Source: Halalkaliarchaeum desulfuricum (GTDB taxonomy: Archaea > Halobacteriota > Halobacteria > Halobacteriales > Haloferacaceae). From it: a stretch of 64,000 nt of DNA. The position numbers were made by a program, and so were the translations under genes. A model generated the notes under the pieces. It saw nothing but the letters and a program-made list of their open reading frames with translations. It had not been told where the DNA came from and made no database searches. Positions 1-64,000 of this stretch are shown here, one piece after another. The stretch is from assembly GCF_002952775.1 (NCBI RefSeq), contig NZ_CP025066.1, positions 1,178,001 through 1,242,000 on the forward strand, written 5' to 3'. Every line of letters begins with the position of its first letter. The stretch's first letter is position 1.

Positions 1-1153
1 TCTTCCTGTAGATGTTCGCCTCCGACTCGTACTCGAGGACGTACGGGTAGTCGATGCGTTTCGTCCGGTCGTTGAACGCCTCCATCTTCTCGTCGCCCGT
101 CTTCTCGCGGTACTCCGGCATGTTCGTCCGGCCGACGATCACCTGGTCGATGTCGATCCGGGGGTTGTTCTTCGGCTTGATCGTCCGCTCCTGGGTGGCG
201 TGCAGGAAGTCGTAGAGGAACTCCCGCTGGAGTTTCAGCAGCTCCTCCCCCGAGAAGATCCCACGGTTGGCGTTACAGAACGCACCGGCGTAATCGAACG
301 CTCGCGGGTCAGATTCGCCGTACACAGCGAGCTTCGAGTAGTTGACGTCGCCGGTCAGTTCGGTCTCGTCCTGGTTTTTCTTGTCCTTCGGTTCGAACGT
401 CTCGATGCACTGGCGCTTGTTCTCGCTTGCGGTCAGTCGGACGATCTCGACGTGATTCTCCATGACTGCCTCGAGATCATCGCCGTAGTGGGAGAGCAAC
501 GCGTCCATGTAGAACTCGCTTGCCGGATCCAGTGACTGGTCGTTCCGGATCGTGTACGGCGCGTCCAGCCGCTCGTTGAGATCCTCGATGATCTCGTCGC
601 GCTGTCCCGCCGGGAGCAGCACGAGCGGATCCTGATTCATGGGCGACCGGACCTCGTCGTCGGCCGGGTCCTGATCCCGGATGACGTCACACAGGTTCGT
701 CCACCGGAACGTGTACATCCGGCCGGCATCCTCGAGGGTGTACGCCTCGAAGTAGCGCCGCACCAGCCAGTCGAAGTGAGACTTTCCGGAACCGACCGGC
801 CCGAGCAACAGCTTGATCCGCTTTTCGGGCCCGAGCCCGCGTGCCCCCGACTTCACTTTGTTGACGAACTCGTGGATCGCCTCGTGGATCTCTCGGCCGT
901 AAAAGACGTGTTCGCCGTCGTGCAGCGGGTCCTCGGAGGCGAGCCGGTACTCGACGACGCCACGCTGTTCGTCGTAGGTGGTGCCGTAGTGGTCGAACAT
1001 GTCCGCGACCCGCTGGTGGGCGTTGCGGGCGATGTGCGGGTCCTCGTACAGTTCCTCGAGATACCACTCGAACGACTTCGCCTCTCGCAGATCCGATGGT
1101 ACCGACTCGCGATACTCTCGGCTGATCTCCTCGAGCGTCCGCCCGGACGTCAT
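1..1153 (-). CDS. prkA: PrkA-family serine protein kinase, N-terminal part (gene runs off the left edge)
   Basis: About 384 N-terminal residues of a PrkA-type serine protein kinase, an AAA+-like ATPase domain fused to a kinase domain that lies outside the window. The translation begins MTSGRTLEEISREYRES and carries the P-loop GPVGSGKS near residue 110, followed by the PrkA signatures RWTNLCDVI, SPMNQDPL, FCNANRGIFSGEE and VGRTNMPEY. These fit the shorter of the two haloarchaeal PrkA paralogues, about 690 residues when complete. The ATG at 1153 is chosen because it fits the family N-terminus; an in-frame TGA lies about 70 nt upstream with no ATG or GTG between. In haloarchaea prkA usually sits with a second prkA, yeaH and spoVR, which would be beyond the edge. 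Substrate unknown. Confidence 0.9.
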   Translation of the reverse strand, partial: MTSGRTLEEISREYRESVPSDLREAKSFEWYLEELYEDPHIARNAHQRVADMFDHYGTTYDEQRGVVEYRLASEDPLHDGEHVFYGREIHEAIHEFVNKVKSGARGLGPEKRIKLLLGPVGSGKSHFDWLVRRYFEAYTLEDAGRMYTFRWTNLCDVIRDQDPADDEVRSPMNQDPLVLLPAGQRDEIIEDLNERLDAPYTIRNDQSLDPASEFYMDALLSHYGDDLEAVMENHVEIVRLTASENKRQCIETFEPKDKKNQDETELTGDVNYSKLAVYGESDPRAFDYAGAFCNANRGIFSGEELLKLQREFLYDFLHATQERTIKPKNNPRIDIDQVIVGRTNMPEYREKTGDEKMEAFNDRTKRIDYPYVLEYESEANIYRK

Positions 1154-1323
1154 CGTTTCCTCCCGGTCGTCGACACGGGCGTCGGCACGGTCGTCGACAC
1201 GGGCGTCGGCACGGGCGTCGTTTCACGTTCGTACTCGATACGTTCGTGGTCGGTGCGTTCGTGGTCGGTTCGGGTTCGTTTCCGGGGCGCGTCGTCCGCC
1301 CGGAACGCGTTGGACGAGGTCAT
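1150..1323 (-). CDS. Possible 57-codon upstream ORF overlapping the prkA start
   Basis: An ATG at 1323 opens a 57-codon frame that ends in TGA overlapping the prkA ATG (ATGA). Its first half is charged (motifs TDHERTDHER and EYERE); the second half becomes a Pro/Thr/Val run across a 24-bp tandem repeat. Read one frame over, the same repeat encodes an Asp/Arg/Ala run that joins directly to the PrkA start. It may be a leader peptide coupled to prkA, an ancestral N-terminal extension lost by frameshift in the repeat, or chance. I cannot decide between these. Confidence 0.25.
   Translation of the reverse strand: MTSSNAFRADDAPRKRTRTDHERTDHERIEYERETTPVPTPVSTTVPTPVSTTGRKR
1164..1220. repeat. 24-bp tandem repeat, 2.4 copies
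   Basis: Two exact copies of a 24-bp unit (1164-1187 and 1188-1211) and a 9-bp remnant lie just upstream of the prkA ATG. The unit is a multiple of three, so copy-number change would not shift the frame. Confidence 0.85.
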
Positions 1324-1627
1324 TGTTATGTGTGTTCAGCTACCACACCTCCGCGGCGACCGGACGTCGAAGCGGACGACACATCGTTCGGGGACCAGCG
1401 GACGGGGGTGGTCGGCGTGTCCGGTCCGGTACCGGGACTACTATGTTCATGAGAATTAAAGATATTTAAATGTATCGTGACCCCTTGTTATTCCACAGTG
1501 AAAAGCCAAAGACGAAGAGAAGTCATGTGGAATGATATCATGTAAAAAATGAGCCTCCTTTAAGTACTACACCGAGAAACCGTCACTGGAGCGGGATCGC
1601 TTTGCGGCTGTAGCTCACAATGGGGGT
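1324..1627. promoter_or_regulatory. Divergent intergenic region between prkA and the DUF5820-like gene
   Basis: No gene is seen here. The segment at about 1445-1475 is sharply AT-rich (GAATTAAAGATATTTAAATG) and is the best candidate prkA promoter on the minus strand. That would leave a transcript leader of over 250 nt before the prkA ATG at 1153, containing the small upstream frame. A second AT-rich patch near 1540-1566 (TTTAAGTA) could serve the rightward gene. Confidence 0.4.
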
Positions 1628-2005
1628 ATGGACCTGCCGACGTTGCCGGACGGATGGACGGTGTGGAACGACGGATCGGACGGGCGTGTCGTGCTCACGT
1701 ATCGGCCGGACGTGTTCGACTCCAGTGCGTTTCCCGCTCCCTGTCTGCCGACGCTCTACGTGACCGACGGGCCGCGTGATTCGCGTCCGGCAGCCGCACG
1801 CCGGGAGAAACGCGGCTGGCAGGTGGTGCTATTCCTGGAACCGGAGATCGAACTCGAACGTCGAGCCTACGACGATTGCAGTGAGGCGCTCGAGGGGGCC
1901 GTCTCGCTGGCCGAGCAGTTCGCCGCCGGCGAGATCGAGTTCCGCGAGGCGTACCAGCTGCCACGCGAGGCGTATCTCGCAAAGCTCGACGAGCTGGTGG
2001 GCTGA
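1628..2005 (+). CDS. Conserved haloarchaeal protein (DUF5820-like)
   Basis: A 125-residue soluble protein of unknown function. It begins MDLPTLPDGW and has the pattern recalled for a small haloarchaeal family (DUF5820 type): a YRPDVF block near residue 35, CLPTLYVT near 46-53, a strand-rich WQVVLFLEPE segment near 72-81, and a C-terminal helix with QLPREAYLAKLDEL. No catalytic motif or membrane segment is visible. It stands alone, about 90 nt before the winged-helix regulator. The family name is from memory; the call as a real gene rests on length, codon pattern and acidity. Confidence 0.75.
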   Translation: MDLPTLPDGWTVWNDGSDGRVVLTYRPDVFDSSAFPAPCLPTLYVTDGPRDSRPAAARREKRGWQVVLFLEPEIELERRAYDDCSEALEGAVSLAEQFAAGEIEFREAYQLPREAYLAKLDELVG

Positions 2006-2060
2006 CGCGGACGGACCGGCCAAGACGGCTCGCTCCCGGAAAACGTCGAGAACCAGCAGC

Positions 2061-2093
2061 CTTATTGCGTATTCCAGAAAACATATAACTGAG
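2061..2093 (+). promoter_or_regulatory. Promoter/operator motif of the winged-helix regulator gene
   Basis: Contains CTTAT, nine bases, CAGAAAA, four bases, TAAC, ending 4 nt before the ATG. The same arrangement with identical internal spacing occurs at 2801-2834 before the ABC importer. CTTAT lies 33 nt before the start and is a plausible TATA element; CAGAAAA-N4-TAAC lies where a repressor would block initiation. Confidence 0.55.
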
Positions 2094-2750
2094 ATGGCCG
2101 ACAACGCTTCGTCCGGTCGGGACGACGCCACCCCTTCGTTCCCCCGGGACGAGATCCGGACCACGGTAGACACCGTCGTCGCCGCGGGCCAACTGCTCGC
2201 GTCGCCACGGAAATGCAAGATCTGGCACGAGGCCTGGCTCCACGAGGGGCTCGACATCAAAGGGCTGACCGAGAAGACGTCGATCCCCCAGAGTACGCTG
2301 TACAATCTCACCAAGGAAATGGTAGACGAAGGGAGCCTCTACCCGTCGGGTTCGGCGGACACCCGGGCCACGATTTATAAACCCTCCCGGATGCAGATCT
2401 TCGTCTCGGAGCATCCGAAGGGGATCGGTCCCCAGTTCAACATCCACAGTACGCTCATCGGCGTGCTGGGACGCGGAGTCGAGACCGACGACATCCAGAT
2501 GTTCCTGGATCGGAACAACTACACGATCCTGCTCGAGGCGATCACCGGCGTCCTGGTGATACTCGACGATCCTGAGACCGAAGAGACCAGCCTCGACCAA
2601 CTGTTCGAACACATGAGCCCGGCCGACGCCCGGATGATCCAGGGCCACATCGTGGCGGTATTGGAACGTGAAACCCGCAAGGACGGTATCGACTGGGACT
2701 TCCCGGACGATCCCGTGATCGAACCCGCAGAACTCTCCTCGGTGGAGTAG
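2094..2750 (+). CDS. Winged-helix transcriptional regulator, likely local regulator of the ABC importer
   Basis: A 218-residue protein. After a disordered acidic N-terminus, residues about 20-95 form a winged-helix DNA-binding domain: IWHEAWLHEG, the turn and recognition helix TSIPQSTLYNLTKEMVDEG, then a wing ending ATIYKPSR. The C-terminal half (HSTLIGVLGRG onward) is a conserved haloarchaeal domain of unknown ligand. The start at 2094 follows the shared promoter motif; an open frame continues upstream without a better start. The ABC importer genes begin 84 nt downstream behind the same motif, so joint control is likely. No metal-binding or sensor residues are recognised. Confidence 0.8.
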   Translation: MADNASSGRDDATPSFPRDEIRTTVDTVVAAGQLLASPRKCKIWHEAWLHEGLDIKGLTEKTSIPQSTLYNLTKEMVDEGSLYPSGSADTRATIYKPSRMQIFVSEHPKGIGPQFNIHSTLIGVLGRGVETDDIQMFLDRNNYTILLEAITGVLVILDDPETEETSLDQLFEHMSPADARMIQGHIVAVLERETRKDGIDWDFPDDPVIEPAELSSVE

Positions 2751-2800
2751 CACCGATCTCCCGGTATCCCTGTTCTCCGCTGAACGGACTGACCACAACC

Positions 2801-2834
2801 CTTATACCACGTTACAGAAAATCTATAACAGATA
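2801..2834 (+). promoter_or_regulatory. Promoter/operator motif of the ABC importer operon
   Basis: Second copy of the motif: CTTAT, nine bases, CAGAAAA, four bases, TAAC, ending 5 nt before the ATG. A short inverted repeat GTTA/TAAC brackets the CAGAAAA core here. The identical internal spacing to 2061-2093 argues for a shared regulator. Confidence 0.55.
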
Positions 2835-4010
2835 ATGGACGATAGTCGATCGATTCAGCGAGGTGAGCGGACATCGAGACGGGGGTTTTTAGCCTTCGGT
2901 GGCGCCGCCGTGGCGACGTCACTCGGCGGCTGTCTCGGCGACGTCGGAGAAACGACGGACACCGTCGCGTTCGGGACGCTGCCGATCGCCGCGGTCGCCG
3001 AGGTGTTCATCGCCAAGGATCGGGGGTTCTTCGCGGATCGGAACATCGAGATCGAAACCGAACGTATCGCCGGCGCTAGCCAGGCGGTTCCCCAGCTCGC
3101 GTCCGGGGATCTCGACGTCGCGAGCGGCTCGATCGGGGCGGGCGTGTTCAACTCGATCGCCCAGGACGTTCCCGTGCGGGCGGTGGCAGACCAGACGCAG
3201 TACTGGGACGACCAGCCGTCCGGCAACAGGTTCTGGATTCGAGCGGAGTTGTACGAGGAAGGGATGTCCTTTTCGGATCTCCCGGAGGATCCGACCGTGG
3301 CGATCAACGGGGAGGCGACGGCGATGGACTACCTGGTCGGGCGGCTGCTCCAGCTCAACGACATGGGGTGGGACGACGTGACGGTGACGGAGATGCCGTT
3401 CCCGGACATGATCTCGGCGATGGGCTCCGGGGAGATCGACGCCTGTACGATCCCCGATCCGCTCGGACTGCAGGTCGCCCAGGAAACCGGCGCGGGACAG
3501 TTGCTGTACGGCTCGCAGCTGGCCCCCCGAATGCAGATCGCGACGTACTTTTTCGGGGAACCGTTCATGGAGGATCGACCCGACGTCGCCAGACGGTGGC
3601 TGGAGGCGTATCTCCTCGGGATCCGCGAGTACTACGATCTGGGGGGATTCCCGAACGAGGAGGTCGCCTCGATCATCAGCGAGGAGATCGACGTCCCCGT
3701 TCCGGCGATCCAGGCGTCGATCCCGTCGCTCGTCCACAAGAACGGCCGGATGAACGTCGACAGCCTGATGCGGCAACAGGAGTTTCACGCGTGTCGCGGC
3801 TATCTCGACGAGACCGTCTCCGCCGACGAGGTCGTCGACGAAACGCTGCTTGATGCTGCCCTCGATGAGGTCGGACGGCTGGACGAGTCGGAGGCAACCC
3901 CGTCGGTTGGCACGATCCACGAGTGGAGCGAGACGGCGCCGGCGCCGTACGCACCGGTCGGGGAGATCACCGTTCCCGAGGGGTTCCCCGGAGAACGGAT
4001 CTGCGAGTGA
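2835..4010 (+). CDS. ABC transporter substrate-binding lipoprotein, NitT/TauT (SsuA/THI5-like) family
   Basis: A 391-residue secreted binding protein. The N-terminus has a twin-arginine signal (SRRGFLAFGG near residue 15) ending in the lipobox LGGC near residue 33, so it should leave through Tat and stay lipid-anchored. The mature part has the family pattern: an ALPI-like first strand (FGTLPIAAVAEVFIAKDRGFF), the ASGDLDVASGS segment, and FPDMISAMGSGEIDACTIPDP. Members carry nitrate, taurine, sulfonates or vitamin precursors; the substrate is not deducible here. It is first in an operon with the ATPase 6 nt downstream and two permeases. Confidence 0.92.
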   Translation: MDDSRSIQRGERTSRRGFLAFGGAAVATSLGGCLGDVGETTDTVAFGTLPIAAVAEVFIAKDRGFFADRNIEIETERIAGASQAVPQLASGDLDVASGSIGAGVFNSIAQDVPVRAVADQTQYWDDQPSGNRFWIRAELYEEGMSFSDLPEDPTVAINGEATAMDYLVGRLLQLNDMGWDDVTVTEMPFPDMISAMGSGEIDACTIPDPLGLQVAQETGAGQLLYGSQLAPRMQIATYFFGEPFMEDRPDVARRWLEAYLLGIREYYDLGGFPNEEVASIISEEIDVPVPAIQASIPSLVHKNGRMNVDSLMRQQEFHACRGYLDETVSADEVVDETLLDAALDEVGRLDESEATPSVGTIHEWSETAPAPYAPVGEITVPEGFPGERICE

Positions 4011-4016
4011 TCACCC

Positions 4017-5003
4017 GTGACGCCGGGGCCTCCTCAGTTCGGATCGCGATCGTGGCCGGACGTCCCCGAACGGAAACGTTCCAGTAGCTCGAACTCCAAT
4101 CGGCTCGCGATGCGGGACGCTTCCGCCCCGATCGACGACGGTGACGGCGACGCGTCAGTCGAGAGCGAGTCGATCGAGGGCGGGGGATCGAGGCCGGCGT
4201 CCGGACGAGGCGATCCCTGCCTCCGGGCGACGGCGGTCAACAAGGTGTACCGCTCGCCCTCCGGGGACGTCTCGGCGCTCGAAGACGTGACCCTCGAGGT
4301 GTACGACAGGGAATTCTTCTGTCTGGTCGGCCCCTCCGGCTGCGGCAAGTCGACGTTCCTCCGGCTTCTGGGCGGGCTGTTGGAGTGTGACTCCGGGGAG
4401 ATAGAGATCCTGAAACCTGAACCCGACGACCGGCCGACGACCAATATGGTCTTCCAGGAGTACGGGATCTTCCCCTGGAAGTCGGTCATCGAGAACGTCG
4501 CGTTCGGGCTCAAAATGCGCGGCGTCCCGAAGTCCCGACGTCACGAGATCGCCCGGCGGTACATCCGGAAGGTGAACCTGGACGGCTTCGAAGAGTCGTA
4601 TCCACACCAGCTGTCCGGCGGGATGAAACAGCGGGTGAGCATCGCGCGGGCGTTCGCGAACGATCCCGAGATTTTCCTCATGGACGAGCCGTTCGGAGCG
4701 CTGGACGCACAGACGAAACAGTACCTCCTCGAGGAGTTGCTCTCCCTGTGGAACGAGTCGAAAAAGACCGTCGTCTACGTCACACACGACATCGAGGAGG
4801 CGATCCACCTCGGCGATCGGATCGGCGTCATGTCTGCCAGGCCGGGTCGGATAAAGACCGTCGTCGACGTGGATCTCGACCGGCCCCGCACGCGTGACAA
4901 CATCCCGGTCGACCGGTTCGAGGAGATCCAGGAGGCGGTGTGGACGAGCCTGAGCGACGAGGTGGAGCGGTCGGTCGAACGGTCGAGCGGACGGACCCCC
5001 TGA
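4017..5003 (+). CDS. ABC transporter ATP-binding protein, NitT/TauT (SsuB-like) family
   Basis: The ATPase of the importer. All family motifs are intact: Walker A GPSGCGKST, a Q-loop region MVFQEYGIFPW, signature LSGGMKQR, Walker B IFLMDEP, D-loop GALDAQT and H-loop VTHDIEEA. The frame opens with GTG at 4017, which gives about 70 poorly conserved residues before the domain; an ATG at 4110 is an alternative start giving a more usual length. The gene lies 6 nt after the binding protein and 6 nt before the first permease, so translation is probably coupled. Confidence 0.92.
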   Translation: MTPGPPQFGSRSWPDVPERKRSSSSNSNRLAMRDASAPIDDGDGDASVESESIEGGGSRPASGRGDPCLRATAVNKVYRSPSGDVSALEDVTLEVYDREFFCLVGPSGCGKSTFLRLLGGLLECDSGEIEILKPEPDDRPTTNMVFQEYGIFPWKSVIENVAFGLKMRGVPKSRRHEIARRYIRKVNLDGFEESYPHQLSGGMKQRVSIARAFANDPEIFLMDEPFGALDAQTKQYLLEELLSLWNESKKTVVYVTHDIEEAIHLGDRIGVMSARPGRIKTVVDVDLDRPRTRDNIPVDRFEEIQEAVWTSLSDEVERSVERSSGRTP

Positions 5004-5009
5004 CCGGCC

Positions 5010-5777
5010 ATGCGATCCCGCTCGTCGATCGGCACCCGGCTCCGATTGAACCTCCTTCCGATACTTTCGGTGCTGCTGCTGTGGGAGGTTGCCTCCCGTG
5101 GTGCCCTGGTTCATCCGGTGTTCTTCCCGGCACCGACGACGGTGCTTGCGGCGACGTTCGAGGAGATCCTCCACGGGGAGCTGCTGTATCACCTGGGAGT
5201 GAGCCTCCGGCGGATCCTGCTGGCGTTCCTGCTGGGGGCCACCAGCGGGATCGCAGTCGGGCTGGCGATGGGATGGTCACGGGAGATCCGACTGCTGGTG
5301 AATCCCCACATCGCGATACTGTATCCGGTTCCGAAGATCACGCTATTGCCGATCGCTTTCTCCGTGTTCGGCGTCACCGAACTCGCACGCATCCTCACTA
5401 TGAGCGTGGCGGTGTTCCTGCTCGTGGCAGTCAACACGATGGCGGGGGTCAGGCAGATCGACGACGTCTACGTCGACGCCGCTATCGACAACGGGGCTGG
5501 GACGACAGCACTGTATCGCGACGTCATCATCCCGGGGGCGCTGCCGCAGATCACCGCCGGACTCAGCCTGGGATTCGGGATCGGGTTCGTGCTGATCGTC
5601 GTCATCGAGATGGTCGGCGCGAACGCCGGGCTCGGCTACGTGATCTGGAACTCCTGGCAACTGTTCACGATCACACGAATGTACGTCGCGCTGCTGGTCA
5701 TCAACGTGCTCGGGGTCGTGTTCGTCTACGGCATCGAGGAACTGGGCGAGTATTTGACGCCCTGGGAGGGAGCATGA
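5010..5777 (+). CDS. ABC transporter permease 1, NitT/TauT (SsuC-like) family
   Basis: A 255-residue integral membrane permease with about six hydrophobic segments and the BPD-type cytoplasmic loop (DAAIDNGAGTTALYRDVIIPGALPQI) that docks on the ATPase. It begins LLPILSVLLLWEVASR and ends LGEYLTPWE, as usual for SsuC/TauC-like permeases. It is followed 28 nt later by a paralogous permease, suggesting a heterodimeric channel. Confidence 0.9.
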   Translation: MRSRSSIGTRLRLNLLPILSVLLLWEVASRGALVHPVFFPAPTTVLAATFEEILHGELLYHLGVSLRRILLAFLLGATSGIAVGLAMGWSREIRLLVNPHIAILYPVPKITLLPIAFSVFGVTELARILTMSVAVFLLVAVNTMAGVRQIDDVYVDAAIDNGAGTTALYRDVIIPGALPQITAGLSLGFGIGFVLIVVIEMVGANAGLGYVIWNSWQLFTITRMYVALLVINVLGVVFVYGIEELGEYLTPWEGA

Positions 5778-5805
5778 CTGGACGGATTCATTCGGGGGTG
5801 GGGCT

Positions 5806-6585
5806 ATGAGAGGCCGCAAGTTGGCGGCCCAGTTCGGCTCCGTCGCAGTCGTGCTGTTGTTCTGGCAGCTGTCGGTCGACGTGTTCGGTCTCGTCAGCCC
5901 GTCGGTGTTGCCGGCGCCGACGGCGATCGCAGTCCAGACGGCGGCGCTCGGGGTCGACGCAGGCTTCCTCGCTCACGTCGCGTCGACCCTTCGTCGCACG
6001 GTGATTGCATCGGTGTTCGCGGCCGGGTTCGGGATCGTGATCGGACTGGCGATGGGATGGAACGACACGGTTCGGTCGCTTCTGGGCCCAATCTTCTCGG
6101 CGCTGTATCCGCTTCCGGTCGTCGCGCTGTTGCCGCTTTTGATCCTGATCTTCGGCCGAGGCGACGGCGCGTTGATATTTGCCGCCGCGTTCGGGGGGTT
6201 CTTCCTCGTGGCGTGGAACGCCATGAGCGGGGCCGGCGGCATCGAATCGGTGTACTTCGACGTCGCCCGCGACAACGACGCAACGTCGACGTACGCGCTG
6301 TTCCGGGAGGTGCTGCTCCCGGGCTCGCTCCCGGTCGTGTTTACGGGGCTCCGTCTCGGGTTGAGCACGTCGTTCCTGATCGTGATCTCGGTGGAGCTGA
6401 TCGCCGCCAACGACGGGCTCGGCTACTTCATGTGGGTGTCGTGGAACACCTATCAACTCGGGGAACTGTACGCCTCGGTGGTCGTCATCGGCGCGTTCGG
6501 GATCGCGATCACCTACGGTCTCGAGCGGCTCCAGGGCTATCTGGTCCCCTGGGAGGAAGAAACGCCGCGCAGACGGTTGATATAA
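5806..6585 (+). CDS. ABC transporter permease 2, NitT/TauT (SsuC-like) family
   Basis: A 259-residue paralogue of the preceding permease, with the same layout: an FPAPT-like early motif (LPAPTAIAVQT), an EAA-type loop (DNDATSTYALFREVLLPGSLPVV) and a C-terminal YLVPWEEE. It is the last gene of the importer operon, ending about 70 nt before mrp. Two different permeases beside one ATPase and one binding protein imply one importer with a mixed membrane pair. Confidence 0.9.
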   Translation: MRGRKLAAQFGSVAVVLLFWQLSVDVFGLVSPSVLPAPTAIAVQTAALGVDAGFLAHVASTLRRTVIASVFAAGFGIVIGLAMGWNDTVRSLLGPIFSALYPLPVVALLPLLILIFGRGDGALIFAAAFGGFFLVAWNAMSGAGGIESVYFDVARDNDATSTYALFREVLLPGSLPVVFTGLRLGLSTSFLIVISVELIAANDGLGYFMWVSWNTYQLGELYASVVVIGAFGIAITYGLERLQGYLVPWEEETPRRRLI

Positions 6586-6653
6586 CCCCAAGACGCTGTT
6601 CTCTCCGGCGGCGATCCCACAACTCTTAACCCCGACAACTCCGGATTTCCACT

Positions 6654-7700
6654 ATGGACGAATCGGAAGTACGCGAGTTGCTCGCCGACGTCGAGGACCC
6701 GGATCTCGGGGACGACATCGTCTCCCTGGGGCTCGTGAACGCCATCGAGATCGAGGACGAAACGGTCCGCGTCTCGCTGGCCCTCGGGGCGCCGTTCGCC
6801 CCACACGAGAGTCAGATCGCAGACGACGTGCGTGAAGTGCTCTCGGCGGAGGGATTCGAGGTCGACATCTCCGCGGCGGTTCCCTCACAGCTGTCAGAGG
6901 AAGAGCAGGTATTGCCGAACATACAGAACATCATCGCCGTCGCCTCCGGGAAGGGCGGCGTCGGGAAGTCGACGGTTTCGGTCAACATCGCGGCCGGCCT
7001 CTCCCAGCTCGGCGCCCGGGTCGGGCTGTTCGACACCGACGTGTACGGGCCGAACGTCCCGCGGATGCTCGACGCCGACCAGCACGCCCAGGCGACAGAA
7101 CGGGAGACGATCCTCCCGCCGGAGAAACACGGAATGAAGCTGATGAGCATGGGATTCCTCGTCGGCGAGGAGGAGCCGGTGATCTGGCGGGGCGCGATGG
7201 TCCACAAGGTGCTCACCCAGCTGATCGAGGACGTCGAGTGGGGCGAACTCGACTACCTCGTGCTCGACATGCCGCCGGGCACCGGCGACACCCAGCTCAC
7301 CATCCTCCAGACGCTGCCGCTGACCGGCGCCGTCATCGTCACCACCCCACAGGGCGTCGCGGTCGACGACGCACGCAAGGGACTGCGGATGTTCGGCGAA
7401 CACGGCACCAACGTCTTGGGGATCACCGAGAACATGTCCGGCTTCCGGTGTCCCGACTGCGGCAGCTTCCACGACATCTTCGGCTCGGGCGGCGGCGAGG
7501 AGTTCGCCGCGGAGAACAATCTGCCGTTCCTCGGCGGGATCCCGCTGGACCCCGACGTTCGAACCGGTGGGGACGAGGGGAAGCCGGTCGTGATGGACGA
7601 CGACAGCGAGACCGGCGAGGCGTTCCGCACGCTCACGGAGAACGTTGCAAACAACATCGGCATCGTTCGGCGTCGCGACGCCAGCCAGCAGAACTCCTGA
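6654..7700 (+). CDS. mrp: Mrp/NBP35-family iron-sulfur cluster carrier ATPase (ApbC-like)
   Basis: A 348-residue cytosolic P-loop ATPase that carries and delivers Fe-S clusters. Residues about 1-75 are a MIP18/DUF59 domain (DVEDPDLGDDIVSLGL). The deviant Walker A GKGGVGKST is near residue 103, followed by DTDVYGPN and LDMPPGTGD. A CPDCG pair near residue 265 provides the cluster ligands. An AT-containing element CTTAACC lies about 30 nt before the ATG. A 72-residue gene follows after 18 nt. Confidence 0.95.
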   Translation: MDESEVRELLADVEDPDLGDDIVSLGLVNAIEIEDETVRVSLALGAPFAPHESQIADDVREVLSAEGFEVDISAAVPSQLSEEEQVLPNIQNIIAVASGKGGVGKSTVSVNIAAGLSQLGARVGLFDTDVYGPNVPRMLDADQHAQATERETILPPEKHGMKLMSMGFLVGEEEPVIWRGAMVHKVLTQLIEDVEWGELDYLVLDMPPGTGDTQLTILQTLPLTGAVIVTTPQGVAVDDARKGLRMFGEHGTNVLGITENMSGFRCPDCGSFHDIFGSGGGEEFAAENNLPFLGGIPLDPDVRTGGDEGKPVVMDDDSETGEAFRTLTENVANNIGIVRRRDASQQNS

Positions 7701-7718
7701 TCGGCGTCCCTACCGCTC

Positions 7719-7937
7719 ATGAGTGGCGAAGACGACCCCGAACGCGCCCGACAGATCCGCGAGATCGCCGAGGATGTCCGCGGCGAAAGCTCCGAAAGCG
7801 AGCAGGTCGCGGCGTTCCTCTACCGGGTGTCGGACCTGTACGATCCCGACGAGGAAACCACCCCCGAAGACATCTACCGCAACGTCCGCACCATCATGCA
7901 GATCAAAGAGCGGGGAACCCTCGAGCGGGACCGGTAG
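7719..7937 (+). CDS. Small conserved acidic haloarchaeal protein
   Basis: A 72-residue acidic, predicted helical protein beginning MSGEDDPERARQIREIAEDV and ending IMQIKERGTLERDR. No catalytic or metal-binding residues and no membrane segment are seen. It starts 18 nt after mrp and is probably co-transcribed with it, so an auxiliary role to the Fe-S carrier is possible but only inferred from position. Confidence 0.65.
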   Translation: MSGEDDPERARQIREIAEDVRGESSESEQVAAFLYRVSDLYDPDEETTPEDIYRNVRTIMQIKERGTLERDR

Positions 7938-7965
7938 TCGGAGGGGCGAGCGACCGATCGCGCCG

Positions 7966-9534
7966 TCACGCCATCGACCGCACGAATTCGCCGCCGTTTT
8001 CGAAGAACTGTTGCCCGAAGAACTGTCCGTGGAAGCCGAACGGCAGCACGCAGGGTAGCGGCGCACGGGCAAGCTCCGCGAACGATCCGGCGTCCAGTAC
8101 GAGCAGGAACGACCGGGCTCCGGACTCGTCTACGGGCGCGGGGTGGTCGGTGTCGAGAACGATCGAGAGGACGGCGCCGTCGTCCTCGTCTGCGCTGTCG
8201 CCCGTCACCTCGTCTGCCTCCCCGTTCTCGAGAGTGCGAGGAACGAACAGAGGCTCGCCGGGGAAACAGTCGCTCTCCCGCCATACCCCGGTCGTGTTCC
8301 CGTCGAGGTCGATCTTGCAGAGCCGATCGGGGAGCGTTCGAACCGGCGACTCGCCGTTCCCGACGGTGTATACGTACCGGTAGGGACGTCCGTTAACCCG
8401 GCCGTAGTTGACGGTCGGGAACTCGACTGGATCGTCGTAGAGTGTCTCGGTCGTCGCTTCGAGTTCGGCGACCCCGTTTTGCGTTGCCGGGACCTGCAGT
8501 TCGTGTCGCCGGAGTTGTCCGCCCGGCAGCGTCGCGTCCGGATCCCGGAGCGTCGAAAGCGAGAGCGACCGGACGATCTCGGCGTCGTCGTACGCGATCA
8601 GATCGACGACGAGGTCGGTTCCGGGGTTCTCCCCGTGCCCGCCGTCGTCCGCCGACCGCTCGAACGCGTTGACGTGGTGGAACGTGAAACACGGATCGAT
8701 GGTCGCAGTCGCGACGTGCTCGCCAGACTCGCGGCCGAACACGAGCAGGCGTGCGTCGTGGTCGGTCCACTCGAACGCCGCCGAGATCGGCCCTTCGTCG
8801 AGGAGATCCAGCGGTTCGATCCGGAACGGCGACTCCAGGACAACTACGTGGCCGTCCGTCAGGCCGAACGAGTGGAGGTAGGCGGGTCGCTCGCGTTCGA
8901 GGCGTCCGAACGTCTCGAACCTCGACGCCCCGAGTTCGCGACGACAGAGCAGATACTCGCTGGTCCACCCCAGCCTGGTGCCGACCGCGATCGCCTCGCC
9001 GCGTCGGTGATCCCGATGGGTGTGCGCGAGCAGCATCGTGGCCTCGGAGTCGACCACCCGATCGACCGTCGGCCCCGAATCGAGCGTCTCCGGATCGACG
9101 ACGACCCCACGCGGCGTCTCGGTCACCGCACGGATCGACCCGTCGACGACCTCGAAACCGATCGAGGCGTTGTCGGTCGGCGCGGGCGAGAGCACCCGGC
9201 CCAGCCGCTCGAAGACGTCGGCGTACGGGTCAGTACCGAACTGGTCGCGCGCGAGTCGCCCCTCCGCGTCGACCGACTCGTACTCTTCTGATCTGAGGAA
9301 CCGCGCGGCAAAGGAGACGTAGTTCGACCCACCGTCGAGCCGGAACCGGCGCACCAGCGCGAGCCCGTCGAACCAGTGGTTCACCGAGCGACCGTCCGCG
9401 ATCGTGAACCGACCCGGACCGTTGCACAGCAGCGTCCCCGCCAGCCAGTCTGGAAGCTCCCCCTCGACGCCGAGCGCCGTCTCGCCGAACTCGCGATCGA
9501 GATCATAGAGCCCGACGGCGTGTTTCGACTCCAT
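7966..9534 (-). CDS. Carotenoid cleavage oxygenase family protein (RPE65/CCD type)
   Basis: A 522-residue member of the carotenoid oxygenase family, non-heme Fe(II) enzymes that split carotenoid or apocarotenoid double bonds. Visible family landmarks are CNGPGRF and NHWFDGLALVRRF near the N-terminus, HTHRDH, YLHSFGLT, FHHVNAFE, and a C-terminal GFHGQFF; the histidines in these four regions are the expected iron ligands. The ATG at 9534 (MESKHAVGLYD) is preferred; an in-frame ATG at 9558 adds eight residues. It converges on the mrp operon and lies about 46 kb from the carotenoid cluster. The product is unknown; retinal formation is one possibility. Confidence 0.88.
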   Translation of the reverse strand: MESKHAVGLYDLDREFGETALGVEGELPDWLAGTLLCNGPGRFTIADGRSVNHWFDGLALVRRFRLDGGSNYVSFAARFLRSEEYESVDAEGRLARDQFGTDPYADVFERLGRVLSPAPTDNASIGFEVVDGSIRAVTETPRGVVVDPETLDSGPTVDRVVDSEATMLLAHTHRDHRRGEAIAVGTRLGWTSEYLLCRRELGASRFETFGRLERERPAYLHSFGLTDGHVVVLESPFRIEPLDLLDEGPISAAFEWTDHDARLLVFGRESGEHVATATIDPCFTFHHVNAFERSADDGGHGENPGTDLVVDLIAYDDAEIVRSLSLSTLRDPDATLPGGQLRRHELQVPATQNGVAELEATTETLYDDPVEFPTVNYGRVNGRPYRYVYTVGNGESPVRTLPDRLCKIDLDGNTTGVWRESDCFPGEPLFVPRTLENGEADEVTGDSADEDDGAVLSIVLDTDHPAPVDESGARSFLLVLDAGSFAELARAPLPCVLPFGFHGQFFGQQFFENGGEFVRSMA

Positions 9535-9616
9535 CCCTATCGACCGCACGCACTCCACCCCCTAAACTGTCGTGTCTCCCCGCGAAAAACGGCCCGAATG
9601 CGCCCTTCGACAGCGG

Positions 9617-10486
9617 CTAGAAGAAGTTCTCGACGTGATCGGCGACTTCTTCGGGCGTGTCCCCGACGGGGACGCCCGCCTCGTTGAGCGCCTCGATCTT
9701 GGATTCGGCGGTGCCGGTGCCGCTGCCGGAGACGATGGCGCCGGCGTGACCCATCCGCTTGCCCGGCGGGGCTGTCCGACCGGCGATGAAGCCCGCGACC
9801 GGGGTGTCCATGTACTCGGAGATGAACGACGCCGCGCGTTCCTCGTCCTCGCCGCCGATCTCGCCGCACATGACGACGGCGTCGGTTCCGGTGTCGTCCT
9901 CGAAGGCTTCGAGGGCGTCGACGAACGATGTCCCGATGATCGGGTCGCCGCCGATGCCGACGGCGGTCGTCTGCCCGATCCCCCGCTGGGTGAGGTTGTC
10001 CACCACCTGGTAGGTGAGCGTCCCCGACCGGGAGACGAGCCCGACGTTGCCCGCCGCGAAGATGTTGCCCGGCAGGATACCGAGTTTGGCCTCGCCGGGC
10101 GTGATGATCCCCGGACAGTTCGGCCCGATGAGCCGGGTATCGACTTCAGAGAGGCGTTTTTTCACCCGCGCCATGTCCTGGGTCGGGATCCCCTCGGTGA
10201 TGGCGACGACCAGATCCAGATCCGTATCCAGCGCCTCGAAGATCGCGTCTGCCGCGAACGCCGGCGGAACGAACACGACCGAGGCGTTCGCGTCCTCGGC
10301 CTCGACGGCCCGATCGACCGTGTCGTAGACGGGAACGTCCTGGACCGACTCGCCGCCCTTACCGGGGACGGCACCGGCCACGACGTTCGTCCCGTAGTCG
10401 ATCATCTGTTCGGCGTGGAACCGCCCCTCGCCGCCGGTGATGCCCTGTACCACCACTCGCGTGTCGTCGTCGACGAAGATGCTCAT
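9617..10486 (-). CDS. sucD: Succinyl-CoA synthetase (ADP-forming) alpha subunit
   Basis: A 289-residue alpha subunit converting succinyl-CoA to succinate with NTP formation in the citric acid cycle. Landmarks are the CoA-binding N-terminal domain ([16 protein letters not shown]), the [17 protein letters not shown] segment, and GHAGAIVSG with the phosphorylated histidine near residue 245. It follows sucC with a 4-nt overlap (ATGA), a typical translationally coupled pair. Confidence 0.97.
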
Positions 10487-11631
10487 TCTTCAGTCACCTC
10501 CTCGGTGTTCGCGATCGCACGCTGGACGGCTTCCTCCAGCGTCGGTTCGACGTCGACGAGATCCGTATCGAGGATCTCCATCCCCTCCTCGGCGTTCGTG
10601 CCGGCCAGTCGAACGACGACCGGCTTGGGCACCGTCTCGAACGCCGACAGCGCCTCGTTGATACCGCGGGCGACCTCGTCGCCGCGGGTGATCCCGCCAA
10701 AGATGTTGAACACGACCGACTCGACGTTCGGGTCAGAAAACACCAGATCCAGCGCGTTCCTGACGCGTTCGGCCTTCGCGCCGCCACCGATATCAAGGAA
10801 GTTCGCGGGCTCGCCGCCGTAGTAGTCCACCAGATCCAGCGTCGTCATCACCAGACCCGCGCCGTTGCCGATGATGCCGACGTTGCCCGAGAGCCGGACG
10901 TAATCGAGGTCGTACTCGCCGGCCTTTCGCTCGAGGTCGTCCTCGTAGGCTTCGTCCTCGAGTTCGGCGAGTTCGGGCTGGCGGAACAGCGCGTCCTCGT
11001 CGATGTTCATCACGGCGTCTGCGGCGACGACCTCGTCGTCGCTCGTGATCATCACGGGGTTGACCTCGATCTCGGAGGCGTCGCGTTCGTCGAAGAGATC
11101 ATACAGCGTCGAAAGGATTCCGGAGACGTCCCGCGCGAATTCCCGGGGAACGTCCGCGTCGTAGACGGCCTTGCGAGCCTGGTAGGGTTGCATGCCGAAG
11201 GAGGGATCGACGTGCTCGCGGGCGATCGCCTCGGGCGTTTCCTCGGCGACCTGTTCGATGTCGACGCCCCCCTCGGTGGAGACCATCGCGACCGGGCGGC
11301 CCTCGCCGCGGTCCATCGTGACGCCGACGTACAGTTCGTCGACGAAGTCGACGCCCGCCTCGACGAGCACTTTCTCGACGGTGTACCCCTTGAGATCCAT
11401 CCCGAGGATCTCCTCGGCGTACGTCTCCGCCTCCTCGCGGTCCCCCGCGATCTTGATCCCGCCGGCTTTCCCCCGCCCGCCGACGTGAACCTGGGCCTTG
11501 ATCGCCGCCGGGAAGCCGATCTCGTCGACCGCGTCCAGGACCTCCGACACGCTCGAGGCCAGTCGCGACTCCGGTACCGGGATTCCGGCGTCCGCGAAGA
11601 TTTGCTTCGCCTGATGTTCATGCAGTTTCAT
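10483..11631 (-). CDS. sucC: Succinyl-CoA synthetase (ADP-forming) beta subunit
   Basis: A 382-residue beta subunit with an N-terminal ATP-grasp domain ([35 protein letters not shown]) and a C-terminal ligase domain ([40 protein letters not shown]). It determines nucleotide and succinate binding. The start at 11631 lies about 30 nt after a minus-strand TATA-like element. It is the first gene of the sucCD operon. Confidence 0.97.
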
Positions 11632-11656
11632 ACGTCTGTATCCGCGTCCGAAGGTC

Positions 11657-11666
11657 GCTTAAAAGC
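11657..11666 (-). promoter_or_regulatory. TATA-like element of sucCD
   Basis: Minus strand CTTTTAAGC centred about 30 nt before the sucC ATG, matching haloarchaeal near-leaderless spacing. Confidence 0.5.
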
Positions 11667-11745
11667 GTCCATTCCCGGCTCCCGTCAACGAGGCACATCC
11701 TCGAGACTCGACAATCCCTTTATCAGGGGAGCGCCTACTGCCTGT

Positions 11746-12615
11746 ATGGATGCACCTCGCGACGCGGGGGGCGACGGACACGCGACCGACGACCGACACG
11801 CGACCGACGACCGACACGCGACCGACGACCGACACGCGACCGACGACCGACACGCGACAGTGGTCGGCGACCTGCTCTCGCGGGATCGACGGAGCTCCGA
11901 TCCCGCACTCTACGACGGCGACTCGGACCGCGAGTTCAGCTATCGTGACCTCATCACGACCGCCTACAGGACGTGTAACGTCCTCAGATATCTCGGGACG
12001 AGAGGGGGATCCCGGGTCGAAATCGAACCGGAACTCGCCCCCAAACCTCTCTTTACCTTCTTCGGTGCCGCATTGCTGGGGGCGCCGGTGTCGTTTGCAC
12101 CGCAAACTGCCCCGGGGCCGGATGACGCTCCCGCAGCCACGATCGTTCCCGTCCAGCGTGAAGGGGAGTTCGACCTCCCGCCCGGAAGCAACCTCGCAGT
12201 GTACGGTGGCGAGCCCGAAGACCCCCGGACCACCCACTGGGAAAAGGAAGCATGGAGCGAGAATCCCGGTGTGCCGCCGTACGAGGTCGCCCCCGGCGAC
12301 GTGTTGCTCGAAGTCGCCGGCGGCGTTCGCGGGACGGGATCGGACATCACTCACGAAGCCGCCCTCGGGGCGGCAACCGCTGCCGGGGGAGAAATGGAAC
12401 TCGCCGACGAGGATCGAATCGCAGTCTACGGTTCTCCGGCGGATCCACGGACGCTTGCGGCGGGGGTACTCGCACCAATCATCGCCGGAGCGACGGTGGT
12501 GCTCCCCGCCGAGGGAGATCACAGGCTGGCCGACGTGACAGTGGCCGTCGTGAACGCGCAAGCTACTGCCGGCGATGTCGCCACCTTCGACGTGGAGCGC
12601 GTCGAACTGTCCTGA
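11746..12615 (+). CDS. Degenerate AMP-binding (acyl-CoA synthetase-like) N-domain protein
   Basis: A 289-residue protein that resembles the first part of acyl-CoA synthetases: FSYRDLITTAYRTCNVLRYLG near residue 65 matches the opening helix region, FTFFGAALLGAPVSFAP the next, and GVLAPIIAGATVVLP a later one. The adenylate-binding P-loop (usually TSGTTGxPKG) is replaced by EVAGGVRGTGSD, and the large C-terminal part is absent, so ligase activity is unlikely. The ATG at 11746 follows the TATA-like CCTTTATC by about 27 nt. Residues 12-36 are an ATDDRH repeat. It diverges from sucCD. Its role is unknown; a regulator or CoA/acyl sensor is speculation. Confidence 0.7.
   Translation: MDAPRDAGGDGHATDDRHATDDRHATDDRHATDDRHATVVGDLLSRDRRSSDPALYDGDSDREFSYRDLITTAYRTCNVLRYLGTRGGSRVEIEPELAPKPLFTFFGAALLGAPVSFAPQTAPGPDDAPAATIVPVQREGEFDLPPGSNLAVYGGEPEDPRTTHWEKEAWSENPGVPPYEVAPGDVLLEVAGGVRGTGSDITHEAALGAATAAGGEMELADEDRIAVYGSPADPRTLAAGVLAPIIAGATVVLPAEGDHRLADVTVAVVNAQATAGDVATFDVERVELS
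11779..11858. repeat. 18-bp in-frame tandem repeat (ATDDRH), 4 copies plus a partial copy
   Basis: Four exact copies of an 18-bp unit (11779-11850) and a partial fifth copy encode repeated Ala-Thr-Asp-Asp-Arg-His near the N-terminus of the AMP-binding-like protein. The unit keeps frame. Confidence 0.9.
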
Positions 12616-12621
12616 GGGCGC

Positions 12622-13113
12622 TCAGTCGTCGGCGCCCGCGAGCAGTTCCCGGGTCTTCGCGTGCCGTCTGCGGAACATGCCCTCGAACCCGAGTGACGCG
12701 AACGGCGACGAGAGGGCGTTCAGTCGTCCCCCCGGGAGTTCGTACTCGACAGTGTCGACCATCACCGTTTCGTCGCCGTCGCCGAAAAACGAGTGGGTGT
12801 GCTCCCACTTGCGGAACGGCCCGCCGACCATGTCGTCCCGGAACCACGCGCGGCCCTCCTCGCGATGGCGCTCGATGATCCGGGCGGTAAACGAAAGGCG
12901 GGGACCGACGCCGAACGGACGCATCGAGAGGCGGAGCTGTGACCCCTGTTCGAGGACAGGGGGATCCCGCTCGCCGTTCGGACCGCGAACCGACTCGACC
13001 TGCATTCCCATCCAGTCTGGCGTCAGCGCGTCGAGTCCCTCGGATCTGGAGTGAAACTCCCAGACGGCCTCCAGCGGGGCAGCGATCCGCGTCTCGCGCC
13101 TGTAGGTGGGCAT
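12622..13113 (-). CDS. SRPBCC (polyketide cyclase/START-like) family protein
   Basis: A 163-residue helix-grip fold protein: an opening strand and helix typical of the family (RRETRIAAPLEAVWEFHSR), a central strand region (GSQLRLSMRPFGVGPRLSF) and a C-terminal helix (FASLGFEGMFRRRHAKTREL). Such proteins bind hydrophobic ligands; none can be named. The ATG at 13113 is chosen because the family begins with the PTYRRET strand; the open frame extends 19 codons further upstream. AT-rich TATATATT-like sequence at 13172-13184 is the probable promoter. Confidence 0.8.
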   Translation of the reverse strand: MPTYRRETRIAAPLEAVWEFHSRSEGLDALTPDWMGMQVESVRGPNGERDPPVLEQGSQLRLSMRPFGVGPRLSFTARIIERHREEGRAWFRDDMVGGPFRKWEHTHSFFGDGDETVMVDTVEYELPGGRLNALSSPFASLGFEGMFRRRHAKTRELLAGADD

Positions 13114-13280
13114 GTTCCTGGGTAGGGCCCGAATTCGGTTAACCGCTCTGCCGCTACATCCCACCATCACCTAGTAATATATAAGGAGTGTCATCGCATA
13201 TTATCATACGAACGTCCAGATAAAATGGAAATATTTGCGCGGAAACTCCGGATATCTCGGAGAAATATTCTCACCAGGAT

Positions 13281-13290
13281 AATTATAAGT
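13281..13290 (+). promoter_or_regulatory. TATA element of the CxxC microprotein gene
   Basis: AATTATAAGT centred about 31 nt before the ATG at 13317, within a 140-nt AT-rich divergent region (13171-13316). Confidence 0.55.
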
Positions 13291-13316
13291 GGGTGTCTCC
13301 CCTGAGAGTGGCTGTG

Positions 13317-13514
13317 ATGGCAACGAAGACCACACATCCGCCCCCGGCGCCCGACTGGACCGGCCTCATGCAGTGTCCGTTCTGCGAGGCGGCCCTCGAG
13401 AATCCGGGAGCGGGATTCATGGCTCACCTGCGGGAGAATTCGACCTGCGAACGGGGGTTCGAACGGTGGCGGGATAACGTCGCCGGCGACATGCGCGGGG
13501 AGTGGGGTGGTTGA
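13317..13514 (+). CDS. Small conserved haloarchaeal zinc-finger-like protein
   Basis: A 65-residue protein beginning MATKTTHPPPAPDWTGL. It contains CPFC near residue 20, a histidine in FMAHL, and a further cysteine in STCERGF, which together make a plausible CxxC...H...C metal site. WRDNVAGDMRGEWGG closes the protein. The pattern agrees with a small haloarchaeal family (DUF7501 type, from memory). The start at 13317 follows a TATA element; an alternative upstream start adds eight residues. The role is unknown. Confidence 0.7.
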   Translation: MATKTTHPPPAPDWTGLMQCPFCEAALENPGAGFMAHLRENSTCERGFERWRDNVAGDMRGEWGG

Positions 13515-13684
13515 CGGGATCGGCCGCCCGCAGTTACGGAGTCGCCGGCCTCCTGTCCGGCACCGCCTGCCACTTCGTCTCCAGTCGTCGGGTTTCTCGG
13601 GGGGGCGTAACGGTCGGTATTTTCCGCTTCCTCGAGAGAACAGCGCACCTAAAGCCCTTTGACCGTCGATTTCCAACGTGGAGT

Positions 13685-14302
13685 ATGCAACCCTCCAGGG
13701 AGCCCGAAGAGACCGACGACGGAGTAGGCGAGTCCGTCGACGACCTGCTCGACGACGATCTGCTCGACGACGATCTGCTCGACGACGACCTGCTCGATGG
13801 CGGTTCCCGTACCGGAGGGTCGTCCCAAGGGACGGACGGAACGATGTCCTCCGGGGCGGGCTCCTCCGAGTCGGCGCCGAGCGAACCCGATACTGAAGGC
13901 GACAGCTCCCCGCTCGTCGGGATGAACGGCCGGCTATTCTCGGGAAAGGCAACGCTTCTCTCGATCGCTGTGATCGGGATCGGCATGTTCCTCGGGGGCG
14001 CGATTCCGATCGTCGGCGGGATCGGTCGATTCGTCGGGCTGTTTCTGGGGGCGTTCGTCGTCGGACTGGTGCTTTCAAACCGGCGCTACGTCGAAACGGG
14101 ACTCGTCGGGGCGGGCGCCGCGACTGTAACCGTCCTGTCCGGCTTTCTCGGAGCCGCGTTCCTCCCGGTGAGTTTGCAGGTGCTACAGGACTACGGCGTG
14201 AGCTTCGCCGTCGTCGCCGCCGCGATCGGTCTGATCATCGCGCTCGTGGGACATTACTTCGGTCGGGATCTCCGGAAGGGACTGTCCCAGGACCTGGAGT
14301 GA
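13685..14302 (+). CDS. Haloarchaeal membrane protein with acidic repeat N-terminus
   Basis: A 205-residue protein in two parts. The first 75 residues are acidic and disordered, with four LLDDD repeats and a Ser/Gly-rich stretch. The rest is membrane-embedded, with about four hydrophobic segments: LLSIAVIGIGMFLGGAIPI, a GLFLGAFVVGLVLS segment, an alanine/glycine-rich segment near 150, and FAVVAAAIGLIIALVGHYFG. It resembles small haloarchaeal DUF456-like membrane proteins only loosely. The function is unknown. The ATG at 13685 is preferred over earlier in-frame codons. Confidence 0.7.
   Translation: MQPSREPEETDDGVGESVDDLLDDDLLDDDLLDDDLLDGGSRTGGSSQGTDGTMSSGAGSSESAPSEPDTEGDSSPLVGMNGRLFSGKATLLSIAVIGIGMFLGGAIPIVGGIGRFVGLFLGAFVVGLVLSNRRYVETGLVGAGAATVTVLSGFLGAAFLPVSLQVLQDYGVSFAVVAAAIGLIIALVGHYFGRDLRKGLSQDLE
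13745..13801. repeat. 15-bp in-frame tandem repeat (LLDDD)
   Basis: Three near-exact 15-bp units and a partial fourth encode Leu-Leu-Asp-Asp-Asp in the acidic head of the membrane protein. Confidence 0.85.
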
Positions 14303-14339
14303 GGCGAACGAAGAACTGTGGAATCGTCCGAGGAGGGCG

Positions 14340-14996
14340 TTACGGAAGCTCGAACCGGTTTCCGCGACGGGCGAGCAGGCCACGATCTCCGAGCACGACG
14401 AGCGCCTCCTCGACCGTCTCCCGTCTGGCGTTCATCTCGTTTGCGACCGCATCCGGCGTCCCGTCGGTCACCGCGACCGCCGCGAGGACGTCCGCGTAGA
14501 ACCGGGAGTCCGCCTCGGTACCGAGATAGTCGCTGAACTGGTCGAGAACCTCCGTCATCCGGCCGTGGACCCACCGCTGTGCGATGGACAGTTCCCGGGT
14601 GAGTTCCCGGAGTTCCTCGTACTCGGCGGCCAGTTCCTCGACGTCGGCGGGGCCGTCGGTCTCCGGGAGTTCGACCGACACGTGGGGACATCTACCGTTC
14701 ATGTCGAGATCGAGGCTTGCCGGGTAGGCGCTTTTCGCCTCGAAGTTGTACGGGGAGAGACTCACTTCGAGCCTCACACCACGGGAGATGTGAAAGTACT
14801 TTCGTCGCTTCTGGTCGGTGACCGACTCGATGAGTCCGGCTTCCTCCAGCTTCCGGAGGTGATCGATCACCGCTTTCGGGCTGACGCCGAGATACTCGCT
14901 GATCTCCGTGACGTAACAGGGTTTCTGCGAGAGGAGACGGAGGATCCGTCGGCGGTTCTCGTTGCCGAGGAGATCCAGGAGTACCGCGGAGTCCAT
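14340..14996 (-). CDS. ArsR-like winged-helix transcriptional regulator
   Basis: A 218-residue regulator. The N-terminal domain (residues about 3-75) is a winged helix of ArsR type: LLDLLGNENRRRILRLLSQ, then YVTEISEYLGVSPKAVIDHLRKLEEAGLI and the wing DQKRRKYFHISRG. A central region has two cysteine-poor acidic helices, and the end (ANEMNARRETVEEALVVLGDRGLLAR) looks like a second small helix-turn-helix. The ATG at 14996 sits about 27 nt after a TATA box; longer upstream frame is noncoding. The type is common beside glycolytic genes in haloarchaea and it lies just downstream of gap2, on the same strand. Confidence 0.85.
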   Translation of the reverse strand: MDSAVLLDLLGNENRRRILRLLSQKPCYVTEISEYLGVSPKAVIDHLRKLEEAGLIESVTDQKRRKYFHISRGVRLEVSLSPYNFEAKSAYPASLDLDMNGRCPHVSVELPETDGPADVEELAAEYEELRELTRELSIAQRWVHGRMTEVLDQFSDYLGTEADSRFYADVLAAVAVTDGTPDAVANEMNARRETVEEALVVLGDRGLLARRGNRFELP

Positions 14997-15016
14997 GTAC
15001 GTCAGGTAAACGGTTG

Positions 15017-15029
15017 GTATATAAAAGGG
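15017..15029 (-). promoter_or_regulatory. TATA box of the ArsR-like regulator
   Basis: Minus strand CCTTTTATATACC, centred about 27 nt before the ATG at 14996, a strong near-leaderless promoter. It lies in the short gap after gap2, so the regulator can be expressed separately from gap2. Confidence 0.65.
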
Positions 15030-15054
15030 TTTCCTCGAGGTCGCCCGGCACCAG

Positions 15055-16080
15055 CTAGAACCGGCTCTCGAATCCGACGCCCATCGACTCGTCGGTTCTG
15101 GCGATGCTCTCGTCGGCGTCGACGTCCGAACACAGCGCCCGGATCGCGTCGACGTTCTCGGGGACGACGTCGCTCTCCTGATGGATCGCCTGGAAAAGAT
15201 ACAGATCCCCCCTTTCCACCGATATCGAGCGACCCCAGATGCAGTTCTCCCACAGATCACCCCGCGGACGACCGGCGTCGAGGGCGTACTCCTTGAGTTT
15301 GCCGGCGCCGTCGATGTCCGCCTCCTCCGGGATCAAAAACAGCCGGGACTCCGCCTCGAGCAGTTCCCGGACCTCCTCGGCGGTGGGTTCGGATTCGAGA
15401 GTGACGTTCACGCCGTGCATGTGCATCATCGTCGCGGGTACCTTCATTCCCATCGTGTCGATGTCCAGTTCCGGGAAGATCGTCTTCACGTCCGGGCCGT
15501 GGTGGGACGGGATCTCGACGGGATCAGGGAGGATATCGTTTATCGGTCCCCGGTCGGATTGGCCCGGATCGCCACCCCGGCGGACCAGCGTCGCCCGCGC
15601 CTTCCGGACGCCGTACTCCTCTCGGAGAGGGGCAAGCAGCCGCGAGAGCCCTGTCGTGTTACACGAAACCACGCGGACGTACTCGAGGTCGCGGACGGAG
15701 TCGTAGTTGGCCCGGGCGACGAAGCTCCCGTCGGCGACGTCGGCGTCCTCCCCGCCCTGAAAGATGGCCGGCGTCTGATACGCCTCGTACATCGCCCGGT
15801 TTTGTGCACCGATCCCGGAGGGGCACGTGTCGACGATGACGTCGCTCGCGCCGACCAGTTCGGTCACCTCGCCGGCGATGCGGATTCCGGCAGCGTCGAA
15901 CGCGCCCGCCCGATCCGGGATTGCCGCATACAGCGGATACCCTTTCCGCGCCGCCGTGTCGGCCTCGAAGTTCGGCCGGGTTTTCGCGACGCCCACGAGT
16001 TCCATGTCGGGCTGGGCCGTCACCGCGTCGGCGACGCGCTTGCCGATGGTGCCGTACCCGTTTATGCCCACACGTATCAT
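15055..16080 (-). CDS. gap2: Type II glyceraldehyde-3-phosphate dehydrogenase
   Basis: A 341-residue archaeal type II GAPDH, oxidising glyceraldehyde 3-phosphate to 1,3-bisphosphoglycerate or running the reverse reaction. Landmarks are the Rossmann start [38 protein letters not shown], the catalytic-cysteine motif VSCNTTGL near residue 140, and [13 protein letters not shown]. In haloarchaea this archaeal-type enzyme mainly serves gluconeogenesis, with a separate bacterial-type enzyme for glycolysis; that assignment is known for the family, not seen here. Confidence 0.96.
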
Positions 16081-16240
16081 TACCGGAGCCTCGCTTCCGA
16101 TTCCGTATAATCGTTTCGAGTGTCTGTTCCGAGGAATTAACTTCATTGCGAGTAACGATGTCGCGGTGGATCCCGGCGGGACGGGAGCCGAAACGGTCGG
16201 AAGGACAAGACTCAGGGACGCGGCAGCAAAACCGGACAGT

Positions 16241-17194
16241 ATGGTCGAACGACTACGGGAACCCGCCGAGACTGCGGTGCTGCAGTGTTTGTCGCTCGAA
16301 ACTGGGGAGTCGTGTGCGGTCGTCACCGACGAGAAGCGCCGGCCGATCGGCGAGGCGCTGTACGAGGTGGCACGCGAGGTCACCGACGAGGCAGTACTGC
16401 TGGAGTATCCGTCGGGGGAGCAACACGGGGGAGAACCGCCCGCACCAGTCGCAGCCGCGATGAAAGGCGCCGACGCGTTCCTCGCACCGACAACGAAAAG
16501 TCTGAGCCACACCAGAGCCCGCGGCGACGCCTGCGAGGCCGGCGCCCGCGGGGCGACGCTGCCGGGGATCACCGAGGAAGTGTTCGTCGCCGGGCTCGAC
16601 GCCGACTACGACGCGATCGCGGAGGCCTGCAAAGCGGTCCACGATCGGGTCGCAGGCGCCGACAAGGTCCGGATCACCTCCCCACAGGGGACCGACCTCA
16701 CCGTCGAACCGGGCGACCGGGAGTGGCTCTCGGACACCGGACAGATACAGGAACCGGGCGCGTTCTCGAATCTCCCCGCCGGCGAGGTGTTCGTCTCGCC
16801 GGAAACAGCGGAGGGACGGTACGTCGTCGACGGCACGATGATGCCACACGGGTTACTCGACGGACGAACCCTCGAGTTCGAAGTCGAGGACGGGTTCGTC
16901 ACGTCGGTCTCGAACGGCGAGATCAGAACGCAGCTCGAAACCGCCGCGGAGTCGGTCGGCCGGGACGCGTACAACCTCGCGGAACTCGGGATCGGAACCA
17001 ACGTCGGCGTGACCGAACTGGTTGGGTCGGTGCTGCTCGACGAGAAGGCGGGCGGGACGGTACATCTCGCGATCGGCGACGACGCCGGGATCGGCGGCGA
17101 CATCGACGCCCCGCTCCATCTGGATGGAATCCTCCGGGAGCCGACGGTGTACGCCGACGGCGAGGAGGTCGACTTGCCGACATCCGCGGACTGA
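16241..17194 (+). CDS. M29-type aminopeptidase-like protein
   Basis: A 317-residue protein resembling family M29 (AmpS/leucyl aminopeptidase T) and related hydroxypyridine dioxygenases. Visible features are [19 protein letters not shown] near the start, the [19 protein letters not shown] region, [15 protein letters not shown] near residue 180, LAELGIGTN near 250 and the ending [13 protein letters not shown] followed by HLDGI, which match M29 metal-ligand positions (Glu, His, Asp). The ATG at 16241 is chosen as the first well-placed start after the divergent gap2 gene. The exact substrate is unknown. Confidence 0.8.
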
Positions 17195-17257
17195 GGACAG
17201 CGTCCCTCGCAGTCGGAGATACGCGCTTTTATACGCCTCAGTCGTCAATTCCCGGCA

Positions 17258-17914
17258 ATGACTGATATCGAAGCCGGCGACCGGATCCCGGTCGCATGTC
17301 CCTCCTGTTCTCCCGGCGCCGAGGTGGTCCACGAGGTGCTCAAACCCGGCGGGCAGGTTACGGTTCGGTGTACCGAGTGTAGCCACGTCCACAAGGAACA
17401 GATAGAGATAGAATCCGACGTCGAACGAACCGTGGTCGTCTCCCAGTCGGGCGAATCGTTCACCACCAGGATCGAGGCGTCTCCCTCCGACAATCTGTCG
17501 GTCGGCGACGAGTTCGTCGTGGACAGCGAGGATGCGCTGTTGACCGCTCGAATCACCGCGCTCGAGCGCGAGGACGGCGACCGCCTGGAGGAAGCCAACG
17601 TCGAGGACATCGAAACGATCTGGACCCGCGCCGTCGACAACGTCTCGGTGAGCGTCACCCTCCATCCGGGCGACGGGAACCGCGATCAGAGCCGGAGCCT
17701 CACGATCAACGTCCCGGGGGATTACGAACTCACGGTCGGGGAGTCGGAATCGTTCGGCGACGAACAGTTCGAGATCGAAGGGATCCAGATCCGTTCGGAC
17801 GCGGACGGGTACCGGTTCGAGAAATTCGACCACGAGGGCGACAGCGTGTTCGCAAAGGACGCAAAGCGCGTGTACGCACGCGATGAGACGACTGACGCCT
17901 GGTCCGCCTGGTAG
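17258..17914 (+). CDS. HVO_0476-family zinc finger protein
   Basis: A 218-residue haloarchaeal protein. The N-terminus has two CxxC pairs forming a zinc ribbon: CPSC near residue 14 and CTEC near residue 38, ending SHVHKEQ. The remaining 170 residues are a strand-rich conserved domain (SVSVTLHPGDGNRDQSRSL, GDYELTVGESESFGDEQFEIEGIQIR). It looks like a nucleic-acid- or protein-binding factor, but no function is established. It lies 63 nt after the aminopeptidase and about 120 nt before trpB. Confidence 0.85.
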   Translation: MTDIEAGDRIPVACPSCSPGAEVVHEVLKPGGQVTVRCTECSHVHKEQIEIESDVERTVVVSQSGESFTTRIEASPSDNLSVGDEFVVDSEDALLTARITALEREDGDRLEEANVEDIETIWTRAVDNVSVSVTLHPGDGNRDQSRSLTINVPGDYELTVGESESFGDEQFEIEGIQIRSDADGYRFEKFDHEGDSVFAKDAKRVYARDETTDAWSAW

Positions 17915-17979
17915 TCGACCGACGCCGGGTCCGCCGTGTAGTCGCTACAGCCGGTTCCAGCGCCGCCGGTCCGCCTTTT

Positions 17980-18013
17980 GAACATTTTTGAACAATACCG
18001 AACATATATGTAC
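17980..18013 (+). promoter_or_regulatory. trpB promoter with three phased GAACA repeats
   Basis: GAACA begins at 17980, 17990 and 18000, exactly 10 bp apart, so the three copies face the same side of the helix. The last runs into the TATA-like ATATATG, and TGTACA lies at 18008-18013. The trpB ATG is at 18035, about 28 nt after the TATA centre. This has the form of a cooperative operator; TGTACA is also the known box of methanogen TrpY, though no TrpY-like gene is in view. Confidence 0.55.
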
Positions 18014-18034
18014 ATCGCCTTCGGACGGGGACGT

Positions 18035-19240
18035 ATGAGCAGTCGCGAGCAAGAAGAGACGGGATCGGCCGGTGGAAACGGCGAGTCGGGTGACTTCGAC
18101 GGCTACGGTGGTCGGTACGTGCCAGAGGTGATGGAAGAACCGCTCGATCGGTTGACCGAGGCGTTCGATTCGATCGTCAAGACGCCGGAGTTCCAGGCTC
18201 AGTTCAGGGACACGCTCGAGGAGTACGCAGGCAGGCCGACGCCGATCACGTACGCGCCGGGACTCTCCGAGCAATATGGGGCGGACATCTATCTCAAGCG
18301 GGAGGATCTGCTCCACGGTGGCGCCCACAAGATCAACAACGCTGTCGGGCAGGCGCTTCTGGCGGTCGAGGCGGACAAAAAGCGGCTGATCGCTGAGACC
18401 GGCGCCGGACAGCACGGGGTCGCCACCGCGATGGTCGGGGCGCTGTTCGACCTGGACACCGAGATCTACATGGGTCAAAAGGACGCCAACCGCCAGCGGA
18501 TGAACGTCTTCCGGATGCGTCTGATGGGCGCGGAGGTAAACGAGGTGACCGAGGGAGGTGCGGGCCTTGCGGACGCGGTCGACGCCGCGCTCGAGGATTT
18601 CGCCCACAACGTCGCGGACACCCACTACCTCGTCGGCTCGGCCGTCGGTCCGGATCCGTTCCCGCGGATGGTCCGGGAGTTCCAGTCGGTGATCGGCGAG
18701 GAGGCGCGCGAGCAGTTCCGCGACCGGACGGGCGAGTTGCCGGAGGCGGCCGTCGCCTGCGTCGGCGGCGGATCGAACGCGATCGGGCTGTTTCACGCGT
18801 TCCGGGACGACGACGTCGCGCTGTACGGCGCCGAAGGCGGCGGCGAGGGATCCGACTCCCCCCGTCACGCCGCCCCGCTCGCGTCCGGACACGACGACGT
18901 TCTCCACGGGATGAAAACCCGCGTCATCGGCGACGACGTGGAGGTCCACTCGGTCTCGGCGGGCCTCGACTATCCCGGCGTGGGACCCGAACACGCGATG
19001 TTCCGGAAAGCCGGCCGCGTCGATTACCGCGGCGTCGACGACGACTCGGCGCTTTCGGCGTTTCGGGACCTTTCGGAGGCGGACGGCATCATTCCGGCAC
19101 TGGAATCGAGCCACGCGATCGCCCTTGCCAAAGAACTCGCCGAGGAGCACGACACCCTCCTCGTAAACCTCTCCGGGCGGGGGGACAAGGACATGGAAAC
19201 CGCCGCCGAGCGGTTCCACCTGCAGGGAACGGAGATTTAA
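18035..19240 (+). CDS. trpB: Tryptophan synthase beta subunit
   Basis: A 401-residue PLP enzyme joining indole and serine to make tryptophan. It has the TrpB1-type motifs: GGRYVPEVM, the PLP-lysine region REDLLHGGAHKINNAVGQA, ETGAGQHGVATA, GGGSNAIGLF and NLSGRGDKD. The ATG at 18035 is preferred because it follows the TATA box; an upstream in-frame ATG at 17978 would lie inside the phased operator. trpA and trpC are not adjacent, which is unusual; trpF, trpE and trpG lie 43 kb away on the other strand. Confidence 0.96.
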   Translation: MSSREQEETGSAGGNGESGDFDGYGGRYVPEVMEEPLDRLTEAFDSIVKTPEFQAQFRDTLEEYAGRPTPITYAPGLSEQYGADIYLKREDLLHGGAHKINNAVGQALLAVEADKKRLIAETGAGQHGVATAMVGALFDLDTEIYMGQKDANRQRMNVFRMRLMGAEVNEVTEGGAGLADAVDAALEDFAHNVADTHYLVGSAVGPDPFPRMVREFQSVIGEEAREQFRDRTGELPEAAVACVGGGSNAIGLFHAFRDDDVALYGAEGGGEGSDSPRHAAPLASGHDDVLHGMKTRVIGDDVEVHSVSAGLDYPGVGPEHAMFRKAGRVDYRGVDDDSALSAFRDLSEADGIIPALESSHAIALAKELAEEHDTLLVNLSGRGDKDMETAAERFHLQGTEI

Positions 19241-19260
19241 CGCCCGCGCAAGGCAAAAAG

Positions 19261-19269
19261 CCTATAATC
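19261..19269 (+). promoter_or_regulatory. TATA-like element of tatA
   Basis: CCTATAATC, centred about 30 nt before the ATG at 19295. Confidence 0.5.
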
Positions 19270-19294
19270 AGCACAGGGCAAGAAGCGGGTAGAG

Positions 19295-19588
19295 ATGGTT
19301 TCCATGATTCCACTGTTTCCCGGCATTCCCGGCGGGCCCGAACTCCTCATCGTGCTGTTGGTGCTCGTGCTGCTGTTCGGGGCGAACAAGATCCCCAAGC
19401 TCGCACGGTCGACAGGTCAGGCGATGGGTGAATTCAAGAAGGGGCGCGAAGAGGTCGAAGAGGAGCTCCAGGAGATGCAAAAGGACACCCTCGAATCCGA
19501 CGTCGAGGACATCGACGCCGACGACGAGGGAGTGTCTTCGGTAGAGGAGGAGGAAACCGAAGTCGACCGATCGGCAGAGGAAGTCTAA
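19295..19588 (+). CDS. tatA: Twin-arginine translocase TatA/E family subunit
   Basis: A 97-residue TatA-type protein that helps form the Tat pore for folded proteins, the main export route in haloarchaea. One hydrophobic N-terminal segment (ELLIVLLVLVLLFGANKIP) is followed by the amphipathic hinge KIPKLARSTGQAMGEFKKG and a long acidic tail. A second in-frame ATG three codons later is an alternative start. The Tat-exported binding protein in this window would be a client. Confidence 0.93.
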   Translation: MVSMIPLFPGIPGGPELLIVLLVLVLLFGANKIPKLARSTGQAMGEFKKGREEVEEELQEMQKDTLESDVEDIDADDEGVSSVEEEETEVDRSAEEV

Positions 19589-19623
19589 CGATCCGCTTCG
19601 GGTCCGTCGATCTCTTCCTTCCT

Positions 19624-19696
19624 GGGCGTGTGGCCAAGCGGATACGGCACGAGGTTCCTAACCTCGGGATCGCGGGTTCGAATCCCGTCACGCCCG
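19624..19696 (+). tRNA. tRNA-Arg, anticodon CCT
   Basis: A 73-nt cloverleaf. The acceptor stem is GGGCGTG with CACGCCC, the anticodon stem CGAGG/CCTCG encloses the loop TTCCTAA with anticodon CCT (reads AGG, arginine), and the T arm is GCGGGTTCGAATCCCGT. The final base G is the discriminator. No intron and no encoded CCA are present. It lies 35 nt after tatA. The 3' acceptor half also forms one arm of a strong downstream hairpin. Confidence 0.93.
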
Positions 19697-19895
19697 TACC
19701 GTGTGGCGAACGTCAGTGAGCCACCGGTACGGGCAAAAGGGATTCGAGCCCTGCCAGTCGCGCGCAGCGAACGAATGGGAGCGAGACACGAACGGAGAGA
19801 GTGTCTCGAAAACGCGAGCGGCGAAGCCGCGAGCAAAGGGAGGCGACCGAAGCCCTGATTACGCTCCCGGGAGCCAACGAGACCGGAGCGTTGGA
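19692..19895 (+). other. Hairpin-rich intergenic stretch after the tRNA
   Basis: Five inverted repeats occur in 204 nt. At 19692-19734 a ten-bp perfect stem (GCCCGTACCG) plus five more pairs after one bulge encloses a 12-nt loop. At 19782-19808 there is an 8-bp stem (CGAGACAC). At 19818-19830 a GCGGC stem has a GAA loop. At 19863-19874 there is the perfect palindrome GCTCCCGGGAGC. At 19874-19894 there is a CCAACG stem. The segment at 19739-19753 also resembles the reverse complement of a tRNA T arm. No credible protein gene is seen. Confidence 0.6.
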
Positions 19896-21296
19896 ATGAC
19901 GCTGTTTGCACCCTTCGACGACGCCGATGTCGCCGAAATCCACGACGCGACCCGCCAGCTGCTTTCGACCCGCGGGGTCGATGTCGCCCACGACCGCGCC
20001 CGAGAGGTATACAACCGGAACGGCTGTGAGGTCGACGGAACCACCGTCCGGATTCCCGACACAGTTCTCGAGGAGTGTCTCGATCGGGCGCCCGGATCGT
20101 TCACGCTGCATACTCGCAACGGCGACGAAGTTGTCGTCGGCGACGGCGATCCCGTCTTCGCCCCGGCGTTCGGTCCGACCGACGTGTACACAGCAGAGGA
20201 CGGGGTCCGGGAGGCGACGCTTGCCGACGTCGAAACCTTCGCCAAACTGGCTCACGAAGAGGATGTCGTCGACTGTGCCGGATACAACGTCTGTGACCCG
20301 TCGGACGTGCCGAAGCCACAACGTGCACGCGAATCGATGAAGCGAACCCTGCTGTCGACCGACATGCCCGTCGTCGGCTCGGCGTACGGACGCCGCAGGT
20401 CCCGAGAATGTCTCGAACTGTCCGGGATCGCGGCCGGCGATCCGGCCCTCACCCGGCCGTACGTGCTCGGCCAAGTGTCGCCCGTCTCGCCGCGTCAGTG
20501 GCCCGAGGCGATGGCCGCCGGGCTGCTCGCGTACGCTGCCCGGAGACAGCCGGTGATCGTGATGTCCCAGCCGCTCGCGGGCGCCTCCGCCCCCGCAACG
20601 CTCGCGGGCGCGGTGACACTGGCAAACGCCGAGATCCTTTCGGGGATCGTCCTCGCCCAGCTCGAAAACCCCGAAACACCCGTCGTGTACGGCTCTGCAC
20701 TCACCGCACTCGACATGGAGACCACGACGATCGCGGCGGCTGCCCCCGAAGCGGCACTCGGGGCGGCCGCGACCGCACAGCTTGCGTCGTTTTACGAGCT
20801 CCCGGCACGGGGCGGCGGGGGGGTGACAGACGCCAAACGGCTCGACGACCAGGCAGGCTCCGAATCGATGCTCGGCCTGCTCGCGGGCGTCGACGCCGGG
20901 ATCGACTTCATGCTGCACGCCGTCGGAATCCTCGATTCCTATCGGGCAGCCTCCCCGGAGAAGTTCCTGCTGGACTGTGAGCGGATCAAAACGATCCGCA
21001 GAATCCGCCAGGGGATCGATGTCACCGAGGAGACACTCGCGGGCAATCTGCTCGCAGAAACCCCACCCGGCGGGGATTTCCTCGGGAGTCGCCACACCGT
21101 CAAACACGCCAGGGAGTCGCTGTTCCGTCCGAACCTCGCGGTCCGCGATACCAGCGACGGCTTCGGGATGGAGGGAGGATCGGCAGTCGACCGCGCGCAG
21201 GCTCGCGTCGAGACGCTGTTGGACCGGTACGAACCGCCGGCGATCGATCCGAGCGTCCGGGAACGGATCGAGACGTACGACGGTCTCGACTCGTGA
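19896..21296 (+). CDS. MttB-family (trimethylamine methyltransferase-like) protein, non-pyrrolysine type
   Basis: A 466-residue member of the MttB superfamily, corrinoid-dependent methyltransferases acting on quaternary amines. It starts MTLFAPFDDADVAEIHDAT and has VDGTTVRIPDTVLEECLDRAP, APAFGPTDVYT, VSPRQWPEAMAAGLL, SQPLAGASAPATLAGA and GSESMLGLLAGVDAGIDF. No in-frame TAG is present, so it is the pyrrolysine-free type that includes glycine betaine methyltransferase. No dedicated corrinoid protein (MttC-like) gene adjoins it; the nearest B12-binding gene belongs to methylmalonyl-CoA mutase. The substrate is unknown. The ATG at 19896 is chosen because upstream frame runs into the hairpin region. 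Confidence 0.85.
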   Translation: MTLFAPFDDADVAEIHDATRQLLSTRGVDVAHDRAREVYNRNGCEVDGTTVRIPDTVLEECLDRAPGSFTLHTRNGDEVVVGDGDPVFAPAFGPTDVYTAEDGVREATLADVETFAKLAHEEDVVDCAGYNVCDPSDVPKPQRARESMKRTLLSTDMPVVGSAYGRRRSRECLELSGIAAGDPALTRPYVLGQVSPVSPRQWPEAMAAGLLAYAARRQPVIVMSQPLAGASAPATLAGAVTLANAEILSGIVLAQLENPETPVVYGSALTALDMETTTIAAAAPEAALGAAATAQLASFYELPARGGGGVTDAKRLDDQAGSESMLGLLAGVDAGIDFMLHAVGILDSYRAASPEKFLLDCERIKTIRRIRQGIDVTEETLAGNLLAETPPGGDFLGSRHTVKHARESLFRPNLAVRDTSDGFGMEGGSAVDRAQARVETLLDRYEPPAIDPSVRERIETYDGLDS

Positions 21297-21328
21297 AGCG
21301 AGGGATCGCCGCAGCGTCGAATCGTGCT

Positions 21329-21337
21329 CCTTAAGGG
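21329..21337 (+). promoter_or_regulatory. TATA-like element of the FKBP gene
   Basis: CCTTAAGGG, centred about 27 nt before the ATG at 21360. Confidence 0.45.
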
Positions 21338-21359
21338 TCCAACGAGAGATTTTCATAGC

Positions 21360-22451
21360 ATGAGTGACGAACCGCAGGCAGAGGCGGCCGACGCCGTCGA
21401 CGCCGAGGAGTCCGAAACCGAAGCGGGAACGGAAGCCGAATCCGCCGGGATCGGCGACGGAGACTTCGTGCGCATCGCCTACACCATCCGAACGGTCGAC
21501 GATGGAACCGTCGTCGACACCACCGACGAGGAGGTCGCCGAGGAGGCCGGCATCGACGACGAGGACTACGAGTTCGGCCCCAGAACGATCGTCGTGGGCG
21601 CGGGTCACGTGTTCCCGAGCGTCGAGGAGGCGCTCTCGGGCGCCGAAGCCGGCGACGATGGCTCCGTCGTCGTCGACGCGGCGGAGGCGTTCGGCGAGTA
21701 CGACCCCGACGAGGTCCGGACGGTCGCCGCCGACAAGATCCCCGAAGACGACCGGTACCCCGGCGCGCCCGTGACGATCGACGGCGAGCAGGGGCACCTC
21801 GAGACGATCATCGGCGGCCGCGCCCGGGTCGACTTCAATCACCCGCTTGCGGGCGAGGACCTCGAGTACGACTACGAGATCGCCGAGATCGTCGACGACC
21901 GCGAGGAGCAGGCGGCCGGCCTGCTCGGGATGTACCTCCAGCAGACGCCCGACGTCCGCGTCGAGACGGTCACCGAGGAGGAAGAAGTCGTCGTCGCACC
22001 CGACGAGGACGAGGGAGAAAGTGACGACGTAGACGAGGAGGAAGCCGACGAAGACGACGAAGAAGCCGACGAAGACGACGAAGAAGCCGACGAAGACGAC
22101 GAACTTGCCGAACCCGAAACTGAGCTCCAGGAGGTCGAAAAGGAGGTTCTCTACATCGAGGCCACCCCCGCGATGTCGATGAACCAGCAGTGGCTCTTCT
22201 CGAAACAGCAGATCGCCCAGGACCTCATGGACCGGCTGGACCTGGACCGAGTCGTCATCGAGGAGGTCATCGAGGGCGGCATGATGGGCGGCCTCGGCGG
22301 CATGATGGGCGGCGCCGGCGGCGCCGGCGACGTCGAACTGGACCCCGACGAACTCGCCGCCGAACTGGGCGAGGAGATCGACGAGGACCTCGACGAGGAA
22401 CTCGGAGAGGAACTCGAAGGTATTGCCGACGACGAGTTCGACGAAGAGTAG
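21360..22451 (+). CDS. FKBP-type peptidyl-prolyl cis-trans isomerase (long archaeal SlyD-like)
   Basis: A 363-residue FKBP-type isomerase with protein-folding function in the cytosol. The FKBP core is at residues about 35-160: DFVRIAYTIRTVDDGTVVDTT, a GPRTIVVGAGHVFPSVEEAL segment, and VDFNHPLAGEDLEYDYEI, with an inserted IF chaperone domain (AFGEYDPDEVRTV to IIGGRARVDFNHP). An acidic linker with a 7-residue repeat (EADEDDE) leads to a C-terminal domain with an MMGG/Gly-rich stretch. Such long FKBPs are usual in archaea. The ATG at 21360 is preferred to an ATG 12 codons upstream because of promoter spacing. Confidence 0.92.
   Translation: MSDEPQAEAADAVDAEESETEAGTEAESAGIGDGDFVRIAYTIRTVDDGTVVDTTDEEVAEEAGIDDEDYEFGPRTIVVGAGHVFPSVEEALSGAEAGDDGSVVVDAAEAFGEYDPDEVRTVAADKIPEDDRYPGAPVTIDGEQGHLETIIGGRARVDFNHPLAGEDLEYDYEIAEIVDDREEQAAGLLGMYLQQTPDVRVETVTEEEEVVVAPDEDEGESDDVDEEEADEDDEEADEDDEEADEDDELAEPETELQEVEKEVLYIEATPAMSMNQQWLFSKQQIAQDLMDRLDLDRVVIEEVIEGGMMGGLGGMMGGAGGAGDVELDPDELAAELGEEIDEDLDEELGEELEGIADDEFDEE
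22041..22103. repeat. 21-bp in-frame tandem repeat in the FKBP acidic linker
   Basis: Three exact copies of a 21-bp unit (22041, 22062, 22083) encode a seven-residue Glu/Ala/Asp unit. Confidence 0.9.
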
Positions 22452-22498
22452 CGCCGCGAGGACTCGTTTTCGCAGTCGCTTTTTCCGGTATCGACGCC

Positions 22499-22555
22499 CG
22501 CGTTCGGCAGCCGGCACCCCCGCGTTCGGCAGCCGGCACCCCCGCGTTCAGCCCC
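22499..22555. repeat. 22-bp tandem repeat between convergent genes
   Basis: Two exact copies (22499-22520 and 22521-22542) and a diverged third lie between the FKBP gene and the end of the convergent membrane protein gene. The unit is not a multiple of three, and it touches the last codons of the membrane protein. Confidence 0.85.
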
Positions 22556-23270
22556 GGAGGCCGGGACGCCACAGCAACAGCCCGACCGCGAGCAGGAACA
22601 CCAGCGTCGAAAGGTCGATCGACAGCGCGTAAACCGCCGTGGCGAGGCCCGAGGATCCCCCGGCGGCGCCGGCCACGACGGAGGCGAGAAGCGAGAAACT
22701 GCAGCCGACGCAGGCGAACAGGCCGAGCATACCCGAGGCTGCAGCAGACGTCGCGTCGGCGATCGCCGCGTACACCAGATACGACAGCGTCGCGTAGCCG
22801 ACGACGAGGTAGGGAATCACCGTCACGTGTCCGAGCGCGGTCACGTAGCTCACTCGGGGACCCCACCCCGGCGACGCGAGCGCCACGTCGAACCCCGTCT
22901 GCACGTGGTGTGCGTGATCGCCGTGGGTCCCGATCAACCCGGCGATCCACACGACCAGAAGGAAGTAGCCGACCGCGACCGCCGCACCGACCACCCGGGC
23001 GCGGGTGCTGCCGGTTCTCGGTCCGACGCGGAGCGGCGCCCACAGCCCGACGGCGATCCACGCCAGGGGATACAGGAGATACCGCGGCTGGGTCGCCTCC
23101 GCGTCGGTGGCCAGAAAGTACACCGCGAGGAACGCCAGCTGGATCGCCAGCAGCCCGCCGATCACGATGACGTCACGACGCACGTCCGGACGCGAGAGGA
23201 GCTCACTGATCCGCCCAGTCACCACCCGGAGACGTTGGCGAGCTCCCGCCGATCGTCCGCCCGTGTTCAT
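22548..23270 (-). CDS. Six-helix haloarchaeal membrane protein (DUF7546-like)
   Basis: A 240-residue integral membrane protein with about six hydrophobic segments, including VIVIGGLLAIQLAFLAVYFLA, VVGAAVAVGYFLLVVWIAGL, VIPYLVVGYATLSYLVYAAI and LSTLVFLLAVGLLLW. A histidine-rich loop (THGDHAHHVQTG) follows the third segment, and a CVGC pair sits in the fifth. This suggests, but does not prove, metal or redox involvement; similar haloarchaeal proteins occur near terminal oxidases. The ATG at 23270 is chosen because residues further upstream in frame are not hydrophobic or conserved-looking. Confidence 0.75.
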   Translation of the reverse strand: MNTGGRSAGARQRLRVVTGRISELLSRPDVRRDVIVIGGLLAIQLAFLAVYFLATDAEATQPRYLLYPLAWIAVGLWAPLRVGPRTGSTRARVVGAAVAVGYFLLVVWIAGLIGTHGDHAHHVQTGFDVALASPGWGPRVSYVTALGHVTVIPYLVVGYATLSYLVYAAIADATSAAASGMLGLFACVGCSFSLLASVVAGAAGGSSGLATAVYALSIDLSTLVFLLAVGLLLWRPGLRG

Positions 23271-23406
23271 CACCTCGGGATGACGTCCGTCCGGACAAAA
23301 GGATGTCGGCACCGCCGATCCCAAACCGGAACCCGGGCCCGGATCCGTCCCGAATTCTTCCCGGTCGTCCGTTAAAGTCAAACCGACTCCTCGCGAACGT
23401 GGAGCC

Positions 23407-23823
23407 ATGAGCGTCGACCAGGAACAGCGGACCGTCCGGTGTCTCGTGGCGAAGGTAGGGTTGGACGGCCACGACCGGGGGGCACACGTCATCGCCCGTG
23501 CGTTCCGGGACGCCGGGTTCGAGGTGATCTACTCGGGACTCCATCGGTCGCCCGACGAGATCGTGCAGGCGGCCGTCCAGGAGGACGTCGACGTGCTCGG
23601 GATCTCCATTCTGTCGGGGGCACACAACACGCTCGTCCCGAAGGTGCTCGAGGGACTCGAGGAGTACGACGCCCTCGAGGACACGCTCGTGCTCGTCGGG
23701 GGGATCATTCCCGACGACGACGAAACGGAGTTGAAGGAACTCGGCGTCTCGGAGGTGTTCGGTCCGGGGACGCCCATGGAGGAGACGATCGAGTTCGTCA
23801 GGGAGAACGTCCCGGAGCGATAG
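23407..23823 (+). CDS. mcmA2: Methylmalonyl-CoA mutase small subunit (B12-binding)
   Basis: A 138-residue cobalamin-binding subunit of methylmalonyl-CoA mutase, interconverting methylmalonyl-CoA and succinyl-CoA. The B12 motif DxHxxG appears as KVGLDGHDRGA near residue 22, with the SGLHRSPDE and LSGAHNTLVPKVL segments that complete the fold. The catalytic large subunit is not in the window. It lies 4 nt before meaB, so both are probably co-transcribed. Confidence 0.93.
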   Translation: MSVDQEQRTVRCLVAKVGLDGHDRGAHVIARAFRDAGFEVIYSGLHRSPDEIVQAAVQEDVDVLGISILSGAHNTLVPKVLEGLEEYDALEDTLVLVGGIIPDDDETELKELGVSEVFGPGTPMEETIEFVRENVPER

Positions 23824-23827
23824 CCGC

Positions 23828-24922
23828 ATGTGCCGGGGCACGGAGACCGACCTCGTCGACGAACTGCTCGAGGGGAACCATCGGGCGCTCGCACGGGTCA
23901 TCTCGAAGATCGAAAACAGGCGACCGGGGTACAGACAGCTCGTCTCCCGACTTCACTCACACACCGGGAACGCGTCGATCGTCGGTGTCACCGGCTCGCC
24001 GGGGGCGGGGAAGTCGACGCTGGTCGACAAGCTGGCGAAGCGCTACCGCGACCGCGGGGAGACCGTCGGCGTGATCGCGGTCGACCCCTCCTCGCCGTAC
24101 ACCGGCGGTGCGGTTCTGGGCGATCGGATCCGGATGGCCTCGAACGTCGGCGACATGGACGTGTTCTTCCGGTCGATGAGCGCCAGGGGGCAGCTCGGCG
24201 GGCTCTCGACGGCGACCGCCGACGCGGTGACGGCACTCGACGCGTTCGGGAAGGACCGAATCGTGATCGAGACGGTCGGCGCCGGGCAAAACGAGGTCGA
24301 CATCGTCGAAACCGCCGACACCGTCGCCGTCCTCGTCCAGCCCGGGTCGGGTGACGACGTACAGATGCTCAAGGCGGGGATCCTGGAAATCGGCGACGTG
24401 TTCGTCGTCAACAAGGCCGACATGGAGGGGGCAGACAGGACCGTCGCCGAGCTGGAGGAGATGCTCCACATGCGCGAGAGCCCCACCGCCGGACTGAACA
24501 CCGGCCACCACGGGTTCCAGGCGGTCGAAACGCCCGGCGAGGACGAGACGAGGGTCGGAGGCGAGTCGGTTGACGGGTCCGAGCCGACGGACGGGGACGA
24601 ACCGGAGTGGAGCCCGTCCGTGATCGAAACGGTCGCGACGACGGGTGAAGGGATCGAGCAGCTGCTCGAGCAGCTCGATTCCCACTACGCGCACCTCGAG
24701 GCGTCCGGCGAACTCGAAGCAAAGACCAGAAACAGGTACGCGAAGGGGATCAGGACGCTGCTGCGCAACGACATCGCGGCGCTCGTCGAACGGGAACTGG
24801 ATCGCCGTGGGGGGATCGACCAGCTCGCAGACCGGGTGGCCCGGCGGGAGACCGATCCGTACGCGGTGGCCGAACGGATCGTCGAACCGATCGCCGACTG
24901 TCTCGACGACAACCGTGAGTGA
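23828..24922 (+). CDS. meaB: MeaB/ArgK-family GTPase, chaperone of methylmalonyl-CoA mutase
   Basis: A 364-residue G3E P-loop GTPase that protects and reloads the mutase with adenosylcobalamin. Motifs are Walker A GSPGAGKST near residue 57, AVDPSSPYTGGAVLGDRIRM, ETVGAGQNEVD, and the guanine-specificity motif NKAD near residue 195. An acidic insertion near residue 240 is a halophilic addition. The C-terminal helices (TRNRYAKGIRTLLRND) form the dimer arm. It overlaps the next gene by 8 nt. Confidence 0.95.
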   Translation: MCRGTETDLVDELLEGNHRALARVISKIENRRPGYRQLVSRLHSHTGNASIVGVTGSPGAGKSTLVDKLAKRYRDRGETVGVIAVDPSSPYTGGAVLGDRIRMASNVGDMDVFFRSMSARGQLGGLSTATADAVTALDAFGKDRIVIETVGAGQNEVDIVETADTVAVLVQPGSGDDVQMLKAGILEIGDVFVVNKADMEGADRTVAELEEMLHMRESPTAGLNTGHHGFQAVETPGEDETRVGGESVDGSEPTDGDEPEWSPSVIETVATTGEGIEQLLEQLDSHYAHLEASGELEAKTRNRYAKGIRTLLRNDIAALVERELDRRGGIDQLADRVARRETDPYAVAERIVEPIADCLDDNRE

Positions 24923-25640
24923 TCAGTCCATCCCGGGTGCGTTTTACACCCGGTGGGCCGGCGTCTACGATCGGATCGCAAGCGACCTCCCCGGTGTGGC
25001 ACGGATGCGATCGGCGTTTCTCGATCTCCTCTCGCCGTCCCGCGGAGACGTCGTCGTCGAGATGGGATGTGGAACCGGCGCGAACTTCCCGTGGCTCCGA
25101 GATCGGGTGGGTCCGGAAGGAACCGTCGTCGGCGTCGATCTCTCAGAGGGAGTTCTCGAGCGGGCACGCGCCCGGGTTCGCCGAAACCGCTGGGAGAACG
25201 TCCACGTCGTTCGGGGCGACGCGACACGTCCGCCGTTCGTGGGGGGGCCGACGGCGGTTCCGTCCGGATCGCTGGGGCTCGGGGCCGGCGAAGTCGACGT
25301 CGTGCTCGCGACGTTCGTCGTGGGAATGCTCCCGGATCCGGGAGGCGCAGTCCAAGCGTGGGGACAACTTGCCGGCGACGGCGGCCGACTCGGACTGTGC
25401 AACCTGGCCCGGAGCACCACCCCGCTTGGACGCGTTTGTAATCCCGCGTTCGCCGCGCTGGTGCGTGCGAGTTCGCCGCCGGGCGGGAAGGGACGAACCC
25501 GGGGCGCCGCACAGTTGCTCGACGAGCGCGTACTGGAGGGCCACCGGGCGCTACACGACGTCTGTGACGGTGTGGTGAGCCGACGAGCGTTCGAGGGGTT
25601 CGTTCGCATGTCGGCCGGAACCGTTCGAACCGAGCGTTGA
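24915..25640 (+). CDS. Class I SAM-dependent methyltransferase
   Basis: A 241-residue methyltransferase of UbiE/Methyltransf_11 type. It begins FYTRWAGVYDRIA, then has motif I VVEMGCGTGANFPWL near residue 50, VGVDLSEGVLERAR, VVRGDATRPPF, VVLATFVVGMLPDPGGAV and GGRLGLCNL. The GTG at 24915 overlaps the meaB stop (GTGAGTGA), which indicates translational coupling. The substrate is unknown; the operon position with the B12 genes may be incidental. Confidence 0.87.
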   Translation: MSDQSIPGAFYTRWAGVYDRIASDLPGVARMRSAFLDLLSPSRGDVVVEMGCGTGANFPWLRDRVGPEGTVVGVDLSEGVLERARARVRRNRWENVHVVRGDATRPPFVGGPTAVPSGSLGLGAGEVDVVLATFVVGMLPDPGGAVQAWGQLAGDGGRLGLCNLARSTTPLGRVCNPAFAALVRASSPPGGKGRTRGAAQLLDERVLEGHRALHDVCDGVVSRRAFEGFVRMSAGTVRTER

Positions 25641-25657
25641 GCGGCTGTCGTCGTCGG

Positions 25658-27400
25658 TCAAAAGAGTGCAAGCGTCTGTGCGATCACTCCGCCGATGAGG
25701 AAGGAGACCCCCATCGTCAACACGAGCACGACCCCGGCGATCCGGATGTCGAACTCCTCGGCGACGGTGGCGAACACCGCGATGCAGGGCACGTAAAACA
25801 GTCCGACGACCGCGCCGACGAACAGCTGTCCAGTCGAGAGGTCCATCTCGAGCAGCGGCAACACCGTCAGTTCGCGCCTGACGATCCCCAGCATAAGGGG
25901 GGTTGCTGCCTCCTCCGGCAGCAGCAGCCAGCCGACCACGAGTGGACGGAGATGCTCGCCGATTAGCTCCAGAATACCCAACTCGTACAGCAGCGACGCC
26001 ACCCCGATCGCGTAGATCATGTGGACTGCGCCGCCGAACAGGTAGTGTTTCAGCCGCATCCAGACCTTGTTCGCCGTGATGTGAGCCTTCGGGATCAAAA
26101 GCGGCGGAACGTCGGCGACCGTCGGATTCCGATCCCCTTCGAGAACTCGATCGAGCACGACCCCGGCCACCGCGAGCGCGAGAAACGACACAAAGAACAC
26201 GGCAATCACGAGGAGAATCGTCGCCTCGGCGAGCAATGCGATGAACGCCCCGGTCTGGGCCACGCAGGGCACAGCGAGACAGATCATGAGCGTGATCGAG
26301 AGCCGCTGTTTGTACGTCTCGGCCGCCCGGGAGCCGGTGATCCCCGGGATCGCACAGCCGTAGCCCAAAAGAAGCGGGACCACGTTGCTCCCGGTCAACC
26401 CGATCCGGGCGAACAGTCCGTCGAGCAGCACCGCGAGCCGGGGGAGGTAGCCGCTGTCTTCCAGCAGGCTCAACGCAATATAAAACGAGATCACGTACGG
26501 CATCACGAGCGCGAACGGCCACTCGATTCCCTTTATCAGGAAGCCGTACTCGCCGATCAGGACTGCCCTGACGAGCCCAGGATCTGTTACCGATCGCACC
26601 GCCCCTTCGATCACGGGGAACACGAACCCCTCGAAAACGGGGATGAGGAGATACTGTCGCAGTCCCATTCCGAGCCCGACAACAATCGCGAACGTCCCGA
26701 CCAGGACCAGAACCGCAACGGGTAAGCCGGGCCACGGTTCGACGAGCCGGTCCCCCCACAGCTGTAACGTCCCCGCTGGAGTGGACCCGCCGGACGATTC
26801 GTCGACGATCGCAATCTCCACGAGTTCCTCGGCCCGATCCCAGGTCGCCTCGTCCCCGCCGGGAACGGTCGGATTTCGAAGCGTGCCGGCGACGGCGTCG
26901 ACGAGTTGCTCGAACCCTTTCCCGATAGTCGCGACTGTGGGGATCACGGGAACCGACAGCTCTCGAGCGAGAACCTCCGCCCGGAGCCGTCTCCCCTCTT
27001 CCAGCAGGTCGACACGGTTGATCGCGACGACTGTCGGCACGTCGTGTTCGAGCACCTGCAACAGCAGATGCAGGCTGCTCTCGAGGTTTGCCGCATCGAG
27101 CACGCAGACGACGACGTCACAGCCACCATCCAGGATGTCGACCGCCAGCTGTTCGGCCTCGTTCGTCGCCGAAAGCGAGTACGTGCCCGGGACGTCGATG
27201 AGGGTCGCCTCCTCGCCTCTGAACGTGGCCGTCCCCCGCTTGTACTCGACAGTCGTGCCGGGATAGTTCGCGATCCCGGCGTCGAGCCCGGTCAACGCGT
27301 TGAAAAGAACACTCTTTCCGACGTTGGGTGGGCCGAGAAGCGCGACGCGGGTGTCTTCGGAGTCAGCGTCCACCTCGGCCGTCTCCTCACGGCGAGACAT
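25658..27400 (-). CDS. feoB: Ferrous iron transporter FeoB
   Basis: A 580-residue Fe(II) membrane transporter. The N-terminal G domain shows G1 GPPNVGKS at residues 23-30, G2/G3 with ANYPGTTV and DVPGTYSL, and G4 NRVD. The rest holds about ten hydrophobic segments with the Gate motifs, including GYGCAIPGITGSRA and CLAVPCVAQTGAF. It overlaps the upstream FeoA-fusion gene by 14 nt, a coupled iron-uptake operon. Compared with bacterial FeoB (about 770 residues) it is short, as is usual in archaea. Confidence 0.95.
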   Translation of the reverse strand: MSRREETAEVDADSEDTRVALLGPPNVGKSVLFNALTGLDAGIANYPGTTVEYKRGTATFRGEEATLIDVPGTYSLSATNEAEQLAVDILDGGCDVVVCVLDAANLESSLHLLLQVLEHDVPTVVAINRVDLLEEGRRLRAEVLARELSVPVIPTVATIGKGFEQLVDAVAGTLRNPTVPGGDEATWDRAEELVEIAIVDESSGGSTPAGTLQLWGDRLVEPWPGLPVAVLVLVGTFAIVVGLGMGLRQYLLIPVFEGFVFPVIEGAVRSVTDPGLVRAVLIGEYGFLIKGIEWPFALVMPYVISFYIALSLLEDSGYLPRLAVLLDGLFARIGLTGSNVVPLLLGYGCAIPGITGSRAAETYKQRLSITLMICLAVPCVAQTGAFIALLAEATILLVIAVFFVSFLALAVAGVVLDRVLEGDRNPTVADVPPLLIPKAHITANKVWMRLKHYLFGGAVHMIYAIGVASLLYELGILELIGEHLRPLVVGWLLLPEEAATPLMLGIVRRELTVLPLLEMDLSTGQLFVGAVVGLFYVPCIAVFATVAEEFDIRIAGVVLVLTMGVSFLIGGVIAQTLALF

Positions 27401-28418
27401 CGAGGTTCGGCTGTGAATCCTCGGCCGGATCCTCCCGCGTTACCCGGATGTGATCTGCGAGCGACCGGTCGATCGCGACTCGACGTCCCTCGGCCTCCAC
27501 GATCAACGGTCCGCCGAACAGCTGGCGTCCACGAACGCGAACCGAGTTCCCGGGACGGACGCCCAGCGGAGACAGCAGGTCGTGATCCGGAACGCCGCTG
27601 ACGACGGCGCGTTCCCCCTGCTCCAGCGATTCCAGGGTGGGCCCTTCCGGTCCCGTCGGGATGGCGGCCGATCCGCCGGCCGATCCTCCATGAGCAACGG
27701 TTCCGCCGTCGGCAGTCGCTGCCGGAGGCGCCTCCGTATCCGCGATCGGTTGCGACGCCGGACAGTCCGTCGCGTCCGAGCAGCCGGCACAGTCGGTCGG
27801 GTCGTTGCAGACGACCACACTTTCCTTGCCGAATCGCTGGGCGATCGTCTCGGAGGAGACATCGCCCGACGGCACGTCGATGTTCGGAAACAGGGGGCTG
27901 GCCCAGCCCCGCGGTCGGCGGTAGACGAGCGTCTGTCCCGCACGGAGCTGAGACATCGTCTCGACGACGACCTCTCGCTTCGGGTGGACGTGAAACGCCA
28001 TCCAAATCACGTCGAAAGAGGCGGTATCGAGCGTCTGCCCGTCGCTCACCGCGAAGTCGATCCGACCGGTGAGGTCCCGACTCTCGACAGCCCTGCGGGC
28101 GGCGTCGACTGCGTCGGGATCGTTGTCGATTGCGACGACATCGTAGCCGCGCTCGGCCAGCGCCATCGCGGTCATCGGCAGGGGCCCACAGCCGACCTGC
28201 AGCACCGACGCGTCGTCGTCGGGGGCGACGAGACCCAGTTCCCGCTCGATGACGTGCTCGTAGAATAGCCGACGGTAGAGGTTCCCGAACGCAGATGACA
28301 CCCGATCCAGCCGTTCGAGACGTTTCAACACGCCCGCGCTCGCGGCTACCGCTCGGGATCCCTTCACGCCCTCGTACTCCGATCCGTCCCGTCTCAGGTA
28401 TCCATCAGTGTTCGTCAC
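27387..28418 (-). CDS. Nicotianamine-synthase-like SAM enzyme fused to FeoA
   Basis: A 343-residue two-domain protein. Residues about 45-180 are a class I SAM-binding fold with VLQVGCGPLPMTAMAL at 72-87, VVAIDNDPDAVDAARRA at 94-110 and IWMAFHVHPKREVV at 138-151. GxGPLPxT is characteristic of nicotianamine synthases rather than of ordinary methyltransferases. Cysteines at 204, 210, 213 and 219 form a possible metal site. Residues about 261-327 are an FeoA SH3-like domain. The start is GTG at 28418, 20 nt after a DtxR-type palindrome. The gene overlaps feoB by 14 nt. Whether the enzyme makes a metal chelator or senses metal is unknown. Confidence 0.82.
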   Translation of the reverse strand: MTNTDGYLRRDGSEYEGVKGSRAVAASAGVLKRLERLDRVSSAFGNLYRRLFYEHVIERELGLVAPDDDASVLQVGCGPLPMTAMALAERGYDVVAIDNDPDAVDAARRAVESRDLTGRIDFAVSDGQTLDTASFDVIWMAFHVHPKREVVVETMSQLRAGQTLVYRRPRGWASPLFPNIDVPSGDVSSETIAQRFGKESVVVCNDPTDCAGCSDATDCPASQPIADTEAPPAATADGGTVAHGGSAGGSAAIPTGPEGPTLESLEQGERAVVSGVPDHDLLSPLGVRPGNSVRVRGRQLFGGPLIVEAEGRRVAIDRSLADHIRVTREDPAEDSQPNLDVSP

Positions 28419-28437
28419 GGGTCTACTCGTTCCTATC

Positions 28438-28460
28438 TTTAGGCCCCCCTAAATTAAATA
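28438..28460 (-). promoter_or_regulatory. DtxR-type palindrome overlapping the promoter of the FeoA-fusion/feoB operon
   Basis: A perfect 16-bp inverted repeat TTTAGG-N4-CCTAAA (28438-28453, spacer CCCC) carries the half-site of metal repressors of the DtxR family, whose known consensus is TTAGG/CCTAA. A TATA-like TATTTAATT on the minus strand adjoins it, and the GTG start is 20 nt further on. Binding here would cover the transcription start. This fits iron-dependent repression of the operon. Confidence 0.7.
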
Positions 28461-28560
28461 CGGGAGCGGGTTCCCACTCCGTGAAAAACCGGCAACTGAT
28501 TCGATCTCACTCCCGGAAACGGTCGATACCGCCCGCGGGACGCGAGGTTCAAGCCCACCA

Positions 28561-28610
28561 TCGCGACCATGTATCCGGCCCCACGTCGCAACCATGTATC
28601 CGGCCCCACG
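28561..28610. repeat. 25-bp direct repeat between the two nicotianamine-synthase-like genes
   Basis: Two adjacent 25-bp copies (28561-28585 and 28586-28610) differ at a single base. They lie 15 nt after the end of the second nicotianamine-synthase-like gene (minus strand). The 28419-28625 gap holds no other clear gene. Confidence 0.85.
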
Positions 28611-28625
28611 GCGCGATCGGTCGCC

Positions 28626-29267
28626 TCAGTCCGTCCGGAACAGGAGCGACCGACCGAACGTCACCATCCAATGAGAAACGGAACCGTCCGGAACCGCCGG
28701 AATGACCCTCGACGACGTAGTCGAACCGGCCGAACTTCCGCCGTCGTGGGCGCTGTCCTGCGCCGCCTGCGCCGTGGTGACCGGATCGTAATCAGCCGAG
28801 AACACCGACCGAGGCTGACGGACGACAACTCGACTCGGGCCGCCCTGCGCCCGTCGGTATCGCTCGACGATTTCGTCTTTCGGTTCCGCCTGCAGGGCAA
28901 CGACGGCGACCGAACAGGGCTCCGGAAGGTGGGTTCCGTCGCCGATGACCTCCCGGCCGTCCCCGACGACGACTTCGACGTCGTCGGCCACGCCGGCACG
29001 CGCGAGGTTTCGACGCGCCTCTCGAACCACGCTCGGGTCGTTATCTAGCGCGTACACGGTCGCGCCGGAGCGTTTCGCGAGTAATGCGGCCGTAAACGGC
29101 ATCGCACCACAGCCCACGTTGAGTACCCGGTCGTTTGCGTCGATCCCTGCGAGTTCGATCTCTCTATCGACGACCGACCGGTAGATCCGAGTGTAGACCT
29201 CGAACAGCCACGGAGCGTCCGTGAAGACCTTTTCAAGCGCCGCGACGGTTTCCCCGAACCGACCCAT
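28626..29267 (-). CDS. Second nicotianamine-synthase-like SAM enzyme
   Basis: A 213-residue paralogue of the N-terminal domain of the FeoA-fusion protein. It has LNVGCGAMPFTAALLAKRSG near residue 49, VYALDNDPSVVREARRNLAR and VVVGDGREVIGDG, with VVRQPRSVF near 147-155 aligning to the fusion's YRRPRGW. It lacks an FeoA domain and the cysteine cluster, and has a Ser/Ala-rich tail. It lies upstream of the fusion gene on the same strand, separated by 207 nt and the palindrome. A half-site TTAGG lies 8 nt before its start. Function is inferred by similarity and position. Confidence 0.75.
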   Translation of the reverse strand: MGRFGETVAALEKVFTDAPWLFEVYTRIYRSVVDREIELAGIDANDRVLNVGCGAMPFTAALLAKRSGATVYALDNDPSVVREARRNLARAGVADDVEVVVGDGREVIGDGTHLPEPCSVAVVALQAEPKDEIVERYRRAQGGPSRVVVRQPRSVFSADYDPVTTAQAAQDSAHDGGSSAGSTTSSRVIPAVPDGSVSHWMVTFGRSLLFRTD

Positions 29268-29335
29268 ACTCCTGTTAGGTGATCTCAGGGGAAAAGAAGA
29301 CGCCGGTTTTTTGTCCAGTGTGATTACGCTCGAGT

Positions 29336-29776
29336 ATGGTCACAGTGAGCGAATCGATCGAGATCGAGGTTTCGATCGAGACAGTGTTCGAGTACCTCGA
29401 CGATCCCCACAACCACGTCGAAGTGACGCCGAGCCTCTCGTCGGTATGGAACGTGGAACCGCTCGAGAACGGCGGCAAGCGGCTCGAGTTCACCTACAAA
29501 ATGGCCGGGGTCGGGATCGACGGAGAACTCCGAGAGACAGTTCACGACCCCCCGCACCGGTTGACGTTCGACATGCGGGGCAGGCTCGACGGTGAGATCG
29601 ACCTGGAGCTCACGGAAGTCGGGGAGCACACCCGGGTGACGTACACCGGGACCTACGAAGTTCCAGGGAAGGTGCTGTCGTCGGTCACCGAGCCGTTCGT
29701 TCGCCGGTACAACGAGCGCGAACTGCAGACAACGCTCCAGAACCTGAAGAGCCGCCTGGAGAGCGACGAGCGCTGA
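29336..29776 (+). CDS. SRPBCC (START-like) family protein
   Basis: A 146-residue helix-grip protein: VSESIEIEVSIETVFEYLDD opens with the strand-helix pair, followed by RLEFTYKMAGVGIDGELRE strands and a long C-terminal helix NERELQTTLQNLKSRLES. It resembles coenzyme-Q-binding/polyketide-cyclase family proteins; the ligand is unknown. It diverges from the nicotianamine-synthase-like gene across 68 nt and leads toward rio2. Confidence 0.8.
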   Translation: MVTVSESIEIEVSIETVFEYLDDPHNHVEVTPSLSSVWNVEPLENGGKRLEFTYKMAGVGIDGELRETVHDPPHRLTFDMRGRLDGEIDLELTEVGEHTRVTYTGTYEVPGKVLSSVTEPFVRRYNERELQTTLQNLKSRLESDER

Positions 29777-29867
29777 AACGGGCGGCTGGTTGCCGTTATC
29801 GGACGGCCTCCCGGAACCCCCAACATTTCATATAGCGGTTATTCGTTTACTTGCCCGACGCGGCGGG

Positions 29868-29876
29868 CTTTTATCC
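29868..29876 (+). promoter_or_regulatory. TATA-like element of rio2
   Basis: CTTTTATCC, centred about 26 nt before the ATG at 29898. Confidence 0.5.
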
Positions 29877-29897
29877 GCGGCGCCCGCACGCCGAGAC

Positions 29898-30812
29898 ATG
29901 GTACAGAACGTCGCCGGGCTGATGCCGGAGCTCGAGGCGGAGGATTTCTATCTCCTCTCGGGCATCGAGCAGGGGATGCGGTTTTCCGAATGGGTACGGC
30001 GCGACAAACTCCCGGAGTACTCCGATCTGACTCCCGAGGAAGTCGAGTACCGGCTGGATCGGTGCATGCGACGGGAGCTGATCGAACGGAAGACGATCCA
30101 GTACGAGGGATATCGACTGAAGTTCGAAGGGTACGACGCACTGGCGCTCCGGACCTTCGCCGAACGCGAGACGGTGATCGACGTCGGCGCACCCCTCGGC
30201 GTCGGCAAGGAGTCGGACGTCTACGAGGCGCGGTCGTTCGAGCCGCTCGCGCTCAAGTTCCACCGCGAGGGGTACACGAACTTCCGGGCGGTCCAAAAGG
30301 AACGGGAGTACACCGCCGACCGAAATCACGTCTCCTGGCTGTACACCGCGCGCAAGGCTGCCGAACGGGAGTACGAGGTGCTCGAAACCCTCTATCCGGA
30401 CGTCTCGGTTCCCCGGCCGATCGACCAGAACCGCCACGCGCTCGTGATGGGGAAGTTCGAAGGAGTCGAGCTCCCCCGGTCGAAACTCCCCTCCGAACAG
30501 GTCCTCGGAGTAGTAGATCTCGTCTTCCGGGAACTCGCATCCGCCTACGAGAGGGGGTTCGTCCATGCGGACATGAGCGAATACAACGTGGCGATCTCGG
30601 AGTCCGGTATCGTCATCTTCGACTGGCCACAGGCGGTCTCCACTGATCACGACAACGCGCGCGAACTCCTTTTCCGGGACACGGAGAACGTGATCGGCTA
30701 CTTCCGGCGGAAATATCCCCACGACGTGCCCGAACCACTCGACGTCGACGGGATCTGTGACGCGATCGCCGACGGCTCGTTTTCGAGTGTGCGAGAATTC
30801 ACGACTGAATAA
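29898..30812 (+). CDS. rio2: Rio2 serine/threonine protein kinase
   Basis: A 304-residue atypical kinase involved in late small-subunit ribosome maturation. An N-terminal winged-helix domain (LLSGIEQGMRFSEWVRRDKLPEY) precedes the kinase: P-loop GVGKESDVYEA near residue 100, the ATP lysine in ALKFHREG, hinge LVMGKFEG, catalytic FVHADMSEYN near 225 and metal-binding IFDWPQ. The ATG at 29898 is chosen for promoter spacing; an earlier GTG-type start would add 36 residues not usual for Rio2. Confidence 0.95.
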   Translation: MVQNVAGLMPELEAEDFYLLSGIEQGMRFSEWVRRDKLPEYSDLTPEEVEYRLDRCMRRELIERKTIQYEGYRLKFEGYDALALRTFAERETVIDVGAPLGVGKESDVYEARSFEPLALKFHREGYTNFRAVQKEREYTADRNHVSWLYTARKAAEREYEVLETLYPDVSVPRPIDQNRHALVMGKFEGVELPRSKLPSEQVLGVVDLVFRELASAYERGFVHADMSEYNVAISESGIVIFDWPQAVSTDHDNARELLFRDTENVIGYFRRKYPHDVPEPLDVDGICDAIADGSFSSVREFTTE

Positions 30813-30939
30813 ACCGCATAGTGCGATAACAAATCGAACATCCGGTTCGAAACCTGTCGATCAGTCGGCGAGCGAGACGCCCGGCTCAGCGACCACGGAC
30901 CCGGGACGTTCTGTTCGAAGTGGCCGGGAAAACCCCGAC

Positions 30940-31836
30940 TCAAACCCGGAGTTCGGTCTCGAGATCCAGTCCGGAAAACAGTCGTTCGACGCGATCGACA
31001 GCGGGGGTTCGTTCGGCGACGTTCCTCAACAGCACCGTTTCGCTCGGAAACAGTTGTTCTCCCAGCAAGAGTCCGTGGTCCCGTGCTGTGCTGCCGGTCA
31101 CGGTCAGATACACGCCGACTCCGGCGTCGGCGATCGCTCGCTCCTCCTCCTGGCCCCCGTTCGCGAACACGAACTCGACGTCCTCGATCGCCTCCGTTCC
31201 GAGCACCGCCGCCACGAGACGTTCGTATCGGGGCGAGATGCACAGTTCCCCCTCGTAGTCGGCGACGAACGACCTGTCCAGCGATTCGCCCGCGGGAACC
31301 GCATCGGGGGCGGCGAGCAGCGTGTGATAGACAGTGTCACCGAGCCCAGTGACGACACGCACGTCGGTATCCCGGGGATCGATCCGTTCGTTCACCTCGG
31401 CGATCGAGTCGATCCCCCGCTCGTGCAACGTCACGGCCTCCTCGAGTACGAGGTCGGCACTGTCGAACCCCAGCGCGAACTCGTGGGTCCGCAACGCGCG
31501 GAACGGTTCCTCTCGTCCGATCAACCGGAGTTGTAATCCCCCGACGTCGACTCGCGCCGAATCGAACACGATCCGCCTCGGGAACCCGGGACGGTCGTCG
31601 CGATACAGCGTGTACTCGGGACCGTCCGGCGCGTCCGGATCGCTGTAGGCAGTGAGGCGTTCGTAGACGTTTCGCTCCGGTTCGATCTCGCCTTTCGTGA
31701 TCGCCTTTTCGTAGCGCAGGGTCGAACTCACCTCGTCTGCGAGCGCCTCCGCATCCGTGGCGCTCGCCAGCCGATCGAGAATCGCTTCCAGCGGCCGTCC
31801 CTTCCGGGGAACCGCGACCGCAACCGACTCGTTCAT
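30940..31836 (-). CDS. HisG-like (ATP phosphoribosyltransferase-related) protein of unknown role
   Basis: A 298-residue protein that looks like a diverged relative of short-form HisG. The start (VAVPRKGRPLEAILDRL) matches the HisG opening, LGFDSADLVLEE and VVTGLGDTVY match the middle, and VGVYLTVTGSTARDHGL near residue 250 matches the HisG phosphate-binding loop. Other regions differ, and an inserted segment (residues about 45-110) is not HisG-like. True HisG activity is doubtful, and no his genes adjoin it. It converges on rio2; about 130 nt of unremarkable sequence separates them. Confidence 0.55.
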   Translation of the reverse strand: MNESVAVAVPRKGRPLEAILDRLASATDAEALADEVSSTLRYEKAITKGEIEPERNVYERLTAYSDPDAPDGPEYTLYRDDRPGFPRRIVFDSARVDVGGLQLRLIGREEPFRALRTHEFALGFDSADLVLEEAVTLHERGIDSIAEVNERIDPRDTDVRVVTGLGDTVYHTLLAAPDAVPAGESLDRSFVADYEGELCISPRYERLVAAVLGTEAIEDVEFVFANGGQEEERAIADAGVGVYLTVTGSTARDHGLLLGEQLFPSETVLLRNVAERTPAVDRVERLFSGLDLETELRV

Positions 31837-31931
31837 TGCGGGAAACCACGATACAGCGAAGTAAACCGGTTGCGTTTCGACGCCGGCCGGTTCTTCGGCC
31901 GCCGCAGTTTCCTACCTCCTCTTACCGCGGC

Positions 31932-34025
31932 TCACATATCGCCGAATGCGCTACCGAGACGCTCCCGGAACGCGTCGAACGTCTCGAGACGGTCGTGTAT
32001 CTCCGCGATATCCTCCTGCAGCGATTCGACGCTTTCTGCGAGTTCCTCGTCCGCGTCGCCGATCTGCGCGTCGATCTCTGCGAGATCCGCTCGGATCGAA
32101 TCCGCGCGTTCCTCGAGCGCGTCCAGGTCATCCATCCGCGATTCGATCGATTCGAGACTTTCGTCGACCTCCCGCTTGGACGTAAACAGATCGTCGACGT
32201 GTTCCCGGAGCGACGCCACGTCCGCCGAGAGTGGCTCGATCGACTCCTTGGCCTCCTCGGTGTCGCTCGCGACCGCGGTGAGTTCTGTCTCGATATCATC
32301 CACCGTGGATTCGAGTTCCTCGACTGTCGTGGACACCTCTCCGATCTGCGAGTCGAGTTCGTCGACCGTTTCCTCGACGGAGTCGATCGACGTCTCCATC
32401 GTTTCCGTGGACTCCTCGAGCGCGTCAGTGCGCTCCTCGTTGGAGGCGACCCGCTGATCGACGTCGTCGATCCGGCCGGTCAGATCGTCGGTAGCCTCCT
32501 CTACGTCGACGACCCGATCCGCGAGTTCGACGGTGGTGTCGTCGAGATCCGCCGTGATGTCGTCGAGGTCGGCGGCCTTCGCCTCCACAGCCTCGGTCCG
32601 TTCTGCGATTTCGCCGGTCCAGTCGGCGATCTCTCCGGTTTCGGTTTCGAGTTCCGAGGTGTCCTTCCGGAGTTCGTGGCGCTCCCGTGCGCCCACCTCG
32701 ACGTCGCCTTCGAGCCGCCGTACGTCCGATTCGATCTCGGAGACAGTGTCGGTGACGCCGTCGACCTCCGCCTGGAGCTCGGCGAGCAGTTGCTCTGCGG
32801 TCCCGTTCTCGTCGATGAACTCCTCGAGTGCGTCCGTGTAGGCGTCGAGGTCGGCCACTCGCGACTGGAGGCGGCTCAATCGCACGTCGACGCTGTTTGG
32901 AACGCCGACGTCGAGCTCCTCCCGGAGCAGTTCGAGGTCGGCGTCGGACACCTCGTCTTCGCGGATCTCGCGTGCCAGTGCGGCGGCGATCCCCTCCGGT
33001 GCGAACTCGGCTGACTCGATATCCTGTTCCGCCTGGTCGGTGGCGGGTTCCTCCTCGATATCGTCGGCCTCGTGTGGGGTGATCGCCGATGTCTTGTCTT
33101 CCGGGACAGTATCCGGCTCAGGGCTCGTCCCCTCTTCCGGCTCCTCGTCCAACTCCAGTTCCGGTTCCTCTTCCGGCTCCTCGTCAAACTCCAGTTCCGG
33201 TTCCTCTTCCGGCTCCTCGTCCAACTCCAGTTCCGGTTCCTCTTCCGGCTCCTCGTCAAACTCCAGTTCCGGTTCCTCTTCCGGCTCCTCGTCCAACTCC
33301 AGTTCCGGTTCCTCTTCCGGTCCGTCTGACGAGACGGGATCGTCCAATTCGAGGGGTTCTTCCTCGTCATCTTCGCCGTCTTCGACGTCAGCGGCTTCAT
33401 CCACTTCAGCAGGCTCGTCCGACTCGCCGAGTACGATTGGCTCCTCCGAAGAATCGTCGCCCTCGTCTACAGGTTCGGACTCTTCAGTGTCAGTCGGGGA
33501 ATCGACACCTTCGGGTTCTGCCAGCGGATCCGGCTCGCCTTCGTCCGTTTCGTCGTCCTCCTTGTCGAGTCCGGGAAGCGTCGATCGCTCCCCCGCGAGC
33601 ACTTCCCGGATCGCCTGACTGTTGTCCGAGCCGAGCACGTCCTCGATCGATTCCGGTTCCGGATCGCCCTCCGTTACCTCCTCGACCTGCGGTTCAGTTC
33701 GGAACGCATCCAGAGCCGACGGGTCGTCGGTCCGCACGCCGTACACCGTCGTGACGCTTTCTCCAGGCTCCAGCGTGGTTCGAAACTCTACTCTGTTGTC
33801 GCGGTAAGCGGTCCAGTTTTCGCTGCCGTAATCGGGGTGGAACCCGATCCGATCCATCGGGAACGACTCCGGGACCTGATCGACCAGACGGACGGTGACC
33901 GGCTGGTCGCTGGTCGAATGGACCAGAAACGAAACCGCCGGCACCGGGAATTCGTCAGTGCTGAAGGTCTTTCTCACCTTCAACTCGCCGCTCGAAGTGG
34001 TAATGGCGCCGTCGCTGGGACTCAT
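31932..34025 (-). CDS. Large acidic coiled-coil protein of unknown function
   Basis: A 697-residue protein in three parts. Residues 1-110 are a strand-rich domain (ELKVRKTFSTDEFPVPAV, GESVTTVYGVRT), possibly an immunoglobulin-like fold. Residues about 115-335 are disordered and very acidic, with five copies of a 12-residue unit alternating ELELDEE and ELEFDEE. Residues about 350-697 form a long coiled coil (heptads of Val/Ile/Leu with Glu/Asp/Thr) reminiscent of tropomyosin-like or SMC-hinge helices, but without ATPase motifs. It may be a structural or scaffold protein. No signal peptide or membrane segment is evident. Confidence 0.7.
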   Translation of the reverse strand: MSPSDGAITTSSGELKVRKTFSTDEFPVPAVSFLVHSTSDQPVTVRLVDQVPESFPMDRIGFHPDYGSENWTAYRDNRVEFRTTLEPGESVTTVYGVRTDDPSALDAFRTEPQVEEVTEGDPEPESIEDVLGSDNSQAIREVLAGERSTLPGLDKEDDETDEGEPDPLAEPEGVDSPTDTEESEPVDEGDDSSEEPIVLGESDEPAEVDEAADVEDGEDDEEEPLELDDPVSSDGPEEEPELELDEEPEEEPELEFDEEPEEEPELELDEEPEEEPELEFDEEPEEEPELELDEEPEEGTSPEPDTVPEDKTSAITPHEADDIEEEPATDQAEQDIESAEFAPEGIAAALAREIREDEVSDADLELLREELDVGVPNSVDVRLSRLQSRVADLDAYTDALEEFIDENGTAEQLLAELQAEVDGVTDTVSEIESDVRRLEGDVEVGARERHELRKDTSELETETGEIADWTGEIAERTEAVEAKAADLDDITADLDDTTVELADRVVDVEEATDDLTGRIDDVDQRVASNEERTDALEESTETMETSIDSVEETVDELDSQIGEVSTTVEELESTVDDIETELTAVASDTEEAKESIEPLSADVASLREHVDDLFTSKREVDESLESIESRMDDLDALEERADSIRADLAEIDAQIGDADEELAESVESLQEDIAEIHDRLETFDAFRERLGSAFGDM
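33132..33320. repeat. 36-bp in-frame tandem repeat, 5 copies
   Basis: Five near-exact 36-bp units (33132, 33168, 33204, 33240, 33276) and a remnant encode a 12-residue acidic unit. One codon alternates Leu/Phe, giving a 72-bp higher-order period. Confidence 0.9.
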
Positions 34026-34106
34026 GAATAGCCGTTCAGCAGACGGGCTTGTAAATGGTATGGGCCGATTGTCGCAGTTGATACTGGGAACTCGAATCGT
34101 GGAAGA

Positions 34107-34553
34107 TCAGGTCGTCAAAACCGTAACGGGGCCGTCGAACTCGAGAATGATCTGCTGGGTGTCGTCACCGAACAGCGCCTTTCCAGTCGGGGAACGCGTC
34201 CGGCCGCTGACGAACACGTGATCACAGCCCTCGTTTTCGGCGTGGTCGAGCACCGTTTCCACGGGGTCACCCAGTGCCCCGACGGCGTCGTACTCGACGT
34301 CGATGTCGGAAAGAGTCTCCCGGGCGATGTCCTCCGCGTAGTTTGCCGCACCCTGTTCGGCCTGATAAACGCCGTACTCTCCGCCGTAACTGGTGATCGA
34401 CTGTAGCTCCCGATACGTGTCGTTGTACTTCTCCTCCGTCGTGACGTGCAACAGCGTGAGCCGTGCGTCGACACCTGCAGCAAGCGTTCCTGCCTCACGA
34501 ACCAGCTCTTTCGAGCCCTCCGTCGACGAAACGACTGCGAGCGCGTGGCGCAT
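34107..34553 (-). CDS. Universal stress protein (UspA) family
   Basis: A 148-residue UspA-fold protein with an opening ALAVVSSTEGSKELVREA and the nucleotide-loop signature G-x2-G-x9-G-S/T-like segment GRTRSPTGKALFGDDTQ, near residue 115. Such proteins bind ATP or AMP and respond to stress. The small gap before the coiled-coil gene and the facing gene leaves it as a single-gene unit. Confidence 0.88.
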   Translation of the reverse strand: MRHALAVVSSTEGSKELVREAGTLAAGVDARLTLLHVTTEEKYNDTYRELQSITSYGGEYGVYQAEQGAANYAEDIARETLSDIDVEYDAVGALGDPVETVLDHAENEGCDHVFVSGRTRSPTGKALFGDDTQQIILEFDGPVTVLTT

Positions 34554-34619
34554 ACTCGAAGCTCATCGGGGAAATGACATAAACGCACGGGTGGACTTTC
34601 GAGGAAGGCAAGCTCGGAT

Positions 34620-35453
34620 TCAGAGATCGATCCGGTCGCCGATCTCGACGATCTCCAGCTGTCGGGGGTACTCGAAGCTTCTGACGTGTTCGTGGAGCGC
34701 GGTCGGGTCCGCGGTGAGCCCCTTCCACATGTCCCAGTGGGACGGAACCAGTCGATCGAACTGGAGGTCGCTCGCCGCCTCGACGATCTCGTTTTCGTCG
34801 CTGTACCACTTCGTCCGGACTGGCTCGCGGGTCTCCTTGTCCGGGATAGTGCCGACGCTTCCGAACGCCAGGATTCCGAGGTCGAAATCGTAGCGACTAC
34901 CGAGTTCCGCGAAGTTGTCCGACGGTTTGGTGTCGCCGCCGTGGAAAACAGTTCCTGCCTCGTGTTCGATGACGTAGCCGACCGGGTGGGTCGCGTCCGG
35001 ATCGAACACCTCGACGACGCCAATCTCGAACTCGCCGATCTCGATGGTATCACCCTCGGAGACTTCCGCGAACTGTTCCTCCTCGACGTTCCATCGGTCC
35101 GTCCAGGATTCCTCGTCCCGGGCAACGGCGAGCGAGTCGTCGGGCGCGTAATACGTCGCCCCGGTGTTCGCCAGGATCGGCGCCTGCGAGGGGCCGTGGA
35201 CGTGGTCGGTGTGTTCGTGGGTGGCGAGCACCGCGTCGGCGACGTCGATGTCGGCCGGATCGAACGGCACCGGTATCATCCGAACGGTTCGCGGCGGATC
35301 CCCGAGACCGACGTACGGGTCGATCCAGATCGTCGTTCCCTCACGCCCCTTGAGAACGAAACCGTTACAGCCGAGATACCACACGGCGACGGTTTCGGGC
35401 TCGGCCCCGACGATCGCGTCCGGCAGCCACGTTCCCCAGTCTGATTCGCTCAT
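34620..35453 (-). CDS. Metallo-beta-lactamase-fold hydrolase (UlaG-like)
   Basis: A 277-residue metallo-hydrolase. The metal motif is THEHTDHVHG (HxHxDH) near residue 80, preceded by a WYLGCNGFVLKG strand that matches UlaG-type enzymes; GGDTKPSDNF near 180 and PSHWDMWKG near 245 supply further ligands. The ATG at 35453 is taken because it opens the conserved domain. The substrate is unknown. It lies just downstream of the SAM hydrolase on the same strand (25-nt gap). Confidence 0.88.
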   Translation of the reverse strand: MSESDWGTWLPDAIVGAEPETVAVWYLGCNGFVLKGREGTTIWIDPYVGLGDPPRTVRMIPVPFDPADIDVADAVLATHEHTDHVHGPSQAPILANTGATYYAPDDSLAVARDEESWTDRWNVEEEQFAEVSEGDTIEIGEFEIGVVEVFDPDATHPVGYVIEHEAGTVFHGGDTKPSDNFAELGSRYDFDLGILAFGSVGTIPDKETREPVRTKWYSDENEIVEAASDLQFDRLVPSHWDMWKGLTADPTALHEHVRSFEYPRQLEIVEIGDRIDL

Positions 35454-35478
35454 ACGCACTAGTCCGGCTGCTCGACTC

Positions 35479-36375
35479 CTAACCGTTGCGGAGTTCTTCC
35501 AACCCGTCCCCGGAACCGTCGTCCGTCGGGGGGAACACGATCTCGACTCGATCGCCCGGCCCGAGGTCGAACGCCTCGTCCCCTCTGCCTTCGCGGACGT
35601 CACACTCGAGATAGCCGTGGCTTCCAACCGTAAGGAGACAGCTCCCCGGATCGACGTCCGCGAACGTGTCCACGATCGGCACCGACATCCCGTTCACGAC
35701 GGCCCGGTCACGGCCCTCGGCGGCGGTCCCTGGAACGTTGGTGATGGCGTTGCCGAATCCGTCGACCACGAGGACCTCGCCAGCGATCCCGTCGGCGGTT
35801 TCCGCCGTCCAGTCGGCCGTTTTTGGGCCGTCGATCGGTTCCGGTTCGGGAAATCGGAGATCGACGAACGACTCGGCGGGTTCCACACCGTCGATCTCTT
35901 CGATCGTCGAGATCCCTGTTTCGTGGACTTCCGCGGCAAGCGGCGCGAAGACGTCCCGTCCGTGAAACGTCGACGAGGCCGGACTCTCGGGACGATAGAC
36001 GAACACCTCGAAACCGGCGTCTCTGCAGTCGGCTTCCGAACTGGCTCCGCCGGATCCACGGTCGGCGGAGTCTTCGTCTGCGAGCGCTCGAGCGGGCGGA
36101 ACGAGCGATCCATTGTCCGGCCCCACGAGCGCGTGGCCGCCCACCCGGATGACGATCGCGTCCCTTTCGGTCCCGACTCCGGGATCGATCACCGCACAAT
36201 GGACTACGGGCGGAAACTCCGGGAGAACGAACCGGAGCCAGAAGCCTGCCGCCCGGACGTCCTGACGCGGAAGATCGTGGGCTACGTCGACGATTCGAGC
36301 GTCCGTCCGCCGGAAGATCACCCCCTTCATCGCGGCAGGGTACGGCGATCCGAAGTCCGAACTGAGCGTGATCAT
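35479..36375 (-). CDS. SAM hydroxide adenosyltransferase (SAM hydrolase, DUF62)
   Basis: A 298-residue enzyme of the fluorinase/chlorinase-like DUF62 family that cleaves S-adenosylmethionine to adenosine and methionine. It starts ITLSSDFGSPYPAAMKGV and has VDVAHDLP, VHCAVIDPGVGTERDAI, VGPDNGSLVPPA and a Ser/Asn-rich C-terminal barrel domain (VDGFGNAITN near residue 200). It overlaps the preceding nadM gene by 4 nt (ATGA). The halophilic insertion near residue 110 is longer than in bacterial homologues. Confidence 0.93.
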   Translation of the reverse strand: MITLSSDFGSPYPAAMKGVIFRRTDARIVDVAHDLPRQDVRAAGFWLRFVLPEFPPVVHCAVIDPGVGTERDAIVIRVGGHALVGPDNGSLVPPARALADEDSADRGSGGASSEADCRDAGFEVFVYRPESPASSTFHGRDVFAPLAAEVHETGISTIEEIDGVEPAESFVDLRFPEPEPIDGPKTADWTAETADGIAGEVLVVDGFGNAITNVPGTAAEGRDRAVVNGMSVPIVDTFADVDPGSCLLTVGSHGYLECDVREGRGDEAFDLGPGDRVEIVFPPTDDGSGDGLEELRNG

Positions 36376-36995
36376 TCCGCGTCCGGCTCCGTATTGGTGC
36401 TCGCTTCGACGCCGGAGTCACGATCGTGTTCCGACTCCGATTCACCGAACGGGTCGATGTCGGAGCCGTCGGCGCCGTACTCGTCGTCGGTCGAGTCCGT
36501 CTCGCTGACGCGCTGGAGTCGCTCTACGCCGTCGACCTCCTCGATCACCTCGACGACGGGGGCCGGAACGAGGTGTTTCCAGGGTTCGCCGTGGATCATC
36601 CGCTGACGGAGTTCGGAACCCTCCAGGACGTCCCGGTTGAACATCGGCGACTGCCGCACCTCGACGCCTGCCTCCTCGAACAGCTGAATGACCAGAGGGT
36701 TGTTCGAGTAGGCCACCTCGAACGCCGGCGACATCGACTGGACGTGGCTCACCCACACGGAGTTGCGATCGAGGTCCTCGATCGGAACGACGTACGTGGT
36801 GAGATCGTACGGCTGCACTGCCTTGGTGAGCATCATCACGCGTTCCCCCGCAGTAAAGGGGTTCTTCTCGGTGTGGGAGTCCCCCGCCGACCCGATTCCG
36901 AGGACGAGTTCGTCGACCTCCTCGGCGATCTCCTCGACCATGTACTGGTGGCCGTTGTGGTACGGCTGGAACCGGCCGATGTAGAACCCCCGCAT
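36372..36995 (-). CDS. nadM: Nicotinamide-nucleotide adenylyltransferase (archaeal NadM)
   Basis: A 207-residue enzyme forming NAD+ from NMN and ATP. The cytidylyltransferase-type motif GRFQPYHNGHQ sits at residues 7-17, and SVWVSHVQSM and a KNPFTAGERVMML segment follow. The C-terminal 50 residues are a disordered acidic tail. The ATG at 36995 lies about 25 nt after a minus-strand TATA box. It heads a two-gene unit with the SAM hydrolase. Confidence 0.96.
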   Translation of the reverse strand: MRGFYIGRFQPYHNGHQYMVEEIAEEVDELVLGIGSAGDSHTEKNPFTAGERVMMLTKAVQPYDLTTYVVPIEDLDRNSVWVSHVQSMSPAFEVAYSNNPLVIQLFEEAGVEVRQSPMFNRDVLEGSELRQRMIHGEPWKHLVPAPVVEVIEEVDGVERLQRVSETDSTDDEYGADGSDIDPFGESESEHDRDSGVEASTNTEPDAE

Positions 36996-37013
36996 ATCCC
37001 GTTCTTTCTCGAG

Positions 37014-37026
37014 AATATTTATAAAG
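37014..37026 (-). promoter_or_regulatory. TATA box of nadM
   Basis: Minus strand CCTTTATAAATAT, centred about 25 nt before the nadM ATG. On the plus strand, AAGTATATCA near 37116-37125 is a possible lonB promoter about 43 nt before the lonB ATG. Confidence 0.6.
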
Positions 37027-37163
37027 GCCGCGGGTCGGACCCGACGACAGAATAGCGAGGATACACGGCCTATATCTGGTGATTAGCTCGGTGGGGGCGG
37101 ATCGTCGAGGGGGAGAAAGTATATCAATCGCGGGGACTACCTTTCTGGTAACCAATCGGTTCT

Positions 37164-39422
37164 ATGAGTAACGACGACAACAACGGTTCCCGTGATCGGC
37201 GACGTTCCGACGGGGAAGACGACGCCGAGGACGCCTCGCCCGACCGCGAGGAACGGACGATGCCCGAGGGGTCGCAAGACGGAGAGGAGCCCGACGGGAA
37301 CGAACAGACCGACGACGACGATCCGTGGCGATCCCCCGGATCGACGATCGAAGAAACGCTCGCCGGAAACGGCGAATCACCGGGAGAGACGTTCGATGAA
37401 GACATCGACGAGCAGCCGGCGGGCGGCGACGAGCAACTGTCCGACACCCACGGGGAAAACGAGGAGCCGACGATCGACGACCTCGGTAGCGACGTCGAGA
37501 TCGACGCCGAGATCGAAGACGATCCCGACCCGGAAGACCTGCTCGGCGGGCTGAAAATCGACTCGACCGAGGAGATCAACATTCCCGAACGGCTGGTCGA
37601 CCAGGTGATCGGTCAGGAACACGCCCGGGACGTCATCATCAAAGCCGCCAAACAGCGGCGGCACGTGATGATGATCGGCGCCCCGGGGACGGGGAAGTCG
37701 ATGCTCGCGAAGGCGATGTCCGAGCTTCTCCCGAAAGAGGAGCTTCAGGACGTTCTCGTCTACCACAACCCGGACGACGGCAACAAGCCGAAGGTCCGGA
37801 CCGTCCCGGCGGGGAAGGGCGAACAGATCGTCCAGGCCCACAAGGAGGAGGCCCGAAAGCGCAACCAGATGCGATCGTTCCTGATGTGGATCATCATCAT
37901 CGTGGTACTCGGGTATGCGCTCATTATCGCCGGTCAGATCCTGCTCGGTATCCTTGCAGCCGGCATTATCTACATCGCGTTCAAATACGCCTCCCGTGGT
38001 TCGGACGCGATGGTGCCGAACCTACTGGTGAACAACGCCGACACCAAGACGGCGCCGTTCCGTGACGCGACGGGTGCCCACGCCGGGGCGCTCCTGGGCG
38101 ACGTTCGCCACGACCCGTTCCAGTCCGGCGGGATGGAGACCCCGAGCCACGACCGCGTGGAGGCCGGGGCCATCCACAAGGCGAACAAGGGCGTGTTGTT
38201 CGTCGACGAGATCAACACGCTCGACATCCGCAGCCAGCAGCACCTGATGACCGCGATCCAGGAAGGCGAGTTCGGCATCACCGGTCAGTCCGAGCGCTCC
38301 TCGGGTGCGATGGTCCAGACGGAGCCGGTGCCGACCGACTTCATCATGATCGCGGCGGGGAACCTCGACGCGATGGAGAACATGCACCCCGCGCTGCGGA
38401 ACCGCATCAAGGGATACGGGTACGAGGTGTACATGGAGGAAACCATCGAAGATACCCCCGAGATGCGGCGCAAGTACGCCCGGTTCGTCGCCCAAGAGAT
38501 CACCAAGGACGGAAGGCTCCCCGAGTTCACCGACGACGCCATCCGGGAGATCATCCTCGAGTCGAAACGGCGGGCCGGGCGGAAGAACCATCTGTCGCTT
38601 CACTTCCGTACGCTCGGTGGACTGGTCCGCGTCGCCGGCGACATCGCCCGCGGCGAGGACGCCGAGATGACCACGCGTCAGCACGTCCTCGCCGCGAAGG
38701 ACCGCTCGCGGTCCATCGAACAGCAGTTGGCCGACGATTACATCGAACGCCGGAAGGACTACGAGATTCAGGTCGCGGAAGGCTACGTGGTCGGCCGCGT
38801 CAACGGGCTCGCTGTGATGGGCGAAGACTCGGGGATCATGCTGCCTGTCATGGCCGAAGTCGCCCCCTCACAAGGTCCCGGCGACGTGATCGCCACCGGG
38901 CAACTCAAGGAGATGGCCCAGGAGTCGGTGTCGAACGTCTCGGCGATCATCAAGAAGTTCTCCGACGTGAACATCTCCGAGAAGGACATCCACATCCAGT
39001 TCATCCAGGCGGGCCAACAGGGCGTCGACGGCGACTCGGCGTCGATTACTGTCGCGGCTGCCGTCATCTCGGCGCTGGAGGAGGTCGGCGTCGACCAGAG
39101 CCTCGCGATGACCGGATCGCTGTCGGTCCGCGGTGACGTGCTCCCCGTCGGCGGCGTGACCCACAAGATCGAGGCGGCCGCGAAGTCCGGCTGTGACCGC
39201 GTTATCATCCCCGAATCGAACAAACAGGACGTGATGATCGAAGACGAGTACGAGGAGATGATCGAGATCATCCCGGTTTCGCACATCAGCGAGGTGCTCG
39301 ACGTCGCCCTCGAGGGCGAGCCGGAGAAGGACTCTCTGGTCGATCGACTCAAGAACATCACCGGATCTGCGCTGAACGAGGGGGCCAGCGTGGCCGGACC
39401 GTCGAGTCCGAGCCCGCAGTAG
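37164..39422 (+). CDS. lonB: ATP-dependent membrane protease LonB
   Basis: A 752-residue archaeal Lon. After an acidic N-terminus of about 130 residues comes the AAA+ domain with Walker A GAPGTGKS near residue 175. Two transmembrane helices (WIIIIVVLGYALIIAG and ILLGILAAGIIYIAF near 240-275) are inserted in the AAA+ domain, as in archaeal LonB. Walker B (GVLFVDEIN) follows near 350. The proteolytic dyad is Ser625 in GDSAS and Lys668 in GGVTHK. LonB degrades proteins at the membrane and controls carotenoid synthesis in Haloferax. Confidence 0.97.
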   Translation: MSNDDNNGSRDRRRSDGEDDAEDASPDREERTMPEGSQDGEEPDGNEQTDDDDPWRSPGSTIEETLAGNGESPGETFDEDIDEQPAGGDEQLSDTHGENEEPTIDDLGSDVEIDAEIEDDPDPEDLLGGLKIDSTEEINIPERLVDQVIGQEHARDVIIKAAKQRRHVMMIGAPGTGKSMLAKAMSELLPKEELQDVLVYHNPDDGNKPKVRTVPAGKGEQIVQAHKEEARKRNQMRSFLMWIIIIVVLGYALIIAGQILLGILAAGIIYIAFKYASRGSDAMVPNLLVNNADTKTAPFRDATGAHAGALLGDVRHDPFQSGGMETPSHDRVEAGAIHKANKGVLFVDEINTLDIRSQQHLMTAIQEGEFGITGQSERSSGAMVQTEPVPTDFIMIAAGNLDAMENMHPALRNRIKGYGYEVYMEETIEDTPEMRRKYARFVAQEITKDGRLPEFTDDAIREIILESKRRAGRKNHLSLHFRTLGGLVRVAGDIARGEDAEMTTRQHVLAAKDRSRSIEQQLADDYIERRKDYEIQVAEGYVVGRVNGLAVMGEDSGIMLPVMAEVAPSQGPGDVIATGQLKEMAQESVSNVSAIIKKFSDVNISEKDIHIQFIQAGQQGVDGDSASITVAAAVISALEEVGVDQSLAMTGSLSVRGDVLPVGGVTHKIEAAAKSGCDRVIIPESNKQDVMIEDEYEEMIEIIPVSHISEVLDVALEGEPEKDSLVDRLKNITGSALNEGASVAGPSSPSPQ

Positions 39423-39479
39423 CATCGTCACGACGGGTCGACCGCGACCTCCCGCAGATTTTCAACCACCACCACACGA

Positions 39480-40382
39480 ATGCCGGACTGGACGACGTTT
39501 ACGGCGTTTGCAGCCGTGACGGCTGTGCTCGTGTTGGTTCTGGCTCGCGCCTCGCAGTCGATGCTGGTTCGGACAGAAGAGTCGGACCGTTCGAACGGAC
39601 TCGACGATCGTGAATTCGACGAGAGAGAAGTCGACGAGAGAGAAGTCGACGAGAGAGAAGTCGACGAGAGAGAAATAGACGATCACGAGCAACCTGAAGG
39701 TGACGGGGGGACAGTCGCTTCCGGCGGCAGATCAGTACCCTCCACTGGGCCGGAGCTTACGACGACCGCGCTACTCGCCAACGTCGCCGTCTCTCAGGGT
39801 GCGTTTCTCCTCTTGATCGCTCTTGCAGCCTGGCTGCTCGGAATTCCGGCGTGGGCGTTCGGCGTCAGCGAAGCGACGGTCGGCGTCGATTTCGTCGCTT
39901 TGGGCGTCGTCGCCGGCGTCGTCCTGTACGTCGGAAACGAGGCGGCAGCGGCAATCGGCAAGCGACACGGGTTCACGGGCTCTGAAGAGCTCCGTCGCCG
40001 CCTGGCACCCGACACCGTCTCGGGATGGGTGGCGTTGCTCTTCGTCGTGCTTCCGCTGATCGCCGTCTTCGAGGAGTTGCTCTTTCGAGGGGCCCTGATC
40101 GGCGTCGCCGCCGCGGGGTTCGACGTCTCCCCGTGGCTGCTCGCGGTCGTCTCTTCGATCGCCTTCGGCTTCGGTCACGGCGCACAGGGGCGGCTGGGGA
40201 TCGTGGTGACCGGAGTGCTCGGATTCCTCCTCGCGGTCCTGTTCATCGTGTCCGGGAGTTTGCTTCTCGTGATCGTGGCCCACTACGTAATCAACGCTCT
40301 CGAGTTCCTGGTCCACGAGGCGCTCGGCTGGGAACCGTTCGGCGGCGAACCGCGATCGGGCACACGATCGAAGGCGAACTAG
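39480..40382 (+). CDS. CPBP-family intramembrane metalloprotease
   Basis: A 300-residue protein with one N-terminal hydrophobic segment, a charged repeat region (residues about 45-75, DEREV units), then a CPBP/Abi (CAAX-protease-like) core with about six hydrophobic segments. The conserved site is EELLFRGAL near residue 200, followed by FGFGHGAQG near 235 and ALE/YVINALEF near 280. These glutamates and histidines are the expected metal site. Its stop overlaps that of the convergent gene by two bases. Confidence 0.85.
   Translation: MPDWTTFTAFAAVTAVLVLVLARASQSMLVRTEESDRSNGLDDREFDEREVDEREVDEREVDEREIDDHEQPEGDGGTVASGGRSVPSTGPELTTTALLANVAVSQGAFLLLIALAAWLLGIPAWAFGVSEATVGVDFVALGVVAGVVLYVGNEAAAAIGKRHGFTGSEELRRRLAPDTVSGWVALLFVVLPLIAVFEELLFRGALIGVAAAGFDVSPWLLAVVSSIAFGFGHGAQGRLGIVVTGVLGFLLAVLFIVSGSLLLVIVAHYVINALEFLVHEALGWEPFGGEPRSGTRSKAN
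39616..39675. repeat. 15-bp in-frame tandem repeat (DEREV), 4 copies
   Basis: Four copies of a 15-bp unit (39616, 39631, 39646, 39661) encode a five-residue charged unit in the CPBP protein linker; the last copy differs by one base. Confidence 0.9.
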
Positions 40383-41065
40383 ACGACGTCGCCGCGAACG
40401 CTGGATCCCGACTGTTCGCGCCGACGCTCGCGGATCGTTCGTGCCGCCGCATCGGCGACCTCGGGGTCGGCACCGATCATCCCCAGGGCGTCCGACAGCG
40501 TGGGCATCGCGAACGACCCCTCGCGCAGGCGCTCCAGCGCTTCCTCGTCCCGGCGGCCGTCGAGCCACAGACAGACGCCCCGGGGATCGAGCAGCTCGCC
40601 GTACGCCTCGCGGGAGAGCGCCCCCTTCAGTCGCTGCGTGACGTTCGCGTCGAAACTGGCGTTGCACACCTCGAAGTGTACTGGGGACTCCCCCGTCGTT
40701 CGTTCGTCCGTCGACGGGGTTCTCCGCGACGTCGCGTCCAGGAGGTGTGCCGCCAGGCAACGCTCCGGTGCAGCGTATCCGTTTTCGTTCGTCGCGACGT
40801 ACTCGGGATGTTCGCGAGCCCACTCCGTCCTGACTGTACGTCCGACACCTTTCACGCCGTGTGCGTTCTCGAACTCGGCGGCCGCCTCGTCGTCACCCCG
40901 CATGAGGATGTCCTTGGTGAGATACACGTCGAGCCGATCGATCGGGTCCAATCCGATCGCGAGGTCGCCGTACACCCACACCTCGCGGACGGGAACCGGC
41001 ATCACCTCGTCGTCGAGAACGTCGAGCATCGATTCGATCCACTCGAAGGCGGCGTCGCGTTCCAT
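40379..41065 (-). CDS. Conserved haloarchaeal protein (DUF7095-like)
   Basis: A 228-residue soluble protein recalled as the DUF7095 family: PVPVREVWVYGDLAIGLDPIDRLDVYLTKDILMRG near the start, then HFEVCNASFDANVTQRLKG and DPRGVCLWLDG. Function unknown; the family is near-universal in haloarchaea. Two start codons are possible (41077 and 41065); the second opens MERDAAFEWIESM. It is convergent with the CPBP gene. Confidence 0.8.
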   Translation of the reverse strand: MERDAAFEWIESMLDVLDDEVMPVPVREVWVYGDLAIGLDPIDRLDVYLTKDILMRGDDEAAAEFENAHGVKGVGRTVRTEWAREHPEYVATNENGYAAPERCLAAHLLDATSRRTPSTDERTTGESPVHFEVCNASFDANVTQRLKGALSREAYGELLDPRGVCLWLDGRRDEEALERLREGSFAMPTLSDALGMIGADPEVADAAARTIRERRREQSGSSVRGDVV

Positions 41066-41129
41066 CGGCTGAACCACGGGCTACAGCAGGAAAACAGTTT
41101 CCGAGGCCCGGGGTACCAGGCAGGTTCCA

Positions 41130-41933
41130 TCACTCCGTGAGCAACAGCAGCGGGATCATCACTGCGAAGCCGATGGCGAGTCCCAAAGCGAGTTCCTTGC
41201 GCCCGCCGCCCGGGAGGTCCGATCCGTGATCGAGCCCCTCCGGTAGGAGATCGTGAAACACCAGATAGATCATCGCGCCGGCGGCAAAGCCGAAGCCGAA
41301 GGGGAGAAACTCCCGGGCGATCGTGACAAACACGTACGCGACTCCGGCGCCGATCGGCTGTGGGATGCTCGAGAAGACGGCCGCCGCGAACATTTTCCAG
41401 GGGGCGACGCCGTAGGTGTGCATCGGGATGGCGACCGCCAGCCCTTCGGGGATGTTCTGGATCGAGATCGCCAGCGTGATCACGATCGCGAGTACCGGTA
41501 CTGTGAAGCCGGCAACGGGGATCCCGCCTTCGACCCCCAGATCCGCGAACGCGACACCCAGCGCCACTCCCTCGGGAAAACTGTGGATCGTCAAGACGCC
41601 GATAATCAACACGAGTTTCTTCGTCTGTGCCTGGGTGAGTTCCCGAGGCCGGAACTCGTGAGTGGAGATGAGACGGTTCGCGACGACGACCAGAACCACC
41701 CCGGTGACCAGCCCCAGCGTCACCTGCGTCGCGGTCCCCTCCCCGAGACCTTCGACGATGAAACCGAAAAGCGACGCCGAAAGCATGATCCCGCCGGCCA
41801 ACCCCCAGAGCCCGACTGTGACCCGGTCGTCGAACTCGTCGGTAACGAAGAACGGAAGCGTTCCCAGGCCGCAGACCAGCGCCGTAAAGACCCCGGAGGC
41901 GAGGACGAGAGCGAGGTTCTCGAGGAGACCCAT
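41130..41933 (-). CDS. ZIP-family divalent metal transporter
   Basis: A 267-residue membrane transporter of the ZIP (ZupT-like) family, moving Zn2+ or related metals inward or outward. It has about eight hydrophobic segments and both metal motifs: HSFPEG near residue 118 and QNIPEG near 158, with HDLLPEG near 227. Substrate specificity is not deducible. A strong TATA box lies about 31 nt upstream. Confidence 0.9.
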   Translation of the reverse strand: MGLLENLALVLASGVFTALVCGLGTLPFFVTDEFDDRVTVGLWGLAGGIMLSASLFGFIVEGLGEGTATQVTLGLVTGVVLVVVANRLISTHEFRPRELTQAQTKKLVLIIGVLTIHSFPEGVALGVAFADLGVEGGIPVAGFTVPVLAIVITLAISIQNIPEGLAVAIPMHTYGVAPWKMFAAAVFSSIPQPIGAGVAYVFVTIAREFLPFGFGFAAGAMIYLVFHDLLPEGLDHGSDLPGGGRKELALGLAIGFAVMIPLLLLTE

Positions 41934-41958
41934 CGAGACGCCGTACGATTTCCACGGG

Positions 41959-41970
41959 TATAAATATATT
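41959..41970 (-). promoter_or_regulatory. TATA box of the ZIP transporter gene
   Basis: The plus-strand run TATAAATATATT reads AATATATTTATA on the minus strand, centred about 31 nt before the ATG at 41933. Confidence 0.6.
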
Positions 41971-42024
41971 AATTTAGAAATGTTTTGGCTATCCTAATGT
42001 CTCCGACAGGACGGCCGGCTACAG

Positions 42025-42615
42025 TCAGCCCTCGACCCGATCGGCGAGAACCCGTTCGCATCGCTCGATTACGGTTTCCGGGGATCGCGAGGCGTCGATC
42101 CGGACGAACCGACCCGGTTCAGAACTGAGCAGTCGCTCGTAGTTCTCGCGGACGGCACGCAGATACTCGACCTGTTCGAACTTGTTCGTCGCGCCGGCCC
42201 GTTCGGCCGCAGTTTCCGGGTCGAGATCGAAGTAGAGTGTGAGGTCGGGTGTCCGTGAAAACGCCGAGTGAATGCCGCGAACGTACTCCATGGGTCGTTC
42301 CAGGTCGGTCTCCGCCGCCAGCGTCGCGCCCTGGTACGCGAACCGGGAATCGGAGTATCGGTCCGAGACGACCAGTTTTCCCGCCGAGAGCGCCGGTCGG
42401 ACGACCCGCGAGAGGTGGTCGGCGTGATCGGCCGTATAGAGAAACAGTTCGGCCAGCGAGTCGGCGTCGTCGGCGGCGATCGACCGATTCACCGCGTCGC
42501 CGTACCAGGAATCGGTCGGTTCGTGGGTGAAAACCGCGTCGGGATATCGAGGCTGTAAGGCCTCCCACACAGTCGTTTTCCCCGTTCCGTCGAGTCCCTC
42601 CAGGGTGACGAGCAT
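42025..42615 (-). CDS. tmk: Thymidylate kinase
   Basis: A 196-residue dTMP kinase making dTDP for DNA synthesis. The P-loop is GLDGTGKTT near residue 8, the DR-x-S-like segment [13 protein letters not shown] near residue 93 and the [14 protein letters not shown] segment precede the lid region. Nothing unusual. It ends near the ZIP promoter and is divergent from the epimerase gene. Confidence 0.95.
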
Positions 42616-42754
42616 ATCCGAACGTGGGCCGGGGGTCCCTTAAGGCTCCGTCGGTTGTCGGGCCACCTCTGCACCGTCTGTGCGGATCCACACCGTCTGT
42701 CACACGTCTGACGCCGCGGTAGCTTTAGGTTTCGAGAATCCGTAAACTGAAGGT

Positions 42755-43654
42755 ATGAGAGTGCTCGTTGCGGGCGGAAACGGTTTTGTCGGAACTCACC
42801 TCTGTCGCGAACTTGTCGATCGCGGCCACGAGGTGACGGTGTTGGCCCGAACACCGGACGAAGATGATCTGCCCGAGGGGGTCGACGCCGTCGTCGGCGA
42901 CGTCACGGCGATCGACTCGCTCGAGCCTGCCGTCGCCGATCGGGACGCCGTGGTGAACCTGGTGGCGCTTTCGCCGCTGTCGGTTCCGGACGGCGGAAAC
43001 GAGATGCACGACCTCGTCCACCGACGGGGGACCGAAAACCTGGTCACTGCGGCCGAACAGGCCGGCGTGGATCGGTTCGTACAGATGAGCGCCCTCGGCG
43101 CGGACCCCGACGGTGACACCGCCTACATTCGGGCGAAGGGTCGGGCGGAGACCGCCGTTCGGAAGTCGGACCTCTCGTGGGTGGTCTTCCGACCGTCGGT
43201 GGTCTTCGGCGAGGGAGGGGAGTTCGTCTCCTTCACCAAACGACTCAAGAGGATGTTCGCTCCCGGCGTTCCCGTCTATCCGCTCCCAGGTGGAGGGAAG
43301 ACCCGGTTCCAACCGATTTACGTCGGCGATCTCGCGACCATGCTCGCCGACGGCGTTGAGGCGGACGAACACGCCGAGAAGACGTACGATATCGGCGGAC
43401 CGGAATCGCTCACCCTCCGAGAGATCACGGAGCTGGTGTACGAGTCGGAGGGGAAAAACGTCACCATCATTTCGCTTCCGATGGCGCTTGCCGGCGTCGG
43501 GTTGACCGTTCTCGACGTCGTGCCTGGATTCCCGATGGGACCGGACCAGTATCGGTCTCTCAAGTTCGACAACACCACGAGTGAAAACGACGTCGGGGCG
43601 TTCGGCGTCGACGAGGAGGAGCTACTGACGTTTCGGGAATATCTGGGGGTCTGA
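42755..43654 (+). CDS. NAD(P)-dependent epimerase-fold (complex I NDUFA9-like) protein
   Basis: A 299-residue atypical short-chain dehydrogenase. The Rossmann motif GGNGFVGTHL lies at residues 7-16, then VVGDVTAID and VVNLVALS, and FQPIYVGDLATML near 190. It belongs to the NDUFA9/NmrA-like branch that often lacks the YxxxK catalytic pair (here YIRAKGRAE). A role in respiration or redox sensing is possible but unproven. Confidence 0.85.
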   Translation: MRVLVAGGNGFVGTHLCRELVDRGHEVTVLARTPDEDDLPEGVDAVVGDVTAIDSLEPAVADRDAVVNLVALSPLSVPDGGNEMHDLVHRRGTENLVTAAEQAGVDRFVQMSALGADPDGDTAYIRAKGRAETAVRKSDLSWVVFRPSVVFGEGGEFVSFTKRLKRMFAPGVPVYPLPGGGKTRFQPIYVGDLATMLADGVEADEHAEKTYDIGGPESLTLREITELVYESEGKNVTIISLPMALAGVGLTVLDVVPGFPMGPDQYRSLKFDNTTSENDVGAFGVDEEELLTFREYLGV

Positions 43655-43912
43655 GGACCGTTTCGAAACGGACCCAACGGCGTATCAGGGGTGATAATTT
43701 GACACCAACGCTAATATGCCAGGGGATGACATCCGAAACGTGTCAGGAAGGCGCTCGAACGGACGGGCGGAAAAACGAGGAAAACGAATGATCACCGATA
43801 ACGAACCACGACCAGGTCTGCAGTACAACGGTTCGAAACGGGCGGTGCAGCCATCACAAGGCTTATATCCGCAATCGTGTTTGAATCCAGCAATGAGGAC
43901 GGGGAATAAGGA
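43655..43912 (+). promoter_or_regulatory. Intergenic region upstream of cetZ
   Basis: No convincing gene. A TATA-like CTTATATCC lies at about 43861-43869, about 48 nt before the cetZ ATG, leaving a short leader. The stretch 43700-43860 has no obvious element. Confidence 0.4.
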
Positions 43913-45091
43913 ATGAAACTCGCAATGATCGGCTTCGGGCAGGCAGGGGGAAAGATCGTCGACAAGTTCATCGAGTACGACGAAAGACACGGCTCCGAGA
44001 TCGTCCGGTCCGCGATCGCGGTGAACACTGCGAAAGCGGATCTGATGGGATTGAAACACATCCCACAGGACAAGCGAGTACTCATCGGACAGGCCCGGGT
44101 GAAGGGTCACGGTGTCGGCGCCGACAACGAACTCGGCGCAGAGATCGCAGAAGAGGACATCGACGAGATCCAGGGTGCGATCGACTCGATCCCCGTCCAC
44201 GAAGTGGACGCGTTCCTCATCGTCGCCGGTCTCGGTGGGGGGACCGGTTCCGGCGGCGCCCCGGTGCTCGCGAAGCATCTCAAGCGGATCTACACCGAAC
44301 CCGTCTACGGACTGGGCATCCTTCCGGGCTCGGACGAGGGTGGAATCTACACGCTGAACGCCGCACGATCGTTCCAGACGTTCGTCCGCGAGGTCGACAA
44401 CCTCCTCGTGTTCGACAACGACGCGTGGCGAAAAACCGGCGAGTCGGTCTCGGGGGGGTACAATCAGATCAACGAGGAGATCGTCCGCCGGTTCGGCATC
44501 CTCTTTGGCGCCGGCGAGGTTTCCAAAGGGCAGGAGGTGGCCGAAAGCGTCGTCGACTCTTCGGAGATCATCAACACGCTTTCGGGCGGCGGCGTCTCGA
44601 CGGTCGGCTACGCGAGCGAGGACGTCGAACCGCGGGAGTCGGGTGGGCTGCTCTCCCGGCTCCGGGGCGAAGACAGCGACGACGACCTCGACACCGCACA
44701 CACGACGAACCGGATCACGAGTCTCGTTCGGAAGGCAGCCCTCGGTCGGCTGACGCTTCCCTGTGAGATCGAGGGTGCCGAACGCGCCCTCCTCGTGATG
44801 GCCGGTCCGCCGCGATACCTCAACCGGAAGGGGATCGAACGGGGGCGCAAATGGATCGAAGAGCAGACCGGTAGCATGGAGGTCCGCGGCGGCGACTACC
44901 CCGTTCGGGGAAGCGACTTCGTCGCCGGCGTCATCCTCCTTTCGGGCGTCACGAACGTCCCGCGCATCAAGGAACTCCAGCAGGTAGCGATCGAGGCGCA
45001 GGACAACCTCGACGAGATCCGGGAGGAAAGCGAGGAGAACCTCTCGAGTCTCGTCAACGACGACGCGGACGAGCTGGAGTCGCTGTTTTAA
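43913..45091 (+). CDS. cetZ: CetZ, tubulin/FtsZ-superfamily cytoskeletal protein
   Basis: A 392-residue GTPase of the archaeal CetZ family that polymerises and controls cell shape. It begins MKLAMIGFGQAGGKIVDKFIEYD and has the tubulin signature GGGTGSGGAP near residue 107, the GVGADNELGAE segment near 65, and the T7-like loop VSGGYNQINEEIV near 185. An acidic linker near residue 265 and a charged C-terminal tail (DDADELESLF) are typical. The start is preceded by GGAATAAGGA, a usable ribosome site. Confidence 0.95.
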   Translation: MKLAMIGFGQAGGKIVDKFIEYDERHGSEIVRSAIAVNTAKADLMGLKHIPQDKRVLIGQARVKGHGVGADNELGAEIAEEDIDEIQGAIDSIPVHEVDAFLIVAGLGGGTGSGGAPVLAKHLKRIYTEPVYGLGILPGSDEGGIYTLNAARSFQTFVREVDNLLVFDNDAWRKTGESVSGGYNQINEEIVRRFGILFGAGEVSKGQEVAESVVDSSEIINTLSGGGVSTVGYASEDVEPRESGGLLSRLRGEDSDDDLDTAHTTNRITSLVRKAALGRLTLPCEIEGAERALLVMAGPPRYLNRKGIERGRKWIEEQTGSMEVRGGDYPVRGSDFVAGVILLSGVTNVPRIKELQQVAIEAQDNLDEIREESEENLSSLVNDDADELESLF

Positions 45092-45159
45092 CTCCTCGGC
45101 TCCCCCGTTCGAGGAGCCAACACCTTCTTTTGAGCACCCGCCGTCGTTCGTGACGGAAC

Positions 45160-46023
45160 ATGTCTGTGTTACAGGTGCAGACGGTGTTAGAGGCCATCGA
45201 CGTCGGCACAGTCGCGACCGGGGTGGTAGCGTTCGTCGTCGGGTTCGTCGTCGTCCTTCTACTGGGGAAGGTCGCGTTCGTGCCGGTCGTTCGGCGAGCA
45301 CTCGGTACGCGAGGGTTCGACGATGCAGTACGGAGCCTCGGAACGAGCGTCGCGAACGCGGTCGTGTGGCTCGCGGCAATCGCCGTCGCCTTTACCGTCG
45401 CCGGCTTCGGCGCGTTCCTCTCTGCGTTCGCCGTCTTCGGAGGCGCGTTCGCGCTGGCGATCGGGTTCGCCGCACAGGATCTCCTGGGCAACTTCGTCGC
45501 CGGCATCTTCATCCTGAAGGACAAGCCGTTCGAGGTCGGCGACTGGATCGAGTGGGAGGGCAACAGCGGCCGGGTCGAGGACATCGACCTCCGCGTCTCC
45601 CGGGTCCGAACGTTCGACAACGAACGGATTACCGTCCCGAACGGTGACCTCGCCAACAACGCGGTGACGAACCCGGTCGCCTACGAGACGCTGCGTCAAA
45701 AGTTCGTCTTCGGCATCGGTTACGACGACGACATCGACGAAGCGACCGACTACATCCTCGAGGCCGCCCGAGAGCATCCCGAGATTCTCGAGGATCCCGC
45801 TCCGTCGGTTCGGCTCGTCGACCTGGGCGACTCCGACGTCGGTCTGCAGGCCAGAATCTGGATCGAGGAACCCGATCGCGCCGACTTCATGCGCGTTCGC
45901 TCGGAGTACGTTCAGGCGGTGAAAGAGCGCTTCGACGAGGAGGGAATCGACATACCGTACGTCCACCGGGAGCTCACCGGGAGCGTCGAACTCGTCGAAC
46001 GGGCCGCAGAACCTCCCGAGTGA
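45160..46023 (+). CDS. mscS: Small-conductance mechanosensitive channel (MscS family)
   Basis: A 287-residue MscS-type channel that opens on membrane tension after osmotic downshift, an important function for a halophile. It has three hydrophobic segments (VATGVVAFVVGFVVVLLLG first) and the pore-lining TM3 pattern FAAQDLLGNFVAGIFIL, followed by the beta domain VGDWIEWEGNSGRVEDI and ITVPNGDLANNAV. Confidence 0.94.
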   Translation: MSVLQVQTVLEAIDVGTVATGVVAFVVGFVVVLLLGKVAFVPVVRRALGTRGFDDAVRSLGTSVANAVVWLAAIAVAFTVAGFGAFLSAFAVFGGAFALAIGFAAQDLLGNFVAGIFILKDKPFEVGDWIEWEGNSGRVEDIDLRVSRVRTFDNERITVPNGDLANNAVTNPVAYETLRQKFVFGIGYDDDIDEATDYILEAAREHPEILEDPAPSVRLVDLGDSDVGLQARIWIEEPDRADFMRVRSEYVQAVKERFDEEGIDIPYVHRELTGSVELVERAAEPPE

Positions 46024-46035
46024 TCGGGAAGCCGA

Positions 46036-46272
46036 TCACAGCAGGCCGAACATCGAGAGCACGAGCGCGATTCCCACGATCACGGCGGCGATAGTGACGA
46101 GTCGCCAGGCGATCCGCAGGACGATCCGACCGACCACGATGACGATCGCGATCCCGACCAGCACGACGAGCAGTTGACCGATCGGCGTTGCGAGGATTCC
46201 GGCCTGGAGAACCGGCGCGGCCGAGAGCAACGTGAGGAGTCCGAGCAGCATTCCGCCCTGTATCAGTGACAT
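46036..46272 (-). CDS. Small two-helix membrane protein
   Basis: A 78-residue hydrophobic protein of two or three short membrane segments (LLGLLTLLSAAPVLQAGIL and LLVVLVGIAIVIVVGRIVL). Function unknown. The ATG at 46272 is chosen because the frame upstream is poor. It converges on mscS, with 12 nt between the two stops. Confidence 0.65.
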   Translation of the reverse strand: MSLIQGGMLLGLLTLLSAAPVLQAGILATPIGQLLVVLVGIAIVIVVGRIVLRIAWRLVTIAAVIVGIALVLSMFGLL

Positions 46273-46809
46273 ACCATCCGTTTCTCGGTCGAGGGAATAA
46301 GCTTTGGGCGTCGTCAGACGGGCGCACGACCCGCGGAAATCACGGAGACGACGGTGGTGACAGAGAATCACCGTTCCCGATCCGATCCGACGGAGGACAA
46401 TTAATATATAAAAGGTTATATAATCACCAGGATATCGGGACGGAAGCGCCGGGAAGCGGCCGTTATCGAACCTCCTACGGCCGGGAAGCGGTCCGGATAC
46501 GGATCGGAGACAAACCCCCTCGCTTCTACTGTGGTTTCCGATCACGTCACGCGTTTTTCGGAGACCAAGATCCACTTTCACTCCGCTCTAGGTACCGTTA
46601 TATGCAACGCTCCGTTGTATTGGTGGTGTGTACGCGACGCCGTGACTGTCGCGGGGGAGAACTGATCAGAACCTGGAGAGGTACCGACCCATCGGGCCCG
46701 GGAAACGCAAACATGAAGGGGCCCACTCGCCGAGAGAACAATCCATGGATACCGGGAACTCACGCGGATTTCGAGAGACGCCTTGCACGCATCGTGGAGT
46801 GATGACGCA
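46273..46809 (+). promoter_or_regulatory. 537-nt intergenic region upstream of the ribonucleotide reductase
   Basis: No credible gene. It holds an AT-rich cluster at about 46395-46430 (TTAATATATAAAAGGTTATATAA), probably a divergent promoter pair, a second TATA-like GTTATATGC near 46598, and a small hairpin near 46635-46655 (CGCGAC/GTCGCG). No cobalamin-riboswitch consensus was recognised. The long stretch between the AT-rich element and the nrdJ ATG would be a leader of over 300 nt if that promoter is used. Confidence 0.4.
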
Positions 46810-49800
46810 ATGAGTGACGCCGAACACAGTATCGAAGATACCGATCTACCGATCAAACGCACCGAGGGAGAGACGTTGAGAGAGCGGCTCACCGACAACG
46901 CCTACGAGAACATCCTGCCGGCCAGGTACCTCCGGAAGGACGCTGACGGAGAACTGATAGAAACCCAGGAGGACCTGTTCGTCCGGATCGCGCGCAACAT
47001 CGCGCTCGCCGAGGCCGTCTTCGAGGCTGAAAAACGCGACGTCGAGATCACGGTGACGCCCGAGCAGCTCAAGCCCGACCATCCCCGGCGCGAGGAACTC
47101 GCCGAGGAAGTGTTCGGGAAGGGCGTGACCCCCGAGGACGACGCCGAAACCACGCTCTCCGTCTACAACGTCAACAAGTTCGCCTACGAGACGATCGTTC
47201 CGGAGCTCCCCGCGGAGATCTCCGCGGTAGTGGAGGAGAAGTCAGAAGAGTTCCGGAGATTGATGGAGAGTCTTTCTTTCATTCCGAACTGCGTTCCTTC
47301 GAATTCGCTCGTCGCCGCTGGAGGTGGGATGAAACCGCTCGGGGACATACAGCCCGGAGAACGAGTGTACGACGACGTGGATGGAAATGCCAGCGTCGAA
47401 GAGAAATATCGGAACGGACGGAAAGCCGTCCTCGAGATAGAGACGGACGCAGGGTATACCGTACGGGCAACGCCGGAGCATTACTTCCGGATAATCGACG
47501 AGAACGGCGAGTACGCGTGGCGGCAAGTAAAAGAACTCGACACCGGAGACACGATCGCGCTCCAGCGGGACTTCCTGGACGACGATGGAGTACGCCACGC
47601 TCTCGGAACCGATACACAGCTCACGGACGGCGGGACGGCCGCCGTACCCTCTCGGGGGCGCGATCGGCTCTCTATCGACCCGCCCGAAGAGATTACTCCC
47701 GAGTTCGCCGAATGGCTGGGACTGTATGTCGGAGACGGAACCGCCCGCGAAAGCGGCGTCAGGATGGCCTTCGACGACGCCGACGAGGACCTCGTCGATT
47801 ACTGGGTCTCATTAACCGAGAGCGTCTTCGGGTTCGAACCAACAGTCGGTCACCACGGGGATGCGGCGTGTATTATCGGACGTGCGAGCCGACGCGACCT
47901 GTACGACTTCCTGAACGCGAACGACCTGTTAAAAGAAAGCTCCAAAACTGCGGCGATTCCGGAGGCCGTCCTCCAGTCAGGCCGAACGATCGCAGCACGG
48001 TTCCTGCGCGGACTGTTCGAGGCCGACGGGACCGTGGGAGACAGATCGATCGAGCTGTACACACACAGCGAAGCACTCGCGTCACAGGTACAAAAGCTCC
48101 TGTTGGGGCTCGGAATACGCTCGGCAATTCGCGACAAACGCGACGGGTACCGGGTGAGAGTTCGAAAGAACCGGTGTGGGAAACACTTCGTCGAGCGCGT
48201 GGGATTCATAAGCGACCGAAAAACCCGGCGTTCAGAACGGTTCGAAACGGTCGCTGACAGCGCCACGTCGCTGGAGATACCGAACCAGAGCGAACGTCTC
48301 CTCGAGTGGTACCGCGAGAGCGATCTCGGCCACGACGCGTACCGTGATCTCTCGCAGTTCCTGATCGATCCCGACTCCGAGTACCACCAGGTGATCGGCG
48401 AGGAGCTGTTCGAAACGTACGCCGAGAAATATCCCGAGCTGTGGGACTCCCCGGTCGCAGAACACGTCGAACGCGACCAATTCTACGAGACGGTTTCTGA
48501 GATCACGGAACTGGGAACGATGGCGGTCGAGGACATGCAGGTCCCCCGCCGAAACACGTACGTCGTGGAAGGGTTCGTGAGCCACAACAGTCCGACAATA
48601 ATGAACGCGGGTGACGAGCTCCAGCAGCTGTCCGCCTGCTTTGTCGACTCCCCGGACGACGACATCACGGACATCCACCAGACGATGAAGGAGGCCGCGG
48701 AGGTCTTTCAGTGTCTCACCGACGAAACCACCGTCTTCGTCGACGGCAAGGGGGTCGTCTCGATCGCTGACGTCGAACCCGGCGACGAGATCCGGGGACG
48801 AGACGGGGAGGGACACCGGACTCGCCGGGTCGAGGAAACCCACGCGTACGACGACGCACCCGTCTTCCGGGTCGTCACGGAAGCCGGAATCGAGCTCACG
48901 GGCACGCCGAACCACGAACTCTGCGTCGGTGGCGACTGGACTCGGATCGACGAGATCGACCCCGGGGACGCGCTCGCGGTTCGTCTGGACTGGATTCCCG
49001 ATGTCGACGAGGAGGTCGAACTCGAGACCGTCGAGAACCGTAATCCCACAAACGAGACGGGCCGCGTACTCGACGAAGGGACCGTCGCCGAAATCGGTGT
49101 CGCCTCGGAATCGGACACTCTCCAACGTAGTCGACAGACTCTCGAACCGAACGGCCGTCCGGTGAAAACCGTCACGCAACCGTCGACGCTCACCACCGAG
49201 CTCGCCGAACTGGTGGGGATGTGGGTCGGGGACGGCTCACTCCACGAGGACGGTATCCGATTCCACCTTCGTCGCGAGGAAACCCTCGAACACGCCGACC
49301 GGCTATGCCGGGAATTATTCGACGAGGGACTCGACTGGCAGTGGGCCGACGGCTGCTACGACGCGGTGTTGCACAGCCACGAGATCAAGCGGTTCTGGCT
49401 GGAGAACTTCGGCGACGCGAAGCCCGATTCGACGACTGCATCCGTGCCCGAACCCGTCCGACACGCGGGTCACGACGTCATAACGGGGTTCCTCCGAGGG
49501 CTGTACTCCACAGACGGCAGCCTGCAGAAGGGAGCGTATCCCCGGCTGTGGAGCGCATCCGCGGAACTGATCGACGACGTCCAGCAGCTTCTCGTCGGCC
49601 TCGGAATCCCGGCAGCATCGTGGGAGTCCGACTCCCCAGAGCGCGACTACTACAACGTCGGTCCGACCGGGGAGGCCGGCCTCGAACGATTCGTCGATCT
49701 CGTGGGATTCGTCGACGGACGAACGGAGGAGATGCGGTCGAAACTGGCCGAGATCGACCACGCGGGGACGACGTTCGGGACGATCGACGGCTCGACGTGG

Positions 49801-52800
49801 GAAGTTCCGGTCGAGCGCGTCGAGGCGGCCGGCACCGACACCGTCTACGACGTGACCGTCGAGACGGAGCCCGAGTACGTCGCGAGCTCGGTTGTCTCTC
49901 ACAACAGTGGCGGCGGAATGGGGTATGCCTTCTGGAAACTTCGCCCGTACGGCGACGCGGTGGGCTCGACCGGCGGGATCGCCTCCGGACCTATCACGTT
50001 CATGCGAACGTATGACCAGATGTGCTTCGTCCCCGGTACCAAAATCCTCACCCCGGGCGGGACGACGCCGATCGAGGAACTGGAGGAAGGACAGCTGGTG
50101 ATCGACGAACACGGGGACGCCCAGCCGGTCACCGAAACGATGGAACGGTTCGTCGACGAGGAAATCGTCGAAATCACGCCGAAACGAATCAACAAGCCGA
50201 TCCGCGTGACCGAGGAACACCCATTTAAAGTCGCCCGTGATAGCGGCTTCGAGTGGGTCGATGCTGGCGATCTGGACGAAGACGACCGTCTCGTCTTCGG
50301 ACACTGGAACGAGGAAAACGACCTCGCTATCGAGGGGACTGTAGATCTCACCCAAGTAGCGTCCGGTCCCCTCGTCTTCTCCGACGGGGGCGTCGTGATC
50401 AACCGGGATCATTACGGCGTCTCGAAGGGAACGAAGCCGAAAGCGTTCGAATCCGAGGTCCCGACGAAGGACCTCGCGACGATCGCCGGCTGGTACCTCG
50501 CGGAAGGCAGCATTCGCTACCAGCGGGGGATCCCCTCGACGGTGACGTTTACGTTGAACAACGACGAGCGTGCGGCAGCCGAAGAGATCCAGGAGGCGCT
50601 CCGATCCTTCGGCGTCGATTCGCGGATCCGTGAAGTCGAGGACCGGAACACGCTTCACGTTCACGCAGAGCACACCAGTTTCGCAGGTTTCATCGAAGGA
50701 ACGTTCGGAACCGGCGCCTCGGAGAAGTCGGTCCCCCGTTTCCTCTGGAACGCCCCTACCCCCGTTCAGGCACGTGTGCTGGAGACGCTGTTCGAGGGCG
50801 ACGGACGGCTTGAAAAGCGAGGAAAAAGTCAGCGCGTCCAGCTCAAGCTGGCAAACGAGGAAATTGTCGACTTCGTCTTCCAGGTCGGAGTGCGCTGTGG
50901 GGTCCAGTTCTCACGCCACGATCGAACCCCGGAGGATCGGCAGCCGACGTACTCGGTCAGTGCGAGCGTGAGTACCGCACTCGGGACTCCACTCGAACGT
51001 CTCTTCGAGGAGGTCCCCGACGGGTTCTCCGCGCGCGACCGGACCAAGCAGGCGAACGGTCGGGAAGTCGTCGCGGTCGACGCGATCGAACGAACGGAGT
51101 ACAGTGGACCGGTCTACAACGCCGAAGTCGCGGGCACCCACACGTACGTCGCCGAGGATGTCGTCGTGCACAACTGCGAGACTATCGCACAGGGTGGGGC
51201 CCGCCGGGGCGCGCAGATGGGGGTGATGCGCGTCTCCCACCCGGACGTCATCCAGTTCATCCACGCGAAGAACAAGGACGTCTCGCTTGCCCACTCGCTG
51301 CGACTCAACGACCCCGACGACTACACCCACAACTCCTTTGCGGAGGCGCTCGAGGAGGCACGGGAACTCATCGACGACGAGGGCCGGGTCCCCAAACATC
51401 TCCGGAATGCCGTCGAGGGGCATCTCTCGAACTTCAACATCTCGGTGGGCGTCACCGACGACTTCATGGAGGCGCTGGCAAACGACGAGGAGTTCACGTT
51501 CACCAACCCGCGGACCGAAGAGCCCCACGTCACGACCCCGGAGACGAAGGAGCTGTACGACATGTTCGGCCTCGGCGAGTACGTCGAGGTTGGCGAGGTG
51601 CTGTCGGTACCGGCGGCCGAACTCTGGCAGGACATCGTCGAAGGCGCCCACGAGAACGGCGAACCAGGAGTAATCTACCTCGAGCGAGTGAACAAGCAAC
51701 ATTCATTCGACGTAGAGGAGCACCCCGACCACCGGATACTCTCGACCAACCCCTGCGTCACCGGCGACACGCTCATCAGCACCGAGAGCGGGCTGATTCC
51801 CGCCGAGGAACTGTACGAGCAGGGCGTCGCACGCGATGTCGTCGTCGACGGCCGACTCAGCGACGACCGGGTCAAGGAGGCAAGCAGCGTCTTCCGAACC
51901 GGTGAGAAGGAGGTTTACAAACTCACGACCGAGGAAGGATACGAACTCCGCCTGACGGCCGACCACCGCGTCATGACCGACGACGGCTGGGTCGAGGCTG
52001 GAGACCTTGACGCCGGCGACACAGTCCACATCCAGAACCGGAAAGGCGAGTTCGGTCGCCACGGCTCCGGCGCCGAAGGCCGCGTGCTCGGCTGGCTCGT
52101 CGGCGACGGGCACTTAAAAGACGGCGAGGAGCGGGCGATCCTGAACTTCTACGACGAGGACGCGGAGATTTCCGAAGATCTGGCAGCCGACGTCGACGAG
52201 GTGGTGCGCGATCCGGTTGGCAACGCCGACTACGAGGTCGGCGTCAGCGAGATCGGTCGAAGCGACGAGTACCGTGGGGCACAGGCCGTAGAGCAGCGGA
52301 TCCGCTCGGTACGGCTGTACGAGATGGCGGCGGAACTCGGCCTGACCGAGCAGAAGTTCCAGGTGCCCGATGCGGTGATGCAGGGTAGCGAGGAGATGGC
52401 CCGGGGGTTCCTGCAGGCGCTGTTCACCGCCGACGGCAGCGTGCAGGGAAGTAAAAAGAACGGGCGGAGCATCCGACTGGCAAGTTCTCACCGCGAATTA
52501 CTCAAAGAGGTCCAACAGCTCCTGCTCAATTTCGGTATAGCGAGCCGGATATACGAAAACCGCCGTCCAGAGCAAATTCGAGAGCTGCCGGATGGAAACG
52601 GCGGTACAAAGGAGTATGAGACGAGAGCCCAACACGAACTGGCAATCACGAAGGACAATCAACAGCGATTTGCCAGGGAACTCGGATTCCTTCGCGAAGA
52701 CAAAAACGATCAGCTCGAGAAGAATCTCGACGCCTACACGCGGGGACCACAGACAGAGACATTCGTGGCGACGGTCGAAGAAGTGACCCCGGATGGATAC

Positions 52801-55800
52801 GAAGAAGTGTTCGATCTGACTGAGCCGGAAACCCACTCATTCGTCGCTAGCGGCCTCGTAACCCATAATTGCGGGGAACAGCCGCTCGAAGAATACGAAG
52901 CCTGCAACCTCGGCCACATCAACCTCTCGACGCTTGCGGCCCTCGACGCCCCCGACTGGCGAGCCTGGAGCGCCGAGCACGGCGACGAGTACGACACCCA
53001 GGCCGAGGCCGTCGAGGCCTTCCTTGAGGAGGCGATCGATTTCGAGGAGTTCGACTACCGGATCGACCGCGGGACGCGGTTCCTCGAAAACGTCGTGACG
53101 ATGTCGGACTTCCCGGTGCCGGAGATAGAGGAGAAGGTCAGGGAGATGCGCAAGATCGGCCTCGGGATCATGGGTCTCGCGCAGCTGTACATCCAGCTTG
53201 GCGTCCGGTACGGCTCGGAGACGGGCAACGAGATCGCCCGCCAGCTGATGACCCACATCAACCACACCTCGAAGTGGACCTCCCACGAGCTGGCGACCGA
53301 TCGCGGCTCCTTCGACGACTGGGATGACTCGAAGTACGCGAACCCGACCGAGTACGCCGAGTGGTTCGAGCACCACACCGGCCTCGACGCGACCGAATGG
53401 GAAGAAGGGTTCCCGATCCGAAACCACAACACTACGACGATCGCGCCGACCGGCTGCGTCGACGAGAACTCGCTGATCTCCACCGACGAGGGGCTGCAAC
53501 CGATCAAAGAGCTCGACGAGACGACCGCGGAGTTCGAACAGTGGGACGATATCGAGGTCGGCGTCTCGACCGACGGCGGCACGAAGACCGCCACGGCGGT
53601 GTACGACAACGGGTTCGCCGACGTACGCCGGATCGAAACCGAGGGCGGCTTCAGCGTCGCAGCCACACCGAACCACCGGTTCCGGACGCTCACCGACGAC
53701 GGCGAGTACGTCTGGCGCGAGGCCGACGACTTCGAGTCCGGCGACACGATCCTCCTGCAGCGGGATACGTTCCAGGGCGAGATGCGGGCCTCTCTCGACA
53801 CGAGCGAGGAGAGGAACCGCCACTGGAACTCCGCGGAGGCACTGGAGCTCCCGTCGGAGATGACGCCCGAACTCGCGGAGTTCCTCGGGTACTTCATGGG
53901 CGACGGCTACGTCCACGACGACGTCGGCGTCAAGCTCGTCGTCGAATCCGATGCCGAGGAACTGGACGCACACCTGCGAGAACTCGGCGAGTCGCTGTTC
54001 GGCGTCGAACCCACCGTCGAAGATCGAGACACCAGACACATGCTCGTCTTCGGCGGCCGACACCTTCCCCGGTACTTCGAAGACAACGGCTGGAAGAAGG
54101 CCGACGGGAACGCCGGCGAGGGCGCCGCCAGCGCGTTCGTCCCCGAGGACGTTCTCGCCGGCGACGAAGCGGTCGCGAAGGCGTTCCTCCGCGGGCTCTT
54201 CGAGGCCGACGGAACCGCCTCCCGGAAGGTCGAGCTCTCGACCGTCTCCGAGACCCTGGCGAACCAGGTGCAGACCCTGCTCCTCTCGCTCGGTGTGGTG
54301 TTCGTCCGCGACGTCCTGGAGATGGAGTCCAGGGACGACCACTTCGGGGACCGTCCGCGTCACTGCATCCGGGGCGCAAACAAGCGCGAAGACAAGCGTT
54401 TCCTGGAGGAGATCGGGTTCGTCACGAAGGCGACGGAGATCGAACTCACGGCCCAATCGTACAAGAACGACACGTACCCGCCGGCGGTCGTCGAGGCGTT
54501 GCGTGACGTCGACGGATACGACGCGGTGGACAGTTCCGTGAAACACCGTGTCAACCAGTCGCCGAGAAACGGGTCGGTGTCCCGGAAGCTAGTGCGGGAC
54601 GTGGAAGCCGAAACCGGCGAGACGGTTCGCCTCGATGGGCGGCGCCTCACCGACTTCTACGCGGCGACCGTCGAGGAGGTCACCGAAGAGAAGGCGTACA
54701 CCAAAGACATCAGCGTGCCCTCGAACAACACCTACCTCGCGAACGGGTTCGTGACCCACAACACCACCTCAATGCTAGGAAATACGACAGGTGGCTGCGA
54801 GCCGATATATAACGTCGCGTACTACAAGAACGTCACCGACGACGTGCAGGGCGACGAGATGCTCGTGGAGTTCGACGACTACTTCCTGCGGACGCTGGAG
54901 GCGAACGGTATCGACGTCGAGGCGGTCAAACGCGAGGCGCAAGAGCAGATGGCCGCAAACGAGTTCGACGGCGTCGAGGGGCTGTCGACGGTCCCCGATG
55001 CCATCGGCGAACTGTTCGTCATCACCGAGGACCTCTCCGGAAAGCAACATGCCGCAGTGCAGTGCGCATGTCAGGAAGGTGTCGACTCTGCGATCTCCAA
55101 GACGTGCAACTTCCCGAACGACGCCACCGTCGAGGACATGGACGAGGTGTACCGGTACATCTACGACCACGGGGGGAAGGGCGTCACCGTCTACCGGGAC
55201 GGCACCCGATCGAAGCAGGTGTTGACCACGCGGGCGAAGAACACCGACTTCGCCGACGAGTCCGAGGCCGCAGAGGCGATCGTCGAGCAGATCCAGGAAG
55301 TGTTCGGCGGGGTCGAGTCGTTCCTCGAGAACGACGACGTCCGGGAAGCGCTCGATACCGAGATCGAGGCGTTGCTGGAGTCGGCCGACGGCGACGGTCC
55401 CAGCTACGCCGAGCGTCGTCCCCGCCCCGACTCGCTTACGGGCGTCACCCAGCGGATCGATACCGGCTACGGCAAGATGTACGTGACGATAAACGAGGAC
55501 GAGAACGGGGAGCCGTTCGAGCTGTTCGCCAACATCGGCCACTCGGGCGGTTTCACCAACTCCTTTACGGAGGCGCTCGCGAAGGTGATCTCGACGGCGT
55601 TGCGGTCGGGCGTCGATCCCCACGAGATCGTCGACGAGCTTCAGGGGACCCGTTCGCCGAAGGTCGCCTGGGACAAAGGAGAGCAGATCCAGTCGATCCC
55701 GGACGCGATCGGCACCGCGATGCGGCGGTATCTCGACGACGAGATCGAGAAAGGCTACCCCCAGCAACAGCGGCTCGAGGAGGCCGCCGGCGGGATGTCC

Positions 55801-56070
55801 GCGGCGGTGGGCGATGTCGACGCCGACGCGACCAGCGACGTCGACGACGACAGCGACGAGGAGACCGACGGCAGATCTTCACTCGCCGAAAACGGGACCG
55901 GCACCGGGGTCGGAAACGACGACGGAGACGGGAACGACGACGGGATCGACGCGACCCAGGCACTCATCGACGCCGGAGAGTCGCCCGAGTGTCCCGAATG
56001 CGGGTCGATGTCTCTGTACTACTCTGAGGGCTGTAAGACCTGCGAGTCCTGTGGCTGGTCGGAGTGTTGA
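46810..56070 (+). CDS. nrdJ: Adenosylcobalamin-dependent (class II) ribonucleotide reductase with five inteins
   Basis: A 3086-codon gene. Removing five inteins (433, 398, 384, 372 and 436 residues) leaves a 1063-residue class II reductase that makes deoxynucleotides using adenosylcobalamin. Exteins are residues 1-160, 161-201, 202-240, 241-433, 434-628 and 629-1063 of the mature protein. Extein motifs include SPTIMNAG, QLSACFV, SGGGMGYAFWKLRP, NPCGEQPLEEYEACNLG with the radical cysteine, and APTGTTSMLGNTTGG. The tail is an acidic linker and a zinc ribbon (CPEC and CKTCESCGW) typical of NrdJ. The ATG at 46810 is preferred over a TTG nine codons upstream. Every intein must splice to give a working enzyme. 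Confidence 0.95.
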   Translation: MSDAEHSIEDTDLPIKRTEGETLRERLTDNAYENILPARYLRKDADGELIETQEDLFVRIARNIALAEAVFEAEKRDVEITVTPEQLKPDHPRREELAEEVFGKGVTPEDDAETTLSVYNVNKFAYETIVPELPAEISAVVEEKSEEFRRLMESLSFIPNCVPSNSLVAAGGGMKPLGDIQPGERVYDDVDGNASVEEKYRNGRKAVLEIETDAGYTVRATPEHYFRIIDENGEYAWRQVKELDTGDTIALQRDFLDDDGVRHALGTDTQLTDGGTAAVPSRGRDRLSIDPPEEITPEFAEWLGLYVGDGTARESGVRMAFDDADEDLVDYWVSLTESVFGFEPTVGHHGDAACIIGRASRRDLYDFLNANDLLKESSKTAAIPEAVLQSGRTIAARFLRGLFEADGTVGDRSIELYTHSEALASQVQKLLLGLGIRSAIRDKRDGYRVRVRKNRCGKHFVERVGFISDRKTRRSERFETVADSATSLEIPNQSERLLEWYRESDLGHDAYRDLSQFLIDPDSEYHQVIGEELFETYAEKYPELWDSPVAEHVERDQFYETVSEITELGTMAVEDMQVPRRNTYVVEGFVSHNSPTIMNAGDELQQLSACFVDSPDDDITDIHQTMKEAAEVFQCLTDETTVFVDGKGVVSIADVEPGDEIRGRDGEGHRTRRVEETHAYDDAPVFRVVTEAGIELTGTPNHELCVGGDWTRIDEIDPGDALAVRLDWIPDVDEEVELETVENRNPTNETGRVLDEGTVAEIGVASESDTLQRSRQTLEPNGRPVKTVTQPSTLTTELAELVGMWVGDGSLHEDGIRFHLRREETLEHADRLCRELFDEGLDWQWADGCYDAVLHSHEIKRFWLENFGDAKPDSTTASVPEPVRHAGHDVITGFLRGLYSTDGSLQKGAYPRLWSASAELIDDVQQLLVGLGIPAASWESDSPERDYYNVGPTGEAGLERFVDLVGFVDGRTEEMRSKLAEIDHAGTTFGTIDGSTWEVPVERVEAAGTDTVYDVTVETEPEYVASSVVSHNSGGGMGYAFWKLRPYGDAVGSTGGIASGPITFMRTYDQMCFVPGTKILTPGGTTPIEELEEGQLVIDEHGDAQPVTETMERFVDEEIVEITPKRINKPIRVTEEHPFKVARDSGFEWVDAGDLDEDDRLVFGHWNEENDLAIEGTVDLTQVASGPLVFSDGGVVINRDHYGVSKGTKPKAFESEVPTKDLATIAGWYLAEGSIRYQRGIPSTVTFTLNNDERAAAEEIQEALRSFGVDSRIREVEDRNTLHVHAEHTSFAGFIEGTFGTGASEKSVPRFLWNAPTPVQARVLETLFEGDGRLEKRGKSQRVQLKLANEEIVDFVFQVGVRCGVQFSRHDRTPEDRQPTYSVSASVSTALGTPLERLFEEVPDGFSARDRTKQANGREVVAVDAIERTEYSGPVYNAEVAGTHTYVAEDVVVHNCETIAQGGARRGAQMGVMRVSHPDVIQFIHAKNKDVSLAHSLRLNDPDDYTHNSFAEALEEARELIDDEGRVPKHLRNAVEGHLSNFNISVGVTDDFMEALANDEEFTFTNPRTEEPHVTTPETKELYDMFGLGEYVEVGEVLSVPAAELWQDIVEGAHENGEPGVIYLERVNKQHSFDVEEHPDHRILSTNPCVTGDTLISTESGLIPAEELYEQGVARDVVVDGRLSDDRVKEASSVFRTGEKEVYKLTTEEGYELRLTADHRVMTDDGWVEAGDLDAGDTVHIQNRKGEFGRHGSGAEGRVLGWLVGDGHLKDGEERAILNFYDEDAEISEDLAADVDEVVRDPVGNADYEVGVSEIGRSDEYRGAQAVEQRIRSVRLYEMAAELGLTEQKFQVPDAVMQGSEEMARGFLQALFTADGSVQGSKKNGRSIRLASSHRELLKEVQQLLLNFGIASRIYENRRPEQIRELPDGNGGTKEYETRAQHELAITKDNQQRFARELGFLREDKNDQLEKNLDAYTRGPQTETFVATVEEVTPDGYEEVFDLTEPETHSFVASGLVTHNCGEQPLEEYEACNLGHINLSTLAALDAPDWRAWSAEHGDEYDTQAEAVEAFLEEAIDFEEFDYRIDRGTRFLENVVTMSDFPVPEIEEKVREMRKIGLGIMGLAQLYIQLGVRYGSETGNEIARQLMTHINHTSKWTSHELATDRGSFDDWDDSKYANPTEYAEWFEHHTGLDATEWEEGFPIRNHNTTTIAPTGCVDENSLISTDEGLQPIKELDETTAEFEQWDDIEVGVSTDGGTKTATAVYDNGFADVRRIETEGGFSVAATPNHRFRTLTDDGEYVWREADDFESGDTILLQRDTFQGEMRASLDTSEERNRHWNSAEALELPSEMTPELAEFLGYFMGDGYVHDDVGVKLVVESDAEELDAHLRELGESLFGVEPTVEDRDTRHMLVFGGRHLPRYFEDNGWKKADGNAGEGAASAFVPEDVLAGDEAVAKAFLRGLFEADGTASRKVELSTVSETLANQVQTLLLSLGVVFVRDVLEMESRDDHFGDRPRHCIRGANKREDKRFLEEIGFVTKATEIELTAQSYKNDTYPPAVVEALRDVDGYDAVDSSVKHRVNQSPRNGSVSRKLVRDVEAETGETVRLDGRRLTDFYAATVEEVTEEKAYTKDISVPSNNTYLANGFVTHNTTSMLGNTTGGCEPIYNVAYYKNVTDDVQGDEMLVEFDDYFLRTLEANGIDVEAVKREAQEQMAANEFDGVEGLSTVPDAIGELFVITEDLSGKQHAAVQCACQEGVDSAISKTCNFPNDATVEDMDEVYRYIYDHGGKGVTVYRDGTRSKQVLTTRAKNTDFADESEAAEAIVEQIQEVFGGVESFLENDDVREALDTEIEALLESADGDGPSYAERRPRPDSLTGVTQRIDTGYGKMYVTINEDENGEPFELFANIGHSGGFTNSFTEALAKVISTALRSGVDPHEIVDELQGTRSPKVAWDKGEQIQSIPDAIGTAMRRYLDDEIEKGYPQQQRLEEAAGGMSAAVGDVDADATSDVDDDSDEETDGRSSLAENGTGTGVGNDDGDGNDDGIDATQALIDAGESPECPECGSMSLYYSEGCKTCESCGWSEC
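47290..48588 (+). mobile_element. Intein 1 of nrdJ (433 aa, before SPTIMNAG)
   Basis: It begins with Cys and ends HN before Ser+1. Splicing blocks are CVPSNSLVAAGG (A), TPEHYF (B) and VEGFVSHN (F/G). The endonuclease core has two LAGLIDADG helices, LGLYVGDGT and RGLFEADGT, both keeping the catalytic Asp. It sits between the mature residues FIPN and SPTIMNAG. Confidence 0.95.
48712..49905 (+). mobile_element. Intein 2 of nrdJ (398 aa, before SGGGMGYAF)
   Basis: It begins CLTDETTVF, has block B TPNHEL, and ends VVSHN before Ser+1. The LAGLIDADG helices are VGMWVGDGS and RGLYSTDGS, with both acidic residues present. It interrupts the conserved SGGG turn only 41 residues after intein 1. Confidence 0.95.
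50023..51174 (+). mobile_element. Intein 3 of nrdJ (384 aa, before CETIAQGGARRGAQM)
   Basis: It begins CFVPGTKIL, has block B TEEHPF, and ends VVVHN before Cys+1. LAGLIDADG helices are IAGWYLAEGS (Glu in place of the usual Asp, allowed in the family) and ETLFEGDGR. It differs most in sequence from the other four. Confidence 0.95.
51754..52869 (+). mobile_element. Intein 4 of nrdJ (372 aa, before the radical cysteine of NPCGE)
   Basis: It begins CVTGDTLIS, has block B TADHRVM, and ends LVTHN before Cys+1, which is the thiyl-radical cysteine of the host. LAGLIDADG helices are LGWLVGDGH and QALFTADGS. From about 52490 to the end the base composition is visibly richer in A+T than the surrounding DNA. 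Confidence 0.95.
53455..54762 (+). mobile_element. Intein 5 of nrdJ (436 aa, before TTSMLGN)
   Basis: It begins CVDENSLIS, has block B ATPNHRF, and ends FVTHN before Thr+1. LAGLIDADG helices are LGYFMGDGY and RGLFEADGT with both Asp present. It splits the active-site loop APTG|TTS. Confidence 0.95.
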
Positions 56071-56107
56071 GACGGATTCGGTACTCCGTTCGGACGGTGA
56101 AAAATAG

Positions 56108-57067
56108 TTAATCCGTTCCGACGGCCGGCGGATCGTGCGGCCCGCGACCGGGCCTCGGCCGTTCCTCACCGAATCCCGCGGCGACGTCGCGAAACACGGC
56201 GTCCGGATCCTTGTTCCACGACCACTTCCACCGGGTTTTCGCAAGCAGATACAGCTTCCGAGAAAGCGACAGCTGGGGCGTCTCCGAAAGGACATCGTAG
56301 TTCCGCTTGCGGATGAGCCGGTGGTGATCGGCGTACAACACCGCAGCCAGCAGAACGGCCAGCTGACAGTCCTTCGGCAGGTACTTGATCCCGGCGACGC
56401 CCTCCCGGTAGAGCCGTTCGGCCCGTCGGAGTTCCGTTCGCATTGCCGCCTCGAATCCCCCGTCCATCCGGAGGCTTTCGATCTGCGCTTCGGTGACTCC
56501 GTGTTCGGAAAGCGTCGTCTTCGGGAGGTAGATCCGATCGCGTTCGAGGACGTCCTCCCGGACGTCCCGAAGGAAGTTCGTGAGCTGGAACGCCTCCCCG
56601 AGCGCGGTCGCGTGCGGGAGCGCGTTTTCCGGAGAGTCGGGGTCCATCACGGCAGTCATCATCCGGCCGACAGCGGCGGCGGAGCCGTCCATGTATGCCT
56701 CCAGCTCCTCGTAGGTCTCGTACCTGGAGGTGTCGATGTCGGCCACCATCGCGTCGACGAAGACGTTCACGTCACGGTCGTCGATCCCGTACTCGACGCG
56801 AAGTTCCGAAAACGCCGACAGGACAGGATCGTCCGTCGGCTCCTGGCCGAGCGCAGCCCGGCGAATCCGTTCCAGTTCCGCCCGCTGTTCTGCGGGGTCC
56901 CTACCGCCGGGGTCGTCGACGACCTCGTCTGCAACACGGAAGAACGCATACAGAACGTAGGTCGCCTCGCGAACGCGCTCGGGAAGGAGTCGCGTGGCGA
57001 CGTGAAACGTCTTCCCGGTCCGTTGCTGGATCGCCTTGCTCCGGGCGACCTGTTCGTCATCTACCAT
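56108..57067 (-). CDS. crtB: Phytoene synthase
   Basis: A 319-residue enzyme condensing two GGPP molecules to phytoene, the first committed carotenoid step. Both aspartate-rich regions are present: FFRVADEVVDD near residue 43 and TNFLRDVREDVLERDRIYLP near 165. It ends the minus-strand carotenoid cluster but has its own upstream gap of about 160 nt with no strong TATA seen. Confidence 0.95.
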   Translation of the reverse strand: MVDDEQVARSKAIQQRTGKTFHVATRLLPERVREATYVLYAFFRVADEVVDDPGGRDPAEQRAELERIRRAALGQEPTDDPVLSAFSELRVEYGIDDRDVNVFVDAMVADIDTSRYETYEELEAYMDGSAAAVGRMMTAVMDPDSPENALPHATALGEAFQLTNFLRDVREDVLERDRIYLPKTTLSEHGVTEAQIESLRMDGGFEAAMRTELRRAERLYREGVAGIKYLPKDCQLAVLLAAVLYADHHRLIRKRNYDVLSETPQLSLSRKLYLLAKTRWKWSWNKDPDAVFRDVAAGFGEERPRPGRGPHDPPAVGTD

Positions 57068-57225
57068 TTGTAGCGGTAGGGAGGGGTTACTGTCGAGGTA
57101 CGATGCCGGCGGCGCATATTACACCTCTGTAGTAGGGGTGCCAATCATATAACAGTTCGTGCAAAGCGAATCCGGCCGAAGGCGAACGCGGTTTAAGTAC
57201 CCGTCTTGTGGCGGGTATATATCAG

Positions 57226-57354
57226 TTACCAGAACGTATCCGAGCAGTCGTAGACGACCCCGTGGCTGGGGCAGACGTACTTGCAGTGACGGCGGGTCAT
57301 CTGTCGCCCGCAGATGGGGCACGGTCGACCCCCGTCAGTCCGGTTGGCTGTCAC
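57226..57354 (-). CDS. Small zinc-finger protein inside the carotenoid cluster
   Basis: A 42-residue protein from a GTG at 57354: after TANRTDGGR come CPICGRQM and CKYVCPSHGVVYDCSDTFW, giving five cysteines and two histidines in a zinc-ribbon pattern. It resembles a short haloarchaeal zinc-finger family found next to carotenoid genes (HVO_2523 type, from memory). The frame is open upstream without a better start. Function unknown. Confidence 0.65.
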   Translation of the reverse strand: MTANRTDGGRPCPICGRQMTRRHCKYVCPSHGVVYDCSDTFW

Positions 57355-57425
57355 AGTCTCACTGGGTGGAGAACGAACAAGACGCTTTCGCGCCGGAAGC
57401 AAAAGCCCAGACCGGTCTCGGGCCG

Positions 57426-58307
57426 TCAGTCGCGCCACGGCCACAGGAGTTCCGAGTCGAATCGATCGGTTGCGATCAGGCCGGCTGCCATCGCCGCCGC
57501 CAGTATCGCGGGGACGGGGTTCCCGAACCAGACGTTGATACCGCCCCACAGGATCACGAAACTCACCATGTCGTCGAGCATGAACGGCGTCGTGTTGAGG
57601 CGGGAAAGCAACCCAGCCCGGTCGAACGCCCGATCGAGCGAGACGACCGCCACCGTCGCCGACAGCACCCACCCCGCGTAGTTGGACAGCGGGACGTCAT
57701 AGAAGATCCCGCCGCCGTCGTAGCCCCAGAAGCCGATCGCGACGGCACCGGGATCGAGAACGGCGTCCATCGCGATCACGAACCCGATCACGGTCGCGAG
57801 TCGAATCGGCGTCGAGTTCGCCCGCGTTCCCAGCAAAAGTAGGCAGAGCAGATACGCGTTCGCCACGAGGGGTATGAAAAACAGCGGCAACGCGAGCGGG
57901 ACTCCCCCGAGCATCGGCCCGAGGCTCACCCCGTACTCGAAGTAGCCGTAGGGCCACCCCGTCCTGACGCCGACATGCTCGATGGCATACGTGTACGCCA
58001 CGAGCAGTCCGAGCCACGCGCCGGCCCGCCGATCGACGAGCGGGGCCACGCCAGCAACGAGCGGAGAGCGCATGACCGCAACGCCGACGAGCAGCAGCCA
58101 CGGGTTGAACGCGAGTGGATCGGGAAGCAGCCCCTCCGCGCTGGCGACGAGCAGCAGCGCGCCGACCGTCGGAAAGACGACCGCGATCGTGAACCGGTTT
58201 TCCTCGACCGTCCGGTCGAACGAGCGTTCGAACTCCCGTCGCGTGTTCGGCAGTTGGTCGCGGACAGCTTCGAAGGGGACCCACTCGGGGATGGTGCGAC
58301 CGCTCAC
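57426..58307 (-). CDS. cruF: Bisanhydrobacterioruberin hydratase (CruF family)
   Basis: A 293-residue integral membrane protein with about eight hydrophobic segments, including FTIAVVFPTVGALLLVASA, PLALPLFFIPLVANAYLLCL and IAMDAVLDPGAVAIGFW. The DPGAVAIGFWGY motif is typical of the CruF/C-50 hydratase family that adds water to the C50 carotenoid ends. The GTG at 58307 overlaps the lyeJ stop (GTGA), so the two are coupled. Confidence 0.9.
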   Translation of the reverse strand: MSGRTIPEWVPFEAVRDQLPNTRREFERSFDRTVEENRFTIAVVFPTVGALLLVASAEGLLPDPLAFNPWLLLVGVAVMRSPLVAGVAPLVDRRAGAWLGLLVAYTYAIEHVGVRTGWPYGYFEYGVSLGPMLGGVPLALPLFFIPLVANAYLLCLLLLGTRANSTPIRLATVIGFVIAMDAVLDPGAVAIGFWGYDGGGIFYDVPLSNYAGWVLSATVAVVSLDRAFDRAGLLSRLNTTPFMLDDMVSFVILWGGINVWFGNPVPAILAAAMAAGLIATDRFDSELLWPWRD

Positions 58308-59158
58308 GCGAGCACCTCCGTGAGCGGCACGATCCGCCACAGCGCGCCGAGCGTCATGGCCGTACCGACCAGCGTGTTGAGTGCGGGATACCACCAGTAG
58401 GCCCGGGCGACATCGATACCGGAACGGTAGACGAAAAACACCGCCACCGGATACACCAGCAGCAGCGCACCCAGCCGGACGTCGACGAGGGCGAACCCGA
58501 TCGCGGACAGCAGCCAGACCCCGCCACAGTACGCGAACGTTCGCGCCTCGCCGAGGACAGTCGCTGTCGTCTGGATCCCCGCCGCGCGGTCGGGTTCGAT
58601 GTCGGGGATCGCCGAGAACGTGTGCATCCCCATCGTCCACAGCCACGCACCGACGACCGCCGCCGCCGGTGGCTGCGCCCCGGCGACGGTTACGTAGGCA
58701 GCGATCCCCGGGAGGACGTACAGTCCGTTAGAGAGGGAATCGAGAAACGGCGTCGTCTTGAACCGAAGAGGAGGTGTGCTGTACCCCACCGCGAGCAGGA
58801 AAAACCCCGCGAGCCACGGCCAGGCATCCGTCGGAGTGACCGCAAAGAGGGCGAGTCCGAGTACACCGGAGACAGTCACGACAGCGAAAACGAACCAATC
58901 GCCCTTCCACCTGGCCTCCCGGTCATCCTTTTTGGGGTTTACAGCGTCGATCTCGGCGTCGAAGACGTCGTTTACCCCGTAAAGGAGCACGTTCGCCGGG
59001 ACGAGGAAGTAGGCCGCGAGCAGGACGGCGACCGGAGAGAACAGTTCCGACACCGTCGTCGCCCCGAACGCGACGCCAACGACTACTGGCCCGGCCAGAT
59101 ACAGCCAGAACCGGGGGCGAGAGAGCGTAACGAGGTACGTCAGTCGATCGCGACCCAT
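58304..59158 (-). CDS. lyeJ: Lycopene elongase/hydratase, UbiA-family prenyltransferase
   Basis: A 284-residue UbiA-type membrane prenyltransferase that adds C5 units to lycopene ends on the way to bacterioruberin. It has TLSRPRFWLYLAGPVVVGVA near the start, the substrate/metal motif NDVFDAEIDAVNPKKDDRE near residue 75 and a second DIEPDRAAGIQT near 195. About eight membrane segments. An upstream in-frame ATG at 59185, overlapping crtD by 14 nt, is an alternative start. Confidence 0.92.
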   Translation of the reverse strand: MGRDRLTYLVTLSRPRFWLYLAGPVVVGVAFGATTVSELFSPVAVLLAAYFLVPANVLLYGVNDVFDAEIDAVNPKKDDREARWKGDWFVFAVVTVSGVLGLALFAVTPTDAWPWLAGFFLLAVGYSTPPLRFKTTPFLDSLSNGLYVLPGIAAYVTVAGAQPPAAAVVGAWLWTMGMHTFSAIPDIEPDRAAGIQTTATVLGEARTFAYCGGVWLLSAIGFALVDVRLGALLLVYPVAVFFVYRSGIDVARAYWWYPALNTLVGTAMTLGALWRIVPLTEVLA

Positions 59159-59171
59159 GGTCGGCCTCCCG

Positions 59172-60680
59172 TCAGTTCGTCTCACTCGTCTCCGCCATCC
59201 GTTCTGCAGTCAGCTGACCGCTTATCAGACACATCGGGACGCCGATTCCGGGCGTTGTGTACGATCCCGTGAAGTAGAGCCCGTCGACGGCGCTGGACTC
59301 CCGGTTCGGACGCAGCAGGGCGGTCTGTGAAAGCGTGTGTGCGAGCCCGAGCGCAGAGCCGGCGTAGGCGTTGTACCGGTCGGCGAAGTCGTCCACACAG
59401 AACGTCTCCTCCACGACGATCCGGTCCCGGAGATCGACGCCGGTGTTCGCCTCGATGTCGTCGAACAGCTGTTCTCGAAACGCCGCCCGGCGCTCGGGTG
59501 TGTCCTCGAGTCCGGGAGCGATCGGAACGAGCGCAAACAGGTTGCTGTGCCCCTCCGGGGCGACCGCGGCGTCGGTTTTCGAGGGGACACACAGATAGTA
59601 CGCCGGGTTCTCGGGCCAGGCGGGTTTCTCGAAGATTTCCTCGAAGTGGTCGTCCCAGTCGGTCGGAAGCACGAGCGTGTGGTGCGCGAGCGGTTCGACC
59701 TCGCCTTCGACTCCCAGGTACACGAGATACGCCGACGGCGCGTAGGTCCGACTCTCCCAGTACTCCGCGGGGTACTGCCGCTTTTCGGGAGAAAGCAGTT
59801 CCTGCTCTGTGTGGGCGTAGTCGGCGTCGGAAACCACCAGATCCGCGAGAAACTCCCCGCCACCTTCGGTTCGGACAGCGAACCCCCCGCGTCTGCCGGC
59901 GATCTTTCGAACAGGCTGATCCGTATAAAACTCGACGCCGAGTTCTTCTCCGAGCTCGACGATCCCGTCGACCACGGTACCGATGCCGCCGTCCGGGTAG
60001 TAAACGCCCATGTTGAAGTCGACGTGACTCATGAGGTTGTACAGCGCTGGCGTGTTGTGGGGCGATCCGCCGAGAAACACCAGCGTGTACTGCATGATCT
60101 GCTGGAGCTTCGGGTGCGAGAAGTACTCCTCGACGTGGCCTTGCATCGTACCCAGAAGCGAGAGGTGCCGAGAGTGTCGAAGCACCTCGAGGTCCGCGTA
60201 ATCCCGAAGCCGGGGACGGTCCTTGTAGACGAACTCCCGCATCCCCAGCTCGTAGTTCCGTTTCGACGTCTCGAGATAGCGGGAAAGCGCCTCCCCGGCG
60301 CCGGGCTCGTACGACTCGAACAGCCGTTTGTTCTCCTCGAGGTCGGGCACCAGGTCGACCCGGTCCCCGTCCTTGAAGAAGATCCGGTAGTGTGGATCGA
60401 GTCGGGAAAGCGAGTAGTACTCGGCGGGGTCTCGTCCGAAGTGGCCGAAAAACCGCTCGAACACGTCGGACATCAGATACCAGGAGGGCCCCATGTCGAA
60501 CTGGAAGCCGTCGACCTCCAGCCTGCTCGCGCGGCCGCCGAGCTGTTCGTTCTTTTCGAGGAGAGTCACGTCGGCACCGGCGTCGGCGAGATAACAGGCG
60601 GTCGAGAGCCCGCCGAACCCGCCGCCGATCACGACGACGGACTTCCCGGCGAGCGAGCCGAGATCCGTAGGCGAATCCAT
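59172..60680 (-). CDS. crtD: Carotenoid 3,4-desaturase / phytoene desaturase family (CrtD)
   Basis: A 502-residue FAD-dependent desaturase of the CrtI/CrtD family. The dinucleotide-binding motif VVVIGGGFGGLSTACYLADAG is near residue 14, GGRASRLEVDGFQFDMGPSW near 45, and the C-terminal FAD motif GLYFTGSYTTPGIGVPM near 465. As the first gene of the crtD-lyeJ-cruF operon it is likely the 3,4-desaturase of bacterioruberin synthesis. The ATG at 60680 opens MDSPTDLGSL; an in-frame ATG at 60710 is an alternative. Confidence 0.93.
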   Translation of the reverse strand: MDSPTDLGSLAGKSVVVIGGGFGGLSTACYLADAGADVTLLEKNEQLGGRASRLEVDGFQFDMGPSWYLMSDVFERFFGHFGRDPAEYYSLSRLDPHYRIFFKDGDRVDLVPDLEENKRLFESYEPGAGEALSRYLETSKRNYELGMREFVYKDRPRLRDYADLEVLRHSRHLSLLGTMQGHVEEYFSHPKLQQIMQYTLVFLGGSPHNTPALYNLMSHVDFNMGVYYPDGGIGTVVDGIVELGEELGVEFYTDQPVRKIAGRRGGFAVRTEGGGEFLADLVVSDADYAHTEQELLSPEKRQYPAEYWESRTYAPSAYLVYLGVEGEVEPLAHHTLVLPTDWDDHFEEIFEKPAWPENPAYYLCVPSKTDAAVAPEGHSNLFALVPIAPGLEDTPERRAAFREQLFDDIEANTGVDLRDRIVVEETFCVDDFADRYNAYAGSALGLAHTLSQTALLRPNRESSAVDGLYFTGSYTTPGIGVPMCLISGQLTAERMAETSETN

Positions 60681-60772
60681 GCATCCCGATAGGTCTCTCG
60701 CAAGTGTCAATCTTGCCCCCGAGGAGAGACCAAGGCTCGAAGAATTAAGGCCGTTCCGACCGTACAGCGGGT

Positions 60773-61471
60773 ATGGTTCTGACGGTCGTCGTCACCGGCG
60801 GGACGCGGGGAATCGGACACGCAGTCGCCCGCGCGTTCGCCGAACGTGGCGACCACGTCGTCGTCGCGTCGCGGGAGAAAGAGGCAGTCGAGGAAACAGT
60901 GTCGGAGCTGTCAGCACTCGACGGTACTGCGTCCGGCCTCCGAGCCGATGTCCGCGACGAGTTCGACGCCGAACGGTTGATGGAACGCGCCGCCCGTACG
61001 GGAGAGCGTGACGGGATCGACGTCGTTGTCGCGAACGCCGGCGTCGCCCACGGAACACCGGGTGAGCGGCCGATCGACGCGGAGCCGTACACGGCGTTCG
61101 ACGACACTCTCCGGACCAACGTCCGTGGGGTGTTCGCGACGATACGCGAGGCGCTCCCGCACCTGACGACCGACGCGAGAGTGCTGGTTCCGTCGGGATC
61201 GGTCGCCCACGAGGCGAAACCGGGAACGGGCGCGTACGCGGTCTCGAAGGCGGGCGCCGAGGCGGTCGTCCGGGCGTTCGCTGCCGACATCGACGAGGCG
61301 GTCGGGGTCGTCGATCCCGGGCTCGTGGCGACCGACCTCACCGACGCGGATCGGGCTCGGGACCCGGCAGACATCGCTCCGATGTTCGTGTGGGCTGCCG
61401 TCGAGGCCGATCCGGAAACCCTCGACGGGGAACGAATCGATCTCAGGACGTGGAAGTCGGCGACGCGGTGA
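60773..61471 (+). CDS. Short-chain dehydrogenase/reductase
   Basis: A 232-residue classical SDR. The NAD(P) motif TGGTRGIG is at residues 8-15, NAG near 88 (VVANAGVAH), the catalytic serine in VPSGSVAH and the YxxxK pair in GAYAVSKAG near 160. Substrate unknown. It is divergent from crtD, which may share a promoter zone (60681-60772), and its 3' end overlaps trpG by 29 nt on the opposite strand. Confidence 0.9.
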   Translation: MVLTVVVTGGTRGIGHAVARAFAERGDHVVVASREKEAVEETVSELSALDGTASGLRADVRDEFDAERLMERAARTGERDGIDVVVANAGVAHGTPGERPIDAEPYTAFDDTLRTNVRGVFATIREALPHLTTDARVLVPSGSVAHEAKPGTGAYAVSKAGAEAVVRAFAADIDEAVGVVDPGLVATDLTDADRARDPADIAPMFVWAAVEADPETLDGERIDLRTWKSATR

Positions 61472-62081
61472 CGTACTGCTCGAGGAAATTCTCTACGACG
61501 TCGTGGCCGACGCCAGTGAGCACGCTCTCGGGGTGGAACTGAACGCACTCGATCGGATACTCCCGGTGACGGATCCCCATCACCAGCGTCTCTTCGCCGT
61601 GTTCCGTGGTGGCGGACACGTCGAAACAGTCCGGAACCGTCCGGGCCACCAGCGAGTGATACCGGGCGGCGCTGAACCCGTCCGGGAGTCCAGCGAACAC
61701 ACCCTGTCCGTCGTGGTCGATCTGCGAGGCCTTCCCGTGGATCGGCGAGGGCGCGTGACCGACCTCCCCGCCGTACTCGTGGACGGCAGCCTCGAGCCCG
61801 AGACAGACCCCGAAGGTGGGAACCGTCGTGCTCGTCTCGCGGAGGACCTCGGCGGTGACACCGACGTCACGATCGTTTTTTGGATGCCCCGGGCCGGGGC
61901 TGATCACGACGGCGTCCGGATCGGCGGCCGACACGTCCGCGAGCGACGCCGTGTTTTTGAGCACCTCGACATCGACGAGTTCGGGGTCGTCCGTGGTTGC
62001 GTCGCCGACGCGCTGTTCGGAGAGATACTCGACCAGGTTGTAGGTGAACGAGTCGAAGTTGTCGATCACGAGCACCTTCAT
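61443..62081 (-). CDS. trpG: Anthranilate synthase glutamine amidotransferase subunit
   Basis: A 212-residue class I glutaminase delivering ammonia to TrpE. The catalytic triad is visible: cysteine in FGVCLGLEAA near residue 96, and His/Glu in FHPESVLTG near 195. ISPGPGHPKN near 65 is the TrpG signature. It overlaps the trpE stop by 4 nt (ATGA). Confidence 0.96.
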   Translation of the reverse strand: MKVLVIDNFDSFTYNLVEYLSEQRVGDATTDDPELVDVEVLKNTASLADVSAADPDAVVISPGPGHPKNDRDVGVTAEVLRETSTTVPTFGVCLGLEAAVHEYGGEVGHAPSPIHGKASQIDHDGQGVFAGLPDGFSAARYHSLVARTVPDCFDVSATTEHGEETLVMGIRHREYPIECVQFHPESVLTGVGHDVVENFLEQYVTASPTSTS

Positions 62082-63694
62082 CGGGACGCCTCCAGATCGT
62101 TTCTCGAACCGATCCGGTCGACGGCTGCGAGGACGCCGTCCATCTTGCGTTCGGTCTCCTCGTACTCGGCGGCCGGATCGCTGTCGGCGACGAGCCCCGC
62201 ACCCGCCCTGATGGTGAGCCGATCGACCGATTCCTCGTGATCGATCGTCGCCGTCCGGATCACGATCGCCATGTCCGCATCGCCGGTCCAGGAGTAGTAG
62301 CCGACCCCGCCGCCGTAGACGCCACGTGGTTCGGTTTCCAGCTCGTCGATGATCTCCATCGCCCGGACCTTCGGCGCGCCGGTGAGCGTCCCCGCCGGAA
62401 ACGTCGCCCGGGTGGCGTCGAACGCGTCGGCGTCGTCGGCGAGACGCCCAGTGACCGTCGATTCGATGTGCTGGACGTGGCTGTACTTGAGCACGTTCAT
62501 GAACTCCTCGACCCGAACCGATCCTGGGGTAGACACCCGTCGGACGTCGTTTCTGGCCAGATCCACGAGCATCGTGTGTTCGGCACGCTCCTTGTCGTCG
62601 GCGAGCATCTCCCCGGCGAGCCTGCGGTCCTCGGCGGGGCTATCGCCCCGGGGACCGGTGCCGGCGATGGGGTTCGACACGAGTCGACGCCCCTGGACAG
62701 AAACGAGCGTCTCCGGGCTCGCGCCGACGATCGACCGGTCCCCATACGACAGGAGGTACATGTACGGCGACGGGTTCACCTCCCGAAGCGACGCGTACAG
62801 CGCCAGCGGATCGATCTCCCCGTCGAACTCCCGCGTCCGGGAAATGACGCCCTGGTAGATGTCGCCGTCGAGCACGTGTCGCTTCGCGCGCCGAACCGCG
62901 TCCTCGTACTCCCCGCGGGCTCCGGCGCGCTCGGCCCGGATCTCTATCCCGTCGTCGATCGCGACCGGCTCGTCGGACGCCACAGACAGCATCTCTGCGA
63001 CGTCCCGCGCCTCGGAGACGAGGGCGTCGTACTGTTCACCCGGATCGTCATCCGGCTGCAACAGTGGCGTCAACACCAGTTCGACGGTCCCCTCGACGTC
63101 GTCGAAGACAAGTGTTCGCGTCGTCAGGCAAAACTGGGCGTCGGGGACGATCGGCTCGGGACGGTCGACGCCGACCTCCTCGAGCCAGATGTCGTACACG
63201 GAATCGTACGACAGGAACCCGACCAATCCGCCGGACAACTGCTGGCGATCCGTCTCCGGAAAGCCGATCGGTTCGACGTCCGGCATCGACGCTCGAAGCC
63301 GATCCAGCGTGTCGCCCGTGTTCTCGACGTCGATCGCGTCGGCCGCCGGCCCGAACGACCTCACGTCCGTTCGATCGGGGTACACCGAGATCACGGCTTC
63401 CGGATCGTATCCGACGAAGGAATATCGGGCGTGTCGTTCGACGTCCGGACCGGGAGCGAACGCGCCATCGGGATCGCTCGAGGCGACCTTCCGTGCGCTC
63501 TCGAGCAGGAACGTGTAATCGCCGTTGCCCGCCGTGAGCGCCGCGTAGGCCGCAAGCGGCGAGATATCGACGTCGAGACTCGCCGCCATCCGAACCACCG
63601 CCGGCCCGGAGGCCCCTGCTGCGAGTTCGCAGAACTCCTCGCGGGAACGGTCGAGTTCGAACGCGCTTCCGGCGTCGACATCCGTCGACGTCAC
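62078..63694 (-). CDS. trpE: Anthranilate synthase aminase subunit
   Basis: A 538-residue chorismate-using enzyme making anthranilate. Motifs are the tryptophan-site LLESARK near residue 64, a PIAGTGPRGDSPAEDRRL segment near 330, KYSHVQHIESTVTG near 400, and the ending FPAGTLTGAPKVRAMEII. It is coupled to trpF upstream and trpG downstream by 4-nt overlaps. Confidence 0.96.
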   Translation of the reverse strand: MTSTDVDAGSAFELDRSREEFCELAAGASGPAVVRMAASLDVDISPLAAYAALTAGNGDYTFLLESARKVASSDPDGAFAPGPDVERHARYSFVGYDPEAVISVYPDRTDVRSFGPAADAIDVENTGDTLDRLRASMPDVEPIGFPETDRQQLSGGLVGFLSYDSVYDIWLEEVGVDRPEPIVPDAQFCLTTRTLVFDDVEGTVELVLTPLLQPDDDPGEQYDALVSEARDVAEMLSVASDEPVAIDDGIEIRAERAGARGEYEDAVRRAKRHVLDGDIYQGVISRTREFDGEIDPLALYASLREVNPSPYMYLLSYGDRSIVGASPETLVSVQGRRLVSNPIAGTGPRGDSPAEDRRLAGEMLADDKERAEHTMLVDLARNDVRRVSTPGSVRVEEFMNVLKYSHVQHIESTVTGRLADDADAFDATRATFPAGTLTGAPKVRAMEIIDELETEPRGVYGGGVGYYSWTGDADMAIVIRTATIDHEESVDRLTIRAGAGLVADSDPAAEYEETERKMDGVLAAVDRIGSRNDLEASR

Positions 63695-64000
63695 TGCACC
63701 ACCTCCGGCGACCGCTCGGCGTTCCGGACGAACGTCGCCAGCGCCGTATGGTCCTTGACTCCCCCAGTGAGTTCGACGCCGCTTGCGACGTCGACGGCGT
63801 ACGGTTCGGCGATCCGGACCGCCTCGCCGACGTTATCCGGCGTGAGCCCGCCCGCCAACACCACCGGCGACCGGAGTTCTCGGGTCAGTTCCCGGGTCGC
63901 CTCCCAGTCGTGTGTCCGTCCAGTTCCCCCTGCGCCCGCTTCGGTCGTGGAATCAATCAACAGCGCGTCGACCGCGGAGTCGAGCTTCCGGGCCCGGTCG
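63691..64000 (-). CDS. trpF: Phosphoribosylanthranilate isomerase, C-terminal part (gene runs off the right edge)
   Basis: The last about 102 residues of TrpF. VDALLIDSTTEAGAGGTGRTHDWE and LAGGLTPDNVGEAVR are TrpF motifs (the D...GGTGxxxDW and LAGGLxPxN), followed by VDVASGVE. The start lies beyond the window. The gene order trpF-trpE-trpG is typical of haloarchaea. Confidence 0.93.
   Translation of the reverse strand, partial: DRARKLDSAVDALLIDSTTEAGAGGTGRTHDWEATRELTRELRSPVVLAGGLTPDNVGEAVRIAEPYAVDVASGVELTGGVKDHTALATFVRNAERSPEVVQ

Follow-up and report, generated by a model that had tools for sequence, protein, structure and literature searches.

Judged from its sequence, a three-gene locus in the haloarchaeon Halalkaliarchaeum desulfuricum is an iron-regulated variant Feo system, in which FeoB is encoded with two proteins of the nicotianamine synthase (NAS) superfamily. 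Because these genes are found together again in other archaea and in bacteria from soda lakes, they appear to represent a type of Feo system that has gone unrecognised; the literature we searched does not describe it. The locus lies within a 64,000-nt stretch of contig NZ_CP025066.1 (positions 1,178,001 to 1,242,000), hereafter referred to as the window.

All three genes are on the minus strand. They encode sNAS (28626..29267; 213 aa), a stand-alone, N-terminally truncated NAS-superfamily protein, a 343-aa NAS2-FeoA fusion with a GTG start (27387..28418), and FeoB (25658..27400; 580 aa), and the end of the fusion gene, with its stop, overlaps the start of feoB by 14 bases. Within the fusion, AlphaFold2 segments and the profile alignment to MtNAS place the NAS2 domain at about aa 22-208 (27795..28355). 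A CX5CX2CX5C stretch at aa 204-219 (27762..27809), with cysteines at 204, 210, 213, and 219, starts the linker, which is predicted to be disordered, and FeoA, modeled as a confident separate domain, occupies about aa 256-330 (27429..27653). The fusion scored above the Pfam cut-offs of both families, with 39.5 bits against NAS (cut-off 27.1) and 52.6 bits against FeoA (PF04023; 4.8e-14; cut-off 23). A sequence-only reading of this DNA had described two proteins with a NAS-type motif beside feoB, one of them joined to FeoA through a four-cysteine linker, and we found each of these elements; the motif reads GCGPLPMT at aa 76-83 of the fusion and GCGAMPFT at aa 52-59 of sNAS.

Just upstream of the fusion, and so preceding the fusion-feoB unit, is a palindrome of the form TTTAGGN4CCTAAA (TTTAGGGGGGCCTAAA in the minus-strand reading; 28438..28453, unstranded), of which 0.02 are expected per window. 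The genome contains five exact sites, the other four of which precede ferric-iron ABC transporter genes, and the palindrome is also found before cassettes in three other haloarchaea. None precedes the window's own sNAS. Because this putative operator is shared with the ferric-iron ABC genes, membership of the fusion-feoB unit in the iron regulon appears well supported by comparison. The shared operator likewise supports the iron role that the earlier reading had suggested for the Feo system, with Mn or another metal as a possible cargo.

NAS is the enzyme that makes the metal chelator of plants. The window sNAS by itself fell below the threshold of the Pfam NAS model. When profiles of the sNAS and NAS2 groups were compared with PDB chains, MtNAS ranked first (1.1e-18 and 2.1e-17, respectively) and CntL second (1e-14 and 5e-12), ahead of all remaining chains. 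Foldseek searches with both predicted models returned MtNAS at ranks 1-4, and in the tree, NAS, sNAS, and NAS2 split from ordinary methyltransferases with a support of 98. Profile, fold, and tree agree that both NAS-like domains belong with NAS and CntL, supporting the NAS-type ancestry that had been proposed for the two proteins; the profile search and fold prediction suggested as a check place neither in an ordinary methyltransferase family.

The catalytic Tyr of NAS (MtNAS Y107; AtNAS1 Y106) corresponds to Y29 in sNAS and Y53 in NAS2 and is invariant in the alignment of NAS, sNAS, and NAS2; together with a Glu that precedes it, it is found in 34/34 aligned sequences. Equivalents of MtNAS Tyr107, Gly130, Gly132, Pro135, and Arg221 are kept in the NAS-like domains, the NAS-type residues Y107, P135, K201, and R221 are largely conserved, and sNAS proteins have E12, E36, and R150 as invariant residues. 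A second catalytic residue, a Glu (MtNAS E81; AtNAS1 E77), is essential in AtNAS1 and has been proposed for MtNAS. On alignment to MtNAS, sNAS and NAS2 lack the N-terminal, acceptor-binding domain of NAS and therefore have no aligned counterpart of this Glu. The MtNAS columns right after E81 (A85, V88, and I89) are gaps in all sNAS and NAS2 sequences, and alignments disagree on whether the invariant E12/E35 is equivalent to E81. As the N-terminal domain and its catalytic Glu are missing, sNAS and NAS2 are, on their sequences, NAS-superfamily proteins and not proven NAS enzymes. The idea that both are nicotianamine synthases as such is thus not supported: they keep the essential Tyr and lack the domain that carries the essential Glu.

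The feoB product matched FeoB_N (3.8e-45) and Gate (9.3e-27); the G domain and gates of FeoB (PF02421 and PF07670) and the FeoA domain of the fusion (PF04023) all scored above their Pfam cut-offs. The window FeoB scored 302.9 bits against the NCBI equivalog TIGR00437, below its cut-off of 315.65, which several other cassette FeoBs exceed. The cassette FeoBs, including that of the window, form a single clade in the tree (support 98.8). We considered a missing cytosolic helical domain (PF17910) as a further cassette trait and rejected it, since three non-cassette haloarchaeal FeoBs also have no match. The linker motif is present in 4/4 haloarchaeal fusions and in haloarchaea only, and it was therefore rejected as a general cassette trait. 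Other Cys-rich stretches precede FeoA in non-haloarchaeal fusions. The spacing of CX5CX2CX5C is FeoC-like, with a first gap one residue longer than in the E. coli FeoC motif, CX4CX2CX5C (PMC8749426); no FeoC (winged-helix) family was among the Pfam or NCBIfam matches of the locus proteins.

At least 21 genomes pair this one FeoB clade with sNAS and/or NAS2-FeoA. Their hosts are archaea, Bacillota, Spirochaetota, and Desulfonatronospira, and most also encode LPG_TM, a flippase-like protein of the MprF family (PMC5898192). The cassette LPG_TM proteins are members of PF03706, and the cassette-type group has a support of 94/96 in the tree. Its strict monophyly is broken only by the sole LPG_TM of genome G615, whose cassette has no adjoining LPG_TM, and a single LPG_TM clade was not rejected by the AU test (p 0.315). 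In H. desulfuricum, the window operon does not include LPG_TM; the genome carries a cassette-type copy elsewhere. Domain fusions recur as NAS2-FeoA, LPG_TM-NAS2, and, in one spirochaete, LPG_TM-NAS2-FeoA, and a Fur gene is directly upstream at two Desulfonatronospira loci. We rejected a chance neighbourhood because different phyla share the set, fusions occur within it, and its FeoB and LPG_TM proteins each fall into a single group. The recurrence in distant phyla upholds the tie of the NAS-like proteins to FeoB. The combination is not widespread in haloarchaea, a point that the sequence-only reading had raised for checking of the fusion beside feoB: sNAS is present in only 4/292 haloarchaeal genomes (FeoB in 52/292), which excludes a widespread haloarchaeal trait, and the cassette crosses into several bacterial phyla. 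LPG_TM, the palindrome, the single FeoB clade, and the FeoC-like linker spacing had gone unnoticed in the sequence-only reading. A search of PLSDB for plasmid-borne spread gave no match to the fusion.

Comparison gives good support for close linkage among FeoB, FeoA, the NAS-like pair, and LPG_TM, and the functional link to Feo is strong, given that the operator is shared with iron genes, that the cassette FeoBs form one clade, and that fusions recur. By analogy with NAS and CntL, the NAS-like pair would most likely make a SAM-derived metal ligand at FeoB, perhaps lipid-linked. Both proteins would bind SAM and pass its 3-amino-3-carboxypropyl group on to an acceptor, and the product would be an aminocarboxylate that serves as the metal ligand; FeoA would keep NAS2 at the cytosolic face of FeoB. 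The ligand could then take up Fe2+ leaving the FeoB pore; alternatively, LPG_TM may move it, soluble or lipid-linked, across the membrane, where it would collect Fe2+ for FeoB. As neither protein has the N-terminal acceptor domain, the acceptor may be a non-standard one, possibly a lipid that LPG_TM presents, or sNAS and NAS2 may complete the site jointly. A FeoC-like metal or Fe-S site may be formed by the cysteines of the linker. Counting against this reading are the absence of the catalytic Glu and acceptor domain, the lack of a palindrome before the window sNAS, and the position of LPG_TM outside the operon, as well as sNAS-LPG_TM pairs that are found away from feoB, without the palindrome. 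Overall, we regard variant Fe(II) uptake under iron control, with two sister NAS-superfamily proteins working at FeoB through a SAM-derived ligand, as plausible, falling a little short of probable. A bolder version seems rather unlikely to us: a membrane-coupled metallophore Feo, spread between archaea and bacteria, in which sNAS and NAS2 as an aminocarboxypropyl-transferase pair that makes an Fe(II) ligand, soluble or attached to a lipid, from SAM, LPG_TM as its mover, and FeoA as the tether of its synthesis to FeoB would unite chelator making and channel gating in one machine.

The main rival, unlikely but the best placed of the alternatives, is that the NAS-like domains have ceased to be enzymes and now bind SAM or MTA, gating FeoB via FeoA by SAM or sulfur status. 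Such a sensor is consistent with SAM-site motifs retained while the Glu and acceptor domain are missing, and with the tethering of NAS2 to FeoA, an accessory domain of FeoB. However, an invariant catalytic Tyr and preceding Glu would be unusual for a pure sensor, and sNAS, which is not joined to FeoA, is also paired with LPG_TM at sites away from feoB. MprF flips lysyl-phosphatidylglycerol, and by analogy sNAS and NAS2 might add aminocarboxypropyl to a membrane lipid that LPG_TM flips, the altered surface aiding Fe(II) capture or the envelope under iron shortage. This role is in keeping with the family of LPG_TM (PMC5898192), with a flippase-then-transferase order at loci L090 and L093 that recalls MprF, with sNAS-LPG_TM pairs that exist alone, and with an open acceptor side that suits a large substrate; we consider it improbable, as it would by itself leave the FeoA fusion unexplained and the solved NAS relatives use amino-acid acceptors. 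Least probable are ordinary SAM-dependent methyltransferases or a SAM-cyclising enzyme associated with Feo by chance: generic methyltransferase Pfam models also match, the best PDB chain for the single sNAS sequence is an RNA methyltransferase, and there are other class I folds that cyclise SAM and need no acceptor (PMC11794875), but the first rank of NAS/CntL in profiles, fold search, and tree, on which ordinary methyltransferases were rejected, the NAS-type residues, and the repeated Feo association, fusions included, argue against it.

The preferred reading, a SAM-derived ligand made at FeoB, is directly testable and can be set against known systems. MtNAS (PDB 3FPE) is the closest relative of known structure in both the profile and the fold comparisons, and it and plant NAS share with the cassette proteins the GxG(P/A)xPxT loop, Y107, R221, and mostly the PK motif; unlike them, sNAS and NAS2 lack the N-terminal domain and catalytic Glu, are two sister paralogs, and are fused to or encoded with FeoA/FeoB. 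CntL, the staphylopine synthase of opine metallophores and the second-nearest solved relative, carries out aminobutanoyl transfer from SAM and is encoded in a metal-uptake gene cluster. It is full length, and its system imports by an ABC importer, whereas the cassette would use FeoB; no cnt-like opine dehydrogenase, exporter, or importer stood out among the ORFs listed for nine loci, which were inspected visually with only a few checks against Pfam. If true, the ligand reading would give prokaryotic NAS-type proteins a role beyond MtNAS and opine metallophores. Like MprF and AglD flippases (PF03706, UPF0104), the cassette LPG_TM is a PF03706 protein and shows the flippase-then-transferase fusion order in spirochaetes; it differs in that the fused domain is NAS-like instead of a tRNA-dependent aminoacyl transferase, in its link to Feo, and in not standing beside the window operon. 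With Feo (FeoA, FeoB, FeoC) the cassette shares the FeoA domain and a FeoB with G domain and gates, and its linker Cys spacing comes near that of FeoC, whereas its FeoA is fused to a NAS-like domain, its FeoB forms a separate clade, and no FeoC homology was found. To our knowledge, Feo has not previously been tied to chelator or NAS-type chemistry; if the ligand reading is true, Feo ferrous-iron uptake, in which the mode of FeoA action has so far been unsettled, would gain a biosynthetic partner.

Three genes on the minus strand of the window (C1:1178001-1242000), part of the 3.31-Mb, single-contig haloarchaeal genome of Halalkaliarchaeum desulfuricum (G000), lie together in the following transcription order: a 213-aa stand-alone short nicotianamine synthase (NAS)-like protein, hereafter sNAS (28626-29267), a 343-aa fusion of a second NAS-like domain, NAS2, with FeoA (27387-28418), and the 580-aa feoB (25658-27400; Pfam FeoB_N and Gate). 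The fusion gene overlaps feoB by 14 bases and matches the Pfam models NAS (39.5 bits, cut-off 27.1) and FeoA (52.6, cut-off 23). The window FeoB scored 302.9, below the equivalog cut-off of 315.65, and is therefore a divergent FeoB. An ordinary class I methyltransferase gene (24919-25640, plus strand), which generic methyltransferase models match and NAS does not, heads towards feoB. Elsewhere in the window, a 3095-aa open frame (46783-56070, plus strand) encodes a ribonucleotide reductase (barrel domain, TSCPD) that is split by several inteins carrying LAGLIDADG domains.

Profiles built from 18 sNAS and 16 NAS2 sequences, respectively, both retrieved archaeal NAS (MtNAS, PDB 3FPE) as the top PDB match (1.1e-18 and 2.1e-17) and staphylopine synthase, CntL, as the second (1e-14 and 5e-12), with the remaining methyltransferases ranking lower (best 2.8e-11 and 1.4e-8). 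Foldseek placed MtNAS at ranks 1-4 for the AlphaFold2 models of sNAS (pLDDT 86, pTM 0.83) and of the fusion (pLDDT 76, pTM 0.54), both made from shallow alignments of 16-18 rows; in the latter the NAS2 and FeoA domains are confident and the linker between them (aa 209-255) is low-confidence. A tree that also included true NAS and ordinary methyltransferases sets NAS, sNAS and NAS2 apart from the latter (support 98). Within this set, sNAS joins NAS2 (82), with NAS2 forming one group (88), most sNAS another (91) and two divergent sNAS rows falling near NAS2; these internal supports are modest because just 186 columns were usable. When 393 genomes from the phylum were searched with the sNAS profile, members of the gene set came up first, followed mostly by known NAS genes. 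At one locus (L175, on G357 C13), a full-length NAS-type gene adjoins an ABC transporter ATPase resembling those of ECF-type metal transporters; this may hint at what true archaeal NAS does.

The equivalents of MtNAS Tyr107, Gly130, Gly132, Pro135 and Arg221 are invariant in NAS, sNAS and NAS2 alike, and that of Lys201 is present in all sNAS and three-quarters of NAS2. In plant AtNAS1, Y106 and E77 are essential and correspond to residues proposed for MtNAS (PMC10248798). Both sNAS and NAS2 lack the N-terminal domain that bears the Glu, and we therefore file them as NAS-superfamily proteins, not as NAS. An invariant Glu in each group (E12 in sNAS, E35 in NAS2), on the helix preceding the tyrosine helix, is a candidate stand-in for MtNAS E81.

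At least 21 genomes carry the cassette, most commonly as sNAS, LPG_TM (an MprF-type flippase-like membrane protein, PF03706), NAS2(-FeoA) and FeoB. They include the archaeal G000, G052 (locus L039), G129 (L040), Halobiforma nitratireducens (L084) and a Methanomassiliicoccaceae MAG (L086). The bacterial ones comprise at least two Halanaerobiaceae (L085, L092), a Clostridia MAG (L095), a Bacillota MAG (L091), four Spirochaetaceae (L087, L090, L093, L094 with L173) and two Desulfonatronospira (L088, L089); further cassettes lie in G182 (L074), G306 (L078), G239 (L075), G146 (L170), G329 (L076) and G288 (L171). In L091, L093 and L094 the parts are on different contigs of one genome. Many bacterial cassette genomes found in this collection are MAGs from the sediment of soda lakes (sample codes T1Sed, B1Sed and CSSed), from samples described previously (PMC6146748). 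Among haloarchaea sNAS is rare (4/292 genomes; FeoB-type matches, 52/292), and it was not found in the draft assemblies of Halobiforma and the two Desulfonatronospira.

NAS2 and FeoA are separate genes in L085, L092, L088 and L089, L093 encodes an LPG_TM-NAS2 fusion and L090 a triple LPG_TM-NAS2-FeoA fusion. In G052 and G129 an LPG_TM gene occupies the sNAS-fusion gap, where the window has two tandem 25-nt copies, 84% alike (28553-28602). Pairs of sNAS and LPG_TM without an adjoining feoB occur in G000, G052 and G494; that of G000, containing its second sNAS (about C1:3225167-3226740), adjoins a gene read by eye as uroporphyrinogen-III C-methyltransferase (L002, C1:3224725-3228219).

Cassette FeoBs, bacterial ones included, are 41-67% identical to the window FeoB, with which other full-length FeoBs of haloarchaea share about 28-35% identity. 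The cassette FeoBs form one clade (SH-aLRT 98.8, 46-row tree). Its earliest-branching lineages (G288, G146, G329) lack NAS2; all three have a separate FeoA together with FeoB and sNAS, and two of them have LPG_TM as well. No other FeoB was found in most cassette genomes; in G182 and G306 a canonical feoA-feoB pair, its FeoB outside the clade, directly follows the cassette. Cassette LPG_TMs also form one group (94/96), which includes the sole LPG_TM found in the Clostridia MAG, where none adjoins the cassette.

Directly upstream of the fusion lies a perfect palindrome, TTTAGGGGGGCCTAAA (28438-28453), for which, allowing at most one mismatch, 0.02 occurrences are expected in a window. Three other genomes have the same palindrome 15-37 bases from a start codon: G052 ahead of both sNAS and the fusion, G129 ahead of sNAS, together with a degenerate version ahead of its fusion, and Halobiforma ahead of the fusion. 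It was not found upstream of the window's own sNAS or of the three stand-alone sNAS-LPG_TM pairs. G000 has five exact sites genome-wide (reversed control, 0), the other four upstream of genes for a ferric-iron-binding protein (best PDB match 7w3w, 7.8e-56), its permease and an FbpC/PotA-type ABC ATPase. In G052 and G494, sites lie upstream of a gene for a ferric-iron-binding protein, of ABC transporter genes of the FecCD and TOBE types, and of a DUF7551/DUF7552 gene; G129 has only two further sites, upstream of a TOBE-type ABC ATPase. The DUF7551/DUF7552 gene (L281 in G052, look-alike L284 in G494) is itself a candidate new member of the haloarchaeal iron regulon. The half-site resembles DtxR/IdeR operators. 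Idr, SirR and TroR, which act as iron regulators in haloarchaea, belong to the DtxR/IdeR family (PMC11349517). From the common operator, we infer that the fusion-feoB unit is a member of the iron regulon. Both Desulfonatronospira loci have a gene of the Fur family immediately ahead of NAS2 (by Pfam in L089; a close homologue by eye in L088).

The sequence comparison supports a conserved gene set, NAS-superfamily membership and an iron operator. We hypothesize that sNAS and NAS2 transfer aminocarboxypropyl from SAM, that the product would be a metal ligand made at FeoB, and that LPG_TM, whose family comprises predicted lipid flippases (PMC5898192), may move the ligand or a lipid bearing it. There are two main rivals to ligand synthesis: the NAS-like domains could be a SAM/MTA sensor working through FeoA, or the system could serve lipid modification as such.

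We found no description of NAS together with FeoA/FeoB in the open-access literature searched, and term searches of a Feo evolution survey and an opine-zincophore survey returned no mention of such genes. All four haloarchaeal fusions carry a CX5CX2CX5C linker, plausibly a metal or Fe-S site; other lineages have few cysteines or differing Cys-rich stretches ahead of FeoA. In E. coli FeoC the motif is CX4CX2CX5C (PMC8749426). We regard the cassette as a variant of Feo, with a mechanism that is perhaps new.
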